Assembly: GCF_001654835.1 (NCBI RefSeq)
Contig: NZ_LXEP01000004.1
Span: 1 to 64,000 of the forward strand
Direction of reading: 5' to 3'
From: Buttiauxella gaviniae ATCC 51604
Lineage (GTDB): Bacteria > Pseudomonadota > Gammaproteobacteria > Enterobacterales > Enterobacteriaceae
DNA length: 64,000 bases
In this document: in pieces, positions 1 to 64,000 of the stretch
Position numbering within the stretch: position 1 is the stretch's first letter
Layout: the number at the start of each line of letters is the position of its first letter
Made by a program: the position numbers and the translations under genes
Notes under the pieces: model-generated
Seen by the model: the letters and a program-made list of their open reading frames with translations, nothing else
Told to the model about the DNA's origin: nothing
Database searches by the model: none

Positions 1-116
1 GAAATCAAAAACTAGCCGCTTTCCGCGTGCCCGCCGCCTCGTGGCAGGCCGGGTCCCCGGGAGTACCTTTTCCAATGATAATGATTATCATTTGCTGTGG
101 TTTTGGTCTGATCGGG
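1..116 (-). other. Probable phage packaging (cos) region with 9-bp dyad
   Basis: No gene fits here. Read on the minus strand, downstream of the DUF2190 gene, there is a perfect dyad (9-bp arms, 1-nt centre, 74-92) followed by a GC-rich stretch and a short AT-rich stretch at the window edge. Many lambdoid prophages, as I recall them, have a TGATAATCATTATCA-type dyad followed by GC-rich cos DNA just before the terminase genes. The position, after the lysis genes and heading into missing packaging genes, fits. The dyad core also matches the Fur 7-1-7 consensus. Cos assignment is inference because the terminase is outside the window. Confidence 0.4.
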
Positions 117-458
117 TCAGAAGCCAAGGCGCACGCGACCTTCGGGGTCGTTCGGATTGGTGGTGATCCACGCGGTGCCAGCGAAGGCATTGGGGTCACT
201 GCCGTCCTTCTCTTCAGATGTAAGCTTGCCGTCTTTGGTCAACCACAGCTGTACGCCACGCTGCCATGTTCCTGCTGTAACCTTGGGTAATACAAACACG
301 CCAGTCATCATCAGTTCACCGTCCGCATCAACTGGGATGTCGTGCTGGGCGATACCAATAAGATCACCAACAATTACCGGCTGACCTGATACCACGTCTT
401 TACCGGTACCGTTATGCCAGTCCATGGTATTGCCATCCTGATAGTAGTTCTTAGCCAT
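117..458 (-). CDS. DUF2190 family phage protein (capsid decoration-like)
   Basis: A 113-aa protein starting MAKNYYQDGNT, with the family features of DUF2190: an N-terminal M-A-K-N-Y-x-Q-D-G, a central SGQPVIVGDLIGIA strand and a V-F-x-L-P-K motif. Family members are small phage head proteins, often decoration or head-stabilising, and usually sit near the major capsid gene. Here the gene lies after the lysis genes and before the probable cos region. A good AGGAAGG ribosome site precedes the ATG. Family call is firm; the exact role is inferred. Confidence 0.75.
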   Translation of the reverse strand: MAKNYYQDGNTMDWHNGTGKDVVSGQPVIVGDLIGIAQHDIPVDADGELMMTGVFVLPKVTAGTWQRGVQLWLTKDGKLTSEEKDGSDPNAFAGTAWITTNPNDPEGRVRLGF

Positions 459-492
459 TGGATTACCTTCCTGATTGAAGGGTTGATATGAA

Positions 493-1056
493 CTAGCGCT
501 TTTGAATAGAGTTACGAATGAGGCCGCCTGGACGCAGGCTGGCCTGAATAGCTTTCGCGATAACGGCGCTTAACTCTTCATCATTGTGCTGGGTATTGAT
601 ATTCACAGTAATGACATTGCTGTAGTGTGGCGACCCCAGAGCACCACTGGTAACGGTGAAATGCTCAGCCAGAAACTCCACTTTGCTTTGAGGCGTTAGC
701 TCTGCGAACAATCCGCTCTCACGCACTGCATCAATAACAGCATTGCGCATATCGTCAGACAATCGGGTTTTCGTGGCGGATGCATTAACGCTGATACCCG
801 TACCTACAACATATTGTTTACTGTTCTCGCCAGCATTAACCTCAATGCCGCAGGTATTCTTCAACTTGCCTCCGCTCGGAGCCCCAACAGCTAACATTTT
901 CGGAAAATACTCAGGAATACCTTCGACTCTCTGACGCGTGCCCCATTTGTCATAACTCGCCTTTCCCGCTGGGCTCTGCAATTCGAAACCGTCAGCAGTG
1001 GTCATTACGGCCAAGCTCTGCATGACCTCTTTTAGCGATAAATTCTTCATATTCAT
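493..1056 (-). CDS. Conserved phage protein of unknown function
   Basis: A 187-aa soluble protein with no signal peptide or membrane segment. I do not recognise a domain. It starts MNMKNLSLKEV with an AAGGAA ribosome site; an in-frame ATG two codons later (1050) is an alternative start. It lies 34 nt upstream of the DUF2190 gene in the same direction, so the two are probably co-transcribed in the late region. The C-terminal part reads like an alpha/beta domain but no function should be inferred. Confidence 0.6.
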   Translation of the reverse strand: MNMKNLSLKEVMQSLAVMTTADGFELQSPAGKASYDKWGTRQRVEGIPEYFPKMLAVGAPSGGKLKNTCGIEVNAGENSKQYVVGTGISVNASATKTRLSDDMRNAVIDAVRESGLFAELTPQSKVEFLAEHFTVTSGALGSPHYSNVITVNINTQHNDEELSAVIAKAIQASLRPGGLIRNSIQKR

Positions 1057-1184
1057 TTCCTTTTAGATGTGAGCCTGTCGCATGACAATACCGCCCGAGA
1101 GGTAATGGTATTACCCAGGCTCACTGCTGAAAGACTCTCTTGGGTGCGCGTGCGATGCGCGGGAACCACGCGAATGCGAGGCTG

Positions 1185-1298
1185 TTATTTATTTTTGTAA
1201 CGAGCCCAGAGCATGCAGGCGTTCAATGCAATTGAAACCATTAGCAGCATCAGGAAAGTGGTGGGCAATGCATAAAACGCAAATGGTAATGAGCACAT
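1185..1298 (-). CDS. Small single-span membrane protein (37 aa)
   Basis: The minus strand reads ATG-TGC-TCA-TTA and continues 37 codons to TAA. The peptide has one long hydrophobic run (about residues 4-27, rich in L, M, F, V, A) followed by a positively charged tail, WARYKNK. A GGAG sits 7 nt before the ATG. This suggests an inner-membrane peptide with a cytoplasmic C-terminus. It lies between the orphan gene's terminator and the 187-aa gene. Short phage membrane peptides are common; the function is unknown. Confidence 0.5.
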   Translation of the reverse strand: MCSLPFAFYALPTTFLMLLMVSIALNACMLWARYKNK

Positions 1299-1313
1299 AT
1301 CCGCTCCAATAAA

Positions 1314-1341
1314 AAAGCCACCAGCAAATGCCAGTGGCTTT
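1314..1341 (-). terminator. Intrinsic terminator after the 183-aa gene
   Basis: On the minus strand a GCCAC/GTGGC stem flanked by AAA/TTT pairing is followed by a run of six T. It lies about 40 nt beyond the stop of the 183-aa gene, so that gene looks like a separate transcription unit. Confidence 0.6.
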
Positions 1342-1381
1342 AAAGAAAACTCTAACCATCAAAGTTCACATAAAGCGAATG

Positions 1382-1933
1382 CTAGTTAATGATTTTCGCC
1401 AGGAGTATATGTAAATCAGTGAAGACATTTTGGTCTGGCTTACCAAATGGTGCTCTTTGTACAGATGGATCGACAAGCATAAATTGAACGCTACCATCTA
1501 AATCGCTAGTGCCTAATTCTTTCAACGTAGCAATTTTTGTGGCCTCAGCAGCCAATTGTTGATCCAAGTTTGCTTCTTCACTGCCAGAAAACATAGATTG
1601 CACATTGATACGGGCGCCTCTGCAAACGCGATATCTGACAGTATGTTTTTTATTGTTATACATAACATTAAATGAACCATCGAAACCCGCAGGACCTTGC
1701 TCATTATCATGACTATCAATAGTCACCATTACTTTTCCAGTATAGCTGGCTTCTAAAGTCCCTTGTGTCTCAACGACTGTGAGACCATTCATTTCAAGAA
1801 ACGCTTTACACTTCGGAAAAATACTTTCGCTAACAATTTTTGCCTGTTCAGAGATCACTTTACGCCTAGAGCTTAAATATTTTTCTGATTCATTTTGCAG
1901 GTCAATTAATTTTTTACGCTTTTCTAATGACAT
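1382..1933 (-). CDS. Orphan phage cargo protein, N-terminal coiled coil
   Basis: A 183-aa protein I do not recognise. Residues 1-45 are highly charged and helical (MSLEKRKKLIDLQNESEKYL...), probably a coiled coil; the middle (about 55-105) looks beta-rich. No signal peptide. The gene is AT-rich relative to the flanking lysis genes, has its own terminator, and its upstream gap carries a tandem 23-bp repeat. Those traits fit a moron, a cargo gene expressed from the prophage. The location between lysis genes and packaging genes is a usual spot for lysogenic-conversion cargo. Confidence 0.6.
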   Translation of the reverse strand: MSLEKRKKLIDLQNESEKYLSSRRKVISEQAKIVSESIFPKCKAFLEMNGLTVVETQGTLEASYTGKVMVTIDSHDNEQGPAGFDGSFNVMYNNKKHTVRYRVCRGARINVQSMFSGSEEANLDQQLAAEATKIATLKELGTSDLDGSVQFMLVDPSVQRAPFGKPDQNVFTDLHILLAKIIN

Positions 1934-1970
1934 AATTTCACCTTAAAATCATTCGGCAATCACAACAATG

Positions 1971-2016
1971 ATTTAACACAATAAGTTACAGTAATTTAAC
2001 ACAACAAGTTACAATA
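1971..2016. repeat. Tandem 23-bp direct repeat upstream of orphan gene
   Basis: Two adjacent 23-bp units (1971-1993 and 1994-2016) differ at only two positions. On the minus strand each contains TGTAACTT followed by TTGTGTTAAAT. They lie 38-83 nt upstream of the 183-aa gene's start, in the expected promoter region. The TGTAAC part equals the CI operator half-site seen in the immunity region, which may be chance. Confidence 0.6.
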
Positions 2017-2074
2017 ATTATGTCACATTTTGAGAGGCTGCATCACTCTATTTATTATACAAATGGACTATTAA

Positions 2075-2542
2075 CTATTTTAGGCACTGCTGAATTATGT
2101 AAGCCTGCATGCCCGCAATCATTTTTCTGCTGGTTTCGATTCGCTCTCTGAGGGTGAAATAATCCCGTTGAGCGGCGTCAGTAAGTCGGGGGCCGGCAAC
2201 ATCATCCACGCTGGTGGTGCTGGTGATTGAGGACACACCAGAGCAGGTGGCCGCGAGGCGCAGCCGCTTAGTGCCAGCAGCAACATCACGCTGCAACTGT
2301 TCAATAGTCGCTTTGGCATTCGCCAGTTCTCCGGTGTATTTCGCATCGAGTGCTGCAACATCACGTTGGCGCGTCTGCATATCACTAATTGTCTGCTTCG
2401 CCAGGCCGAGGCTTTTCTCTGATTTATCAGCACGCCGTTTCTCATCCTGATATTTGGTGTGGTAGTAGTTAGCACTCAAGATCAGGCCACCAGCTAGGCT
2501 ACAGACGAACAATGAGATCAGGAGCTGGTAAGGGATTTTCAT
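2075..2542 (-). CDS. Rz: Rz-like i-spanin
   Basis: A 155-aa inner-membrane spanin subunit that links with Rz1 to fuse inner and outer membranes in the last step of lysis. The start at 2542 ([13 protein letters not shown]) is chosen because the ATG overlaps the endolysin stop by one base; an upstream in-frame start would run into the endolysin gene. It has one N-terminal membrane helix (about 4-22) and a long charged coiled-coil region (about 30-90) facing the periplasm. The Rz1 gene is embedded in another frame. Confidence 0.85.
   Translation of the reverse strand: MKIPYQLLISLFVCSLAGGLILSANYYHTKYQDEKRRADKSEKSLGLAKQTISDMQTRQRDVAALDAKYTGELANAKATIEQLQRDVAAGTKRLRLAATCSGVSSITSTTSVDDVAGPRLTDAAQRDYFTLRERIETSRKMIAGMQAYIIQQCLK
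2119..2319 (-). CDS. Rz1: Rz1-like o-spanin lipoprotein, nested in Rz
   Basis: A 66-aa ORF entirely inside Rz in a different frame. It starts MPKRLLNSC, has a hydrophobic signal (SVMLLLALSGC) with an L-S-G-C lipobox, then a proline-rich mature part (RPPALVCPQSPAPPAW). This is the classic outer-membrane o-spanin layout: a lipoprotein of about 47 mature residues. It works with Rz. The nested arrangement is as in lambda. Confidence 0.85.
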   Translation of the reverse strand: MPKRLLNSCSVMLLLALSGCASRPPALVCPQSPAPPAWMMLPAPDLLTPLNGIISPSESESKPAEK

Positions 2543-3033
2543 TACTGTCCCCAGGTACATACTGTGTACTCAATCTCTCTGCGGGAGATAAGCCCTTTCC
2601 ACTGCACACCACCAGCAAATGTCCATCGTTTCAGCTCATCACAAGCGCCAATGATATCGCCTGTATTCAGCTTCTTCAGTAGAGTGGATTTGGCAAAAGC
2701 TCCGGCACCGACGTTATAGGTGAAAGAATAAAGAGCGGCGCGTGTTGGCTCTGGTATAGAAATACGAATTAATGGATCAATGGCCTTAGCAACCTTGCTC
2801 AGGTCTGACTTAAGCAACGCATCACATTCCCGGTTGGAATAGCGATACCCACGACGGATATCACTGCCTGTATGACCATCGCAAACAGTCCAGACACCAA
2901 CAACATCCTGGTATGCGTAATATCGACGTCCTTCAACGCCGTCTGCATTACCAAGCATCACACCAGCAATTGTGATTGCACCCGCTCCACTGGCTATCGT
3001 GGCCACCAGCTTATTTCTAAGTGTTGGATTCAT
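2542..3033 (-). CDS. R: SAR endolysin (phage 21-like lysozyme, GH24)
   Basis: A 163-aa muramidase cleaving peptidoglycan. Catalytic residues E34, D43 and T49 keep the 9- and 6-residue spacing of the phage 21/T4 lysozyme triad (E-x8-D-x5-T). Residues about 11-29 form a weakly hydrophobic, Gly/Ala-rich N-terminal segment, the signal-anchor-release helix that holds the enzyme inactive in the membrane until depolarisation. It overlaps the holin gene by 17 nt. No classical signal peptide is present, consistent with an SAR enzyme paired with a pinholin. Confidence 0.9.
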
Positions 3034-3235
3034 GTTGGCTCCTATCCTTGCGCCTATCTTCTTTAAGTTTGAAATAAAGGTTGGTCAGATAAGTCAGGAT
3101 GGCTATCAGTATCCCGGCCAGTACACCAATGGCATTCCACTGTTCAGGGCTGTAGGCGTTAAGGATGCCATTGGCTATGCTGCCAATTGAGGCGCCATAG
3201 GCCGCGCCAGTGGTCAATTTATCCATTCGGTGCAT
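3017..3235 (-). CDS. S: Pinholin, S21-like, with dual start
   Basis: A 72-aa holin with two membrane segments (about 10-28 and 36-56) and a charged tail [11 protein letters not shown]. The N-terminus MHRMDKL parallels the MKSMDK start of phage 21 S, where the long form is the antiholin and the form starting at Met4 the pinholin. Here the second start is at 3226. The shared YLTNLYFK segment before the charged tail supports homology. It forms small holes that depolarise the membrane and release the SAR endolysin encoded next. It is the first gene of the lysis cassette. Confidence 0.88.
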
Positions 3236-3274
3236 GCTCTCACCTCGCTAGTTGCGGGTGCTGTGTGATGGAAA

Positions 3275-3297
3275 TAAAAAGACCCGCAAATGCGGGC
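3275..3297 (-). terminator. Intrinsic terminator between methyltransferase and holin
   Basis: On the minus strand a CCCGCA/TGCGGG stem with a 2-nt loop is followed by CTTTTTATT. It would stop transcripts leaving the methyltransferase gene before the lysis cassette unless they are antiterminated by Q. Confidence 0.6.
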
Positions 3298-3305
3298 CAA
3301 TGTGG

Positions 3306-4349
3306 TTACTCTGCCAGTACTCTGATTTCTTCCACTGTTTGCCTGAATCGCTCCTCTTCCAGTTCCACACCTATTCCTTGACGTCCAAGCTGTATTGCCG
3401 CTTTGATTGTCGATCCGGAACCCATAAAGAAATCAGCAACCACGTCGCCGGGTTTGCTGCTGGCGTTGATAATCTGCCGCAGCATATCGGCAGGCTTTTC
3501 ACATGGGTGCTTACCTGGGTAGAACTGGACGGGCTTATGGGTCCATACATCGGTGTACGGAACCGAAACTGAAACAGCAAACGGACGCCTGAGAGCTTTG
3601 AACTCACTCAGCAGCTCAGAGTATGTTCGGTTTAATGACTGCCATGTTTCCACCAACTGGTGATGTGGCTTATCCAGTTCATGGTTCACATGCTTTGTGA
3701 TGGCTACATCAGTGAACAGCGCCTGCAGCTTTAAATAATCCGCCTCGTTCGGTAACTGCCACTGGCTGGCACCGAACCAGTGCGAAACCATGTTCTTCTT
3801 GCCCGTCGCATCTGCAATCTGTTTTGACGTCACACCCAGAGCTTCCCGGGCATTGCGGAAATAATCAATCAGCGGGCTCATGATGTGCCGTTTGTTGTCG
3901 TCGCACTCTTCGGCGTAACTGTCGGGTTTATACGGCCCCGGATAATGTTCTGCGAACAGCACGCGCTCAGTCGCGGGGAAATAAGCCCGCAGGCTTTCTT
4001 TATTGCAACCGTTCCAACGGCCAGAAGGTTTCGCCCAGATGATGTGGTTCAGAATGTTGAAGCGCTGACGCATCAGCAACTCAATATCAGCCGCCAGGCG
4101 ATGGCCACTGAACAGGTAAATACTTCCGTTTGGTTTCATCACCCGCCAGAACTCAGCCAGGCAAGTATCGAGCCAGGCCAGGTAATCAGCATCACCCCGC
4201 CACTGGTTATCCCAGCCATTGGATTTCACCTTGAAGTAAGGCGGGTCGGTAACAATGAGATCGACGGAATTATCAGGAAGGGAAGCAAGAACTTGAAGAC
4301 AATCAGCGTTGAACAACTCAACACTGTTTAAAATTACAGTATTTTTCAT
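3306..4349 (-). CDS. Phage DNA methyltransferase (beta-class N6/N4)
   Basis: A 347-aa S-adenosylmethionine-dependent DNA methylase. The catalytic DPPY motif is at 35-38 and the SAM-binding FFMGSG motif at 307-312; this order defines the beta class. Between them, residues about 165-235 form an insertion with a helix-turn-helix-like part (GVTSKQIADATG) likely to help target recognition. No restriction gene is adjacent, so it is an orphan phage methylase that could protect phage DNA or affect host gene expression. Target sequence and adenine versus cytosine specificity cannot be read here. Confidence 0.88.
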   Translation of the reverse strand: MKNTVILNSVELFNADCLQVLASLPDNSVDLIVTDPPYFKVKSNGWDNQWRGDADYLAWLDTCLAEFWRVMKPNGSIYLFSGHRLAADIELLMRQRFNILNHIIWAKPSGRWNGCNKESLRAYFPATERVLFAEHYPGPYKPDSYAEECDDNKRHIMSPLIDYFRNAREALGVTSKQIADATGKKNMVSHWFGASQWQLPNEADYLKLQALFTDVAITKHVNHELDKPHHQLVETWQSLNRTYSELLSEFKALRRPFAVSVSVPYTDVWTHKPVQFYPGKHPCEKPADMLRQIINASSKPGDVVADFFMGSGSTIKAAIQLGRQGIGVELEEERFRQTVEEIRVLAE

Positions 4350-4441
4350 AGATCAGTAAGCATGACTCTGGTAGGCTCACTGTGCTTTAGCGCTAAAGCT
4401 GTGGGCCTTGGTTCGCTTGTGACCTTAAGACATGAGCGAAT

Positions 4442-4472
4442 GGCTGGTCGGGTGCTACAACACCCACCAGCC
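4442..4472. other. Strong hairpin without T-run
   Basis: Arms GGCTGGT plus GGGTG pair with CACCC plus ACCAGCC (12 bp with a single-base bulge, 6-nt loop). No T-run follows on either strand, so it is not a standard terminator. It lies between the small HTH gene and the methyltransferase and may be a structured leader or RNA-processing element. Confidence 0.45.
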
Positions 4473-4496
4473 GCCCATTTCACAGCAGAAGCCTCC

Positions 4497-4688
4497 TTAA
4501 TGGAGGCGCTTGTAACATCCGACCTGATATTCCGATAACCCCGCCATGACTAACTGCGTCAGTATTAACTGGCATCGTTCACGCGTCAGATGTGTGTTCT
4601 GGGCGATCTCCCCAACGGTTGCAGGTTCGTCGCTTAGTTCATTGAAAACCGCCCTTGCCGTTTCCGTCATATCTTTTTGATTTAGCAT
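4497..4688 (-). CDS. Small winged-helix-like phage protein
   Basis: Start set at 4688 (MLNQKDMTETARAVFNEL, 63 aa) because this ATG overlaps the stop of the upstream 47-codon ORF in an ATGCTAA arrangement; an in-frame upstream ATG at 4718 would give 73 aa. Residues about 10-50 read as a helix-turn-helix: ATVGEIAQNTHLTRERCQLILTQL, then a short wing-like end. It probably binds DNA, or is a small regulator made in the late or immunity-linked transcript. Exact family not recognised. Confidence 0.6.
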   Translation of the reverse strand: MLNQKDMTETARAVFNELSDEPATVGEIAQNTHLTRERCQLILTQLVMAGLSEYQVGCYKRLH

Positions 4689-4825
4689 GTCTTTATCCAT
4701 TTTTTGTGTATGACACACATGTAACTCTGAACAAAACGCACATCAAGATATGAATGGCAAAATAGGCGTGCCAGCGCGCATTTTTGCGCTGTTAAATTGC
4801 CGCTATAGGTGTCGCGGCGCACCAT
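4682..4825 (-). CDS. Possible 47-aa coupled leader ORF
   Basis: The minus strand gives ATG-GTG-CGC-CGC and 47 codons, ending TAA so that the next gene's ATG overlaps it (ATGCTAA). The peptide is basic and Cys-rich, starting MVRRDTYSGNLTAQKCALA. No clear Shine-Dalgarno is seen. It may work as a translated leader whose translation opens the next start. I recall similar tiny ORFs downstream of C4/IsrK-type phage RNAs, but this was not checked. Confidence 0.4.
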   Translation of the reverse strand: MVRRDTYSGNLTAQKCALARLFCHSYLDVRFVQSYMCVIHKKWIKTC

Positions 4826-4850
4826 CGTATTTTTTAGGCTGTTTGCTGCG

Positions 4851-4973
4851 TTAATCGGGTCGCCAGTCCAAACTCAGTGATGCTACAGCGCTATGCGCCT
4901 TCACTTCCCTTTCCCTCACTACGTCGCCGTGGGAACCCGACCGTATTAACGCCGTCGTCGCGCGGCCTGACAT
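4851..4973 (-). CDS. Possible 40-aa ORF following the C4/IsrK-like RNA
   Basis: ATG-TCA-GGC-CGC through 40 codons to TAA. Its ATG overlaps the stop of a 3-codon ORF (ATG-CTT-GAT-TAATG). The peptide is short and basic with no recognised domain. Icd- or Ash-like small phage ORFs lie in this kind of position. Coding status is uncertain because no ribosome site is visible. Confidence 0.25.
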   Translation of the reverse strand: MSGRATTALIRSGSHGDVVREREVKAHSAVASLSLDWRPD

Positions 4974-5036
4974 TAATCAAGCATCTGTATTTGCGGTCTC
5001 ACCGCTTTGCTACTCCATTTTCAACCTCCAGAAACA
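4960..5036 (-). ncRNA. Candidate C4/IsrK-like phage antisense RNA
   Basis: On the minus strand: GGAGG, then ATG-GAG-TAG (a two-codon ORF), then a GCGG-TGAGA-CCGC hairpin (4993-5005), then an A-rich stretch and tiny overlapping ORFs. This succession resembles, from memory, the C4 antisense RNA of P1/P22-type phages and IsrK of Gifsy prophages, which control downstream small ORFs and antirepressors by base pairing and translational coupling. The limits given are approximate. Confidence 0.35.
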
Positions 5037-5038
5037 AC

Positions 5039-5063
5039 AAAACCCCGCCGAGGCGAGGTTTTT
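5039..5063 (-). terminator. Hairpin terminator, tR'-like position
   Basis: Arms AAAACCCCGCC and GGCGAGGTTTT (one mismatch, 3-nt loop) with T-runs on both strands. On the minus strand it lies downstream of Q and ahead of the lysis genes, where lambdoid phages have the Q-controlled terminator tR'. It would also stop plus-strand transcription before the divergent HNH gene. Confidence 0.6.
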
Positions 5064-5193
5064 GGTTTGATAAGTGCGGTGTCTTTGTGACCACTCTTAT
5101 CACAATACTATGGTTTTTGCGGACCGCGATAGCTTTTTAATTTATTATCGCCAAAGCAATAAACTGGGAACAGGTAAATACAAGGATTAATAA

Positions 5194-5946
5194 ATGCGAG
5201 ACAATTTTAGCACCGCTACGGTATCAAAACTTGCCGAAAGAGCTGCCTATGTTTGTAGCCATCCAACATGTAACAGATTAACTATTGGCCCTGACCAAGC
5301 ATGCACCGATCGGTCTATAAAAACAGGAGAAGCAGCTCACATATGCGCGGCTTCATCTAATGGCCCAAGATATGATATGTCTCAAACAACAGCAGAGAGA
5401 AAAAGTATAAATAATGCAATCTGGTTATGTGCCACATGCTCTGATTTAATCGACAAAAATAATGGTCTGGGGTATGAAGCCAGTGAGCTTAGAAAATGGA
5501 AAAGAGATCATGAAACCCTGATCAAGGATTGCCTGGAGGGAGGCAAGAGGATGATTTTTGGAATGATCCAAGGTGGGCAATTAAAAACAGAGCTGAAGAT
5601 AGCTGAACGAATAGTTCACATTCTTGAAGATAAAGGCTGCCTTTATATGGATTACCTTCAAGAAGATCCGACATTTGTTGCCGATTCTTTAAAAGAGTTA
5701 AGAGTTTCCCTATCGGCTATAAGGGCAGAAGTTGACTCAATTTCACCCTTATCGGTAATAATTCAATCTATCATAGCAGCCTGTAGATACTATATGAATA
5801 ACACCTCTACCAATCCCGATATAAAAGAACTTAATTATTCATTAGGAGCTGTTAGGAAAATTATTGGTTTGAACCTCAATCAATTGTTATCAAATTACGA
5901 CATACCTGTTAATGATAACCTCTCATCCTTGCTACCGAAATCATAA
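5194..5946 (+). CDS. HNH-like zinc-finger protein, probable cargo gene
   Basis: A 250-aa protein on the strand opposite to its phage neighbours. The N-terminal 90 residues carry an HNH-type core: C21-x4-C26, then GEAAHICAAS (H49), GPRYD, an N73-N74 pair and C79-x2-C82 in IWLCATC, then LIDKN. As I recall, this HNH variant is often fused to sensor or effector modules in defence proteins. Residues 125-250 are helical and unrecognised. Low GC, its own direction and its site between Q and the lysis genes mark it as a moron. Nuclease activity and a defence role are inference. Confidence 0.7.
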   Translation: MRDNFSTATVSKLAERAAYVCSHPTCNRLTIGPDQACTDRSIKTGEAAHICAASSNGPRYDMSQTTAERKSINNAIWLCATCSDLIDKNNGLGYEASELRKWKRDHETLIKDCLEGGKRMIFGMIQGGQLKTELKIAERIVHILEDKGCLYMDYLQEDPTFVADSLKELRVSLSAIRAEVDSISPLSVIIQSIIAACRYYMNNTSTNPDIKELNYSLGAVRKIIGLNLNQLLSNYDIPVNDNLSSLLPKS

Positions 5947-5954
5947 ATAAAATG

Positions 5955-5990
5955 ATAATTGCAAGAGCATACTAATGCACTTGCAATTAT
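5955..5990. terminator. Bidirectional hairpin between convergent genes
   Basis: Eleven-base arms (ATAATTGCAAG / CTTGCAATTAT) extended inward by GCAT/ATGC around an A-A mismatch. It lies between the ends of the plus-strand HNH gene and minus-strand Q. There is no strong T-run, so termination is probable rather than certain. Confidence 0.5.
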
Positions 5991-6005
5991 TGTACTAAAA
6001 ATCAA

Positions 6006-6368
6006 TTACTCCATATCAAGTCGTATGTCTAACATTGATAAACACCCGTCAATGAAACCTTCCGCCATTTGTATTTCTATTCTTATATTTTTTTCATCTT
6101 TTTTCCGACTCTTTGCCATGCTCCTCTTGGAAACACGATAAATATAATATGCAACCAAGAGAGAATGCTCATATGGTTTTTTCTTCTGTAGCCTTGTCAT
6201 ACAGCTTTCAATGATGAGCCCGTCATCATCAGTACATGACAACCTATTGCTACTTGATTGAGGCAACAAACCTTTAAAACCAGCAGCAATATGTGAATAA
6301 TCTACGCCAGAGCTTTCACTTGCCGCCCAGGCCCCCCAACGCTCTAAGACCATTTGCATATCACGCAT
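6006..6368 (-). CDS. Q: Phage antitermination protein Q
   Basis: A 120-aa protein starting MRDMQMVLERWGAWAASESS, the signature start of the Phage_antitermQ family (P21/933W type). It lets RNA polymerase read through the late terminator into the lysis and morphogenesis genes. The ATG at 6368 is preferred over an in-frame TTG one codon upstream; GGAGA lies upstream. The C-terminal half is basic (KKKPYEHSLL, KRSMAKSRKK), fitting a nucleic-acid contact. It ends the early rightward operon. Confidence 0.9.
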   Translation of the reverse strand: MRDMQMVLERWGAWAASESSGVDYSHIAAGFKGLLPQSSSNRLSCTDDDGLIIESCMTRLQKKKPYEHSLLVAYYIYRVSKRSMAKSRKKDEKNIRIEIQMAEGFIDGCLSMLDIRLDME

Positions 6369-6385
6369 CAATTATCTCCATACAC

Positions 6386-7435
6386 TTACGCTTTAACTAT
6401 TACGCCAATTGCCAACACGCGATCCAGAAAACGAAACACCAGCTCAAGCTGGGTTCCATACTTAAGTTCGAATGCTGCTAAGTCAGCGTGCAATTCGTCG
6501 TGACACTCTCTGCACAGAGGGATCACGAAGAGGTCGTGGGCTTTTGTGGCTGTACCACTCATACCATGCCCGATGATATGGTGCGGGTCGTCTGCTGGTC
6601 GGCGGCAGCATTCGCAGGGTTGAGTTTTCACCCATCGGGTATAAACCGGATTTATCCAGCGATGCCGCTTCGGTCGCAGCATGAATGATTCAGGGCTTTC
6701 CGGATCAGCGATAAGTTTCAGGACGGGTTTAACCGGCTCTTCGAGCGTATGTGCGTGAGCTCTAACTACTGCACTGACCGCTTTCACTTTCTCTTTAACA
6801 ATGCTGGTGGCCGGAAGTGAGGGCACAATGTCACTTTCTTTATATACGGACAGGAACGGCTCTTCCGGCTTCCGCAATGCTTTACGAGCCATCCCTTCAG
6901 GAAGGCAATCAACCAGGTCATAACGTATCGCCCACCAGCAGAGTTCTGGCAGCGTCAGTTGATGAGTGCCATCAAAACCAAGATTACGCAGTGCTGAAGC
7001 AATGACGAATTCCACCACGTTCCGGTGCGCCAGATCCGCAAGTAGCTCCGTCGCCTGCTCTCGCAACTTGTTATCGCAATGCCAGCAAACGCGAATTGAA
7101 CCCGGTGGATAAGACATGATGACCATTTCGGGGTGGTGGTAATCACCGTGCGGATACTGACAACCATTCTCCCTGAGGAGTGATGCGTTAAGGGTCGAAA
7201 GGCCACCAGCAGCCTGAATCACACGTTCATTCGTAAAGAAGGCCAGCAACGCCAGATCATCAGATAGCGGTTGTGTTGCCGCCGGTACAATACCGGACGG
7301 CAAATGCTGCAAATGCTCAGGAACACCTTCAATCAGCACACGCCCCTGATGGAATAAAACCATCACATCTGAGCCTGGCCGGAACAATGCCAGGCCGAGA
7401 CGCGGAGCAATTTCAGGAGTAAGAATTGCCCTCAT
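6386..7435 (-). CDS. DUF968 phage recombination/HNH-like protein
   Basis: A 349-aa protein of the DUF968 family from the nin-like region of lambdoid phages. The C-terminal domain (about 260-349) has a zinc/HNH-like pattern: PCECCRRPADDPHHIIGHG, then IPLCRECHDELH. This suggests a nuclease acting on recombination or branched DNA, like the NinG/Rap class. It overlaps the upstream replication gene by 4 nt (ATGA), showing translational coupling. An additional C-x2-C pair (WHCDNK region near 118-121) is present in the N-terminal half. Confidence 0.8.
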   Translation of the reverse strand: MRAILTPEIAPRLGLALFRPGSDVMVLFHQGRVLIEGVPEHLQHLPSGIVPAATQPLSDDLALLAFFTNERVIQAAGGLSTLNASLLRENGCQYPHGDYHHPEMVIMSYPPGSIRVCWHCDNKLREQATELLADLAHRNVVEFVIASALRNLGFDGTHQLTLPELCWWAIRYDLVDCLPEGMARKALRKPEEPFLSVYKESDIVPSLPATSIVKEKVKAVSAVVRAHAHTLEEPVKPVLKLIADPESPESFMLRPKRHRWINPVYTRWVKTQPCECCRRPADDPHHIIGHGMSGTATKAHDLFVIPLCRECHDELHADLAAFELKYGTQLELVFRFLDRVLAIGVIVKA

Positions 7436-8457
7436 GCTGCTTCCCCCTGGTTTCCGCGCTGTGCCTGCTCTTTCCAGATAGCGTTCCAGCGGCTAATGGC
7501 AAATTCTGGGCGCTGTTTGCGGAGGTTCGCCGTGCTGGCTGCTTTACAAACACGCTGTTCAAGTTCACTTGGTTTGGTCTGAGAAATGGTTCCGCTCATG
7601 TACCGGCGATATGCCGCATCACGTTCGGTTGTGTCGCCTGCTGGCACTTCCCCCGGTTTAACCCACTGGCCGTTCACATTTTCAGGTCGCCCTGCAGCAT
7701 GCCACTTCGTTGCAGACTGAAGGTAGCCAGGGAATTTGGAGATCTGGAACAGCGTTACAGGGCGCAAGTATTCAGCCATCTTGATATCGTGCCCCCACTT
7801 CGCCTGGCTGTAGTCGACAACCAGATTCAAGTCTTCGAGGGAAAATTCTTCCCCCAGTCGGGCACGGATATTTTCCATCGAGGATTTGCTGACCTGGTAA
7901 CGGGAGCCTGTCACGAGATTCAGGTGAGAAAGAACTTGTTTAGCTTGATCAGTAATTTCTACTTCACGGTCGGTCTGCGCAGCAGGCTGACGAGAGTCTT
8001 TTACTTTTGATGGATCTTGTTTTGATTTTACTGACGGATCCCCGCCAGATTCTGCCGGGTCAAAACCACTTTCCTCGTTCAATTTTGACCCATCAAATTT
8101 TGATGCGACAGATTTTGACCCGTCAGTTTTTGATGTGTCAGATTTTGACAGGTGAGCAAATGCCGCCGCTTGCAATTTCGCCACGTTAAGACGGTATACA
8201 TTGGATGCATTGCGATTGCCCTTGCGACGAGCTGTGCGGGATAACCAGCCTTCAGCTTCAAGCTTTGCGACAGCAGTTCTGACCGTACTTGCACCGGCAC
8301 CAATCTGACGCGCAATGGTTTCAATGGAAGGCCAGCAAACACCCTCATCGTTACTGAAATCAGCCAGGCGAGCCATAATGGCAACACTTGACAACTTCAT
8401 GCCAGACGACGCACAACCGTCCCAGACATAGGAAGATAATTTAACACTCACTATCAA
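7432..8457 (-). CDS. O: Phage replication protein with winged helix and internal origin
   Basis: A 341-aa protein. Residues 1-95 form a winged helix typical of phage replication initiators (SSVAIMARLADFSNDEGVCWPSIETIA...). About 100-150 is a low-complexity linker of xSKxD pentapeptides encoded by the iterons. About 165-245 is the conserved phage C-terminal domain (VLSHLNLVTGSRYQVSK ... FPGYL), which usually contacts the host helicase machinery. It is the functional counterpart of lambda O. It overlaps the genes on both sides by 4 nt. Confidence 0.82.
   Translation of the reverse strand: MIVSVKLSSYVWDGCASSGMKLSSVAIMARLADFSNDEGVCWPSIETIARQIGAGASTVRTAVAKLEAEGWLSRTARRKGNRNASNVYRLNVAKLQAAAFAHLSKSDTSKTDGSKSVASKFDGSKLNEESGFDPAESGGDPSVKSKQDPSKVKDSRQPAAQTDREVEITDQAKQVLSHLNLVTGSRYQVSKSSMENIRARLGEEFSLEDLNLVVDYSQAKWGHDIKMAEYLRPVTLFQISKFPGYLQSATKWHAAGRPENVNGQWVKPGEVPAGDTTERDAAYRRYMSGTISQTKPSELEQRVCKAASTANLRKQRPEFAISRWNAIWKEQAQRGNQGEAA
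8005..8157. repeat. 15-bp iterons, probable phage replication origin
   Basis: Five consecutive 15-bp units run from 8083 to 8157, each starting TTTTGA and mostly followed by an N-x-x-GTCA-like core (for example TTTTGACCCGTCAGT). Two related units lie at 8005-8034. The period equals five codons and produces the xSKxD pentads in the protein. Iterons inside the initiator gene are the layout of lambda ori within O, so this is the likely origin bound by the same protein. Confidence 0.7.
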
Positions 8458-9161
8458 CCCCCCATCAGTTCAGAGGCGTAGCGTTCTGCTATCCACTGAA
8501 CCCCTTTTGGCGTAACTCGAGTCTGTGTGAATGCGTGACCAAAATCGGAAGTACCAGTTTTCACCGTAAACAAACCATCGCGTTGACGCAGGGCATGGGG
8601 CAGCAGGTTGCCAGACTGACGGAACAGCACCTTGTCCCGGACCAGAGTGTCAATCATCGCCTTCTCTGGCATATTCAGGATCTTCGCTGTTTCACGCAGA
8701 CTTTTATTGCCACCGGCTTCGACGTATTGGTTAACGAACGCGACCTTTGGCGCGTCCTGATGAACCTTGTTTGCCAACTGTGCATTCTGCTCTGCCATAT
8801 CAGCGGCCAGGCGAAGAGCTTCGGGTAAAGATTGTGGGACTGCAGTTTTGTTTTCTAACTCCTGCCATCTATCCACAAGACGAGCGGTAAATTGTGGAGA
8901 TAATTGTGCGACAACTACGTAGCTGTCGCGTTTGCCAATCAGGTACTCTTTGTAGTTTCGCCCGTTCTGAAGGTGGGTATACGGCGTTGGCGTATACCCC
9001 TGAATTGCCCCAGCTGCCGCCAATCTCTCAATGGTTCGGCAAACATCAGCATGACGTGATTCAACCAGGTCTGAGATTTCTCGACTGCTCATAGTTACCA
9101 GGCCGGAAGAAAATACAGACACCGCTGTAGACGCCGCAGCGTTACTCATTTGCTGAACCAT
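8454..9161 (-). CDS. Rha-type regulator with antirepressor C-terminal domain
   Basis: A 235-aa two-domain protein. Residues 1-105 match the phage Rha family (MSSREISDLVESRHADVCRTIERL ... NYKEYLIGKRDSYVVVAQLS). About 120-235 is the phage antirepressor KilAC-type domain (LAANKVHQDAPKVAFVNQYVEAG-like, ending in RVTPKGVQWIAERY). Such proteins modulate lysogeny. An ATG at codon 5 is an alternative start. It overlaps the replication gene by 4 nt. Confidence 0.85.
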   Translation of the reverse strand: MVQQMSNAAASTAVSVFSSGLVTMSSREISDLVESRHADVCRTIERLAAAGAIQGYTPTPYTHLQNGRNYKEYLIGKRDSYVVVAQLSPQFTARLVDRWQELENKTAVPQSLPEALRLAADMAEQNAQLANKVHQDAPKVAFVNQYVEAGGNKSLRETAKILNMPEKAMIDTLVRDKVLFRQSGNLLPHALRQRDGLFTVKTGTSDFGHAFTQTRVTPKGVQWIAERYASELMGG

Positions 9162-9325
9162 TGCGCAGCCCTCCGGTTGAATACCCCCACAATCATGTAA
9201 GCGCTACTGTGGTTACATGAAACCCACTGGCCACGTACCATGCATACATACCGAAACGATGGAGCACCCGGTACCGGATGCATCCTTAGTTGCGGTAAAT
9301 GACAATTTTCGGTTAAATTGCTCAT
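9146..9325 (-). CDS. Small phage protein, unknown (59 aa)
   Basis: A 59-aa ORF from ATG 9325 (MSNLTENCHLPQLRMHPVPGA) with GGAGA upstream inside the end of the CII-like gene. It ends 16 nt inside the Rha gene. The tight packing argues for a real gene in the early operon. No domain recognised. Confidence 0.5.
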   Translation of the reverse strand: MSNLTENCHLPQLRMHPVPGAPSFRYVCMVRGQWVSCNHSSAYMIVGVFNRRAAQWFSK

Positions 9326-9330
9326 GCGGA

Positions 9331-9885
9331 TTATTTCTCCATACACAACGTAGAGTTTTTCGCCAAGGCGCCCGGAGCTGCATACTCGCGGGCGTCACTC
9401 TTTTCTGGCGCACAAAAAACTCGAAATAAAAGCGTTAAATGTTCCTGCCACTTAGCCATTACCTGATAGCTGTGCTCTTCAATCTGAGCGCGTTCCTCAG
9501 CATCAATCACACCATCCGCTGTTGCTTTACGGATGTATTGAGAGTGCTTGCCAATCCATTCGACGGATTCCATCAAACGCTGATTTATGTCCCCGTTGTC
9601 CACATCATCAACATCTGCCAATGGAACAAAGACACCATTTGAGTTGCGGGCCACTGCATCAGCAATTTGGTGTGAACCACCAGCACGCTGTAGCACCATC
9701 GCCCAACCCAAAGGGAAGATCTGATCGCCTTCAGAGCGAAGACGGTTGAATAGCGAGTTTTCAGTTACACCAATCCACTCAGCAGCTTCTGAGTACCCAC
9801 CAGGCAGATCAGTAATCGTCTTTTTGATTGCGGCCACCAGCCAGGTTGGCTGTTTATCTACTTTCCATTCAGGTTCATTACCCAC
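9331..9885 (-). CDS. CII-like regulator (YmfL/CP76 family)
   Basis: A 184-aa protein that resembles YmfL of the e14 prophage and the phage regulatory protein CII family. The N-terminal part has a helix-turn-helix (YSEAAEWIGVTENSLFNRLR, about 31-50) followed by QIFPLGWAMVLQRAGG. It stands in the cII position, directly after cro. It likely acts on lysogeny-establishment promoters; activity here is inferred from position and family. Confidence 0.72.
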   Translation of the reverse strand: MGNEPEWKVDKQPTWLVAAIKKTITDLPGGYSEAAEWIGVTENSLFNRLRSEGDQIFPLGWAMVLQRAGGSHQIADAVARNSNGVFVPLADVDDVDNGDINQRLMESVEWIGKHSQYIRKATADGVIDAEERAQIEEHSYQVMAKWQEHLTLLFRVFCAPEKSDAREYAAPGALAKNSTLCMEK

Positions 9886-9913
9886 TGTTCACTCCTTATT
9901 TCTGTGGTTACGG

Positions 9914-10111
9914 TCAAGCAGCTGATTCGTTAGTCTTCAGGTAAAGAGAAGCGTCGTACTTCAACTTTCCTTTGGTAATCCGTTCAATAACGAAGGCTTG
10001 CTTTTCTGGTATCACCTCACCCCATCGACAGACTGCAGGGTGGGAAATATTCAAAGCATTCGCGGTCTTGGAAATACCACCGAAGTGCTTTACAACGACT
10101 TTCTTTAGCAT
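9914..10111 (-). CDS. cro: Cro-like repressor
   Basis: A 65-aa helix-turn-helix protein starting MLKKVVVKHFGGISKTANALNISHP. The start at 10111 has an AAGGAG ribosome site; an upstream in-frame start would extend through the operators. The HTH spans about 11-32 (GGISKTANALNISHPAVCRWG). It is divergent from the CI gene across the operator region and begins the lytic operon. Confidence 0.85.
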   Translation of the reverse strand: MLKKVVVKHFGGISKTANALNISHPAVCRWGEVIPEKQAFVIERITKGKLKYDASLYLKTNESAA

Positions 10112-10137
10112 TTGATTCTCCTTAGTTCGACCGCCCA

Positions 10138-10203
10138 AAGGTAACAAAAGGTACATTAAATAGCAAACAACAGTTACACCAAAAGGATGTAACATTAGTT
10201 ACA
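10138..10203. promoter_or_regulatory. OR operator region and PR/PRM promoters
   Basis: Between cro and cI lie at least two operator-like sites: AAGGTAACAAAAGGTACATT (10138-10157) and TGTAACATTAGTTACA (10188-10203), plus a half-site GTTACA at 10173. The second overlaps the cI ATG, implying a very short or leaderless cI mRNA. A minus-strand promoter for cro can be drawn as TTGGTG, 16 bp, TTTAAT, with its -10 overlapping the first operator. Confidence 0.65.
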
Positions 10204-10862
10204 TGAAAACAGAAATGAAAGACCGAATTAGATCCCGGCGCGTCCAGCTGGAAATAACTCAACTAGCACTGGCAAAGAAGCTAGGTGTTAGCCGTGTTTC
10301 TGTGACTAAGTGGGAAGCAGGAACAACCAAACCAGACGGTGAGAATCTCCATCAACTAGCCATAGCGTTATCCACTACGCCAGAGTGGCTCCTCTATGGA
10401 GAGGGAGATCAGGGACAAGATGACATTCGAGTCACACCCTATTTCAAAGCACCTGTTTCTGTTCCGATTATTTCTGCTGTCCAGGCGGGCCACTGGACAG
10501 AAAGCTATGCTTGCTCAAGGTTAACTGATGTGATTTCGTGGACTCAAACGACGGCTGATGTAAGTGATGAGGTATTTGGGCTGGTTGTTCGTGGAGAGTC
10601 GATGACGAATCCCAATGGCTTACCGTCCATACCAGAAGGTTCAATAGTTATTGTTGAACCAAACTATGGGCAGCTAGATAATTTATACGGAAAGATAGTG
10701 GTTGCAGTACTAGATGGCTCATCAGAAGCAACTGTGAAAAAATTAGTATGGGATGGCCCTTATTCTTATTTAATGCCCCTAAACCCTGCCTTCAAGCCAA
10801 TTCCAATTGATGGCAACTGCCGGATAATAGGGAAAGTTGTTCAAATAACACAAAATATCTAA
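10203..10862 (+). CDS. cI: CI-like phage repressor with LexA-type autopeptidase
   Basis: A 219-aa repressor that holds the prophage silent. Residues about 7-60 form the HTH (RSRRVQLEITQLALAKKLGVS...). The C-terminal S24 peptidase domain has the A95-G96 cleavage site in VQAG, the nucleophile S133 in RGESM, and general base K179 in ATVKKL. All three are intact, so RecA-induced self-cleavage should work and DNA damage should induce the prophage. No Shine-Dalgarno precedes the ATG, which sits in an operator. A hairpin terminator follows. Confidence 0.92.
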   Translation: MKTEMKDRIRSRRVQLEITQLALAKKLGVSRVSVTKWEAGTTKPDGENLHQLAIALSTTPEWLLYGEGDQGQDDIRVTPYFKAPVSVPIISAVQAGHWTESYACSRLTDVISWTQTTADVSDEVFGLVVRGESMTNPNGLPSIPEGSIVIVEPNYGQLDNLYGKIVVAVLDGSSEATVKKLVWDGPYSYLMPLNPAFKPIPIDGNCRIIGKVVQITQNI

Positions 10863-10888
10863 CCCCCTGTAACTCCTAGCCAAAAGAA

Positions 10889-10916
10889 AGCCAGCAAACA
10901 ATTGTTGGCTTTTTTT
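10889..10916 (+). terminator. Intrinsic terminator after cI
   Basis: AGCCAGCAA pairs with TTGTTGGCT (one mismatch) and is followed by seven T. Confidence 0.75.
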
Positions 10917-10925
10917 ATGCCCATC

Positions 10926-10980
10926 AAGGTAACAATAGGTACACTTCACCCTTGACCGCCAAGGTAACTAAAGGTACATT
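10926..10980 (+). promoter_or_regulatory. OL operators and PL-like promoter
   Basis: Two near-identical 20-bp sites at 10926-10945 and 10961-10980 match the OR site at 10138 (AAGGTAAC, then GGTACA). Between them lies TTGACC (10952-10957), with 17 bp to TACATT (10975-10980), so the second operator covers the -10. This is the PL/OL arrangement, directing the plus-strand operon towards the integrase. Confidence 0.7.
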
Positions 10981-11083
10981 CATCTCAACGGCAGTGAACA
11001 GGCAGGACGCCCACTAAGTAGCGGCCCCTGGCGTATGAAGATGGGGATGATTCGTAAACCTAGCGTTTCGGGAGGGAAGCAAG

Positions 11084-11344
11084 ATGCAGGAAGTTAAAGC
11101 AAAGCTACTCAGCAAGGTCAAGCTGCTGGAACAGGCAGCGCAAAGAGGCATGAATAATGCCCCCGAACTCCAGGCCGAGTCCGGGAAGGTAATTTCTTAT
11201 CAGCAGTGTGAATGGACGTTAAAGGATTGCGCTTTGTTCAGGAGTTGGATTAGCGAGTGTTTTGAATCAGGCGGATTGATTGCTGCTCAGACATGCCATA
11301 GCTCTGAACAAATACATCAATCTCCTCTTCCTCAGTCTCGTTAG
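11084..11344 (+). CDS. Small early phage protein, unknown
   Basis: An 86-aa ORF, the first after PL, with a good GGGAGGG ribosome site. The N-terminus is helical and basic ([22 protein letters not shown]). The last third overlaps the end of the gene on the opposite strand by 95 nt, so the two are convergent and one may be shorter or decayed. Function unknown. Confidence 0.5.
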   Translation: MQEVKAKLLSKVKLLEQAAQRGMNNAPELQAESGKVISYQQCEWTLKDCALFRSWISECFESGGLIAAQTCHSSEQIHQSPLPQSR

Positions 11345-11504
11345 TGAAAGTTTCACCACCGAGACTGTGGAGATCGCCAGATATGACATGACCTTTTTCA
11401 ACGTCATATCCACCGAGAAGCTCTGCAACAGTGAACTCTCCCATTGGGTCACGGATAACAATGTAACCGATACGTTTTTCATGGTGAACAACGGTACCAC
11501 GCAT
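11250..11504 (-). CDS. Small conserved-looking phage protein, opposite strand
   Basis: An 84-aa ORF starting MRGTVVHHEKRIGYIVIRDP with GAAGGAA upstream. The N-terminal 30 residues look like a small beta-barrel (GTVVHHEKRIGYIVIRDPMGEFTVAEL), and the C-terminus is acidic (NETEEEEIDVF). It runs against the early operon, so it may be expressed in the lysogen. I do not recognise the family. Confidence 0.55.
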   Translation of the reverse strand: MRGTVVHHEKRIGYIVIRDPMGEFTVAELLGGYDVEKGHVISGDLHSLGGETFTNETEEEEIDVFVQSYGMSEQQSIRLIQNTR

Positions 11505-11877
11505 AAAAATTTCCTTCTTGGCTGTGTGAGAGCACCAAGAATAGCACCGAGCCTGATGTGGATAAAAGACAGGCTTACAACGATGAGAGCATTGACGAGC
11601 AAGGTTTAATGTCCGGTTCAATTCCAGACACCACGATTCAGTGGCAATGGGCAGAGAAAAAGTCCGTTCAATTCGGACACCGGCAGTGCTCTCTTCGTTG
11701 TGGTGAATGCGGCTCAGCGCTCGCGATGAAAGGCAAAACATCAAGTCATTATCGGTATAGGTCATCGCTGGATGGTTTGCCGCCAGACAGCACCGGGAGG
11801 CACCCGGCACCACAACCTAATCGTGTGTATGGAGATTTCTAACTGGCAGTTGCAGCTGCCATTACGAGGGTAAAACG
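11505..11877. other. Gene-poor stretch before the YfdQ-like operon
   Basis: No convincing gene. A plus-strand ORF from 11609 to 11842 (77 aa) exists with a weak AAGG site and no recognised domain. A GC hairpin (CCGGG/CCCGG, 11793-11807) precedes the next operon gene. The minus-strand promoter for the 84-aa gene must lie here. Confidence 0.4.
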
Positions 11878-12249
11878 ATGAGCAATGACCGCATGACTGT
11901 AGTGCCCGACTTTCTGGGCGAACTGGATGCTGGCGTATTCATGAATAAGATCGCCGCCTCACTCAATACCACTGCACTCGGCACGCTGAATAACGGCGGA
12001 AAAGGCAAAGTGGTTCTGACTTTTGATATTGAACGCATGGGCAACTCTGTCGAAGAGAAGCGCGTCAAGATCAAGCACAAATTGCAGTACACCACCCCTA
12101 CTCCACGCGGCAAGGCGACGGAAGAAGACACCACTGAAACCCCTATGTGGGTTAACCGTGGCGGCAAGCTCACCATCTTGCAGGAAGATCAGGGGCAACT
12201 CTTCGGGATCAACGGCGCTACTGACGGAAAGCTTAAAGCGGCTCAGTGA
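11878..12249 (+). CDS. Conserved phage protein upstream of YfdQ-like gene
   Basis: A 123-aa acidic-basic protein (MSNDRMTVVPDFLGELDAGVF...). No membrane or signal segment. The middle (about 35-75) is beta-rich and basic (GKGKVVLTFDIERMG, EEKRVKIKHKL), and the end has a glycine-rich GINGATDGKLKAAQ. It precedes a DUF2303 gene by 59 nt; I recall this pairing in enteric phages. Function unknown, possibly nucleic-acid related. Confidence 0.65.
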   Translation: MSNDRMTVVPDFLGELDAGVFMNKIAASLNTTALGTLNNGGKGKVVLTFDIERMGNSVEEKRVKIKHKLQYTTPTPRGKATEEDTTETPMWVNRGGKLTILQEDQGQLFGINGATDGKLKAAQ

Positions 12250-12308
12250 ACCGCGACTGACTAATTCACTGCCATTACTTCTACCAATTTATTTATAAGG
12301 AATTTTGT

Positions 12309-13136
12309 ATGTCTCAATTAGACGGCGGCGCTATCCAGCAAGTAAAAGACCTGGTCCTTTCTGGTTATCATCTTGGTGATATTGGTGGCCTTGCCTGCCC
12401 TACCGCCATGCTGCCAAAAGACGTAAGCGTAGAAAGCCTGGAGCGCTTTGGCCTGGCACGCTTCCGCTTCCGTGGCGCCATGGATACGACCAGCATTGAT
12501 GACTTTGTTCGTTACTCTGTTGGTTATGCCAGTACTGAAGAACCGGCACGCTGCTTTATTGATGCGCAAAACATGAGTGCCCGCTCTGTCTTCAATATCG
12601 GCACACTCGACAATCCAGGCCACGCCGATAACGTTTCAACCATCAAGCTGAAACAAACAGCTCCGTTCCGCGCACTGCTGGCTATCGATGGTGACCGCCT
12701 GAGCCAGAAGCAAATCGCTGAGTGGCTGGAAGACTGGAGTGACTACCTGACTGCGTTCGATGCTGACGGTAAGACAATGTCGATCGCCCAGGCCGCGCAA
12801 ACTGTTCGCCGCATTACTATCCAGCAGGCAACTCAGGCTGACCATGAAGACGGTGATTTCAGCGGTAAAAAGTCCCTGATGGAAAGCATTGAAGCCACCA
12901 GTAAAGACGTTATGCCAGTGGCCTTTGAGTTCAAATGTGTCCCGTATGAAGGCCTGGGTGAACGTGCCTTCAGCATGCGTAATAGCCTGCTGAAAAGTAG
13001 CGAGCCGTGTTTCGTACTGCGTATCGTCCAACTGGAAGCCCAGGAAGAAGCTATCGCTAATGAATTCCGTGACCTGCTGATTGGCAAGTTCAACGAAAAA
13101 CCAGTGGAAACATTCATCGGTAACTTCAAAGCGTAA
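12309..13136 (+). CDS. yfdQ: DUF2303 family protein (YfdQ-like)
   Basis: A 275-aa protein close in length and character to YfdQ of the E. coli CPS-53 prophage. DUF2303 traits: an N-terminal helical part, a central RFRGAMDTTSIDDFVRY segment and the later TAPFRALLAIDG motif. The molecular role is unknown. Its neighbour is YfdR-like, repeating the CPS-53 order. Confidence 0.78.
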   Translation: MSQLDGGAIQQVKDLVLSGYHLGDIGGLACPTAMLPKDVSVESLERFGLARFRFRGAMDTTSIDDFVRYSVGYASTEEPARCFIDAQNMSARSVFNIGTLDNPGHADNVSTIKLKQTAPFRALLAIDGDRLSQKQIAEWLEDWSDYLTAFDADGKTMSIAQAAQTVRRITIQQATQADHEDGDFSGKKSLMESIEATSKDVMPVAFEFKCVPYEGLGERAFSMRNSLLKSSEPCFVLRIVQLEAQEEAIANEFRDLLIGKFNEKPVETFIGNFKA

Positions 13137-13272
13137 TTGCTCTGCCTTAATTGCCCTGCAGTTTGGGGCAATTAGTGAAGCGTAATTCCTTTTTTAATCG
13201 CCACCCGGCGAGGGATTCGTGCAACCAAAATCAACCGCAGATGCAGCTGCGAATATATGGAGAAATATACCG

Positions 13273-13815
13273 ATGAGTTTTATACAGACGTTATCCGGCA
13301 AGCATTTTCATTATACCAACGCCACCGTTGACGATATCGAGATTGAAGATATCGCCACCGCGTTATCGCATATTTGCCGCTTCGCTGGTCATTTACCAGA
13401 GTTCTATTCCGTGGCTCAACACTCCGTATTGTGCAGCCAGTTGGTACCGCCTGAGTTCGCATTTGAAGCGCTGATGCATGATGCGGCTGAGGCATATTGC
13501 CAGGATATTCCCGCGCCACTTAAAGCCCTGCTTCCAGACTACCAACGGATCGAAACGTTCGTAGACGGCCTTATTCGATTTAAGTACGAATTGCCACTGA
13601 CACAGTCCGCTATCGTGAAATATGCCGACCTGACAATGCTGGCTACCGAACGCCGGGATCTGGACATTGATGACGGTACCAAATGGCCTGTACTTGAGGG
13701 TATCCCTACCAGCGACATGATCCAGATTGTGCCACTGCGTCCTGGACAGGCTTTTGGATTGTTCATGACCCGCTTCAACGAACTGATGGAGCTTCGCACA
13801 TGCACCAGCATCTGA
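13273..13815 (+). CDS. yfdR: HD-domain phosphohydrolase (YfdR-like)
   Basis: A 180-aa HD-superfamily enzyme, about the same length as YfdR. The start at 13273 (MSFIQTLSGKHFHYTN) has a GGAGA ribosome site. Metal-binding motif residues are visible: H in FAGH, H in VAQHS, then the HD pair in EALMHDAAEAY and the later KYADLTML aspartate. The relatives are 5'-deoxynucleotidase-like. It could adjust nucleotide pools or signals during infection; substrate not known. Confidence 0.8.
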   Translation: MSFIQTLSGKHFHYTNATVDDIEIEDIATALSHICRFAGHLPEFYSVAQHSVLCSQLVPPEFAFEALMHDAAEAYCQDIPAPLKALLPDYQRIETFVDGLIRFKYELPLTQSAIVKYADLTMLATERRDLDIDDGTKWPVLEGIPTSDMIQIVPLRPGQAFGLFMTRFNELMELRTCTSI

Positions 13816-14057
13816 AAGTAAAAGACCTGGTCGCCGCCGCTTATGCTGCGGTACCAACTCTGCCACCAGCAGAAGCCAAGTTAATGCGCGAAGTCGCCAC
13901 TAGGCTAAGTGTGACTTTTACTGCCCTAACTGAATCTTTAGAACTGCGTAAAGCTCTCACGAAAGAGCGAGATGCACTGAATCAGCAGGTAGTTAACCTT
14001 GCTGTTGATAATGCAGCCTTTAAAAGCGAAGCAAGGGGTGCAGGCAATGAGCATTAG
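13800..14057 (+). CDS. Small coiled-coil phage protein
   Basis: An 85-aa, mostly helical protein (MHQHLKVKDLVAAAYAAVP...), with a likely coiled coil at about 40-75 (LELRKALTKERDALNQQVVNLA). It overlaps the YfdR-like gene by 16 nt and the next gene by 11 nt, so it belongs to a tightly coupled operon. Function unknown. Confidence 0.6.
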   Translation: MHQHLKVKDLVAAAYAAVPTLPPAEAKLMREVATRLSVTFTALTESLELRKALTKERDALNQQVVNLAVDNAAFKSEARGAGNEH

Positions 14058-14469
14058 CATCCTAGTGAAGCAAGTTGGTCGCTTGACGGAGATTGAAATC
14101 GATGCATTAAAAAAAGGCGATACGGTCTGGCAGATTGGCGAAAAGCAGCATCCCGATAGAGAGTTGACGGTAACGAGTCAGGGGGCGAGATATATTAAAT
14201 TTACCAGGACAATTTACTTTGACCGCAAATACCAGCGCCTATCCAACTATCGCTTTATGTACCGCACACAGGAAGATCTTGAGCGAGATAAGCTGAATTT
14301 ACAGCGTATTAAAAAAATCACCGAGATTTTGTCATCTGGCAACCCAGTGAGAATGGATGATATCTCTGATTTATTGTCAGCAGAAGAGGTGGCAGACCTC
14401 TATGATCGCATGCGCCAGCGCTGGCCGGGGGAGTTCAAAGATGAGCGTCGGGAGGCCAGCAATGGATAA
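14047..14469 (+). CDS. Hypothetical phage protein
   Basis: A 140-aa protein. The start at 14047 (MSISILVKQVGRLTEIEID) is preferred over an upstream in-frame ATG because it follows a purine-rich AGGGG site and overlaps the previous gene only slightly. No domain recognised; the C-terminal part is helical and acidic. Confidence 0.55.
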   Translation: MSISILVKQVGRLTEIEIDALKKGDTVWQIGEKQHPDRELTVTSQGARYIKFTRTIYFDRKYQRLSNYRFMYRTQEDLERDKLNLQRIKKITEILSSGNPVRMDDISDLLSAEEVADLYDRMRQRWPGEFKDERREASNG

Positions 14470-14923
14470 GGGAATAGAAGCATTCCGCGAAGCCGTTCGC
14501 CGCGCTCCGTTAACTAAGCCGGAAGGGTTATCGCCCGAGTGGCAGGCTTACTTTGACGCGGTTACTCCATTGCATGTGGCTGAACTGATAGCAGCGCTGG
14601 AGCAGGCACAAAGCGAGCGAGATAAGTTCAACTTTGCCCATAAGGAATGGAACGATAAAACTGAGTGGGTTCAGAAAGAAAGTACTTCCGGTCGCTTTCG
14701 TTTCCAGGTTCTTGGGAGGCATCGTGCAGACGTAATGACGCGGCACATAGATGAACTGGAAGCCCGCACACTTTCATTTGCATTACCAGACCCAAGCAGT
14801 AAAGCCTTCTGGGGCGGTAACGGGAAAAATGAAACCTTCTACCCTTCTACTTATAAGCTCTGGTTAAAAGAAGCGATTGAGCGTGCTGGCATTATCGCCG
14901 GAGTAAAAATAGAAGTGATATAG
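14462..14923 (+). CDS. Ead/Ea22-like phage protein
   Basis: A 153-aa protein starting at 14462 (MDKGIEAFREAVRRAP) with a GGGAGG site. The segment HVAELIAALEQAQSERD resembles the repeating segment of ead/Ea22-type early-left proteins. It overlaps the previous gene by 8 nt. Role unknown; such genes are usually dispensable for growth. Confidence 0.55.
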   Translation: MDKGIEAFREAVRRAPLTKPEGLSPEWQAYFDAVTPLHVAELIAALEQAQSERDKFNFAHKEWNDKTEWVQKESTSGRFRFQVLGRHRADVMTRHIDELEARTLSFALPDPSSKAFWGGNGKNETFYPSTYKLWLKEAIERAGIIAGVKIEVI

Positions 14924-15041
14924 TTCTTTTATGAGCTATCAGTGAGAAATAAAATACAAAAAAGACCATTAATGACCCACATAGTGCGCAATAGGTTATT
15001 AATGAGCTATTTTATTAAAATTAATGAAAATAAGGTCATAT

Positions 15042-15614
15042 ATGAACCATTTGATGATTGATTTAAAAACCATGGGTAATAAACCCACCGCACCTATCGT
15101 CTCCATCGGGGCTGTATTCTTTGATCCGCAGAGCGGGAAGATTGGCGAGGAGTTTTACACTGCGGTCCAGCTTGAAAGCGCAATGGCTCAGGGGGCGCAA
15201 CCTGATGGAGATACCATCATCTGGTGGATGAAGCAAAGTACAGAAGCGAGAGCAGCCATTTGTGCTGATGATGCAATGCCTATCCCGTCAGCGCTCTCTG
15301 AATTAAGCCATTTCATTAATCGTCATGCTGATAACCCTAAATACCTGAAAGTCTGGGGTAATGGTGCCAGCTTTGACAATGTCATTCTGCGTGGTGCTTA
15401 CGAACGCGCTGGACACATAACCCCATGGAAATTCTGGAACGATCAGGATGTCCGGACAATTGTCGATCTTGGTCGCGCTGTTGGATTTGACCCTAAACGC
15501 GATATGCCCTTTGAGGGTGAAATGCATAACGCATTGGCCGATGCTAAACATCAGGCTAAATACGTGTCTGCTATCTGGCAGAAGTTAGTTCCAGCAACAA
15601 ACCCCAACATTTAA
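15042..15614 (+). CDS. DEDD-type 3'-5' exonuclease with altered motif I
   Basis: A 190-aa protein of the phage exonuclease group related to the ExoVIII/RNase T fold. The start at 15042 follows AAGG. Motif I is normally D-x-E (MIDLET); here it reads MIDLKT, so the metal-binding Glu is Lys (one base change, GAA to AAA). Motif II (GNGASFDN, Asp), motif III (HNALADAKHQAKY, His and Asp) and the Asp-rich middle remain. Family is clear; activity may be lost or reduced. It lies in the early operon near prtN and int. Confidence 0.8.
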   Translation: MNHLMIDLKTMGNKPTAPIVSIGAVFFDPQSGKIGEEFYTAVQLESAMAQGAQPDGDTIIWWMKQSTEARAAICADDAMPIPSALSELSHFINRHADNPKYLKVWGNGASFDNVILRGAYERAGHITPWKFWNDQDVRTIVDLGRAVGFDPKRDMPFEGEMHNALADAKHQAKYVSAIWQKLVPATNPNI

Positions 15615-15657
15615 ACCAACTGGCCCGGGTGCAGCCGGGATATATGGAGAAAAATCT

Positions 15658-15915
15658 ATGAATACCGTATTTCTTTTACTTGCTGAGTTCGGAACGCCCA
15701 CTATTCCAATTGCAGATGTCTCTGAAAAATATTTTGGCATGAAACCAGCGACAGCCGAAAAGAAAGCCGCGCTCGGAGAACTTCCTATTGCTACGTTTCG
15801 TGCCTCAGAAAGCCAAAAAGCCCCTAGGATGCTTCATGTTCAAGATCTTGCCGATCATATTGACCAGCAAAGGAAAAAAGCCAAGGACTTGTTTGATCAA
15901 ATGAGACCATGCTAA
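15658..15915 (+). CDS. PrtN-like pyocin activator family protein
   Basis: An 85-aa protein starting MNTVFLLLAEFGTPTIP, the signature start of the pyocin activator PrtN family, with the conserved KYFGMKPATAEKKAALGELP and HVQDLADHID segments. In enteric prophages it sits next to the integrase and may work as an excisionase-like DNA binder. It converges on the integrase with a 4-nt overlap of the coding ends. Confidence 0.85.
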   Translation: MNTVFLLLAEFGTPTIPIADVSEKYFGMKPATAEKKAALGELPIATFRASESQKAPRMLHVQDLADHIDQQRKKAKDLFDQMRPC

Positions 15916-17021
15916 CTAGCGTTAGCAACATGGTTTAGGCTTTCTTTCTTAAGACGATCAAATTTCTCGTGAAGGGTATTCGGGAACATTTCTCTGTACA
16001 CTTTCCATAATGTATTGAGAGAACGATGCCCTGTCACTTGTGCAACATCCTCTATACTAAATCCTGCTTCAAAGAGCCTACTAGCCCCCTCACGTCGCAA
16101 ATCATGGTACCTCAGATCTCGGATTGATAAATCGTCGCGAACATGCCGATATGTTTGTGTGATACTGCGCTCACGAAATGGGAAAATTCGTTCATCTACT
16201 CGAGGCTGCCTCTGAACAATGTCCCAAGCCTCACCTAGCAGTGGAACTGTCATATGGTTACCCACTTTCTTCTTTGGATCCTTTCTGTCACGGACTAATA
16301 TACTGCGCTGCTGCTCATCAATATCATCCCATCGAATTCTACAAAGCTCACCTATACGGGTACATGTCAGGGTAGATAAAAGAAAAATATCACCGAACGG
16401 TGCCTTACTATGTGCAGACTTTTCTTTCTGTTTAAGTCCATTTAATAGAAGCTCAAACTCATCGTTAGATGGCCGTCGATTACGTTGGTTTGACGTTCCA
16501 ACCATCTTCATGTGCTTTAGAAAAATCCGTGCATCTGACATTTGAGAGTGGTCAATTTCTAAATTAAAAAGAGGCTTTGCTGCCTGTAGCACAGAATCAA
16601 TATAGGAAATATCGTCAGATATCGTCTTCGGGGAGCATCCCTGAGCCTTTCTGAGGTGGCAAAATTCGATGTAGTGCTGAGATGTGAGAACATTCAGTTC
16701 ATTGGTAGCTAGCTCGCTCTTTGCTAGTCGATTAAGAACTTCTTTTTTAGATCGCCCTAATTCAACATCTTTATGATTTATATAATTTGCTATCAATTCT
16801 GAAAGAGATATGGCCTTCCCAGAATAAGTCTCAGGGTTAGGAAGACCAAACTCCTCTATATAAGCAACACGTTTAGTCCCCCAGCCTTTAGCCAAGGCTA
16901 GCTTTTGGAAGGTTCGGTTTTCACGAAAAACATATTTGCCACCACTCTTAACACCAACGGTGCAGCGATATCGCGTTGTACCATCAGCTCTCAAGCGTTT
17001 TTCAACCGTATAAAATGCCAT
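15912..17021 (-). CDS. int: Phage tyrosine integrase
   Basis: A 369-aa tyrosine recombinase that integrates and excises the prophage. Catalytic residues are all visible: R222 (CTRIGEL), K about 247 (RKDPKKK), H306 and R309 (YHDLRRE), H332 (TGHRS) and the nucleophile Y342 (KVYREM). The N-terminal part has an arm-binding beta-sheet (YTVEKRLRADGTTRYRCTVG) and a SAM-like core-binding domain (about 72-170). It is the outermost prophage gene, facing the host rsmF gene. Confidence 0.95.
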   Translation of the reverse strand: MAFYTVEKRLRADGTTRYRCTVGVKSGGKYVFRENRTFQKLALAKGWGTKRVAYIEEFGLPNPETYSGKAISLSELIANYINHKDVELGRSKKEVLNRLAKSELATNELNVLTSQHYIEFCHLRKAQGCSPKTISDDISYIDSVLQAAKPLFNLEIDHSQMSDARIFLKHMKMVGTSNQRNRRPSNDEFELLLNGLKQKEKSAHSKAPFGDIFLLSTLTCTRIGELCRIRWDDIDEQQRSILVRDRKDPKKKVGNHMTVPLLGEAWDIVQRQPRVDERIFPFRERSITQTYRHVRDDLSIRDLRYHDLRREGASRLFEAGFSIEDVAQVTGHRSLNTLWKVYREMFPNTLHEKFDRLKKESLNHVANAS

Positions 17022-17103
17022 TGCTCGGGGTCCTCATGGGGTGCTGGGTGGGGGACTGAGAACAATAAAATACAATTAAATCCGTTTAAATGCACCATAA
17101 TAA

Positions 17104-17123
17104 TACTGTTTATCGATACAGCA
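17104..17123. promoter_or_regulatory. LexA (SOS) box upstream of integrase
   Basis: TACTGTTTATCGATACAGCA matches the enteric LexA consensus CTGT-N8-ACAG exactly and the outer bases nearly so. It lies 85-100 nt upstream of the int ATG and about 120 nt upstream of rsmF. Confidence 0.65.
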
Positions 17124-17178
17124 TAAGCTGTCAATGCATTGAAATGTAATGTATTTATTATATCAGGGTATTTTCAAT

Positions 17179-17197
17179 CCTCGGTGTCTCACCGGGG
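17179..17197 (+). terminator. Hairpin in host sequence upstream of rsmF
   Basis: CCTCGGTG pairs with CACCGGGG (one wobble) across a 3-nt loop, followed by CGTTTGTGTT. Probably the terminator of the host gene that lay upstream before the prophage inserted. Confidence 0.45.
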
Positions 17198-17242
17198 CGT
17201 TTGTGTTACCATCGCTCCTTCATTTTTTTCTGGACTTCCTTA

Positions 17243-18685
17243 GTGGCTCACTCTCACACCGCCTTTCTCCCGCAAGCTTTTCTTGATGTTATTCGTGATG
17301 CACTCCCGGCAGATCAAACTCTCGAGAGCTTTATCGAGTATTGCCAGCGCCCATTGCGTCGCAGCTTGCGTGTAAATACCATCAAGATTTCGGTCAACGA
17401 TTTTCTTGCGCTTGTCGCCTCTTATGACTGGCATCTGACACCGATTCCTTGGTGCGCAGAAGGGTTCTGGATTGAACGAGATGATGAAGAAAGCCTGCCG
17501 TTGGGTAGTACTGCCGAACATTTAAGTGGTCTGTTCTACATTCAGGAAGCCAGTTCAATGTTACCCGTTACGGCATTGTTTGCTGACGGCAATCAACCGG
17601 ACCGGATTATGGATGTCGCGGCGGCACCTGGTTCCAAAACCACGCAAATTGCTGCGCGTATGGGCAATCATGGCGCTATCCTTGCCAATGAATATTCCGC
17701 TAGTAGGGTAAAAGTGCTACACGCTAACATCAGCCGCTGTGGTATCAGCAACGTCGCGTTGACGCATTTTGATGGCCGGGTGTTTGGTGCTGCGCTACCG
17801 GAGTGTTTCGATGCAATTTTGCTGGACGCCCCGTGCTCAGGTGAAGGTGTGGTGCGTAAAGATCCTGACGCCCTGCGCAACTGGACGCCAGAAAGCACTG
17901 CGAGCATTGCCGATACGCAGCGTGAGCTGATTGCCAGTGCTTTTCATGCGCTGCGCCCCGGCGGTACGTTGATCTATTCCACCTGCACTTTAAACCGTGA
18001 AGAGAATCAGAAAATTTGCCAGTGGTTACTGGATGAGTGGCCTGATGCAGTTGAAATCGCCCCGCTTGACGATCTGTTCCCAGAGGCGAATAAAGCTATT
18101 ACCGCCGAAGGCTACCTGCATGTTTTCCCGCAAATTTACGATTGCGAAGGATTCTTTGTTGCTCGTCTGCGCAAAACTGCATCCGTAGAAGCGCTCCCGG
18201 CCCCCGGTTACAAAGTGGGGAAATTCCCGTTTATACCAATGCACGGAAAACAAGCTGCGGAAGTAACCGCTGCTGCGAAACAGTCTGGAATCGCCTGGCA
18301 AGCTGACCAACAACTTTGGTTGAGAGATAAAGAAATCTGGCTATTCCCCAAAGAGATTATTCCGCTATTTGGCCAGGTTCGTTTTTCACGTATTGGTTTG
18401 CGCCTTGCTGAGCAATACAACAAAGGTTACCGCTGGCAGCATGAAGCCGTCATAGCCCTGGTGCCTGGTGATTCACCGCTAGGATTTGCGCTTACTGAAT
18501 TTGAAGCGGACGAGTGGTATCACGGTCGCGATATTTACCCCGATGTATCACCCGCGCTAAATGAGGTTGTTGTGACATACCAGGGGCAACCTCTTGGTCT
18601 GGCAAGAAAAGTTGGATCTCGCCTGAAAAATAGCTATCCGCGTGAATTGGTTCGCGACGGAAAACTGTTTGCCGCCAGGGGCTGA
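17243..18685 (+). CDS. rsmF: 16S rRNA m5C1407 methyltransferase RsmF
   Basis: A 480-aa SAM-dependent enzyme methylating C1407 of 16S rRNA. A GTG start at 17243 (then [12 protein letters not shown]) gives the length and N-terminus of E. coli RsmF; no strong ribosome site is seen. Motifs: SAM-binding [20 protein letters not shown] (motif IV Cys) and STCT (motif VI Cys, catalytic). A PUA-like region ends the protein. It is the first host gene after the prophage. Confidence 0.95.
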
Positions 18686-18798
18686 TGCGTTAAAAAAATA
18701 GTCGCCATGTAGTTTGCAGTTTTTGTACGTTTGTCTACGCTCTACTGTGGGAGGCCTTACTGGTCATACCACATGTACCCAGACCCAAGGAGAGCGAG

Positions 18799-19038
18799 AT
18801 GACGAAAACTAGCGTACGAATAGGCATCTTCGAAATTGATGATGCTGAATTACATGGCGAGCAGCAAGGGGACCGCACGTTGAGCATCCCTTGTAAATCC
18901 GACCCGGACCTGTGCATGCAACTTGATGCCTGGGATGATGAAACAAGCATTCCCGCCGTCCTTGATGGCGAACATTCAGTCCTCTACCGTCAACATTACG
19001 ACCAAAAATCTGATGCCTGGGTCATGCGCCTTGCATAA
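18799..19038 (+). CDS. yebV: YebV family protein
   Basis: A 79-aa protein in the E. coli yebV position and of nearly the same length and sequence (MTKTSVRIGIFEIDDAEL...). DUF1480 family. Acidic and soluble; function unknown. A GGAG ribosome site precedes the ATG. Confidence 0.9.
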   Translation: MTKTSVRIGIFEIDDAELHGEQQGDRTLSIPCKSDPDLCMQLDAWDDETSIPAVLDGEHSVLYRQHYDQKSDAWVMRLA

Positions 19039-19143
19039 CTCAAAGTGACCCGTCGCCCAGACGGGTTAATTAATTGACACTGATTACCCTCTTCTCGTGA
19101 CTTCCCCTACAATTAAGCCAAACGGTGCAACTCAAAGGCAATC

Positions 19144-19335
19144 ATGTTTGCGTTGGTTTTATTTGTTTGCTACCTGGACGGCGGCTGCGAAGATATTGTG
19201 GTAGATGTCTTTAATACTGAACAGCAGTGCCTGTTCGCTATGGATGAGCAGCGGATACGCTACGGTGGCTGTTTCCCAGTGGAAGATTTTATTGATAGTT
19301 TCTGGCGCCCGGCGCAAGAATACAGCTCGTTGTAG
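19144..19335 (+). CDS. yebW: YebW family protein
   Basis: A 63-aa protein matching YebW in place and sequence (MFALVLFVCYLDGGCEDIVVDVF). DUF1482 family. A hydrophobic start and several Cys suggest export or a small folded domain; unknown function. Confidence 0.88.
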   Translation: MFALVLFVCYLDGGCEDIVVDVFNTEQQCLFAMDEQRIRYGGCFPVEDFIDSFWRPAQEYSSL

Positions 19336-19337
19336 TG

Positions 19338-19982
19338 TTACTGAACCTGCACCATAGTCAGCTTATTACCAAATACCGCGCCGGTATCAATATAATATTG
19401 ATTATGAAAATGACTCACTTCTTTGAGCGGCGTGTGCCCGAAGTAAAACTCATCAGCTCCGTCGATATCCTCGCCTCGTCCCTGTAAATTCTTATTAAGC
19501 CGATCCCTGCTCCAGACCAGTAAATGTTCATCGACGGGCTGATTCCAACTGTAATGTGCTGAAGGGTAGTCTGCATGAGCAATAACCAGCGTCTTGTCGT
19601 GTGTATGAAGTTCAATCACCAACGGCAAATCGCGGCACTGTAATAAGGCTAGCTGCACATTATGTTGACGCTGTTCTGGCAATTCCCGATACCAATCACC
19701 ACCGTTCATCTGCCAGAGGATCCCCTCACCTTCGTCAAGCGCCTCTAAAGCCATCGCTTCATGGTTGCCCTTTACTGCTTTGAACCACTTACTACCGAGC
19801 AGTGCCAGGCATCCCGGGCTGTTTGCACCGCGATCGATAAGATCACCCACCGAGATAAGTAAATCCTGATGATAGTCAAAATGATGAAGTTTAAGCTGGC
19901 TAATTAATTCAGAGAGACAGCCGTGTAAATCACCAACAATAAACACATGCCGCCACTCTTCGCCGTCAATTCTCTGATACAT
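19338..19982 (-). CDS. pphA: Serine/threonine protein phosphatase PphA
   Basis: A 214-aa metallophosphatase of the PPP family. Motifs GDLHGC, GDLIDRG and GNHE bind the two metal ions; the later HAD and HTP histidines complete the site. In E. coli PphA (PrpA) is heat-shock induced and linked to envelope-stress signalling. It ends 3 nt from the convergent yebW gene. Confidence 0.93.
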   Translation of the reverse strand: MYQRIDGEEWRHVFIVGDLHGCLSELISQLKLHHFDYHQDLLISVGDLIDRGANSPGCLALLGSKWFKAVKGNHEAMALEALDEGEGILWQMNGGDWYRELPEQRQHNVQLALLQCRDLPLVIELHTHDKTLVIAHADYPSAHYSWNQPVDEHLLVWSRDRLNKNLQGRGEDIDGADEFYFGHTPLKEVSHFHNQYYIDTGAVFGNKLTMVQVQ

Positions 19983-20037
19983 ACCGCCCCCACTTTGTTT
20001 ATTTATTGCTCAATTATAAACCAGTGGGCAGTAATGG

Positions 20038-20565
20038 TTAGCGGGCAGAACGAATGAACATTTTGATTTGCTTGCCGTGGTATTCAACAAAATGCTGGAA
20101 CTGGAAACCAAATCGCTCAGCCAGATGGATGGAACGCAGGTTGTCATCATCAATAATGCAACAAACTGGTGTCGTAAACTCACGGTCAGCCCATTGCAGA
20201 ATCGCGTTTAGCGCTTCGCTGGCATAGCCTTTACCGTGAACAACTGGAATCAGTGACCATCCTGCTTCTGGAAGTTCAAGCGCGGGAGTTAACTCACGTT
20301 GTGCGTCCTGAAAACCAAACGAACCAATATAACGCTCAGTCTCTTTTTCAAAGACAGCCCAGTAGCCGTAACCCAGCGCCTGCCAATGACCGATGTAACG
20401 CAGCAATCTTCCCCAAGTCATTTCCGGGCCTTGCGGTTGTCCACCACCAATAAATCTCACCATTTCTGGGTCCGCCCAACAGGCAGCTAACGCCGGAAAA
20501 TCATCCAGCGTAAAATGGCGGAGAATTAGACGTTCAGTTTCCAGGCGAGGTGCTGCATTAACCAT
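20038..20565 (-). CDS. GNAT family N-acetyltransferase (RimJ-like)
   Basis: A 175-aa acetyl-CoA-dependent transferase. The start at 20565 (MVNAAPRLETERLILRHF) has GAAGGA at proper spacing; ATG two codons upstream is also possible. The pattern LETERLILR, then GYWAVFEK-like strands, IGSFGFQD, the acetyl-CoA loop HGKGYASEAL, and NLRSIHLAERFGF is the RimJ/RimL-like subgroup. Substrate unknown: an N-terminus or small molecule. It is not part of the E. coli K-12 order, so it is a lineage-specific insertion. Confidence 0.85.
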   Translation of the reverse strand: MVNAAPRLETERLILRHFTLDDFPALAACWADPEMVRFIGGGQPQGPEMTWGRLLRYIGHWQALGYGYWAVFEKETERYIGSFGFQDAQRELTPALELPEAGWSLIPVVHGKGYASEALNAILQWADREFTTPVCCIIDDDNLRSIHLAERFGFQFQHFVEYHGKQIKMFIRSAR

Positions 20566-20981
20566 GCTCATATCCTTCAAACGTATTATTGGCGTACGAT
20601 TTTTTACTTATTTTGCCGCCATACGGCTTGAGACACAATCAGCACACTGCGTTCGTGGGAGGTGAAGGAAAAGCGAGTCAGGGTTACAAATAGAAAAGGC
20701 TGCATAAATGCAGCCTTTAGAGAGGTGATACGAGTTGTCTGGTAAATACTACGCTTCTTAAAGCGATGAAATATGGCTTACGCCCCAAGGGAATGTGGTT
20801 ATTAAACCTACCACGAACCCACCAGTTTACTTTTGAGGATCAGTTTCAAAACTATCTGGCACCTCCGTTTCACTCTGGAACTAAAGCTAATCTAGCAGCC
20901 TTAACATTGTAAAAGTAACGGCAGATTCACAGTTTTGCCATTTTCTCATCAAATAAATCTGGATTAACGCGTGAGTAGTGC
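20566..20981. other. Intergenic stretch with one hairpin
   Basis: About 415 nt with no credible ORF. A perfect 10-bp hairpin (AAAGGCTGCA / TGCAGCCTTT, 20695-20718, 4-nt loop) could terminate minus-strand transcription from the SulP gene. I see nothing else. Confidence 0.5.
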
Positions 20982-22472
20982 TCAAATTTTGCCGCTCAGC
21001 CGCTCGTGGAAGTCGCTGCTGCGTAAATCGAGACCGACAATTTGTACTTTGCTTTCATAGCGTTGATAGCGGGTTTCGATAGCATCAAGCACGGCAACTG
21101 TCGATACATCCCAAATTTGGGCCTGCGACAAATCAATAATCACGTTTTGCGGATCGTCGGCATACTGGAAATGTTCAACCAAATCGTTGCTACTGGCAAA
21201 AAACAACGGCCCGGTTACCGTATATCTTACAGATTGCCCGTCTTCAGCTAATGTTCTTTCTGCGCGTACCACGTGGGCAATTCGGCGAGCAAACAAGATC
21301 ATCGCAAAAACCACCCCACCGACGACACCCAATGCCAGGTTTCCGGTCGCAACGGTCACTGCGACAGTACTCACCATCACTAAAGTTTCCGGAATGGGAA
21401 TTCTTTTTAAGGTAGCGGGTTTAACACTGTGCCAGTTGAGCGTTTTCACCGCCACAATCACCATAATTCCGGCTAAAACCACCATTGGAATTTTTGCCAT
21501 CAGTTCACTTAAACCGGTGACTAACAGCAACAGCACTAAGCCAGCAGCAATTGTCGAGATACGCGTACGCCCCTTGCCAAGTTCCACATTGACCATGGTC
21601 TGGCCAATCATAGCGCAGCCGGCAATACCACCGTAAAAACCGGCGAAGATGTTAGATACACCCAACCCCCAACATTCACGACGTTTACTCGATGGTGTGT
21701 CAGTCAGCTCATCAACGAGTTTGGCGGTTAACAACGACTCCATTAAGCCAACGAAGGCAATGCTCAAAGCGCAAGGCCAGATAATCCTTAAAGTATCCAG
21801 GTTCAAAGGCACCAACAACTCTGTTATTCCTGGTAATCCAGCAGCCATTGGCCCCGCCTCACCCACTGTTGGTACAGATAACCCCATCCCAATGCATGCG
21901 GCTGTAATCACAATAATCGCCACCAACGGCGACGGAACCATTTTAAATACCCGAGGGAGAAACAGCACTATTGCCAGGGTGAGCGCAAACAGCCCCCATA
22001 TCAGCGGGTTATCCCCCCAAATATGCGGCACCTGCGCAAAGAAAATGAGAATGCCCAACGCGTTCACAAACCCGGTCATCACCGACAGCGGTATATAGCG
22101 CATCATACGAGCAAGGCCAGTGACACCGAATAAAATCTGGATTAACCCTGCCAGCAACACCGCCGGGAAAATATATTCAACACCATGCAGATGCACCATT
22201 GGACCGATAACTAATGCTACTGAGCCAGCAGCAGCTGTCACCATTGCAGGGCGCCCACCAAGCAGTGACATGGATAAACAAAGCACAATAGAGGCGACGA
22301 GGCTGACTTTCGGGTCAACACCAGCGATTACTGAGAATGAAATGATTTCAGGTACGAGTGCCAATGCCGTTACCACTCCCGCAAGGGATTCGCGAGCGAG
22401 CAAACGAGGGCTACGCAAAACCGAGGTGAGAGAGTTTTCCCGACGATGTGTTTCAGTTTGAGTTGTGGTCAT
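20982..22472 (-). CDS. SulP family anion transporter with STAS domain
   Basis: A 496-aa inner-membrane transporter: about 12-14 hydrophobic segments across residues 35-395, then a cytoplasmic STAS domain (about 405-490; PLFFASSNDLVEHFQ, NVIIDLSQAQIWDVSTVAVLDAI). The SulP signature (VVTALALVPEIISFSVIAGVDP) is near the start. SulP members carry sulfate, bicarbonate or dicarboxylates; this length and the short STAS domain recall BicA-like bicarbonate carriers, but the substrate is unknown. Not in this place in E. coli K-12. Confidence 0.88.
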   Translation of the reverse strand: MTTTQTETHRRENSLTSVLRSPRLLARESLAGVVTALALVPEIISFSVIAGVDPKVSLVASIVLCLSMSLLGGRPAMVTAAAGSVALVIGPMVHLHGVEYIFPAVLLAGLIQILFGVTGLARMMRYIPLSVMTGFVNALGILIFFAQVPHIWGDNPLIWGLFALTLAIVLFLPRVFKMVPSPLVAIIVITAACIGMGLSVPTVGEAGPMAAGLPGITELLVPLNLDTLRIIWPCALSIAFVGLMESLLTAKLVDELTDTPSSKRRECWGLGVSNIFAGFYGGIAGCAMIGQTMVNVELGKGRTRISTIAAGLVLLLLVTGLSELMAKIPMVVLAGIMVIVAVKTLNWHSVKPATLKRIPIPETLVMVSTVAVTVATGNLALGVVGGVVFAMILFARRIAHVVRAERTLAEDGQSVRYTVTGPLFFASSNDLVEHFQYADDPQNVIIDLSQAQIWDVSTVAVLDAIETRYQRYESKVQIVGLDLRSSDFHERLSGKI

Positions 22473-22782
22473 AGTTTTGTCTTTGCAGGTTTGTCGTTAT
22501 TAGTTAAAGCGACCTTCAGGTCGGGTGTGATTGTACAGAGAGGATAGTATGGATGCTAATTAATGTGATCCCTATCTGAGACTTATCCTCTTAGCAAATA
22601 AGGGTTTTCATGTGGACGATTTCAGGGAGATGAATATTGAGGCATACCACAAAGATAGATATTAATGGCTATTATTGGAAAGGCAATTATTAGTAAACCA
22701 ACATAAAAGCAATTACAATACCGCCGATATTATCGAAAAATATAATTTTACTTTAGCCATTTTAATTAATGGAGGCTTACTT

Positions 22783-23697
22783 TTGTTTAGTCATTTGACT
22801 TATTGTAAAATGATTGGTTCTTTTCTGTTGCCTGCTATGTTATTTTTTTGCAGAAATGCTGTTGCCGATCCTGTTCTTAATAAAGTACTTAGCACGCATA
22901 GTATTACCTTGGCTTGGATGGGTAGTTCCAAGCCTATTTCCTGGGAGCTAAATGGAAAACCGACGGGTATGGCGGTGGATATCTGCCAGGGTGTTGTCGA
23001 TAGTATAAAAAAACGCTACAACACAAATATAAATATACAATGGGTAGAAATTTCTTCAGCTGCGCGCTTTGAATATATAACTCATCATAAAGCAGACATT
23101 CTCTGCACCATTGCCGGAAATACAGCGCAGCGTAATAAATTTGTTACTTTTTCAAAGCCATGGTTTTTTACACGGACAAATTTTCTGGCTAAAAAATCGC
23201 AGCATATAAATAGCCTGGAGATGCTCTCGGGACGGACCGTGGGTGCTATTAGTGGCGGAACATCTGCATTGCTACTCTCTGCAATGAACCAAAACATTAA
23301 CTATTCGATCTCAGTTAAGCTGATGAGAAGTTTCGATGAAGGATTTGATTTACTAGAACAAGGGCACATCTCAGCATTTGTCACTGATGACATTATCATA
23401 CATAGCAAGTTAGCTGAAATGGCTGACAGAGATGACTATCAAATGAGTACGGAAGGATTTGGTGACGTAATACCCTATGGAATGGTGATAGCTAAGGATG
23501 CAGATGAAATAGAGTCCATCATCAATGAAGAGTTAAAAAACCTGTTTATCTCAAAACGATTTGATGAGTTATATAACAAATGGTTTATGTCCCCTATTTC
23601 CCCTACTGGTGAAAACATGAGGCAACCCATGTCAAAAGATCTCATCAAAGAAAAAAATAGCTATCTACCTGCAACAGAAACTCCAACTACAGATTAA
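22783..23697 (+). CDS. Periplasmic amino acid-type binding protein (SBP_bac_3)
   Basis: A periplasmic solute-binding protein resembling amino acid ABC receptors: ITLAWMGSSKPISWELNGKPTGMAVDICQGVVD, then RFEYITHHKADILC, FSKPWFFTRTNFLA and GRTVGAISGGTSAL. The start is uncertain: TTG 22783 has GGAGG upstream and gives a good signal peptide ending AVA before D; ATG 22810 also works but lacks a ribosome site. No permease or ATPase lies nearby, so it is an orphan receptor. AT-rich compared with neighbours, with a decayed partial copy downstream, suggesting acquisition and duplication. Confidence 0.78.
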   Translation: MFSHLTYCKMIGSFLLPAMLFFCRNAVADPVLNKVLSTHSITLAWMGSSKPISWELNGKPTGMAVDICQGVVDSIKKRYNTNINIQWVEISSAARFEYITHHKADILCTIAGNTAQRNKFVTFSKPWFFTRTNFLAKKSQHINSLEMLSGRTVGAISGGTSALLLSAMNQNINYSISVKLMRSFDEGFDLLEQGHISAFVTDDIIIHSKLAEMADRDDYQMSTEGFGDVIPYGMVIAKDADEIESIINEELKNLFISKRFDELYNKWFMSPISPTGENMRQPMSKDLIKEKNSYLPATETPTTD

Positions 23698-23817
23698 AAA
23701 TGAACAGAGAAATATTAAAAGAATGTAAGCATCTCCTCAAGACTACTCACCTCATTTTAGAATGATAAATAATCAATAATTGAAGCGCAGTCAGAAAACA
23801 TAGCAAATACATAAATA

Positions 23818-23975
23818 TTGGCAGGGCATTCCGTGGGTGTAATAAGTGGTGGGACTGCCGCATTAATGATGCAAAAACTGAATCAAGACTACAAGTATTC
23901 GCGGGAAATACACAAACCTGGAAAACTGAGAGCAATATCAGATGAATACGGAAGATTTAAGTGATGATAATTCAT
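23818..23975 (+). pseudogene. Decayed partial copy of the binding-protein gene
   Basis: One frame reads SVGVISGGTAALMMQKLNQ, matching TVGAISGGTSALLLSAMNQ in the intact gene. A few dozen bases later another frame gives YQMNTEDLSDD, matching YQMSTEGFGDV from further on. The intervening part is missing and frames are broken, so this is the remnant of a second binding-protein gene with an internal deletion. Confidence 0.65.
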
Positions 23976-24276
23976 CAAAGTTGTGATTCTGATACTGTTC
24001 CCACTGAAGTGATATTTTCAATATAAAGCTCAGTAAGTTAATGGATTCTGACATCAGGTGAACAGAAGCTTTTGAAGAGTGTTTTGATTTTTTTGGCTTA
24101 AACAGTCCCATCTTCACCCAGAAAAATGCTCGAAAAGTATTTGGATTCATCCAAAAAGAAGTTTATGTTGTTATGATTCTGTTACGGGGTTTACGTCAGT
24201 TCCAATAGGGAAAGTTGAAATTTTTTCGTGAACATCCAGACAGTGTACCGCCAAGCCTTTGTATATAAAGACAAAT

Positions 24277-24381
24277 AAAAAAAGACCGAATACGATTCCT
24301 ATATTCGGTCCAGGGAAATGGCTCTTGGGAGAGAGCCGTGCGCTAAAAGTTGGCATTAATGCAGGCAGACATCGCCTTGCC
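24277..24381 (-). ncRNA. sdsR: SdsR (RyeB) small RNA
   Basis: The minus-strand sequence from GGCAAGGCG to the final T-run matches E. coli SdsR in length (about 105 nt), in its central ACTTTTAGCGCACGG and GGCTCTCTCCCAAGAGCC segments and in its GACCGAATA-loop-TATTCGGTC terminator. SdsR is a sigma-S-dependent, Hfq-bound regulator of porins and mismatch repair. It sits beside yebY as in E. coli. Confidence 0.92.
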
Positions 24382-24467
24382 TTCTAAGAATAGATTACCG
24401 GCGCAGGTTTTCCAGTCTGGCGCAAAAGTGTTCAGAAAAAAACTGCGGCACAGGTAATATTTTAGAC

Positions 24468-24508
24468 AAAAACCGCAATATCCGGTCTACGGTTATTGCG
24501 GTTTTTTA
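24468..24508. terminator. Bidirectional terminator between SraC and yebY
   Basis: AAAAACCGCAATA pairs with TATTGCGGTTTTTT; T-runs occur on both strands, serving plus-strand SraC and minus-strand yebY. Confidence 0.75.
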
Positions 24509-24533
24509 TTGTTAATTAGTGAGTTATCGCGTT

Positions 24534-24875
24534 TTAGCTACACAACTTCTCAGCACGCTCAATAAATGGAGCAAGACTCTTTTTTTGTCCCGGCGTCTTA
24601 GGATCATCAATTTGAATCACGGAGATAGGCTGGCCAGTGGTTTTGCCGCTACTCACTTGTTGTTGCGCTACGTCGTTTAACGGGTATTGCATCAAGGTAC
24701 TTGGGTTGATTGCAAAAAGCGCATGTCCAGGGCGGCAACTTAGCATTACCTCTTCACGGTTAAATGCCCAGTTATCTTTGCCCATTTCAAAACGGCTTAC
24801 GGTGATAATTTGCGGTGCGGCTAACGCACTACCTGTGCAAGCCAGTAATAACAGCGTCAAAATACTTTTTTTCAT
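24534..24875 (-). CDS. yebY: YebY family periplasmic protein
   Basis: A 113-aa DUF2511 protein with a signal peptide ([19 protein letters not shown], cleaved before APQ). The start at 24875 equals the E. coli length; longer in-frame reading enters the copD gene. Two cysteines (one after LS, one at the end, KLCS) may pair. It follows yobA and yebZ in one operon and is presumed to take part in copper handling. Confidence 0.92.
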
Positions 24876-24901
24876 GAATATCTCTTGAGCTAATAACGTC
24901 T

Positions 24902-25774
24902 TCAGTATGGTTCCCAGGTAGCGAAAATGCTTACAGCAAGGAGCACCACCACCGACAAAATGACTTCCAACCACGTTAACTGGATGAACTGCTTTGTGGC
25001 TGTTGGCATACGATTGAATCTCGGCACCAAAAAATAGCGGTTATACAGGGCGATAATAACCATCACGGCAACAAAGGCAACCTTCACCAACAAGAAGCGC
25101 ATGTAGTTACTTTCCAGTGGGAGTGACCAGCCTAAAATCATCAGGCTGTTGATTAGTCCACTGAGTATTACAGCAGCAACCGCCAGATGCCCGTAACGCG
25201 AAAAACGCATCATCGCGGTAATCGCACAGCCCCGCCAGCGCGGTTTTTGAGCCATGCGCATGCACATCAAAAGCGGCAGTAATCCGCCAGCCCACCAGCC
25301 AGCGCTAAGAAGATGCACTGCATGATTTATGCGTTGTAAGCCACCGACAATCCCTTCACGCATCGCGGCATGCCCGACACCTGCCAACAAAATAAGTTGT
25401 GCCGCCGCAAGGATCATTAGCATGGATTGCAAAGGGCGCGGTTTGAGCAACAACACTACAAGTGTCACCACACTCAATAATATCTGCCACAACCAGATGG
25501 ACCCAAAGCTCGTGCCAAGAACCGCCAGCCAAATCTGGGGGTTAATGACATCTCGCCAACCACTGCCCATCATCCCAGCCTGAGCACATAACAACAATAT
25601 TGCGCTTAGCAACGTCATCCAAACGGCAGAATGCCATTGCCATTTTAGTCGGCGAATAAGAACCGGTTTAAACGCTTGAGGAGCAAGCAATGAGCATGAG
25701 ATGGTACTGCCAAGCAGCACCATTAATGCAGTAAAATGAATAAATCGCAGCGCGATATAGAAACCTGATAGCAT
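24902..25774 (-). CDS. yebZ: CopD-like inner membrane protein YebZ
   Basis: A 290-aa CopD-family protein with about eight membrane helices. Conserved His in [17 protein letters not shown] and in the first helix (RFIHF) fit copper coordination. It works with the periplasmic CopC homolog encoded just upstream, with only 5 nt between them. Confidence 0.92.
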
Positions 25775-25779
25775 CCGGC

Positions 25780-26154
25780 TTACTTCACCGAGAAGTGATA
25801 CTTCCCTTTAGTCTTATGTCCGTCAACGGATACTACATGCCAATCAACCTGGTAATCACCCGGTTTCATAGCCTCATCGACTGGAACAATAAGCTGCTTA
25901 TCATCTTTTTCGTTACGCTTAGCCGTACCAGTCTTCACGACTGTTTGCTGTGGCCCGGTGAGCGTAAGTCCGCTAAAATTCGCTTCAACTCCTTCAGAGA
26001 AATTAAGGGTAATCGCCTGCGGCGCAGCCGTTACCGCAGCATCTGCCGCTGGATATTGATGCTTTAGATGCGCATGTGCGAAAGCTGAGCTGGAAACGGT
26101 AAGTGCGGTAAAGAGAGTGGCGATGGTAATGAGACGAGTTCGGGTGAAAGCCAT
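25780..26154 (-). CDS. yobA: CopC-like periplasmic copper protein YobA
   Basis: A 124-aa CopC protein. The signal peptide ends SSAFA before HAHLKH; the N-terminal His of the mature chain, plus the DWHVVSVDGHKTKG histidines, form the Cu(II) site typical of the family. First gene of the yobA-yebZ-yebY operon. Confidence 0.94.
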   Translation of the reverse strand: MAFTRTRLITIATLFTALTVSSSAFAHAHLKHQYPAADAAVTAAPQAITLNFSEGVEANFSGLTLTGPQQTVVKTGTAKRNEKDDKQLIVPVDEAMKPGDYQVDWHVVSVDGHKTKGKYHFSVK

Positions 26155-26302
26155 ATCAACTATTCCTTTTTCTTATTCGAGACGGCAAAAGGATAACCTT
26201 GAGCCCAGGTTAAGTCGAGATGAGAACAGCTATCAATGAATGTAAAAACTTGTCATCACGGATATCAACAAGTACCTTTGCGGCAAAAAATAGGAGGCCA
26301 AT

Positions 26303-26533
26303 ATGAATTACAATCTTGCTGAATTACCCCAGGACGAAATGGATAAGATCAACGTCGATCTTGCGGCTGCTGGCGTAGCATTTAAGGAACGCTACAATAT
26401 GCCGGTGATCGCTGAAGTGGTAGAACGCGAGCAACCGGCGCATTTGCGTGACTGGTTCAGAGAAAGACTGACTGCTCATCGACTGGCTTCAGTCAATTTG
26501 TCCAGACTGCCGTACGAACCTAAAGTGAAATAA
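26303..26533 (+). CDS. holE: DNA polymerase III theta subunit
   Basis: A 76-aa protein matching HolE ([35 protein letters not shown]). It binds and stabilises the epsilon proofreading subunit in the core polymerase. A GGAGG ribosome site precedes the ATG. Confidence 0.96.
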
Positions 26534-26664
26534 ATCTTATCCACACTAAACCTCCTGACAAAAATGGTGTTAAGATTTTTCCCGGTTTATATATCTAAAC
26601 ACAGGAATTACTTGTTGCGGTCATAGGATGATGGCCGTTGGGTAGATTGATTAAGGAAGAACGT

Positions 26665-27396
26665 ATGCCTGTCTGGAATGTTGCTGCGGCGCAGTATGGC
26701 GCCACACCCGATGACCTCGATGCGAATATCACACATCATTTAGATTTTGTTCACTGCGCGGTTGCTGAACGAATAGATCTGCTGATTTTCCCCGAACTTT
26801 CACTCACCGGTTTTAACATTGAAAACCATCACGTTTACGCCCTTCCCTTCTCCGATGAACGCCTGAATCCTTTGCAAGCTGCCGCCATAAAACACCAAAT
26901 GACTATTGTCGTGGGTCTACCCTTGCGCAGTGAACAAAGTGTATCTCCAGGATCAGTGGGTTTTTTGCCTGATGGTTCCCGAGTTGCCTGTTGCAAACCA
27001 CAATCCTGCGATATTGATCTCTCCGATCAACACACGCCATTGGTAGGTTTGCAAAACCGTAGCGTGGCAATGGGTTTTAGCACCGACAGCGATGAAGAAA
27101 CCTGGCCGCGTAGTGCAGCTGAAATGGGTGCAAGTCTCTATGCCACGGGGAAATTCATTAATGAAATCAGCTACCAGAAAGATGAAATGTATCTGCAACG
27201 CTGGGCCCATAAATACAATTTGCCCGTTTTATTAGCTAACCACGCGTTTTCTACCGGTAAATATCGGTCTGCGGGACGTAGCGCTTGTTGGGACGATCGC
27301 GGTGAATTAGTTGTTCGCGCCGATCATGGCGAGCTACTCGCAGTTGGAAGACGTGATGCAAAAGGTTGGCACGGTGAAATCATTCCATTACGCTAG
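26665..27396 (+). CDS. yobB: Carbon-nitrogen hydrolase family protein YobB
   Basis: A 243-aa nitrilase-superfamily protein. The start at 26665 (MPVWNVAAAQYGATPDDL) has AAGGAAGA. The nitrilase Glu is in LIFPELSLTG; Lys and Cys of the usual E-K-C triad should be in CCKPQSCD and the later region, but the canonical C-x-D-x-RFPE motif is not clear, so activity is uncertain. Substrate unknown. Longer than the 218-aa E. coli YobB annotation. Confidence 0.85.
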   Translation: MPVWNVAAAQYGATPDDLDANITHHLDFVHCAVAERIDLLIFPELSLTGFNIENHHVYALPFSDERLNPLQAAAIKHQMTIVVGLPLRSEQSVSPGSVGFLPDGSRVACCKPQSCDIDLSDQHTPLVGLQNRSVAMGFSTDSDEETWPRSAAEMGASLYATGKFINEISYQKDEMYLQRWAHKYNLPVLLANHAFSTGKYRSAGRSACWDDRGELVVRADHGELLAVGRRDAKGWHGEIIPLR

Positions 27397-27434
27397 CGCA
27401 TTAATAAAATACGCTAAGGCTTGATGGAGTATAT

Positions 27435-28097
27435 ATGCTGCGCATTATTGATACTGAAACCTGTGGTCTACAGGGTGGCGTGGTAGAAGTTGCCTCTGTC
27501 GATATCGTCAATGGTAAGATTGTTAATCCGATGAGTGACTTGGTACGCCCGGATCGTCCTATTAGCTACCAGGCGATGGCCATTCACAAAATTACCGAAG
27601 AGATGGTCGCGGATAAACCGTGGATTGAGGATGTTATTCCACGCTATCACGGCAGCCCATATTATGTCGCTCATAACGCCAGTTTTGACCAGCGCATGCT
27701 GCCTGAACTGCCCGATAGCGAGTGGATTTGCACGGTAAAACTGGCGCGTCGTTTATGGCCAGGTATCAAATACAGCAATATGGGTTTATATAAATCCCTC
27801 AAGCTGGAAGTTGAAACACCTGCCGGGCTGCATCATCACCGCGCGCTGTTTGATTGCTATATCACCGCTGCTTTACTGATTCGCATTATGGATGAGTCAG
27901 GCTGGACGCCAGACCAAATGGTGACCATTACAGGTCGTCCCGCACTTGTGAAAACCATGGCATTTGGTAAATATCGCGGCGAACCGATTGCAGAAATTGC
28001 AGATAAAGATCCGGGCTATTTACGATGGATGTTGAATAACATCAAAGAATTAGCGCCGGATCTTAGAATGACATTAAAGCATTATCTCGAGGATTAG
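27435..28097 (+). CDS. exoX: Exodeoxyribonuclease X
   Basis: A 220-aa DEDDh exonuclease. Motif I IIDTETCG, motif II AHNASFDQ, motif III HHHRALFDCYITA. It degrades DNA 3'-5' in mismatch repair and recombination. Contrast with the phage paralog at 15.0 kb, where the motif I Glu is Lys. Follows yobB as in E. coli. Confidence 0.95.
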   Translation: MLRIIDTETCGLQGGVVEVASVDIVNGKIVNPMSDLVRPDRPISYQAMAIHKITEEMVADKPWIEDVIPRYHGSPYYVAHNASFDQRMLPELPDSEWICTVKLARRLWPGIKYSNMGLYKSLKLEVETPAGLHHHRALFDCYITAALLIRIMDESGWTPDQMVTITGRPALVKTMAFGKYRGEPIAEIADKDPGYLRWMLNNIKELAPDLRMTLKHYLED

Positions 28098-28104
28098 TAA
28101 CAAC

Positions 28105-30162
28105 CTACCCCGCCCGCCCTGGTAAAGTTCCTTGTGCCAGGGCTATCAAGAAAGCGAACTCCAGAGCCACGCCTTCGTAAGATTTAAATCTGCCCGATTT
28201 CCCACCATGCCCTGAGTCCATATCAGTACATAGCAACAGCAAATTATCATCGCTACGTAATTCACGCAGCTTTGCGACCCACTTGGCAGGCTCCCAATAT
28301 TGCACCTGGGAATCATGTAGTCCGGTGGTCACCAGCATGTGCGGGTAGGCTTGTTCGGTGATTTGATCGTACGGGCTGTAATGTTTGATGTAGTGGTAAT
28401 ACTCAGGGTCTTGCGGATTCCCCCACTCTTCAAACTCGCCGGTCGTGAGTGGAATGGACTCATCGAGCATCGTCGTTAACACATCAACAAATGGCACCTG
28501 CGCAACAACACCGTGGAAGAGCTCTGGACGCATATTAATTGCGGCCCCAACCAGTAAGCCACCTGCACTCCCGCCCATCGAATAGAGCAAGTTTTCGTTG
28601 CCGTATCCCTGTTTAAGCAAGCTATCACAGACATCCAGATAATCATTGAAGGTGTTCATTTTCTTCAGGTACTTACCATCTTCATACCACTGCTGGCCGA
28701 GTTCGCCACCTCCTCGTACATGTGCAATGGCATAGACGAATCCTCGGTCGAGCAGGCTTAAACGGCTGCTGCTGAAATCCGCATCCATGCTGCTTCCGTA
28801 AGAGCCATAGCCATATACCAGCAAAGGGTTTTTCCCTCGTTGGAAGTGGTCGCGGTGGTAGACCAGGGAAACCGGCACCTGCACACCATCACGCACCGTG
28901 ACCCATAAATGTTCGCTGCGGTAATGGCTGGCATCAAAACCCGCCACTTCGGTTTGTTTAATCACGCGCCGCTCGCCGGTATCCATATCCAGCTCAAACA
29001 ATGTATCTGGCGTGGTCATTGATGAGTAGCCGTAACGCAGACGAGAAGATTCCGGTTCCGGGTTATGTCCAAGCCAGGTGACATAAGCAGGGTCATCAAA
29101 AGCAATTCCCGTCACTTCTCGAGTTTTGCGATTAATTTGGCGTAAACTGGTCAGCCCTTGCTGCCTTTCCTCAACGACCAACCAATCGGTAAATAATGTA
29201 AAGCCTTCCAGCATGACATTTTCGCGCGGAGGAATCAGCTCTTCCCATTGGCTTTCATCACGCACTTTTGTGCGGTACAAACCAAAGTTTTTACCTGCCC
29301 GATTCGAGCGCAGATAGAAATTATGTTGGAAGTGATCGAGGGTATATTCGTGATCTTTGCGGCGTGGCAAAAAGCTTTGCGGTTGCGCATCTACTAGCTC
29401 TGCATCCAGCAACAGTACTTCGCTGGTGGTAGCACTGCTGAGATAAATTAGAACGAAGTGTTTCGACGTGGTTTTATGCACACTGACATAAAACATTTCG
29501 TCTTTTTCTTCGTAGACTAATTCATCTACGGAGGATGGATGCCCCACCGTGTGGCGCCAGACCTGATACGGCAATAACGTTTTGGGATGCTTGCGGACGT
29601 AATAAAGCGTGGCGGAATCATTCGCCCAGACAAAACTACTTTCGACATTATCTAGCACTTCCGGGTACCAGTTCCCGCTTTCCAGATTTCGGAAACGCAA
29701 GCCGTACTGGCGGCGAGAAAGAAAATCTTCAGCCAGTGCCATGACGGTGTTATCAGGCGTAATACTCATGCCGCCCATGGTGTAAAACTCGCTATGGGCA
29801 GCTCGGCGATTACCATCTACCAGCGTGCTCCACTCTTCCCACTCCTCCGACACTACAGACTGACGCTGATAAATAGCATATTCATTACCGGTTTCGAAAA
29901 TCTGGCGATAGCGATAGCCATTTTGCGTGTAAGGTGCGGAAATATCACGCTGGGGGATACGGTCGATCATCTCTTTGAGCAGGCGTTCTTGCAATGCCTG
30001 CTGCGTACTCATGATCTGATGACCGTAGTCATTCTCCTGATGAAGATAATCAAGCACCTGTGCATCAGAACGCTCATCATCGCGCAGCCAGTAATAGTTA
30101 TCGATGCGGGTGTCACCATGCATGGTCATGGAGTGGGGGATTTTTTTTGCTTTTGGTGGCAT
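28105..30162 (-). CDS. ptrB: Oligopeptidase B
   Basis: A 685-aa serine peptidase cleaving short peptides after Arg or Lys. It has an N-terminal beta-propeller and a C-terminal alpha/beta hydrolase domain with catalytic Ser in GGSAGG, Asp in TGLHDSQ and His in DSGHGG. It converges on exoX with an 7-nt gap. Confidence 0.96.
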
Positions 30163-30254
30163 GTCATTTTTCTTTTTGAGTTAACACCCTGTAAGGGTGG
30201 CAAATTCAGACAGCCTTGCAAGCGTAACGTGGGATTTTAGGGAAAATGCCGGGA

Positions 30255-30953
30255 TTAACCCGGCAGATTTAGTTTCTGCTGCTGAATATCTTGTTCGATG
30301 CCTTCGCGTACATCCTGAGGAATTTTTAGCGCATCGCCGAGCGCATTGAGATAACTGCGCTCCATAAAGTGGTCGATGTCGATTGCAGCACAGCTCAGGA
30401 AGTAAAGCTCCAGCGCTTCTTCTTCATTATTAACGCCTTCGACGAGGCGTTGCGGATCAAGAGGTTGATCGATAGCTTGCTGAATTAGATTACGCCCCGG
30501 CCCTTCGATACCGGCATCACGTAGTTGCTGCTCGATAATCTGACGCTCTTTATCATCAATATGACCATCGCTTTTAGCCGCGAAAACCAAAGCGGTAATC
30601 AGGCGCTCCGTACGAACATCGACAGGCGAAGTTTGCTGCCCAAACTGCGGCTCACCCTGATGGGCTTCACGCACTCGGTCTTTATATTTGTTCCACAGTA
30701 CGCTTCCCGCAACCGCACCACCACCGACCAATAACGCGCTGGTGCCGTACTTTGTCAGTAGTTTCCGTGACGATTTGCTCGCCAGCAGCAAGCCCGCTAA
30801 CCCGCCCAGTGCGCCAGGCACCAGTAACTTACTCAGCCCCTGAGAATTGTTTCCCTGAGGAGTTTGTGAGGATTGATTCTGACCAGTGTGATTCTGGATG
30901 GATTGCGTCGCTTGCCCCAGCATAGACTGAAGCTGCTGTAACCAATTGCTCAT
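30255..30953 (-). CDS. yebE: DUF533 inner membrane protein YebE
   Basis: A 232-aa protein; the start at 30953 ([14 protein letters not shown]) equals the YebE N-terminus. A Gln/Asn-rich N-terminal part, a Gly-rich hydrophobic segment ([26 protein letters not shown]) and a TerB-like helical C-terminal domain (about 130-230). Envelope-stress-related in E. coli; biochemical role unknown. E. coli yebF, normally next, is missing. Confidence 0.9.
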
Positions 30954-31069
30954 TAGAGACACCCTTTGTGAGAACTTAACATCTGAGGTTATGCCAAAGG
31001 CTGTCAAGAAGTGTCTGATTAGGCTAAAGATGAGAAAAGAACCGCGCCGGTAACTCGACGCGATAAAAC

Positions 31070-31420
31070 TTATGCAGCTTTAGTGCGTTTACGCGGGTGT
31101 TCAGCCACTTTATCGTCTGCAACAGACTCTTCAGCGTTATCGGCTTCATCTGCGGCTTCACCGGCAGTTTCAGCACTTTCAAGGTCCGGCAATTTACCGC
31201 TTTTCAGCACGCTGGAAAGCACGTCTTTGTTTTCTGCCATCCACATAGCCAGCACATCGCTTTGCCCTTCTTCGAAAGCAACAGGGCTGTGTACGAGCCA
31301 CTCGCTCAACACTTCTGCCAGATCGAGCATTTTGTCGTAGGCGTCTGCATCTTTTTTACTGGCAAAAGACATTTTTTCTTGCCCCTCTCGTACAACAACG
31401 TATTTGATTTCAACCGCCAT
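31070..31420 (-). CDS. yebG: SOS-regulated protein YebG
   Basis: A 116-aa protein matching YebG ([32 protein letters not shown]). A LexA box lies 19 nt upstream of the start. The C-terminal third is acidic and ends in a basic patch (HPRKRTKAA). Function unknown. Confidence 0.93.
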
Positions 31421-31438
31421 TTTGCAGCTCCGGTTTAA

Positions 31439-31454
31439 CTGTTTATTTAAACAG
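31439..31454 (-). promoter_or_regulatory. LexA box of yebG
   Basis: CTGTTTATTTAAACAG fits CTGT-N8-ACAG. It lies just upstream of yebG, a known SOS gene in E. coli. Confidence 0.85.
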
Positions 31455-31499
31455 TGTAATGATATTACCCCTGTATCGCAAGTGGGAAAATCGCTGCGT

Positions 31500-31522
31500 A
31501 CGCAAACGTTTTCGTTTATAAT
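31500..31522 (+). promoter_or_regulatory. PurR operator and -10 of purT
   Basis: ACGCAAACGTTTTCGT (31500-31515) matches the PurR consensus and overlaps the spacer and -10 hexamer TATAAT (31517-31522). purT is a PurR-repressed gene in E. coli. Confidence 0.85.
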
Positions 31523-31558
31523 CCGCCGGTCTATTTTCTCCGTTCGGGTATACAGATT

Positions 31559-32737
31559 ATGTCAATTTTGGGAACAGCGCTTCGTCCATCAGCTACACGA
31601 GTCATGTTGTTAGGATCAGGCGAATTAGGAAAAGAAGTGGCGATTGAATGCCAGCGTCTTGGTCTGGAAGTTATCGCAGTAGACCGCTACGCCGATGCCC
31701 CCGCTATGCATGTTGCTCACCGCAGCCATGTCATCAATATGCTGGACGGTGCCGAGCTTAAAAAACTGGTTTCCGTAGAAATGCCGGATTTCATCGTTCC
31801 CGAAATTGAAGCGATCGCAACAGACATGCTGGTTGAGCTTGAGCAGCAAGGTCAGTGCGTGGTGCCTTGCGCGCGCGCAACCCAACTGACCATGAACCGC
31901 GAAGGTATTCGCCGCCTGGCCGCAGAAGAACTCGCTCTGCCGACCTCCAGCTTCCGCTTTGCCGATAACGAAGCTGCATTTTTACAGTCAGTTGAAGAAA
32001 TCGGCCTGCCTTGCATCGTTAAACCGGTGATGAGTTCTTCCGGCAAAGGACAAAGTTTTATTCGTACAGCCGACCAGTTAGCGAAAGCGTGGGAGTACGC
32101 TCAGGAAGGCGGTCGCGCCGGTAAAGGCAAAGTTATTGTCGAAGGTGTGGTGAATTTCGATTTTGAAATCACCCTGCTGACGATTAGTGCTGTCGATGGC
32201 GTGCATTTCTGTGCCCCAATCGGCCACCGCCAGGAAGACGGTGACTATCGCGAATCCTGGCAGCCGCAACAAATGAGCGATGCCGCTCTTGCCCGTGCGC
32301 AAGAAATTGCTGAAAAAGTGGTGAAAGCGTTGGGGGGTTACGGTTTGTTTGGCGTCGAACTTTTCGTGTGTGGCGATGAGATTATTTTTAGTGAAGTCTC
32401 CCCTCGCCCGCACGACACCGGCATGGTGACGATGATTTCTCAGGACGTTTCCGAGTTTGCATTGCACGTCCGCGCTTTCCTCGGCTTGCCGATTGGTGAC
32501 ATTCGCCAGTACGGCCCGGCAGCTTCTGCGGTGATCCTTCCAGAATTGAGCAGCGACAACGTGCACTTCGGCAATGTGGGTGCCGCAGTGGGCGCAGGTT
32601 TGCAAGTGCGTCTGTTCGGTAAGCCTGAGATTAACGGTAAACGCCGAATGGGTGTGGCACTGGCAACGGGTTCCAGCGTGGAAGATGCCATTGCACGTGC
32701 TATCGCTGCAACCAAAGCCATAATCGTCAAAGGATAA
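31559..32737 (+). CDS. purT: Formate-dependent GAR transformylase 2
   Basis: A 392-aa ATP-grasp enzyme making formylglycinamide ribonucleotide from GAR, formate and ATP (third step of purine synthesis). Visible: [10 protein letters not shown] nucleotide loop, [15 protein letters not shown]-grasp loop and [13 protein letters not shown] metal site. Start [14 protein letters not shown] agrees with E. coli. Confidence 0.97.
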
Positions 32738-32767
32738 AAAAAATCCCCGCTCATCTGAGCAGGGATT
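32737..32767 (-). terminator. Terminator for eda
   Basis: On the minus strand AATCCCTGCTCA pairs with TGAGCGGGGATT (mismatch inside), then a T-run. It stops transcripts coming from edd-eda through the ERIC element. Confidence 0.65.
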
Positions 32768-32768
32768 C

Positions 32769-32896
32769 AATAACACGAATCATTCGAGTCGTAGGAAGGC
32801 GGCAAGAGAACGAATCCCCGGGAGCATAGATAACTATGTGACCGGGGTGAGTGAACGTAGCCAACGCATCTACGGCTCGAAGGATGACGTGTTATT
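32769..32896. repeat. ERIC element at the end of eda
   Basis: About 127 bp, with the ERIC core GAATCCCCGGGAGC ... GTGACCGGGGTGAG and AGCCAACGC. Outer inverted arms AATAACACG / CGTGTTATT. Its inner arm supplies the eda stop codon. Confidence 0.9.
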
Positions 32897-33530
32897 TCGC
32901 GCCTTCGACAGCTTCACGGGCGAGAGTAGTAATACGATCGTAATCGCCAGCTTCCAGCGCGTCAGCCGGAACCAACCATGAACCACCGATACACAGCACG
33001 CTTTTCAGCGCCAGGTAGTCACGGTAGTTAGCCGGTGTGATACCGCCAGTTGGGCAGAAACGAACCTGAGAGAATGGACCTGCGATAGCTTGCAGCGCTT
33101 TGGTGCCGCCATTTGCTTCAGCCGGGAAGAATTTGAATTCTTTCAAGCCGTAGTCCAGACCCAGCATCAGTTCAGAAACAGTGCTGATACCTGGGATCAA
33201 TGGAATGGAGCCTTCGGTTGCTGCTTTCAGCAGTGGCTCGGTCAGACCTGGGCTGATGGCGAACTGCGCGCCAGCTGCGGTCACTTCTGCCAGTTGCTCT
33301 GGGTTCAGTACGGTACCCGCACCAATAATCGCTTCTGGTACTTCTTTAGCGATTGCACGGATTGCGTCCATTGCGCATGGAGTACGCAGAGTCACTTCCA
33401 GAACGCGCACGCCGCCAGCAACTAATGCTTTAGCCATTGGTACTGCGTGTTCCAGTTTGTTAATTACGATAACCGGGACAACCGGTCCTGTTTTCAGGAT
33501 CTGTTCCGCAGTAGTTTTCCAGTTTTTCAT
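32892..33530 (-). CDS. eda: KDPG/KHG aldolase
   Basis: A 212-aa class I aldolase splitting 2-keto-3-deoxy-6-phosphogluconate into pyruvate and glyceraldehyde 3-phosphate. The start at 33530 ([21 protein letters not shown]) equals E. coli. Schiff-base Lys is in EFKFFPAE; catalytic Glu in RVLEVTLRT. It ends in EGAK where E. coli has EGAKL, because the ERIC arm brings the stop. Co-transcribed with edd. Confidence 0.97.
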
Positions 33531-33592
33531 CTCAAGCCTCTTCAACCAACTTTATAATTCGTTTCCAGCGCAGCAAGTGCTGCCTCCGGTCC

Positions 33593-35404
33593 TTAAAATT
33601 TAATGCAGGTCGCGCCCTGTTCCGCGCCAGATAACTGCTCGCGTAACGCGCTAAATAGTTCACGGCCGGTTCCAACACGATCCGCGCTGAGATCCGGGTG
33701 GTATGCAGTGCGTTTTTCCAGCTCGGCATCATCGACCAGCAATGTCAGTTCACCCGTTTGCCCGTTGACGCGAATCATATCGCCATCCCGGACTTTTGCC
33801 AGTAGCCCACCATCATAAGCTTCTGGGGTAACATGGATGGCAGAGGGCACCTTACCTGAAGCGCCCGACAGCCGTCCATCAGTGACTAACGCTATTTTGA
33901 AACAGCGGTCCAATAATACCCCAAGTGGCGGCATAAGTTTATGTAATTCTGGCATGCCGTTAGCTTTTGGCCCTTGATGGCGGACAACAACCACGCAATC
34001 ACGGTCAAGATGGCCTGCTTCGAAAGCCGGTAAAACGTCGTGCTGGCTTTCGAAAATGACCGCAGGCGCTTCAATAATTTGGTTTTCTACTGGCACCGCA
34101 GAGGTTTTCATTACCGCACGACCCAGATTACCGCTGAGGACTTTCGTGCCGCCATGTTTAGAGAAAGGTTTTTCGAAGGTCGCGATAACATCAGTATCGA
34201 GCGCGGTTGTTGCGCCTTCACGCCATGCCAACTGACCGTTATCCAGCCACGGTTCCATGGTGTAGTGATGCAGACCAAAGCCCGCAACGGTGTTGACATC
34301 TTCATGCAGCAAACCGCCTTTGAGCAATTCGCGCATCAATACCGGCACGCCGCCCGCCGCCTGGAAGTGGTTAATGTCCGCAGGGCCATTCGGATACAGG
34401 CGAGCCAATAATGGCACCACATCAGAGAGGTCAGAGAAATCATCCCAGTTGATGATAATCCCCGCCGCACGCGCCATCGCCACCAGGTGCATAGTGTGGT
34501 TGGTGGAGCCGCCTGTCGCAAGCAAAGCAACAATGCCGTTCACGACCACTTTTTCATCAATCATTTTGCCGATCGGCATCCACTCGTTGCCGTTTCCGGT
34601 CAGACGCGTCACCTGCCGTGCTGCCGCGGCAGTCAATTCATGGCGCAGAGGGGCATCCGGGTGAACAAATGAAGAGCCTGGCAACTGCATACCCATGAAC
34701 TCAACTACCATCTGGTTGGTATTGGCAGTACCGTAGAATGTACAAGTACCCGGTGCGTGGTAAGAAGCAGCCTCAGATTCCAGAAGCGCGATGCGATCAA
34801 CTTTGCCTTCAGCATAAAGTTGGCGAATACGTACTTTTTCTTTATTCGGTAAACCGCTAGCCATTGGACCTGATGGCACAAATACCGCAGGCAGATGACC
34901 AAATGACAACGCCGCCATGGTTAAGCCCGGGACGATTTTGTCACACACGCCGAGGTACAGTGCACCATCGAACATATTGTGAGACAGGCCAATTGCCGTA
35001 GACATCGCAATAATTTCGCGGCTGAGCAATGACAGTTCCATGCCATCCTGTCCCTGCGTCACGCCATCACACATGGCCGGAACCCCACCTGCAACTTGCC
35101 CTACCGCGCCAACGGAATGCAGCGCTTTACGAATCTGGTCAGGGTAATACTCATACGGCTGGTGCGCGGAAAGCATGTCGTTATAGGACGTAATGATCGC
35201 AATGTTGTTACGCAGCATGCTTTTCAGCGCGGCTTTATCTTCTGGCTGGCAGGCGGCAAAACCGTGTGCCAGATTGCCACACGCTAATTCAGAGCGATGT
35301 ACGGTGTTCGACTTCGCTTTTTCAATCCGTGCCAGGTAGGCTTCACGGGTTTGGCGGGAGCGTTCAACGATGCGTTGTGTTACGCGTAACAAATTAGGAT
35401 TCAT
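33593..35404 (-). CDS. edd: Phosphogluconate dehydratase
   Basis: A 603-aa iron-sulfur dehydratase (ILVD/EDD family) making KDPG from 6-phosphogluconate. Cluster-binding Cys in [22 protein letters not shown] and [14 protein letters not shown]. It precedes eda, forming the Entner-Doudoroff pair; in enterics the pair responds to gluconate and HexR. Confidence 0.97.
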
Positions 35405-35527
35405 AACAAGTCCTCATAAAGTGGCTGCCGTCGCTGTGGGCAGGTGGTCGACGTTACCGGCTCTTTTCTCTTCTCGTGAGGCGGCAATCCGTACCATCAG
35501 GGCAAAATCGCTTCAGCTAGTGTAAAT

Positions 35528-35563
35528 AAAAAAGCCCTGCTGGTGAATCCAGTCAGGGCTTTT
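35528..35563 (-). terminator. Terminator downstream of zwf
   Basis: AAAAGCCCTG / CAGGGCTTTTTT stem on the minus strand, with a T-run. It separates zwf from edd. Confidence 0.7.
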
Positions 35564-35658
35564 AAATTAAAAAATTTGCACCACTTTGGTGTTAGATCAT
35601 GTTACCGGTAAAATATGAATCATTTGTTACGCAGTTTTTGCAAAATAACATCTATTCC

Positions 35659-35783
35659 ATCCGCTAAATCATTCGAGTTGCAGGTAGGCGGCAAACGATC
35701 GAATCCCGATGAGCTTACATAAGTAAGTGATTCGGGTGAGAGAGCGCAGCCAACACCCCTGCAACTCGAAGGATGACGCGGAT
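35659..35783. repeat. ERIC element at the end of zwf
   Basis: About 125 bp with the ERIC core GAGCTTACATAAGTAAGTGA, GCCAACACCCCTGCAACTCG and outer arms ATCCGC/GCGGAT. It abuts the zwf stop codon. Confidence 0.92.
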
Positions 35784-37259
35784 TTATTCGAACTCGTTCC
35801 ACGAACGCCCATCACGGGTGATCATTGCCACTGAGGCAACCGGTCCCCAGGTTCCAGCCTGATAAGGTTTAGGTGCATCGTTGTCCGCAGCCCAAGCCTC
35901 AGTGATGGAGTCGACCCATTTCCACGCTTCTTCCACTTCATCACGACGCACGAACAGTGCCTGAATCCCACGCATGGTTTCCAGCAACAGGCGCTCGTAA
36001 GCATCTGCCAGATGTGACTCGTTGAAGGTTTCGGAGTAGCTCAGATCAAGCTTAGTGGTTTGCAGGTTGTGCTTGTGTTCAAGCCCTGGCACTTTGTTGA
36101 GCACCTGAATATCCACACCTTCGTCCGGTTGCAAACGGATGGTGAGCTTGTTCTGTGGCAAATCTTGCCAGGAGTCTTTGAACAAGTTCAATGGTGGGCT
36201 TTTGAAATAGACCACGACTTCAGAGCACTTGGTTGGCAGACGTTTACCGGTACGCAGGTAGAACGGGACTCCTGCCCAGCGCCAGTTATCAATATCGACA
36301 CGAATGGCGACAAAGGTCTCGGTGCTACTGCTTTTGTTCGCACCTTCTTCTTCCAGGTAACCCGGGACTTTTTTACCCTGCGCAAAGCCTGCGGTGTACT
36401 GGCCACGGACCGTTTTCTCGCGCACATTGCTGCGGTCGATACGGCGCAAGGATTGCAGTACTTTTACTTTTTCATCGCGAATATGGTCGGCGGTGAGATC
36501 GGACGGTGGAGACATGGCAATCATGCACAGAATTTGCAGCAAGTGGTTTTGAATCATGTCGCGCATCTGCCCGGCCTGGTCAAAGTAACCCCAGCGCCCT
36601 TCGATACCCACTTCTTCCGCTACCGTGATTTCCACATGATCTATGGTTTTGTTATCCCAGTTATTGGCAAACAGGGAGTTTGCAAAACGCAACGCCAGCA
36701 GGTTCAGTACCGTCTCTTTACCTAAATAGTGGTCGATACGATAGACCTGGCACTCTTCAAAATACTCGCCAACCTGGTCGTTGATTTCCTGGGAAGTCGC
36801 AAGCGAGGTACCAAGCGGTTTTTCCATCACAACACGAGCAGGTTTAGCGTTGAGTTTCGCCTTGCCCAGACCTTTGCAGATTGCGCCAAAAGTATTCGGT
36901 GGCATAGCAAAGTAGTTGATGGTGACGCGATTTTGCTGATCGAGCATTTTACCGAGTTTGGTAAAGGCTGCAGTATCGTTAACATCCAGGTTGCAAAAAT
37001 CGAGACGGCTGCTCAATTTATCCCACAGGCTTTCGTCGATCTTTTCCTTCATAAAGGTTTCGATCGCTTCGCGCACTACTTTGGTATAAGCCTCTTTATC
37101 CCAGTCTGCGCGGCCCACGCCCAGGATGCGCGTCTCCGGGTGGATCTGCCCTGCCTTCTCCAGTTGATACAGGGATGGCAGAAGTTTCCGACGCGCAAGG
37201 TCGCCCTTTGCGCCGAAAATCACCAGGTCACATGCCTGAGCTGTCTGTGTTACCGCCAT
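35784..37259 (-). CDS. zwf: Glucose-6-phosphate dehydrogenase
   Basis: A 491-aa enzyme oxidising glucose 6-phosphate with NADP. The start at 37259 ([25 protein letters not shown]) has GAGGAG. Motifs: NADP loop [11 protein letters not shown], substrate motif [10 protein letters not shown]. Regulation likely by HexR through a site at 37430. Confidence 0.97.
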
Positions 37260-37294
37260 GTCTTTTCTCCTCGTTTCGGATGTCCGGGCTCTCC

Positions 37295-37410
37295 CATCAT
37301 ACTTCAAGCTGCAGGGGTGTTGGCTGCACTCACACATCCCAGTAACTTACTCAAGTAAGGTCCTGGAATGTGCTCTTTTGCCGCCTACCTGCAACTCGAA
37401 TTATTTCGGG
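37295..37410. repeat. ERIC element in the zwf-hexR intergenic region
   Basis: Reverse-orientation copy: ACTTCAAGCTGCAGGGG, TTGGCTGCACTCAC, AACTTACTCAAGTAAGG and GCCGCCTACCTGCAACTCG. It is more diverged around the central palindrome than the other copies. It lies in the zwf 5' untranslated or promoter region. Confidence 0.85.
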
Positions 37411-37429
37411 AGGTTAACTCCGGCCCGTG

Positions 37430-37444
37430 TGTAATTTAATTACA
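37430..37444. promoter_or_regulatory. HexR operator
   Basis: TGTAATTTAATTACA, a perfect 7-1-7 palindrome matching the known enteric HexR consensus, between zwf and hexR. Likely represses zwf when KDPG is absent. Confidence 0.75.
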
Positions 37445-37740
37445 GAATAATGTACTGCTTTTGCTGAGTTCAGGTAAGTCTTCAGCCATTATTTGATCGC
37501 ATTCATGGGCAATATTTGGCCGCCAGTGCCATTTCACGGCAATAAATCGAATTTTTCGAAGTTTCGTTGTTGATGTATATCATGTCGAAAGTTAGACACT
37601 GATCATGTTATGAAAAAAAACAACATCCTTACATCGATTAACTTGTCCAATCACTAATGGGCAAGCGTATATTCTTGCTAAATCGCGTCACGATTTCTCC
37701 ATTTGTTGAAATCGATAAAATCCATGAATGCCGGACACCT

Positions 37741-38610
37741 ATGAATATGCTGGACAAAATCCAGTCTCAACTGGAACACCTTAGCAAATCAGAACGTAAA
37801 GTCGCAGAAGTGATTCTTACCGCACCACAAGATGCCATTCACTCAAGCATTGCAACCCTTGCCCGCAGTGCCGATGTCAGCGAACCGACAGTCAACCGCT
37901 TTTGCCGCCGCCTTGAAACCAAAGGCTTTCCAGATTTTAAATTACATTTAGCGCAAAGTCTGGCGAATGGCACTCCATATGTAAACCGGAATGTTGACGA
38001 AGACGATAGCGTTGAAGCTTATACCGGCAAAATCTTCGAATCCGCTATGGCAAGCCTTGACCAGGTACGGCAATCATTGGATATGGCAGCAGTCAATCGT
38101 GCTGTGGATTTACTCACCCAGGCCAAGAAAATCGCTTTCTTCGGTCTAGGTTCTTCAGCCGCTGTAGCGCATGACGCAATGAATAAGTTCTTTCGCTTTA
38201 ATGTGCCCGTTATCTACTCCGACGATGTCGTTTTACAACGCATGAGCTGCATGAATTGTAGTGAAGAAGATGTCGTTGTACTCATCTCGCATACCGGGCG
38301 AACTAAAAATCTGGTTGAACTCGCTCAATTGGCGCGTGAAAACGATGCCATTGTGCTGGCGATAACCTCAGAAGGCTCGCCGCTGGCCCGCGAAGCGACA
38401 CTCTCTTTATTGCTCGATGTCCCTGAAGACACTGATATCTATATGCCAATGGTGTCACGGCTTGCACAGCTCACGGTCATTGATGTGCTGGCGACAGGCT
38501 TTACTTTGCGTCGTGGTGCGAAATTCAGAGATAACTTGAAGCGAGTCAAAGAAGCGCTCAAGGAATCGCGTTTTGATAAGGGGCTGTTTGTCTCTGGCGA
38601 GAACAAGTAA
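37741..38610 (+). CDS. hexR: HexR transcriptional regulator
   Basis: A 289-aa RpiR-family repressor: an N-terminal HTH (about 1-75; SADVSEPTVNRFCRRL) and a SIS sugar-phosphate domain (about 125-260; IAFFGLGSSAAVAHDAMNKFFR). It senses KDPG and controls central carbon genes. The start at 37741 (MNMLDKIQSQLEHLSKSERK) equals E. coli; longer in-frame reading is unlikely. Confidence 0.95.
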   Translation: MNMLDKIQSQLEHLSKSERKVAEVILTAPQDAIHSSIATLARSADVSEPTVNRFCRRLETKGFPDFKLHLAQSLANGTPYVNRNVDEDDSVEAYTGKIFESAMASLDQVRQSLDMAAVNRAVDLLTQAKKIAFFGLGSSAAVAHDAMNKFFRFNVPVIYSDDVVLQRMSCMNCSEEDVVVLISHTGRTKNLVELAQLARENDAIVLAITSEGSPLAREATLSLLLDVPEDTDIYMPMVSRLAQLTVIDVLATGFTLRRGAKFRDNLKRVKEALKESRFDKGLFVSGENK

Positions 38611-38740
38611 GTTTTTATAACAAAGCTGTAACTTTTTAGGTCATTCGGTTAAGTTGTTGCTTTGCGTTTTCAACGCACGCTGATTTACCGAATCTTTTGT
38701 TAACGCAACACCAAAGTTGTTTCAGTCAACGGAGTAATAC

Positions 38741-40183
38741 ATGTCCAGACGGCTACGTAGAACCAAAATCGTTACCACTTTAGGCCCGGCCACAGATCGC
38801 GACAATAATCTGGAAAAGATTATCGCAGCTGGCGCTAACGTGGTGCGTATGAACTTTTCCCACGGCACCGCAGAAGATCATCAGATCCGTGCCGATAAAG
38901 TTCGTGAAATTGCAGCGAAACTGGGGCGTCATGTCGCTATTCTGGGCGATCTGCAAGGGCCGAAAATTCGTGTTTCTACCTTCAAAGAAGGTAAAGTTTT
39001 CCTTAACATCGGCGACAAATTCTTGCTTGATGCCAACCTGGGCAAAGGCGAAGGCGACAAAGAAAAAGTCGGTATCGACTATAAAGGTCTGCCTGCTGAC
39101 GTCGTGACAGGTGACATCCTGCTGCTTGATGACGGCCGCGTACAGTTAAAAGTGCTCGAAGTACAAGGCATGAAAGTGTTCACCGAAGTCACCGTGGGTG
39201 GCCCGCTGTCGAACAACAAAGGTATCAACAAGCTGGGTGGCGGCCTGTCCGCTGAAGCGCTGACAGATAAAGACAAAGCCGATATCCTGACGGCTGCGAA
39301 AATCGGCGTTGATTACCTGGCGGTTTCCTTCCCACGTTGTGGCGAAGACCTGAACTACGCTCGCCGCCTGGCGCGTGAAGCAGGTTGTGATGCGAAGATT
39401 GTCGCTAAAGTGGAACGTGCCGAAGCCGTTTGCAGCGAAGAGGCAATGGACGACGTGATTCTGGCATCAGACGTGGTGATGGTTGCCCGTGGTGACCTGG
39501 GTGTTGAAATCGGTGACCCAGAGTTGGTCGGTATTCAGAAAACCCTGATTCGTCGTGCACGTAAGCTTAACCGTGCGGTGATCACCGCGACTCAAATGAT
39601 GGAGTCGATGATTACCAACCCAATGCCAACGCGTGCTGAAGTGATGGACGTGGCGAACGCCGTTCTTGATGGTACCGACGCGGTAATGCTTTCTGCTGAA
39701 ACGGCTGCGGGCCAATACCCTGCTGAAACCGTTGCTGCGATGGCGCGTGTTTGCCTGGGTGCTGAGAAAATCCCAAGTATCAACGTTTCCAAGCACCGTC
39801 TGGACGTACAGTTTGACAACACAGAAGAAGCGATTGCGATGTCTGCGATGTACGCGGCAAACCACCTGAAAGGTGTTACTGCAATCATCACAATGACTGA
39901 ATCTGGCCGCACCGCACTGATGACTTCACGTATCAGCTCCGGTTTGCCAATCTTCGCTATGTCTCGCCATGAGCGCACGCTGAACCTCACCTCTTTGTAC
40001 CGTGGTGTTACGCCTGTGTTCTTTGATAGCCCAAGCGACGGTGTTGCAGCTGCAAACGATGCAGTCAATCTGCTGCGTGATAAAGGTTACCTGGTTTCTG
40101 GCGACTTGGTTATCGTCACTCAGGGCGATGTGATGAGTACCATTGGTACCACCAACACCACGCGTATTCTGTGTGTTGAGTAA
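38741..40183 (+). CDS. pykA: Pyruvate kinase II
   Basis: A 480-aa AMP-activated pyruvate kinase. TIM-barrel motifs: [20 protein letters not shown], catalytic Lys in [10 protein letters not shown], and [11 protein letters not shown]-terminal effector domain follows. Divergent from zwf beyond hexR. Confidence 0.97.
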
Positions 40184-40204
40184 TTTATTCACAGCATAAA
40201 AGCA

Positions 40205-40226
40205 AAAGGGGCCAATCGGCCCCTTT
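40205..40226. terminator. Bidirectional terminator pykA/lpxM
   Basis: AAAGGGGCC / GGCCCCTTT hairpin between the convergent genes, with TTTGTTATTT after it. Confidence 0.8.
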
Positions 40227-40241
40227 GTTATTTCTTATTCT

Positions 40242-41216
40242 TTATTTCTTAGGATACAACTCTTTGCGGCGGTAAGGTTCAGTCTCCCCTTCCTTACGCG
40301 TTTTAAGCAATTTCAGTATCCAGGTGTATTGCTCAAGATTCGGACCCACCAAAATTTCCACTTCTTCGTTCATACGCCGAGCAATGGTGTGGTCGTCTGC
40401 ATTAAGCAGGTCATCCATCGGCGGGCGAATATGAATATCCAGGCGATGCGTCTTGCTGTTATAAACAGGGAACAGCGGAACAACACGCGCACGCGATATT
40501 TTCATTAAGCGGCCAATCGCTGGTAATGTCGCTTTGTATGTCCCGAAGAAATCAACAAATTCACTGTGCTCGGCACCGTGGTCCTGGTCTGGCAGATAAT
40601 AACCCCAATATCCCTGACGCACAGAGCTGATAAACGGCTTAATCCCATCGTTACGCGCATGCAGGCGGCCACCAAAACGGCGACGCACGGTATTCCACAT
40701 GTAATCAAATAGCGGGTTGCCCTGATTATGGAACATCGCCGCCATTTTCTGCCCTTGAGACGCCAACAGCATCGCAGGGATATCCACAGCCCAGCCGTGC
40801 GGTACGAGGAAGATGACATTTTCTTCGCGTTGTTTGAGCTCATCGATAATCTCTTTACCGTGCCAGTCAACGCGCTGCATGACTTTTTGCGGATCTTTAA
40901 TCGCAAGCTCCGCCATCATCACCATCGCCTGAGGAGCGGTGGCAAACATTTCATCAATAACAGCTTCACGTTCAGCTTCCGGCATATCGGGGAAGCAATA
41001 CAGCAGGTTTATTTGTGCACGACGGCGCGCACTTTTACCCAAGCGTCCGGCAATACGCCCTACTTTGCCCAAAAGCGGATCCCGTAATGACGGCGGTAAC
41101 ATAGCAAGCCCTGCGAAAGCGCCAACACCTAACCAGGCGCCCCAAAATTTCGGATGCAAGAAGGCCTTTTGAAATTCAGGAATGAACTCACTGTGACTTT
41201 TTTTTGCTTTTTCCAT
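40242..41216 (-). CDS. lpxM: Lipid A myristoyltransferase LpxM
   Basis: A 324-aa inner-membrane acyltransferase adding the last secondary acyl chain to lipid A. The HX4D-type site is VPHGWAVD; a membrane anchor lies at about 25-45. Divergent neighbours are not present; mepM lies upstream with its own terminator between. Confidence 0.95.
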
Positions 41217-41296
41217 GCATATTCTCAGTACAGCATCAAATCGTTGATGACATGAATTTGTAAGTATCTTAGCGGGCTAATGCCCATCAGACAAAG

Positions 41297-41327
41297 AAAA
41301 AGCCGGCAACAAAGTACCGGCTTTTTT
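41297..41327 (-). terminator. Terminator after mepM
   Basis: AAAAAGCCGG / CCGGCTTTTTT hairpin, T-runs on both strands. Confidence 0.75.
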
Positions 41328-41339
41328 CATAATGATGGA

Positions 41340-42662
41340 TTAATTGAAGCTAAGTTGCGGTGTGACTTCGCGAACTTGAGCCAGATAATCGTTACGATCC
41401 GAGCCTGTCAGCCCTTCGGTACGAGGCAATTTCGCGGTTAATGGATTTACCGCCTGCTGGTTAACCCACACTTCATAATGCAAATGCGGCCCCGTAGAAC
41501 GCCCGGTATTACCTGAGAGAGCGATACGGTCTCCACGTTTCACTTTCTGCCCTGGCTGAACCAACAGCTTTTTCAGGTGCATATAACGAGTGGTATATGT
41601 ACGACCATGGCGGATAGCGACAAAGTAACCTGCCGCACCACTGCGTTTGGCCATAACAACTTCACCATCACCGACAGCCAGCACCGGAGTACCTTGCGGC
41701 ATCGCAAAATCGACACCTTTGTGCGGGGCCACACGCCCGGTTACCGGGTTGAGACGGCGTGGATTAAAGTTTGACGAGATACGGAACTGTTTTGCAGTCG
41801 GGAAGCGCATAAAACCTTTCGCAAGACCGGAACCGCTGCGGTCATAGAATTTGCCGTCTTCCGCACGAATTGCGTAGTAATCTTTACCACTGCTGCGAAG
41901 GCGCACACCCACCAATTGGCTTTGTTCACGTTTGCCATCGAGCATTTCGCGTGACATCAGCACAGAAAACTCATCGCCTTTCTTCAGTTTACGGAAATCC
42001 ATTTGCCACTGCATGGCTTTGATAACCGAGCTAATCTCGGCACTGGTCAATCCGGCATCTTTCGCACTACTAACAAAACTATTGCCAACCGTGCCTTTCA
42101 GCACATTGTTAACCCATTCGCCTTGCTGCATTTCACTGCTGAGTTTGAAAGTACTGCCTGAACGGTCGTATGTGCGCGTTTCGCGGCGTGACATTTCCCA
42201 TGTCAGGCGCTGAAGTTCGCCATCGTCGTTTAACGTCCAGGAGATCTGTTGGCCGATTTTCAGGTTACGCAGGTCTTTATCTACCGTCGCGAGTTGGCTG
42301 ATATCGCCCATGTCGATGCCATACTGATTCAGGATGCTACCGAGCGTATCCCCTGTCGACACGACATATTCATGAACACCCGTTTCACCGGCAGTTTTAT
42401 CGTCCAGCTCATCTTGCGGGATTGTGTCGTCTTCTGCGTCCGGAGACTGATCTAGCGGTTCACTGGCTTCAGGGAGTAACGAACGAATTTCGTTTTTCTC
42501 AAGCTCAATGGTTTTAATGACGGGGCTGGCTTCAGGATGATAGACGTACGGTCGCCAGACAGCGACCGCAAGTGTAAGAACTGTAAGAGACCCCAGCATA
42601 ACGCGGTGGGGCCGGGACAAATTGTCGAATGCCAGGGCGACAGAGCGGGCTATCTGTTGCAC
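41340..42662 (-). CDS. mepM: Murein DD-endopeptidase MepM
   Basis: A 440-aa peptidoglycan hydrolase cutting D-Ala-meso-DAP crosslinks during growth. An N-terminal membrane anchor (about 20-40), a LysM-like domain (about 97-143; EYVVSTGDTLGSILNQYG) and a C-terminal M23 zinc domain with HKGVDF and HLHYE. It follows znuA by 15 nt, probably co-transcribed, as in E. coli. Confidence 0.95.
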   Translation of the reverse strand: MQQIARSVALAFDNLSRPHRVMLGSLTVLTLAVAVWRPYVYHPEASPVIKTIELEKNEIRSLLPEASEPLDQSPDAEDDTIPQDELDDKTAGETGVHEYVVSTGDTLGSILNQYGIDMGDISQLATVDKDLRNLKIGQQISWTLNDDGELQRLTWEMSRRETRTYDRSGSTFKLSSEMQQGEWVNNVLKGTVGNSFVSSAKDAGLTSAEISSVIKAMQWQMDFRKLKKGDEFSVLMSREMLDGKREQSQLVGVRLRSSGKDYYAIRAEDGKFYDRSGSGLAKGFMRFPTAKQFRISSNFNPRRLNPVTGRVAPHKGVDFAMPQGTPVLAVGDGEVVMAKRSGAAGYFVAIRHGRTYTTRYMHLKKLLVQPGQKVKRGDRIALSGNTGRSTGPHLHYEVWVNQQAVNPLTAKLPRTEGLTGSDRNDYLAQVREVTPQLSFN

Positions 42663-42677
42663 GTATTCACTTCCTCA

Positions 42678-43637
42678 TTAATCTCCTTTCAGGCAGCTCG
42701 CATATTGGTTCGCAAGCCCGTTCAAAAACTGCATATAGCTGTTTTTGCCGAGCTTAACTTCAATCCCCAGTGGGTCCAGCGTTCCGTTTCGAACGTTAGT
42801 GCCACGGGCTACGGCATTAATTACTGCTGGCCTGAACTGCGGCTCAGCAAAAACGCACACGGCTTTTTGCTCAACCAACTGTGTTTTGATGTCATGTAAA
42901 CGCTGCGCACCAGGTTGGATTTCTGGGTTTACGGTAAAGTGACCAAGAGGCGTTAGACCGTAATGTTTTTCAAAGTAGCCGTAGGCGTCGTGAAAAACGA
43001 AATACCCTTTTCCTTTGAGGGGCGCGAGCACGCTACCAACTTGCTTATCGATATTGGCTAATCCTAACTCGAAAGTTTGCAAGTTGGCGTCAAGTTTGGC
43101 TCTATTTTGGGGCATAAGTTCCACTAATTTATCGTGGATTGCAACCGCTGACAGGCGCGCCACCTCTGGAGAAAGCCAAATATGCATGTTGTATTCACCG
43201 TGATGGTGATCTTTGTCACTATTTTCGGCTGAATGGTCATGTCCTTCGTGACTATCACCATCGTCGTCACTCCCCTTCATTAGCAAGGGTTGCACGCCTG
43301 GCAAAGCGGCCAGTTGCACTTGTTTTTGTTCAGCTAATTGGCTAACGGACTTCTGCATGAACGCTTCCATTTCTGGACCGACCCACACTACTAAGTCCGC
43401 GCTTTGTAAGCGTTTTACATCAGACGGACGAAGTGCATAATCATGCTCAGAAGCGCCATCTGGCAGTAAAACTTCAGTCGGTGTGACGCCATCAGCAATC
43501 GCTGCGGCAATAAAACCTAACGGTTTAATAGAGGCAACGACAGCGGCCTGTGCCGGTACAGCAGCGGCACCCAGAAAAGCAGTTGTTAAAGCTGCGCAAA
43601 GAAATGAGTTTTTATGTAACATAATGCGACTTTTCAT
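42678..43637 (-). CDS. znuA: Zinc-binding periplasmic protein ZnuA
   Basis: About 319 aa from ATG 43637 ([12 protein letters not shown]); ATG 43622 is equally possible. The signal peptide ends in PAQA before AVVAS. Zinc ligands are in [11 protein letters not shown], the His-rich loop ([19 protein letters not shown]), NMHIWLSPE and GHFTVNPE. It delivers zinc to ZnuB/ZnuC encoded divergently. Repressed by Zur through the shared intergenic site. Confidence 0.95.
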
Positions 43638-43651
43638 CGTTATGAATATGA

Positions 43652-43672
43652 GATGTGTGATATTATAACATC
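43652..43672. promoter_or_regulatory. Zur operator between znuA and znuC
   Basis: GATGTGTGATATTATAACATC, close to the Zur consensus centred on the divergent promoter pair; same place as in E. coli. Confidence 0.85.
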
Positions 43673-43701
43673 CGCTAACTTCTGCAACCCCTGAAATTGT
43701 C

Positions 43702-44457
43702 ATGACAAATCTGGTATCACTGGAAAATATCTCTGTTTCTTTCGGACAACGCCGTGTGCTGTCTGATATTTCACTCGATCTCAAACCGGGTCGCATTCTG
43801 ACGCTGCTTGGGCCAAACGGTGCAGGAAAATCAACGCTTGTCCGCGTGGTACTGGGCCTGGTAGCACCTGATGAAGGTGTGATCAAGCGAGACCGCGACC
43901 TGCGAATTGGTTATGTGCCGCAAAAATTACACCTCGATGCCACCCTGCCATTAACCGTTAGCCGGTTTATGCGCCTGCGTCCGGGTGTGAAAAAAAGCGA
44001 TATCCTGCCCGCATTAAAACGCGTTCAGGCAGCCCATCTGATTGAAGCACCGATGCAAAAACTCTCTGGCGGCGAGAACCAACGTGTTCTGCTGGCTCGT
44101 GCATTGTTAAATCAGCCGCAGTTATTGGTGCTCGACGAACCGACTCAGGGCGTTGATGTTAACGGGCAACTGGCTCTATATAACCTGATTGATCAACTGC
44201 GTCAGGAGCTGAATTGCGCAGTGATGATGGTTTCACACGACCTGCATTTGGTGATGGCAAAAACCGATGATGTGTTGTGCCTGAATCACCATATTTGCTG
44301 TTCTGGCACGCCAGAAGTGGTGTCTATGCATCCGGAATTTATTTCGATGTTTGGTGCGCGTGGTGCTGAACAGTTAGGGATTTATCGCCACCACCATAAT
44401 CATCGTCACGATCTTACCGGACGTATCGTTCTGCGCAGAGGGAATGGCCAGTCATGA
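43702..44457 (+). CDS. znuC: Zinc ABC transporter ATPase ZnuC
   Basis: A 251-aa ATPase: Walker [10 protein letters not shown], signature LSGGENQR, Walker [12 protein letters not shown]-loop SHDLH. The C-terminal tail is His-rich ([10 protein letters not shown]), a trait of ZnuC. It overlaps znuB by 4 nt. Confidence 0.96.
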
Positions 44458-45239
44458 TTGAATTGTTGTTGCCCGGCTGGCTTGCCGGGATTTTGCTGGC
44501 ATGCGCTGCTGGCCCGCTCGGCTCATTCGTTGTCTGGCGTCGGATGTCCTACTTTGGTGATACCCTCGCCCACGCTTCTTTATTAGGCGTCGCTTTCGGC
44601 CTGCTGCTCAATGTAAACCCATTTTATGCCGTGATTGCGGTCACCTTGATGCTGGCATTAGGTCTGGTGTGGCTCGAAAAACGTCCACATCTGGCGTTAG
44701 ATACCTTACTTGGAATAATGGCTCACAGCGCTTTGTCACTGGGTCTGGTCGTAGTCAGTTTGATGTCTAACGTTCGTGTCGATTTAATGGCGTATCTGTT
44801 TGGCGATCTGCTTTCAGTCACGATGCCCGATATTATCTCTATTGCTCTGGGTGTTGCCGTGGTCGTTGGCGTGCTGCTTTGGCAATGGCGAAATCTGTTG
44901 TCGATGACCATCAGCCCTGATCTTGCTCATGTTGACGGCGTAAACCTACAACGCGTGAAGATGCTACTTATGCTGGTGACCGCACTGACCATTGGTGTGG
45001 CGATGAAATTTGTTGGTGCACTGATTATCACCTCACTGCTGATCATTCCTGCGGCAGCAGCGCGTCGCTTTGCGCGTACGCCTGAACAAATGGCAGGTTT
45101 TGCTGTGATTATCGGCATGCTTTCAGTGACGGGCGGGCTGACGTTCTCCGCATTCTATGACACACCTGCCGGGCCTTCTGTGGTACTCAGTTCAGCGGTG
45201 TTGTTTATTCTGAGTATGGCAAAGAAGCAGCCTGCTTAA
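44454..45239 (+). CDS. znuB: Zinc ABC transporter permease ZnuB
   Basis: A 261-aa permease with seven or eight membrane helices of the ABC-3 family ([25 protein letters not shown]). Forms the zinc channel with ZnuC; fed by ZnuA. Confidence 0.96.
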
Positions 45240-45326
45240 GATAGTGTTGGATGGCGCTTGCGCTTATCCAACCTATAAATCCTCAAGGCGGATTAGCACG
45301 AACACCATCCGCCGTTTTACTCACTG

Positions 45327-46334
45327 CTATGCGTCTGGCGGCACAATCCCAAAGTGAGTCCAGGCTCTTGGCGTTGCGATACGCCCACGTGGAGTACGTT
45401 GCAGGAAGCCCTGCTGAATCAGGAAGGGTTCCAGCACATCTTCAATCGTTTCCCTCTCCTCACCAATTGCAGCCGCGAGGTTGTCCAACCCGACCGGGCC
45501 GCCAAGGAATTTGTCTATCACCGCCAGCAATAACTTGCGGTCCATATAGTCAAACCCTTCGGTATCAACGTTGAGCATATCCAGTGCTTGCGACGCTATG
45601 TCACCATTAATGGTGCCATCATGTCTGACTTCCGAAAAGTCACGCACACGACGCAACAGACGGTTGGCGATACGTGGTGTCCCACGCGCACGACGCGCCA
45701 CTTCTAACGCGCCCTCCTCGCTCATTTCCAGTCCCAGCACGCTCGCGCTGCGGCCAACAATGTGCTGCAAATCAGCGACCTGATAAAACTCAAGGCGCTG
45801 CACAATACCGAAACGGTCACGCAGTGGAGATGTCAGAGAACCGGCACGGGTAGTTGCGCCAATCAGAGTAAAGGGTGGCAAATCAATTTTGATTGAGCGT
45901 GCGGCCGGGCCTTCACCAATCATGATATCGAGTTGGTAATCTTCCATTGCCGGGTAAAGCACTTCTTCGACAACCGGTGAAAGGCGGTGGATTTCATCAA
46001 TGAACAACACGTCATGCGGTTCAAGGTTGGTCAGCATCGCCGCCAAATCCCCTGCTTTTTCCAGCACAGGACCAGAAGTGGTTCGCAGGTTCACGCCCAT
46101 TTCGTTGGCAACGATATTCGCCAGTGTGGTTTTACCCAACCCTGGTGGGCCAAAAATTAACAGATGATCGAGCGCATCCCCACGCAGTTTCGCCGCCTGG
46201 ATGAAAATTTCCATTTGCGATGTAACCTGCGGCTGGCCGACATAATCCGCCAGAAAACGCGGGCGAATCGCGCGGTCGATTAACTCATCAGGGGTGATAG
46301 TATCTGGCGAAACCAGACGGTCTGCTTCAATCAT
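45327..46334 (-). CDS. ruvB: Holliday junction helicase RuvB
   Basis: A 335-aa AAA+ motor: Walker [10 protein letters not shown], Walker B DEIHR, sensor GATTRAG, and a C-terminal winged helix. Drives branch migration with RuvA. 21 nt after ruvA. Confidence 0.97.
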
Positions 46335-46355
46335 CCTTCATCTACCTCAGGGGCT

Positions 46356-46967
46356 TTAAAGTGCTGCGCGTAATGCTTCGCGGATCAGGGTTTCACAATC
46401 GGCACCGGCTTTGCCGACTTTGCTAATCATGCGGCTGGCTTCTTGTGGTTTATAGCCCAGCGATACTAGCGCCGCAACAGCTTCTGATTCGGCGTCATCT
46501 GTTGCGCCACTTTCTGGAGCGGTCAGCACCAAATCTGACGCCGGAGTAAACAGGTCGCCATGCATTCCTTTAAAGCGGTCTTTCATTTCGACAATCAAAC
46601 GCTCAGCAGTCTTTTTACCAACACCTGGCAACTTAACTAATGAGCCAATTTCTTCGCGTTCAACAGCATTAACGAACTGCTGTGCCGACATACCAGAGAG
46701 GATAGCCAGCGCAAGTTTCGGGCCAACACCATTCACTTTGATCAGCTCGCGGAACAGCGTGCGTTCTTGTTTATTATTAAAACCGTAGAGCAGTTGCGCG
46801 TCTTCACGCACCACAAACTGGGTAAACACCACCGCTTCTTTGCCGATTTCCGGTAATTCATAGAAGCAAGTCATTGGCATGTGTACTTCATATCCAACGC
46901 CGCCCACTTCCATCAATACCAGCGGTGGCTGTTTTTCCAGGATGATGCCTCTGAGTCGTCCAATCAC
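46356..46967 (-). CDS. ruvA: Holliday junction-binding protein RuvA
   Basis: A 203-aa junction-binding protein: an N-terminal OB fold, two HhH motifs ([13 protein letters not shown] and [13 protein letters not shown]), and a C-terminal RuvB-binding domain. A LexA box lies about 52 nt upstream. Confidence 0.97.
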
Positions 46968-47010
46968 ACTGCTTCCCCTACTGTTGCGTAAAAAATTTTG
47001 CCTATCATAT

Positions 47011-47038
47011 AAAAAAGGCTGGATAAATATCCAGCCCT
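47011..47038 (-). promoter_or_regulatory. LexA box of ruvAB and ruvC terminator combined
   Basis: CTGGATAAATATCCAG (47019-47034) is nearly the CTGGATATCTATCCAG box of E. coli ruvA. The same dyad with a following T-run on the minus strand (GGCTGG ... CCAGCCTTTTTT) also works as a terminator for ruvC. Confidence 0.7.
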
Positions 47039-47040
47039 AT

Positions 47041-47562
47041 TTATTTTAATCGTCCCCGCGCCAGATTAAGCCGCGTATCGCTCATCTGCATCGAGTTCTG
47101 CGTCACATGGCAATGCGTAATCGCGATAGCCAAAGCATCTGCAGCATCCGCTTGTGGATTCGCAGAGAGTTTCAACAAAGTGCGTACCATGTGTTGAACC
47201 TGGCTTTTCTCGGCACTACCGATGCCAACAACCGTCTGTTTAACCTGACGAGCCGCATACTCAAACACCGGCAAATCATGGTTTACAGCCGCAACAATAG
47301 CCGCACCGCGCGCCTGACCGAGTTTCAGAGCGGAGTCGGCATTCTTTGCCATAAACACGGACTCGATAGCAAAATATTCTGGCTGGAACTGGGTAATGAT
47401 TTCGCTCACCCCCGCGTAGATAAGCTTCAAACGCGAGGGTAAGTCGGTAACCTGAGTACGAATACAGCCGCTACCTAAATAGGTAAGCTGCCGACCAGTT
47501 TGGCGAATGACGCCATAACCGGTAACGCGCGACCCCGGGTCGATGCCGAGAATAATCGCCAT
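47041..47562 (-). CDS. ruvC: Holliday junction endonuclease RuvC
   Basis: A 173-aa resolvase. Acidic active site in ILGIDPGSR (Asp), AIESVFM (Glu) and the C-terminal DAADALAIA Asp pair. The start at 47562 gives the E. coli length; an adjacent upstream ATG is also possible. Confidence 0.96.
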
Positions 47563-47605
47563 CACGCGTCTCCTGTAAACAGGTGTACGGTTTCAGACAA
47601 CACCA

Positions 47606-48349
47606 TTACAGGGTTGCCGCAACCTCGTCAGAGATCTCACCGTTGTGATAAACCTCTTGCACGTCATCACAGTCTTCGAGCATGTCGATAAGGCGCATCA
47701 GTTTCGGTGCAGTTTCCGCGTCCATATCTGCTTTGGTAGATGGGATCATGGAAACTTCGGCTTCGTCTGCTTTCAGACCAGCGGCTTCCAGTGCATCACG
47801 TACTGCACCCATCTCTTCCCAGGCAGTGAACACGTCAATTGCGCCATCGTCATATGCAACAACATCTTCAGCGCCAGCTTCAAGAGCGGCTTCCATCAAG
47901 GTGTCTTCGTCTTTGCCAGGAGCATAAGAGATAACGCCTTTTTTGGTGAACAGATAAGCAACAGAGCCATCAGTTCCCAGGTTACCACCGCATTTGTTGA
48001 ACGCGTGACGTACTTCAGCCACGGTACGGTTACGGTTATCACTCAGGCATTCAACCATGACTGCTGAACCACCAGGACCGTAACCTTCATAAATGATGGT
48101 TTCCATGTTGGCGTCTTCATCACCACCCACACCACGTGCGATTGCACGGTTTAAGGTGTCACGCGTCATGTTGTTGGATAACGCTTTATCAATGGCTGCA
48201 CGCAGACGCGGGTTAGAACCCGGATCACCACCGCCCAAACGGGCTGCGGTTACCAGCTCACGGATAATTTTGGTGAAAATTTTACCGCGTTTGGAATCTT
48301 GCGCAGCTTTGCGGTGCTTTGTGTTGGCCCACTTACTATGACCTGCCAT
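47606..48349 (-). CDS. yebC: YebC/PmpR-type protein
   Basis: A 247-aa YebC-family protein ([23 protein letters not shown]). Family members act as transcription regulators, and recent work links them to ribosome rescue at proline-rich stretches. Upstream of ruvC as in E. coli. Confidence 0.95.
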
Positions 48350-48368
48350 AAAAATATCTCCAAAATGG

Positions 48369-48818
48369 CTACCTTGCGGCAGCATTAATTACAAACTCTT
48401 CAATCGCTTGCCGGTTGCTCCACGACTTGGTCATAGCAGCCGCAGCTTGTGCGTCTGTCCATTCCCATGCCAGATGTTCCGAAATGGTAATCGGCTGTTC
48501 GTTTGGCAGCGCAAGACAGAACCAATATTCCGTATTGCGCGTAATGCCCGGCGCATAGCGATGACGTAAATGTGTAAAAATCTCGAATTCCACACAGCGT
48601 TGGCAGTCAATCAAGGCCAGTTGCTCTGAGACAACATCAATATCGACCTCTTCCTTTACTTCACGCTGCGCAGCATACAGCGCGGTTTCACCCTCTTCTA
48701 TGCTGCCGGTAACCGACTGCCAGAAATCAGGATCATCGCGCCGCTGTAACATGAGCACCCGTCCGGTGTCTTGAGCGAAAATCACAATCAGTACCGAGAC
48801 GGGACGCTTAAAGGCCAT
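48369..48818 (-). CDS. nudB: Dihydroneopterin triphosphate pyrophosphatase NudB
   Basis: A 149-aa Nudix hydrolase in folate synthesis. The Nudix box reads [20 protein letters not shown]. The start at 48818 is one base after the aspS stop, so the two are co-transcribed. Confidence 0.95.
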
Positions 48819-48819
48819 A

Positions 48820-50610
48820 TCACTCGTTCTCGAGGGAAATGTCATTTTTGACTTTTTTAATCACTTCTATGCCCAGCTCAGTCAGAGACGCTGGGTTTGC
48901 AAAGCTTGGTGCTTCAGTCATCAGGCACGCTGCTGCGGTTGTTTTAGGGAACGCGATAACATCACGGATGTTGTCGGTACCGGTCAACAGCATAGTCAGG
49001 CGATCCAGACCAAATGCCAGGCCTGCATGCGGTGGTGTACCGTATTTCAGGGCGTCTAGCAGGAAGCCGAATTTCTCGCGCTGGTCTTCTTCAGCGATAC
49101 CCAGAATGCCGAACACAGTCTGCTGCATCTGACCGTTGTGGATACGCACGGAACCGCCGCCCACTTCATAACCGTTGATAACCATATCGTATGCGTTCGC
49201 AACCGCTGCTTCCGGATCGGCCGCCAGTTCTTCTGGTGACATATCTTTCGGTGCGGTGAACGGGTGGTGCATTGCGGTCAGGCCGCCTTCACCGTTGTCT
49301 TCAAACATTGGGAAGTCGATAACCCACAGCGGTGCCCAGGCTTTTTCATCGGTGATGCTCAGATCTTTACCGATTTTCAGACGCAGTGCGCCAAGCGCAT
49401 CAGCAACCACTTTCTTGTTGTCTGCGCCGAAGAAGATCATGTCGCCGTCTTGTGCGCCAGTACGGGTCAGAATCGTTTCAACGATTTCTGCATTCAGGAA
49501 TTTAGCTACCGGGCTGGTGATGCCTTCAATGCCTTTAGCACGCTCGTTCACTTTGATATAAGCCAGCCCTTTCGCGCCGTAAATCTCAATGAACTTGCCG
49601 TAGTCGTCAATCTGTTTACGGCTTAACTGTGCGCCACCTGGCACTCGCAGTGCAGCAACGCGGCCTTTAGCATCATTTGCCGGGCCCGCGAACACTTTAA
49701 ACTCAACGTCTTTGAGCAGGTCAGCAACGTCCACCAGTTCCATTGGGTTACGCAGGTCTGGTTTGTCAGAACCGTAACGACGCTCCGCTTCAGCAAAAGT
49801 CATGATCGGGAAATCGCCCAGGTCAACGCTTTTCACATCAAGCCACAGGTCGCGAACCAGTTTTTCCATCACTTCACGCACTTGTGGTGCAGACATGAAG
49901 GAGGTTTCAACGTCGATCTGGGTAAATTCTGGCTGACGATCAGCACGCAAGTCTTCGTCACGGAAACACTTAACAATCTGATAGTAACGGTCAAAGCCAG
50001 ACATCATCAGCAGCTGTTTGAACAGCTGTGGGGACTGTGGCAACGCGTAGAATTTACCTTTATGCACACGGCTCGGCACCAGGTAGTCACGCGCACCTTC
50101 CGGTGTGGCTTTGGTCAGCATTGGGGTTTCAATATCCAGGAAACCGTGATCATCCATAAAGCGGCGCACGAAGCTGGTGATTTTCGCACGCGTTTTCAGG
50201 CGGTTTGCCATTTCCGGGCGGCGCAGGTCCAGGTAACGGAATTTCAGACGCGCTTCTTCGGTGTTGACGTGGTTTGAATCCAGCGGCAGCGCTTCAGAAC
50301 GGTTGATGATGGTCAGGTCGGTTGCGAAAACTTCCACAGCACCGGTAGCCATATCTTTGTTGATGTTTTTCTCATCACGCGGACGAACAGTACCGGTGAT
50401 TTGGATGCAGAACTCATTACGCAGTTCAGATGCCAACTGGAACGCGTCCTGACGATCAGGGTCGAAAAACACCTGCACGATGCCTTCGCGATCGCGCATA
50501 TCAATAAAGATAAGGCTACCGAGGTCACGACGACGATTGACCCAACCACACAGTGTTACTTGTTGTCCCACATGGGATTGATTTAGCTGCCCGCAATATA
50601 CTGTACGCAT
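48820..50610 (-). CDS. aspS: Aspartyl-tRNA synthetase
   Basis: A 596-aa class II synthetase with an N-terminal OB fold, catalytic motif 2 ([22 protein letters not shown]), a GAD insertion, and motif 3 ([12 protein letters not shown]). Slightly longer than E. coli (590). Confidence 0.98.
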
Positions 50611-50870
50611 GAGATATCCCTTAAATTAGCCGCTCACTGTCCAATACCTGCAACGGTGGCCACTATTTTTGTCTGTCATCTATTGATAAAAAAGGGGGTT
50701 ATTATACTGGAAATAATGCCCCGCGATAAGCCCGATACGACTGACTGGCGTGTTTGAAAGCGCCTTGTTCTGGTAAAACTCACAAAAATTAACAAAATTT
50801 GTAAACTATCGGCCCCTGGTTTCATCGTAAGGTATTAGCCGATCACCTTATTTTTCCCCGGAGTCACCCA

Positions 50871-51437
50871 ATGTTAGAACTGAATACTTCACGAACCGCG
50901 CTGGTAATCATTGATTTGCAGGAAGGGATCCTGCCGTTTGCAGGCGGCCCGCACAGTGCACAGGATGTGGTGGCTCGTTCAGCAAAGCTTGCTGAAAAAT
51001 TCCGTGCCAATGGTGCCCCCGTTATTATGGTGCGCGTTGGATGGTCAAAAGATTTTGCTGAAGCACTCAAGCAGCCCGTAGATGCACAAGCGGGTGCACA
51101 TGCGCTGCCTGAAAACTGGTGGGTTTATCCGCAAGCACTGGGTAAAAAAGAGAGTGATATTGAGGTCACTAAACGCCAGTGGGGCGCATTCTACGGCACG
51201 GATTTAGAACTTCAATTGCGCCGCCGTGGTATTGATACCATTGTACTGTGCGGTATTTCTACCAATATCGGTGTGGAATCAACCGCCCGTAACGCCTGGG
51301 AACTGGGCTTTAACCTGGTCGTTGCCGAAGATGCCTGTAGTGCGGCCAGCAGCGAACAACACCAGGGCAGCATGACGAATATCTTCCCGCGTATAGGACG
51401 TGTTCGTAGCACTGACGAGGTCCTTGCAGCGCTGTGA
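50871..51437 (+). CDS. yecD: Isochorismatase-family hydrolase YecD
   Basis: A 188-aa cysteine hydrolase: D in [11 protein letters not shown] in [10 protein letters not shown] in [13 protein letters not shown]. Substrate unknown. Overlaps yecE by 4 nt. Confidence 0.93.
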
Positions 51438-52252
51438 TCTACATTGGCCTTCCGCAATGGTCGCATCCTCATTGGGTGCGCCTTGGCATAACTTCTCTTG
51501 AAGATTACGCTCGCCATTTTAATTGTGTGGAAGGCAACACCACGCTTTATGCACTACCTAAAGCGGAGATTGTGTCGCGCTGGCGCGATATGACCGATGA
51601 CGATTTCCGCTTCTGCTTTAAATTCCCAGCGACGATTTCCCACCATGCGGCCTTACGCCAGTGTGGAGATTTGACGGCGGAATTTCTCGACCGTATGTCG
51701 CCCCTGGCTAACCGCATCGGGCAATACTGGCTACAGCTTCCCGCTGCATTTGGGCCAACTGACTTACCGGCGCTGTGGAATTTCCTCGATTCGTTGCCCA
51801 AAGAATTTACTTATGGCGTTGAAGTTCGCCACCCTTCTTTCTTCGATAAAAGTCCCGATGAGCAAGCGCTTAATCGTGGACTGCACGAGCGCGGCATCAA
51901 TCGCGTGATTCTTGATAGTCGCCCGGTTCACAGCGCCAAACCACACAACGAAGCCATTCGTGAAGCGCAACGCAAAAAGCCGGTGGTTCCGGTTCACGCA
52001 CTCGTGACGGCCAAAAATCCACTGGTGCGATTTATCGGCAGCGACGATATGGAGCAGAATCTGGCGTTCTTTAGCGCCTGGATGAAAACCTTGCCCAAGT
52101 GGGAACAAACCACCACTCCCTACCTGTTTTTACACACCCCGGATATCGGCCTGGTGCAAGACCTGGTTCATACGCTATGGCCGGGTTTGCAACAGGCTTT
52201 TCCGGCATTGGGCAATGAACCGGCGATTCCAAAGCAAAACTCACTATTTTAG
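51434..52252 (+). CDS. yecE: DUF72 family protein YecE
   Basis: A 272-aa TIM-barrel-like DUF72 protein ([18 protein letters not shown]). Unknown function; translationally coupled to yecD. Confidence 0.92.
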
Positions 52253-52322
52253 TAATAGCGACAGTTAACAGGTTGCACTGCTATCATATGCGGTGCTGGA
52301 ACTATCTCTAAAGGATGTGGGT

Positions 52323-52718
52323 ATGGTAAGCGCGCTCTACGCCGTGTTGGGTGCTTTGTTGCTAATTAAGTTCTCGTTTGATGTTGTTCGTATGCGTTTG
52401 CAGTACCGCGTCTCATATGGTGACGGTGGTTTTAGCGAACTCCAGAGTGCAATTAGAATTCACGGTAATGCGGTGGAATATATTCCAGTCGCGTTGCTGC
52501 TTTTATTACTGATGGAAATGAACGGCGCCGAAACCTGGATGGTGCATGTTTGCGGGTTGCTGCTCATTGCTGGTCGCCTGATGCATGCATATGGTTTTCA
52601 CCATCGCTTAATCCGCTGGCGTCGCTCTGGTATGAGTGCAACATGGAGCTCTTTAATCCTGATGGTGCTGGCTAATCTATGGTATATGCCATGGGAGTTG
52701 GTTTTCTCGCTGCATTAA
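52323..52718 (+). CDS. yecN: MAPEG family inner membrane protein YecN
   Basis: A 131-aa membrane protein with four helices of the MAPEG (glutathione-metabolism) fold: FSELQSAIRIHGNAVEYIP is the signature. The start at 52323 equals E. coli. Confidence 0.93.
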   Translation: MVSALYAVLGALLLIKFSFDVVRMRLQYRVSYGDGGFSELQSAIRIHGNAVEYIPVALLLLLLMEMNGAETWMVHVCGLLLIAGRLMHAYGFHHRLIRWRRSGMSATWSSLILMVLANLWYMPWELVFSLH

Positions 52719-54469
<1,751 letters not shown>

Positions 54470-54476
54470 TTATCTT

Positions 54477-54497
54477 AAGGCCACAGAATGTGGCCTT
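54477..54497. terminator. Terminator between cmoB and fumD-like gene
   Basis: AAGGCCACA / TGTGGCCTT hairpin, then ACTTATTT; it lies between convergent genes. Confidence 0.7.
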
Positions 54498-54499
54498 AC

Positions 54500-54712
54500 T
54501 TATTTCGCCTCAAATCCAAGCGCCCGAATAACTTCTTGCATCGCACTACCCGTCAATTCAGAACGCTGAATCTTGCTATTAGCAGACATGGCTCTGACAA
54601 CACCCGCAATAACAACATGTTTAGGTTCCTGGCCAAGATCGCGCATCTCAAGCACCACCTTTCCAACAACACGACACATTTCATCGTAAAGCTCTTTATC
54701 TGTGATACTCAT
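54500..54712 (-). CDS. FumD-like (DUF2767) protein
   Basis: A 70-aa protein from ATG 54712 with strong GGAGG. The sequence (MSITDKELYDEMCRVVGKVVLEMRDLGQEPKHVVIAGV) is close to E. coli FumD (YdhZ), reported as a small fumarase. That gene lies elsewhere in E. coli, near pykF, so this is either a relocated copy or a paralog. Activity not inferred. Confidence 0.8.
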   Translation of the reverse strand: MSITDKELYDEMCRVVGKVVLEMRDLGQEPKHVVIAGVVRAMSANSKIQRSELTGSAMQEVIRALGFEAK

Positions 54713-54762
54713 ACCGTCCTCCATTGTTTAGAGGGAGCCTAACACGTTTAAATCATTTAAAT

Positions 54763-54791
54763 AAAAAAAGCCCCAGCAAAACGCCGGGGCC
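54763..54791 (-). terminator. Terminator of the dlt-like operon (repeat copy 1)
   Basis: Minus strand GCCCCGGCG-TTTT-GCTGGGGC stem with seven T. Identical over 31 bp (54761-54791) to a terminator at 59899-59929. Confidence 0.85.
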
Positions 54792-54812
54792 ATAAAGTAG
54801 TGAATCTCGTCT

Positions 54813-55031
54813 TCAGGCGTTTTCTTCAAGCCAGGCGGCCAACGTTGCTGGTGTTTTCAACACTGTCGCCACATCTGTTGGTGGAATGGCACAACCAAAT
54901 TCGGCCTGCACCTCCAGCACAACATCAACCGCTGTGATTGAGTCGAGAATACCGGACTCAACCAACTCATCGTTAAACGCAACTTTACGTGACAACACGT
55001 TTTCAAAGAGGGCTAAAATTTTCTGCTCCAT
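54813..55031 (-). CDS. dltC: DltC-like carrier protein
   Basis: A 72-aa acyl-carrier-type protein. Phosphopantetheine attaches to S31 in GILDSITAVDVV. The DltA-like enzyme should load it, and the MBOAT protein should take the group from it at the membrane. Last gene of the operon, 18 nt after dltA. Short for the family (76-80 aa). Confidence 0.85.
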   Translation of the reverse strand: MEQKILALFENVLSRKVAFNDELVESGILDSITAVDVVLEVQAEFGCAIPPTDVATVLKTPATLAAWLEENA

Positions 55032-55049
55032 TTTCTTATCCTTTAATGA

Positions 55050-56486
55050 TTAACAGGTACGCGCCTGTGCATCGAGTAGTTTGCGGTCAATCTTCCCGTT
55101 AGGGTTGAGAGGTAACATGTCCATGACGACAATCTGAGATGGCACCATATAAGACGGTAATGTTTTGGTGAGATTAGCTTTGATCTCTTTCTCAGAAAGC
55201 GATGAAGAACAAAAAGCCGCAAGGCGTAGAACAGCCCCATCTTTTTTAGTCAGCGGTAACACAACCGCTTCGCTAATTCCTGAAAGTGCTAACAGCCGGT
55301 TTTCGATTTCATGGATTTCAATGCGATAACCGTTCATTTTAATCTGGCTATCGTTGCGCCCCTGGCAATATAAATGCTCTTTATTAATACGACCCAGATC
55401 GCCCGTTTTATAGCCACGCCACTGTTTGCTTTCATTCCATAACAGTTTCTCGCTATTTTCTTCCGCCAACCCGAGATAGCCACGCATGACGTTCTTACCC
55501 CAAATAATTAATTCATTATCTGCAGTTATTTCCATTTCAGAATGGGGCATCATCTGGCCTATTGGCAGAAGATCACATTCGCTTTTAAGCATTTCATCGC
55601 TGATTTCAACAACCGTCGTGGCAATGGTCGCTTCCGTTGGGCCATAAGAATTGAGTATTTTGGCTTCAGGAAAAAGACGACGCAGATGCTTTACCAGTGC
55701 TTTACTGAGAACTTCACCGATAAAAATAAAGACTTTCAGGTCAGTTAAATATTCAGCACAAAATTCTGGAAGCAGCAGTTTTTGATAGGCAAAAGAAGGG
55801 GTCGAAACCCAGGCAGAAACCTTTTTCTGCTTTAACGTCGCCAGCCAGTTTTCAGCTGCAATGTCCTCTTTTGCGTTAAGAACGATATGCCCGCCAGTCG
55901 CAAGATTTCCCAACAGTGGAATTAAAGACAGATCGAAGCTAAATACCGCATGGTTCATCAGCACCGGGGTTTCAGGCAGGGAAAAATCATTGCGCACCCA
56001 CTGCATGAAATTCCATACACTTTCACGGCCAATCTGCACCCCTTTTGGTTTACCCGTACTGCCTGAGGTAAACATAATGTAGGCCAAATCCTGCTGTTCC
56101 TGTTCTTGCGCCTGGACTCCGGTCGCCACAAAACAACGCAGCCTTACATCATAATAGTAAGGCGCACTGGCTAATTCACAGATCTCTTTCAGGCGCTCTG
56201 CCGGATAGATATTATCCACCGGGATATAGGGAATGTTATTGAGCAGGCAGCTATAAATAGCGCAGGCAAATTCCGCTTGCTGGTGACCATAAAGGACAAT
56301 GGGTATATTTGGCGTTAAATTTAGCCCGGCGAAACGCATCTTCCAGTCAACTACAGCTGAACTAAGCTCCTGCCAGGTCAAGCTATTATCACTGCCAGTG
56401 ATCGCTAATTGGTGACTGTTTTGTGGTTCAAGTAAAACCGCCTGCAGATAATCATTGAGTTGTTGTAAATCAGAATTATTAATCAT
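55050..56486 (-). CDS. dltA: DltA-like adenylating enzyme
   Basis: A 478-aa adenylate-forming ligase. Core motif A3 YIMFTSGSTGKPKG (136-149), A5 NSYGPTEATI, A7 YKTGDLGR, A8 GRNDSQIKMNGYRIE and A10 NPNGKIDRK (catalytic Lys) are all present. It activates a carboxylic acid or amino acid and loads the DltC-like carrier. D-alanine is the substrate in Gram-positive dlt systems; here it is unproven. It overlaps dltB by 4 nt (ATGA). Confidence 0.85.
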   Translation of the reverse strand: MINNSDLQQLNDYLQAVLLEPQNSHQLAITGSDNSLTWQELSSAVVDWKMRFAGLNLTPNIPIVLYGHQQAEFACAIYSCLLNNIPYIPVDNIYPAERLKEICELASAPYYYDVRLRCFVATGVQAQEQEQQDLAYIMFTSGSTGKPKGVQIGRESVWNFMQWVRNDFSLPETPVLMNHAVFSFDLSLIPLLGNLATGGHIVLNAKEDIAAENWLATLKQKKVSAWVSTPSFAYQKLLLPEFCAEYLTDLKVFIFIGEVLSKALVKHLRRLFPEAKILNSYGPTEATIATTVVEISDEMLKSECDLLPIGQMMPHSEMEITADNELIIWGKNVMRGYLGLAEENSEKLLWNESKQWRGYKTGDLGRINKEHLYCQGRNDSQIKMNGYRIEIHEIENRLLALSGISEAVVLPLTKKDGAVLRLAAFCSSSLSEKEIKANLTKTLPSYMVPSQIVVMDMLPLNPNGKIDRKLLDAQARTC

Positions 56487-57604
56487 ACTGGAGACATTCC
56501 ACTAAAAATATAAAGAGAGACTGCCGCACTTGCTAAGGTTAAAAACCGCCCCGTCAGGACAATCAGTGGTTTTTGTAACCAGCTGGTCATTCGTGGGCTA
56601 TGCTTTGCAAGCCAAAGAATCATATTGTGGATAACGGAAATACTGCCGAACAATGCACCACTGACAACATAATTAAGCTCCAGCCCATTCCAGGCCCCCA
56701 TACAAAACAGAGTGCAGAAAATACCGATATTTTGTGCCGTGACCTTATGATTTCTGAAAAAATCGATCTTCATCAGATTCATATAAATCGGCATAAAGAC
56801 CACATCACGAAGCCACTCTGACAGGCTAATATGAAACCTGCGCCAGAAATCCTGCGGATTCTTTGCCAGTAACGGCAGGTTAAAGTTGGCGGGGAGATTG
56901 AGCCCGAACAAACGTCCTGCGCCAATCGCCATATTGCTGTAGCCGGCAAAATCGAAATAAAGATAAAAGCTATAGGCCATCGACATCACCACCCAAACCG
57001 TCATAGTAACTGGACGATGACTCCAGTGGCTGATAATGAAATTATCAATCAGCATAGCAAACAGAAACTTCTGCACGATGCCATAGAATATTTGCTCCAT
57101 TGACTGCAAAAACACCGCAGTCGTGAGGCGAAAATTGGGTTTAGAAATATCCTGTACCCAACTACGCCAGCGGTACATCGGCCCCGCCAAAATAATGAAA
57201 GGTAAAAAGAGATAGCTAAAATACTGGAAGAAATCACGAGAGTCTTTCTTGTTGCGATAGAGTAAAACATCTATCGCTCTGAAGGTCATAAATGACAACC
57301 CGAGCATGCCCCAGTGGTTATTTAAATGCAGTTTTACCAGTATCAGTGGTAGCAAACTCAAGATGACTGATTGCCAGGTTTTAAGCCATGTTTTGTCTTT
57401 TAATGTGGCGATGGTATACAAATAGCCAAACATTAAAATGGGAATAGTGATCTGGCTTTTGAAGACATATCCCCATACGGCAAACAGCGCAAAAGCAGAA
57501 AATAGCGATGCATAAGTCAGGCGATTACCCAACAAGCGATTAGCTACTGTAAAAATGAGTGAGCTCGCAAATAACACAGCAAAGAAAGGTGCGCTTGTGT
57601 ACAT
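56483..57604 (-). CDS. dltB: DltB-like MBOAT membrane protein with altered active site
   Basis: A 373-aa MBOAT-fold protein with about ten membrane helices. The conserved block NPQDFWRRFHISLSEWLRDVV (about 249-269, with H258) is intact. The next block, normally WHG with the invariant MBOAT histidine, reads AWNGLELNYVVSGALFG: the residue is N306. DltB moves the acyl group from DltC to DltX and on outside the cell. Either catalysis works differently here or the enzyme is impaired; the DNA reads AAT clearly. AAGGAAT ribosome site follows dltX. Confidence 0.85.
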   Translation of the reverse strand: MYTSAPFFAVLFASSLIFTVANRLLGNRLTYASLFSAFALFAVWGYVFKSQITIPILMFGYLYTIATLKDKTWLKTWQSVILSLLPLILVKLHLNNHWGMLGLSFMTFRAIDVLLYRNKKDSRDFFQYFSYLFLPFIILAGPMYRWRSWVQDISKPNFRLTTAVFLQSMEQIFYGIVQKFLFAMLIDNFIISHWSHRPVTMTVWVVMSMAYSFYLYFDFAGYSNMAIGAGRLFGLNLPANFNLPLLAKNPQDFWRRFHISLSEWLRDVVFMPIYMNLMKIDFFRNHKVTAQNIGIFCTLFCMGAWNGLELNYVVSGALFGSISVIHNMILWLAKHSPRMTSWLQKPLIVLTGRFLTLASAAVSLYIFSGMSPV

Positions 57605-57615
57605 TCTCTTATTCC

Positions 57616-57735
57616 TTAAAACTGCTGATATTCAAAATGCAGCTTCAAATTCATACTGTTATCAATTGATGACCAGGCAATAATGGTGATCATCAAAAAG
57701 AAATAGAGGAAAAAGAGTCGAATCGCTTTTTTCAT
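57616..57735 (-). CDS. dltX: DltX-like microprotein (39 aa)
   Basis: A 39-aa ORF in the gap between dltD and dltB. Its ATG overlaps the dltD stop (ATGA), and dltB follows after 11 nt. The peptide has a basic N-terminus (MKKAIR), one hydrophobic helix (about 7-22) and ends F-E-Y-Q-Q-F with Y36 fourth from the end. DltX of Gram-positives is a one-helix microprotein ending in F-I-Y-N-E-F, whose Tyr is proposed to carry the acyl group across the membrane. Length, topology, position and C-terminus all agree. Confidence 0.75.
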   Translation of the reverse strand: MKKAIRLFFLYFFLMITIIAWSSIDNSMNLKLHFEYQQF

Positions 57736-58880
57736 TTGTTAAATGCCTCTGCAATATAACGGTCCATTGCGACCCATGCTAATTCGGTTGGATGAAGACG
57801 GTCCCAATTCCATCCCGGTTGATATATTTGGTCGTACATATCAAAATATGGAATATCATACTTTTTCAGTGTCTGTTGGATGAAGCGGTCGGTCGGCTGG
57901 AATTTTTCGGTATTCTTTAAAGCCCACGAGTTGAGCGGATCGATAATCACGACTACATTGACCTGGCGCTCATGCAGCAGCTTTATCATAGCTGTAAACG
58001 CCTGTTGTTCTGGATGCGATGGAGGCGCGGTATACCACTCCTCTACCGTTTTATCATCTGCAAATATGTCTTTATCCATCCATAACGTGGCCGCACTTTC
58101 ATGACGAGAACGATTCAGTTTCTGGGCCAACTGCAATTCAGCGTTCCAGTCAATATTCGACCAGTTATCGCGGGGGGCAGGCCACGGCTGCATATTCGAT
58201 TGACCAAAATGGGAAAATGACAGGAAATAATTCCTGATCAATTCACAGAATGATGAGAATTGATATTTAATTTCACGCCAGACAATTTTGTAATGCCAGC
58301 CAAAAATGCGCATCTGGCTAAACGTCAAATGGTCAACATCTTGCGGGTCGATATGGGTTAAATAATGGGTCAAGATGGGATGCATTGTTGCATCCGACAT
58401 CAATGGTTTAAATACCGAGTCAGGGAAATGATCAGCGAAAATTGTCGGTGGAATGCCATCAAAAAAGAAACTATCAGGTGACAATAACAACACCAGTTTC
58501 GTTTTTGGCGACAGTTCTTGTTTAAAGCGCGTCAACAAAGCAAGCTGCGTCATGTTATCGACAAAGCTGTCACCGTAGGCAACGGTCGGTTGATGCAGTT
58601 TTGTATTGAAGAAATTATAGACCGCAAAATGCTCATCTTCAGAGGTTGAAACTTCAGATGCCCCGAGGAAAAATATCGCATTACCATTTAAAGCATGCGA
58701 AATGGTCGCCATTTTCTCAGACTGAATTTTGCGCGTACCTTCCATTGTTTTAATGAGTGGTTGAAATTTTAGCGCAGGTTGTAAGCTATTAATAAATGGC
58801 GGCAGGGTTAAGACCAAAGCAGCAAGGATCGCCATGGAAACATGCAATAAAATAGCTTTATTTATTTTCATAATAAACAC
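57732..58880 (-). CDS. dltD: DltD-like acyltransferase/thioesterase
   Basis: A 382-aa protein with an N-terminal membrane anchor (about 8-27) and an extracytoplasmic SGNH-like domain. Catalytic Ser75 in FLGASEVS and the D360-x-x-H363 pair in WDRLHP are present, matching DltD. It should transfer or remove the acyl group at the acceptor outside the inner membrane. First gene of the operon; ATG codon 4 (58871) is an alternative start. Confidence 0.85.
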   Translation of the reverse strand: MFIMKINKAILLHVSMAILAALVLTLPPFINSLQPALKFQPLIKTMEGTRKIQSEKMATISHALNGNAIFFLGASEVSTSEDEHFAVYNFFNTKLHQPTVAYGDSFVDNMTQLALLTRFKQELSPKTKLVLLLSPDSFFFDGIPPTIFADHFPDSVFKPLMSDATMHPILTHYLTHIDPQDVDHLTFSQMRIFGWHYKIVWREIKYQFSSFCELIRNYFLSFSHFGQSNMQPWPAPRDNWSNIDWNAELQLAQKLNRSRHESAATLWMDKDIFADDKTVEEWYTAPPSHPEQQAFTAMIKLLHERQVNVVVIIDPLNSWALKNTEKFQPTDRFIQQTLKKYDIPYFDMYDQIYQPGWNWDRLHPTELAWVAMDRYIAEAFNK

Positions 58881-59190
58881 AACTTTGTCGACACTAAATA
58901 AAAATAGAAAATATTATTCAATCAATATTTTTAAATGGATTTTAATAATAAAGAAATGAACTACTCTATTCATTGAGTGATTGGTATCCGTATGTAACGC
59001 TTTGTACAATGCAGCAATTTCGAAATATGTGGTTAACAATTTTACCACATGAGGTAGGCAGGATAGAATTGGCATTGTGCCATGTAAATATGAAGAAATT
59101 ATGGTGAATTTTTGCAGAACTGATCCTGGGCCAAGGGAAACTAAAAGCCCGCAAACGGCTCACAGCCACAGGAAAGGGTTAACCGTATTT
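58881..59190 (-). promoter_or_regulatory. Promoter region of dlt-like operon with dyad operator
   Basis: AT-rich 310-nt gap without genes. It contains an inverted repeat ATGTGGT-N10-ACCACAT (59027-59050), a likely binding site for an unidentified regulator. No PhoP box (GTTTA repeats) is evident. Confidence 0.5.
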
Positions 59191-59715
59191 CTATTTAATT
59201 AATTGCTTATGCAGTTGATCTGTGATGATTTCGATACGTTCTGTTAGCTGCTTAGTCACGTTAGTCAGCTCAGTATTCATCTCAATCAATTTAATCATCT
59301 GTTCGGCTTGTTCGGCCGCAAATTTTAATCGTTTTTCATTAGCCTGAGCTAAGTCTTCACGGTGCAATGCATCGGCTTCCCCGTGCGCTTTATCCCTCTC
59401 CGCCTGGCGTGTTTGGGCCAGCAAAATGAGTGGTGCCGCATAAGCGGCCTGCAGACTGAATGCCAGATTCAGCAAAATAAAGGGATAGAGATCAAAGTGG
59501 CTCACACCCGTCACGTTGAGAACTATCCAAACTAAAACGATGATAGTTTGAGCGCCCAGGAAGAAAGGCGTACCAAAAAACCTGGCAAAGGCTTCGGCTT
59601 TTAATGCAAACCAACTTTCCCCAAACGTTGGCATTAAATGCTGGTGAGCACGATGGAAACGTAAGTGATCCCTGGCCGTAATCTTTCCAGATGACTCTTG
59701 GTTGGATAGCGCCAT
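59191..59715 (-). CDS. DUF1003 membrane protein
   Basis: A 174-aa DUF1003 protein: two membrane helices (about 52-72 and 77-97) with WIVLNVTGVSHFDLYPFILLNLAFSLQAAYAAP, the family signature, and a long C-terminal coiled coil (about 105-170). Cellular role not known. Same direction as the dlt-like operon but separated from it by 310 nt. Confidence 0.85.
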   Translation of the reverse strand: MALSNQESSGKITARDHLRFHRAHQHLMPTFGESWFALKAEAFARFFGTPFFLGAQTIIVLVWIVLNVTGVSHFDLYPFILLNLAFSLQAAYAAPLILLAQTRQAERDKAHGEADALHREDLAQANEKRLKFAAEQAEQMIKLIEMNTELTNVTKQLTERIEIITDQLHKQLIK

Positions 59716-59900
59716 TTCCGTTACTCCTCAGCAATGAATGACTATTTATTACACTAAAGTCTAGCAGAGGAATTAACAGGCTTTTGGGAAGGGTTGAGGC
59801 TAACAAGGCGCGTTGATTAAATCGGAAACCGTATTTATTTCAGAATGAAAACTAAGCGCCTATACAGCACTCGATAAAATCGTAAATTATTGATATAGAT

Positions 59901-59929
59901 AAAAAAAGCCCCAGCAAAACGCCGGGGCC
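59901..59929 (-). terminator. Terminator after cutC (repeat copy 2)
   Basis: Same hairpin as at 54763-54791, preceded by the same AT, so 31 bp are identical. It ends the cutC transcript. Confidence 0.85.
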
Positions 59930-59983
59930 TGGTACGAGCAACATCACATGGGCGACATGATGCGCGGTTAAAATCTTTAAGTG

Positions 59984-60733
59984 TCAGGCTGCAGTCTTCC
60001 CTGCAACCAACACGGCTTTCATTGCTGCCACTACATCACCATCAACGCAGTAACGATTAAACTCATCGGCTTCCGCATCAGCGCTCATCGACACACCCGC
60101 TTTACGGTAACGCATCGGTGATGGCACGGTCTGCCCGGCTGAACTGTGCATTTCGTCAATGCCTTGATCGACAAACTTTTTCAAGTTGCTCAATCGCACG
60201 CCAGCACCGGCCATAATGATTGGAGCACGGGAATGCTGTTTTAGTTCCCTAAGTAATGAAAGTCCTAATTCTGCATTCTGCTGTTGGCCTGAAGTCAGGA
60301 TGCGCGCCACGCCTAAATCGGTGAGCTGTTCCAACGCCTGGTGGGGGTTATGGCACATATCAAACGCTCGGTGGAAAGTCACTGCCATACCTTTAGCCTG
60401 CTCCATGACTCGCTTCATGCGAGATACATCAACATGTCCTTCCCCATCTAACATACCGATCACCAGCCCCGGATAACCGAGCTCGCGTACGAAAGCGATA
60501 TCTTCAAGCATGGTGTCAAACTCGGCATCGGTGTAACAAAAATCACCACCGCGTGGGCGAATAATTGGATGCACAGGTATCGAAACTCGTTCTTTCACTT
60601 TACGCAGCACCCCAGCAGAAGGGGTCAAACCACCCTCTTTGGGGGCTGAACATAATTCAAGCCTGTCCGCTCCGGCAAGTTGCGCAGTGACTGCACAGTC
60701 AATTCCATAACAACATATCTCAAGCAAAGGCAT
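59984..60733 (-). CDS. cutC: Copper homeostasis protein CutC
   Basis: A 249-aa TIM-barrel protein ([26 protein letters not shown]). Role in copper tolerance is debated. Next to yecM and argS as in E. coli apart from an inserted gene. Confidence 0.95.
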
Positions 60734-60818
60734 TGATTACTCCTTAAAATCTTTAGCCTGGCGGTTGTGTCAATGACACAAAATGATAATGTGAAAACAC
60801 GATCACAAAAAGGTAGCG

Positions 60819-60943
<125 letters not shown>

Positions 60944-60947
60944 AATC

Positions 60948-62090
60948 ATGGCATTCAATTTTGATGAAGGCATCGACCGCCGTCACAGCGACAGTTCGAA
61001 GTGGAATAAATATGGTGATGAAGTATTACCTATGTGGGTGGCAGATATGGATTTTCGCTCACCACCTTGTATTCTCGAAGCCCTTCATAAACGCGTAGAA
61101 CACGGAGTTTTTGGTTACGGTAACCGGCCGCAAGAATTAGTGGATATTGTCGTTGAAAGAATGTCCAGCCGCTACCAGTGGCAGATTAAACCAGAGTGGA
61201 TCGTCTTTTTACCGGGCATTGTCGCGGGCCTGAATTTGAGTGTTCGTGCCTTTACGGCCGCCGATGAAACTACCATTGCGCCAACACCTATTTACCCTCC
61301 ATTCCGAAAATCATCTGCATTTGCCAATCGCTCACAACTCAACGCACCACTGCTCCTTGAAAATGGCCGCTGGGTTATGGATTTGCAGGCGCTGGAATCT
61401 CAGCTAACCGGCAAAGAAAAATTGCTGATGTTGTGCAACCCACAAAACCCAGGCGGCACCATCTATACGCGTGAGGAATTACAACAGCACCTGGCATTCG
61501 CCCAACGCCACGACATGATCGTCTGTTCTGATGAAATTCATTGTGATTTACTCCTTGATCCAGGTGCGAAACACATCCCTTTCGCCACACTGGGCCACGA
61601 CGCAGAACAGCGTTCTATCACGCTGCTTTCACCGTCCAAAACTTTCAATATTGCCGGGCTTGGCGCATCACTTGCGATAATCCCTGACCCGCAATTGCGT
61701 AAGCAATTTAATACAGTTCGCGATGGGATTGTACCGAGTGTGGATGTGCTGGCGCTGACAGCCGCCACCGCTGCATGGCGCGATGGCGAGCCGTGGTTGC
61801 AGGAGTTACTGCCGTATTTGCGTCGAAATCGCAACACGTTGGTGAGTGCCGTGAATAATATGCCCGGCCTTACGATGGCGTCGCCACCCGCCACTTACCT
61901 CGGATGGGTGGATGCAAGCGCTCTGCCAGTAGAAAACCCGACGCTCTTCTTCCAGAAAGCCGGATTAGGTTTTTCTCCTGGGGCTGATTTTGGCGAAGCG
62001 AAATTCGTGAGAATTAACTTTGGCTGCACCTCAGCAACGCTTAATGAAGCCATTAAACGCATGGAAGCAGCCGTGAGATCAGTCTGCTAG
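60948..62090 (+). CDS. PatB/MalY-like C-S lyase (PLP enzyme)
   Basis: A 380-aa fold-type I aminotransferase-like enzyme. Motifs: MWVADMDF near the start, LCNPQNPGG, CSDEIHCDLL and the PLP Lys in SPSKTFNIAG. Relatives cleave cystathionine or other cysteine S-conjugates. The leader is an ERIC element, with no clear ribosome site. Not in this place in E. coli K-12. The end overlaps the convergent yecM by 12 nt. Confidence 0.88.
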   Translation: MAFNFDEGIDRRHSDSSKWNKYGDEVLPMWVADMDFRSPPCILEALHKRVEHGVFGYGNRPQELVDIVVERMSSRYQWQIKPEWIVFLPGIVAGLNLSVRAFTAADETTIAPTPIYPPFRKSSAFANRSQLNAPLLLENGRWVMDLQALESQLTGKEKLLMLCNPQNPGGTIYTREELQQHLAFAQRHDMIVCSDEIHCDLLLDPGAKHIPFATLGHDAEQRSITLLSPSKTFNIAGLGASLAIIPDPQLRKQFNTVRDGIVPSVDVLALTAATAAWRDGEPWLQELLPYLRRNRNTLVSAVNNMPGLTMASPPATYLGWVDASALPVENPTLFFQKAGLGFSPGADFGEAKFVRINFGCTSATLNEAIKRMEAAVRSVC

Positions 62091-62648
62091 TTCGCTGGCA
62101 ACGATCTCTTCAATAGACCATGGATGGAATTTGATGGTGACTTTGCCGTCTGTCACTGCAAGCGTTGGGTTCGGCAAGCGCTCGCGCTCACCTTTTGGCG
62201 AACTGGTTTTCACTGAAATTCCGGTCTGGCGTAAACCCGCGTCAGACATTAAATCCAGCGCTCGTGCATTCAGCGTGTCAGGCTCTCCCGGCAGCACAAT
62301 TTCTACATGCTCCCAACCTTCATGCGGATAGCGTTTTTCACCCGGCCACGGCAGTTCAACCACACTAAATTTCCAGTGTGCCACGCAAACGGGTTCGTCT
62401 AATTTGAACAGGCAAATTGGGCGGTCATTAATGATATTTTCCGACAACAGTGTGCCGCACCTTTCCAGGCCTGCACGCCAGCGTTCCGCCGTCGTATTCT
62501 GATGGCAACGCAGAGAAATGTGATCGGCGTCGAGTGGTGCGATTTCAAGATCAAGCCGCGCGGCAAGTTCTGTTAACGCTTGTGTAAATCGCGGGAGATC
62601 CGCTGAAATATCATTCAGTTCTGCAATTGTCTGCCAGTTGGCCATCAC
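62079..62648 (-). CDS. yecM: YecM family protein
   Basis: A 189-aa VOC-like metal-binding-fold protein (DUF). H residues in DADHISLRCHQN and EGWEHVEIVLPG are candidate ligands. Function unknown. Confidence 0.92.
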   Translation of the reverse strand: MMANWQTIAELNDISADLPRFTQALTELAARLDLEIAPLDADHISLRCHQNTTAERWRAGLERCGTLLSENIINDRPICLFKLDEPVCVAHWKFSVVELPWPGEKRYPHEGWEHVEIVLPGEPDTLNARALDLMSDAGLRQTGISVKTSSPKGERERLPNPTLAVTDGKVTIKFHPWSIEEIVASELAD

Positions 62649-62895
62649 CCTATCCTCTCAAGTCACGAATGCGGGCTAATCTACCAATTTAGGCAGATAT
62701 CACCAACACCGGAAACGAGGCTATATTTCTGAATGGTTATTCACTATACCGTTGATATTAGTCCAGGGCGCACCGGGCAAGGCTTTTGCTGACTAAGGGG
62801 GATAAATACAGTTATACTTACGCCCTAATTTTATCCCCAATGATACGGCTGCTGTAAAAGTCACGGCAGCCCTTAGCAAAAAGTAAGGTATCCCG

Positions 62896-64000
62896 GTGAA
62901 TATTCAGGCTCTTCTCTCAGATAAAGTCAGTCAGGCACTGATTGCCGCAGGTGCGCCTGCGGATTGCGAACCACAGGTTCGTCAATCAGCAAAAGTTCAG
63001 TTCGGCGACTATCAGGCCAATGGCGTGATGTCAGTTGCAAAATCACTGGGCAAGCCACCACGACAAGTCGCAGAGTTGGTGATTGCCAATCTGGATTTGA
63101 CCGGAATTGCCAGCAAAGTTGAAATCGCCGGCCCAGGCTTTATCAACATTTTCCTCGACCCAGCATTCCTGGCAAAAAATGTCGATGAAGCTGTTGCTTC
63201 TGACCGTGTAGGCGTGAATACCGTTGCACCACAAACCATCGTGGTCGATTATTCCGCACCAAACGTGGCGAAAGAGATGCACGTGGGTCATATCCGCTCC
63301 ACTATCATTGGTGATGCTGCGGTGCGTACGCTGGAATTCCTTGGCCATAAAGTTATCCGTGCCAACCACGTGGGTGACTGGGGCACACAGTTCGGGATGC
63401 TGATCGCGTATCTTGAAAAGCAGCAACAAGAAAACGCGGGTGAAATGGCGCTGGCCGACCTGGAAGAGTTCTATCGCGCAGCCAAGAAACACTACGATGA
63501 AGACGCAGAATTTGCGGAACGTGCTCGTGCGTACGTTGTGAAGCTGCAAGGCGGCGACGAATACTGCCGTGAAATGTGGCGTAAGCTGGTCGATATCACC
63601 ATGACGCAGAACCAGCAAACCTACGATCGCCTTAACGTGACGCTGACCCGTGACGACGTAATGGGTGAAAGTCTTTATAACCCAATGCTGCCGGGCATCG
63701 TGGCAGATCTCAAGGCGAAAGGTCTTGCGGTCGAGAGCGAAGGCGCAACCGTAGTCTACCTGGATGAGTTCAAGAACAAAGACGGCGACCCAATGGGCGT
63801 TATCATCCAGAAAAAAGATGGCGGCTATCTCTACACCACCACCGATATTGCTTGTGCGAAATATCGCTATGAAACCCTGCATGCAGACCGCGTGCTTTAC
63901 TTTATCGACTCCCGCCAGCATCAACACCTGATGCAAGCATGGACCATCGTGCGTAAAGCAGGTTACGTTCCAGAATCTGTCACCCTGGAGCACCAGATGT
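62896..64000 (+). CDS. argS: Arginyl-tRNA synthetase (partial, cut by window end)
   Basis: Starts GTG 62896 (then [18 protein letters not shown]) with AAGG upstream. The HIGH-type motif is HVGHIRS in [16 protein letters not shown]. The first 368 codons are in the window and the frame stays open to the edge. Confidence 0.97.

Follow-up and report, generated by a model that had tools for sequence, protein, structure and literature searches.

A set of five dlt-like genes in a Gram-negative enteric raises the question of what such a system could modify in a host that has no teichoic acids, the acceptor of the Gram-positive dltXABCD system. The genes lie in the window, i.e., the whole stretch of 64,000 nucleotides of Buttiauxella gaviniae DNA analysed here; the genome it belongs to measures 5.07 Mb and is assembled in 133 contigs. 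The five minus-strand ORFs were found where the sequence-only reading had placed them, in the order dltD-X-B-A-C and with 4-base overlaps between dltD and dltX and between dltB and dltA (Table 1). As that reading had proposed, this Gram-negative enteric carries a system of the Dlt type, made up of a DltD fold, an MBOAT, a DltA-like adenylation enzyme, an LDSI carrier, and a DltX. The start of dltD was called at a GTG (58880), with an ATG three codons downstream (58871) as an alternative. The operon is flanked by cmoB on one side and by a DUF1003 gene followed by cutC on the other, and its G+C content is 43.2%, compared with 48.3% for the window.

Table 1. Coordinates of the dlt genes, the promoter box, and the flanking repeats in the window
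Feature	Position	Strand	Description
dltD	57732-58880	-	SGNH-fold transferase (382 aa), N-terminally membrane-anchored; Ser75, Asp360, His363
dltX	57616-57735	-	39 aa one-helix microprotein; C-terminus FEYQQF = acyl-shuttle motif FxYxxF
dltB	56483-57604	-	MBOAT of 373 aa; retains His258 (= S. thermophilus His289), with Asn306 at the position of His336
dltA	55050-56486	-	478 aa adenylation enzyme; Ile256 for Cys269, Ile189 for Met201 (B. cereus numbering)
dltC	54813-55031	-	72 aa carrier; phosphopantetheine Ser31 in LDSI
RstA-type box TACAAAGCGTTACA	58993-59006	-	upstream of dltD
31-bp terminator-like direct repeat, left copy	54761-54791	.	beside cmoB; exact repeat
31-bp terminator-like direct repeat, right copy	59899-59929	.	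beside cutC; the pair encloses dlt and the DUF1003 gene

The answer that we favour, and consider probable from the sequence comparisons described below, is that this is an enterobacterial Dlt cassette that would aminoacylate an envelope polymer, with a rewired MBOAT site, a re-cut DltA pocket, and probable control by RstA.

The Pfam models DltD (86.8 bits, cut-off 22.7), MBOAT (39.5, cut-off 27), AMP-binding (164.3, cut-off 29.9), and, for DltC, PP-binding PF00550 (41.5, cut-off 20.8) matched the corresponding proteins; no Pfam or NCBIfam model matched the 39-aa DltX ORF. Among the matches listed, the NCBIfam Dlt models were the best ones for DltD, DltB, DltA, and DltC, and all four proteins score under the curated cut-offs: 371.9 (cut-off 476) and 357.7 (cut-off 559.85) bits for two DltA models, 204.1 of 375 bits for DltB, and 32.1 of 68 bits for DltC. 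Furthermore, phmmer aligned the window DltB to the solved DltB 6bug with an E value of 1e-30. Judged by these scores, the four window proteins are homologous to the Dlt families yet outside the curated ones. Of the features that define a Dlt system, the phosphopantetheine-Ser carrier, the DltX with its C-terminal FxYxxF, and the DltD fold with Ser-Asp-His are present, while the invariant MBOAT His336 of DltB and Cys269 of DltA are absent. Since an Asn stands in the place of His336, we classed the system as a variant and not as a canonical member.

AMP-binding domains and carriers also occur in NRPSs, and the cassette could in principle be a fragment of a siderophore or polyketide set, or a group of chance neighbours. 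We consider the probability of this negligible, and a siderophore/NRPS origin was rejected. Indeed, the DltA models score above every NRPS model listed (best 25 of 103 matches), DltD and DltX are foreign to NRPSs, and a single order of the five genes recurs across loci. The sequence-only reading had named closeness of the A-domain to a siderophore set as a point to check, and the comparison favours Dlt, the generic amino-acid adenylation model reaching 259 bits on the window DltA against the two DltA scores given above.

Scanning contigs with DltB, we found 46 loci among enterobacterial genomes other than that of the window, including Buttiauxella, Pectobacterium, Dickeya, Kosakonia, Cedecea, Lelliottia, Phytobacter, Enterobacter, and one record titled Serratia marcescens. 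The order D-X-B-A-C, as five separate ORFs, is the same in 44/46 of these loci, and the gene order, which had been thought distinctive, is not so. The two exceptions are L057, without a DltC match, and L067, in which the DltD and DltX matches fall in one ORF; broken genes are present in L057, L063, L066, and L067. The nearest named relative found is L060, from Buttiauxella brennerae ATCC 51605, with 93-98% identity to the window across the five Dlt proteins. The DltD family was detected in 25/295 genomes of the bacterial family (11/154 genera) and in 9/12 genomes of the genus. Among 398 genomes of the phylum it gave seven matches, six belonging to the window's own family and one, weak and sub-cut-off, to its taxonomic order. 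The corresponding phylum search for other DltB proteins matched 117/398 genomes, and most of the MBOATs aligned from it end in FxYxxF like AlgI/PatA. No dlt was found in the 5,426 E. coli genomes of ecoli_genomes, queried with the window operon (distant mode) and the plasmid operon described below (near mode). DltB matches were also present in 44 phage records, none covering >80% of the query. The operon type is already known, and was studied in Dickeya by 2013; the suggestion that related sets exist in a few Gram-negatives agrees with PMC3544676 and PMC5541007, which describe them in Dickeya, Pectobacterium, and Photorhabdus. DltB homologues are stated to be exclusive to soft-rot Pectobacteriaceae in PMC10931765, and this is contradicted by the loci of our DltB scan.

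The operon had also been proposed to replace the torZ-torY region. This holds only against E. coli K-12, in which cmoB and cutC are separated by torZ and torY, and fails against the dlt-free Buttiauxella: in two of these genomes (G165 and G682) cmoB and cutC are adjacent with nothing between them, which argues for an insertion, not a replacement. In the third (G678), ~42 kb separate the two genes. Among the loci clustered, dlt lies between cmoB and cutC in 7/7 of Buttiauxella, window included, and in no other genus. As regards the 31-bp repeat, two copies are also present in L060 and one copy in the other five Buttiauxella loci, and the flanking matches of G165 overlap by 31 bp, which indicates a single copy there.

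The operon G+C is below that of the flanks in 35/43 loci measured. Clustering the ORFs of at least 90 aa around 47 loci revealed no general companion or acceptor gene: besides DltD, DltB, and DltA, the commonest flank cluster occurs in 15/47 loci, at varying positions, and all others in at most nine. The flanks differ between genera, with some flank clusters recurring in two or three of them. Near-identical operons (100.0%, rounded), flanked by IS elements, occur on plasmids in Klebsiella electrica and Enterobacter cloacae; a third, in K. pneumoniae, was matched across 55% at the start of its record, which has another matching place as well. In the DltB+DltA tree, the plasmid copy groups with two Phytobacter loci and one of Kosakonia sp. 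From the differing flanks and the plasmid copies, we infer that the cassette is mobile and moves between species as one unit. Since the cassette occupies several genomic settings and has no general companion gene, its acceptor is expected to be a glycan that enterobacteria have in common, and fewer candidates need be considered.

Then, we considered the catalytic residues. The row counts include the fetched loci plus the window and one plasmid copy, omitting loci with broken or short ORFs (L066 and L067 for DltB and DltD; L057 and L066 for DltC; L057, L063, L066, and L067 for DltA); the loci being related, neither these counts nor those of the promoter box given below are independent trials. 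The position of His336 of DltB is Asn in 46/46 enterobacterial rows, and its partner His289 is retained. All of the 30 distinct other MBOATs compared retain the invariant His, which is termed invariant or universally conserved in PMC11035591, PMC12148441, and PMC12979248. The arrangement in the window, with His258 opposite Asn306, would be the usual Asn/His pair in mirror image, the geometry being taken from the alignment (the AF2 model of the window DltB is poor, with pLDDT 56). With the two residues exchanged in this way, His258 would be expected to serve as base. A bacterial MBOAT branch without the invariant His would test the role of that residue.

An alternative is that DltB is a dead MBOAT, serving only as a channel or scaffold in a system that does something else. 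Coherently with this, Asn306 sits where an Ala mutant inactivates PatA (PMC12148441), and a Dickeya dltD mutant is reported in PMC5541007 to be as resistant as the wild type. However, mean column identity across 25 DltBs is 85%, with His258 and its neighbours invariant, and the Tyr motif of DltX is invariant too, its C-terminus being FEYQ[QK]F in 48/48 rows. We therefore regard a dead enzyme as quite improbable, and the rewired site as the better reading. FxYxxF is described as the acyl-shuttle motif of DltX in PMC12148441. The carrier Ser of DltC is conserved in 46/46 rows, and the predicted structure of DltD is weak around Asp360-His363.

In DltA, both Cys269 and Met201 are replaced by Ile in 44/44 rows. 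In the B. cereus enzyme, Cys269 is one of the chief residues by which D-alanine is selected over L-alanine (PMC4176424), and Cys is present in all five solved Gram-positive DltA sequences compared, two of which are nearly the same protein. The cargo could thus be L-alanine, glycine (the cargo of AlmEFG in Vibrio cholerae), or some other small amino acid. Against this stand two considerations: Asp197, Leu198, and Lys492 are retained in 44/44 rows, so that an alpha-amino acid is still expected, and a bulkier residue at 269 could shut out L-alanine even better. A cargo other than D-alanine is, in our judgement, possible and rather unlikely.

On the favoured reading, the chain DltA-DltC-DltB-DltX-DltD, every step of which is deduced by homology, would run as follows. 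DltA, its pocket apparently re-cut in the enterobacterial lineage, would activate a small amino acid, D-alanine being the likeliest, and load it on Ser31 of DltC; DltB would carry it over the inner membrane to the Tyr in the FEYQQF motif of DltX, His258 probably being the base, opposite Asn, in place of His336. DltX would pass the amino acid to Ser75 of DltD, which would esterify a glycan hydroxyl in the periplasm or the outer membrane. The esterified glycan would carry less negative charge, protecting the cell against cationic peptides and perhaps acid, and the operon would likely be turned on by RstB/RstA through the promoter box. LPS is the probable target of the Dickeya dlt according to PMC5541007; beside it, we infer as candidate acceptors glucans with phosphoglycerol or ECA.

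LPS as target also agrees with a simpler possibility, that of plain Gram-positive-style D-alanylation on LPS, in which the residue changes are neutral and the base is otherwise supplied. The DltX motif, the DltD triad, and the carrier Ser are all retained, and the DltA models are the top-scoring ones among the matches listed. However, the two positions that the literature treats as invariant or decisive carry another residue in all 46 DltB and all 44 DltA rows, and the neutrality of such fixed changes is hard to argue. We give this possibility an appreciable chance, short of an even one; it overlaps the favoured reading, and our probabilities for the two are not exclusive.

In comparison with known systems, Gram-positive dltXABCD shares five homologous parts, including the DltX shuttle motif, the DltD fold and triad, and the carrier Ser, and differs in its order (X-A-B-C-D vs D-X-B-A-C) and in keeping His336 and Cys269. 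AlmEFG likewise aminoacylates the envelope against cationic peptides. It uses an adenylation enzyme and a carrier, and AlmG is not known to be an MBOAT/SGNH pair, whereas the transferase parts here are DltB-DltX-DltD (MBOAT and SGNH). PatAB/AlgI-type acetylation resembles the cassette in its MBOAT, SGNH, and acyl-Tyr shuttle motif; in contrast, its donor is acyl-CoA and the motif lies at the C-terminus of the MBOAT itself (both PMC12148441), and the 30 other MBOATs compared keep their His.

The closest studied relatives are the dlt operons of Dickeya and Pectobacterium, which belong to the same family and, in the loci fetched, encode these five proteins in an identical order. Their intact loci also have the Asn of DltB, the Ile of DltA, and the box, whereas the Buttiauxella copy lies between cmoB and cutC and its DltB is ~70-72% identical. 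The dlt operons are induced by polymyxin, and a 2016 study by Pandin is said to have found Dickeya dltB under the control of ArcA, not PhoP. PMC3544676 reports that Dickeya dltB is up 32-fold in aphids, that polymyxin causes 99% mortality in a dltB mutant, and that dltB mutants have no significant effect on aphid killing. The ArcA control and the lack of an aphid-killing effect count against our reading, as does the wild-type resistance of the dltD mutant, a poor fit with DltD being required; the dltB insertion could have polar effects on dltA and dltC.

Regarding regulation, the published RstA consensus is TACATNTNGTTACA, and TACATNNNGTTACA is a relaxed pattern with the seventh base free. Against the consensus, the 48 upstream regions (46 loci, window, and plasmid) scored 12/12 in 2 cases, 11 in 40, and 10 in 4, among these the window box with its 10/12; L066 and L067, with truncated dltD, scored 8 and 9 beside the called ORF. 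A set of 26 loci, the window's own included, reached at least 10/12. In shuffled upstream regions, scores of at least 11 were reached 6/1920 times and of at least 10 94/1920 times. The relaxed pattern is exact within 300 bp of the called dltD in 40/46 loci, with one mismatch in 4/46; in L066 and L067, an exact box lies 0.7-0.9 kb before the truncated ORF, approximately where the intact gene would begin, bringing the overall count to 42/46 exact and 4/46 with one mismatch. Exact matches in 1.91 million strand-bases were 43, one of them elsewhere (L057), with 0.46 expected at equal base frequencies. The window's box also has one mismatch and is weak by itself, but it is the sole match to TACANNNNGTTACA in 64 kb (0.10 expected) and stands at the conserved place. 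Moreover, when 22 promoters were anchored on the box, it was the only long block conserved at 90%.

The window's genome has an RstA gene whose product is 78% identical to E. coli RstA, and RstA was detected in 24/25 dlt-positive genomes of the family and in 2/3 dlt-free Buttiauxella; in G041, it was not found at E 1e-70 although the box there is perfect. The conserved RstA-type box in the dlt promoter makes RstB/RstA the likely switch of the operon, and other OmpR-family regulators could use the box. CarR, the regulator of AlmEFG, binds a potential RstA box, as demonstrated at tcpP (PMC9178039). The matches listed in our literature search included no RstA-dlt connection, and in the literature searched, which was non-exhaustive, we found no description of the Asn for His336, the Ile for Cys269, or the RstA box. 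The box points to a concrete and easily tested regulator of operons strongly induced in aphids (PMC3544676). RstA control, if true, would tie the system to acid and to low magnesium via PhoP/PhoQ, as outlined in PMC4117788.

A bolder version of our reading is a distinct mobile pathway with a swapped-dyad MBOAT (His on the re-entrant loop, and on the helix an Asn at the site of the invariant His of other MBOATs), a non-D-alanine cargo, a common Gram-negative glycan as acceptor, and direct RstA control in an acid-shock regulon with asr. We hold this full combination to be unlikely. Concerning asr, a known RstA target (PMC4117788), the ~40 bp upstream of dltD recur elsewhere in genomes of the genus; in that of the window, their repeat lies at G000:C36, ahead of a gene matching the Pfam Asr model (acid shock protein), so that this asr has an RstA-type box upstream as well, and E. 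coli asr has TACATATCGTTACA 104 bp ahead of its start.

The interval between cmoB and cutC looks like an insertion hot spot. The two genes are separated by about 42 kb in a Buttiauxella genome without dlt (G678:C27:123800-165775). A sequence resembling the window's DUF1003 gene is present on a separate contig in the genomes G165 and G681.

Near-identical dltDXBAC operons are carried by Klebsiella and Enterobacter plasmids, with IS elements on both sides. One of these plasmids was typed as conjugative IncFIB/IncHI1A, and aminoglycoside resistance genes lie about 6 kb from its dltDXBAC.

Plasmid-borne dltDXBAC operons and the DUF1003 gene beside dlt in the window
Feature	Record	Position	Remark
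dltDXBAC	NZ_CP041250.1 (locus L068)	10733-14785	practically identical to other plasmid copies; flanked by IS elements
dltDXBAC	NZ_CP071862.1 (locus L069)		practically identical to other plasmid copies; flanked by IS elements
dltDXBAC	NZ_CP063883.1		third practically identical copy, from a database match
DUF1003 gene	window	59191-59715	within the repeat-bracketed segment that also holds dlt

A lone dltB, paired with a bactofencin-type bacteriocin, was found on a Ligilactobacillus murinus plasmid (L073, 4453-5861); DltB homologues of this kind act in immunity.

In two Symbiopectobacterium records (L057 and L066), the dlt operons are broken, yet the RstA-type box is exact in both. As judged by eye, many dlt promoters have a TATAGT-like -10 about 32 nt from the RstA-type box; in asr the spacing is about 42 nt, a difference of approximately one helical turn.
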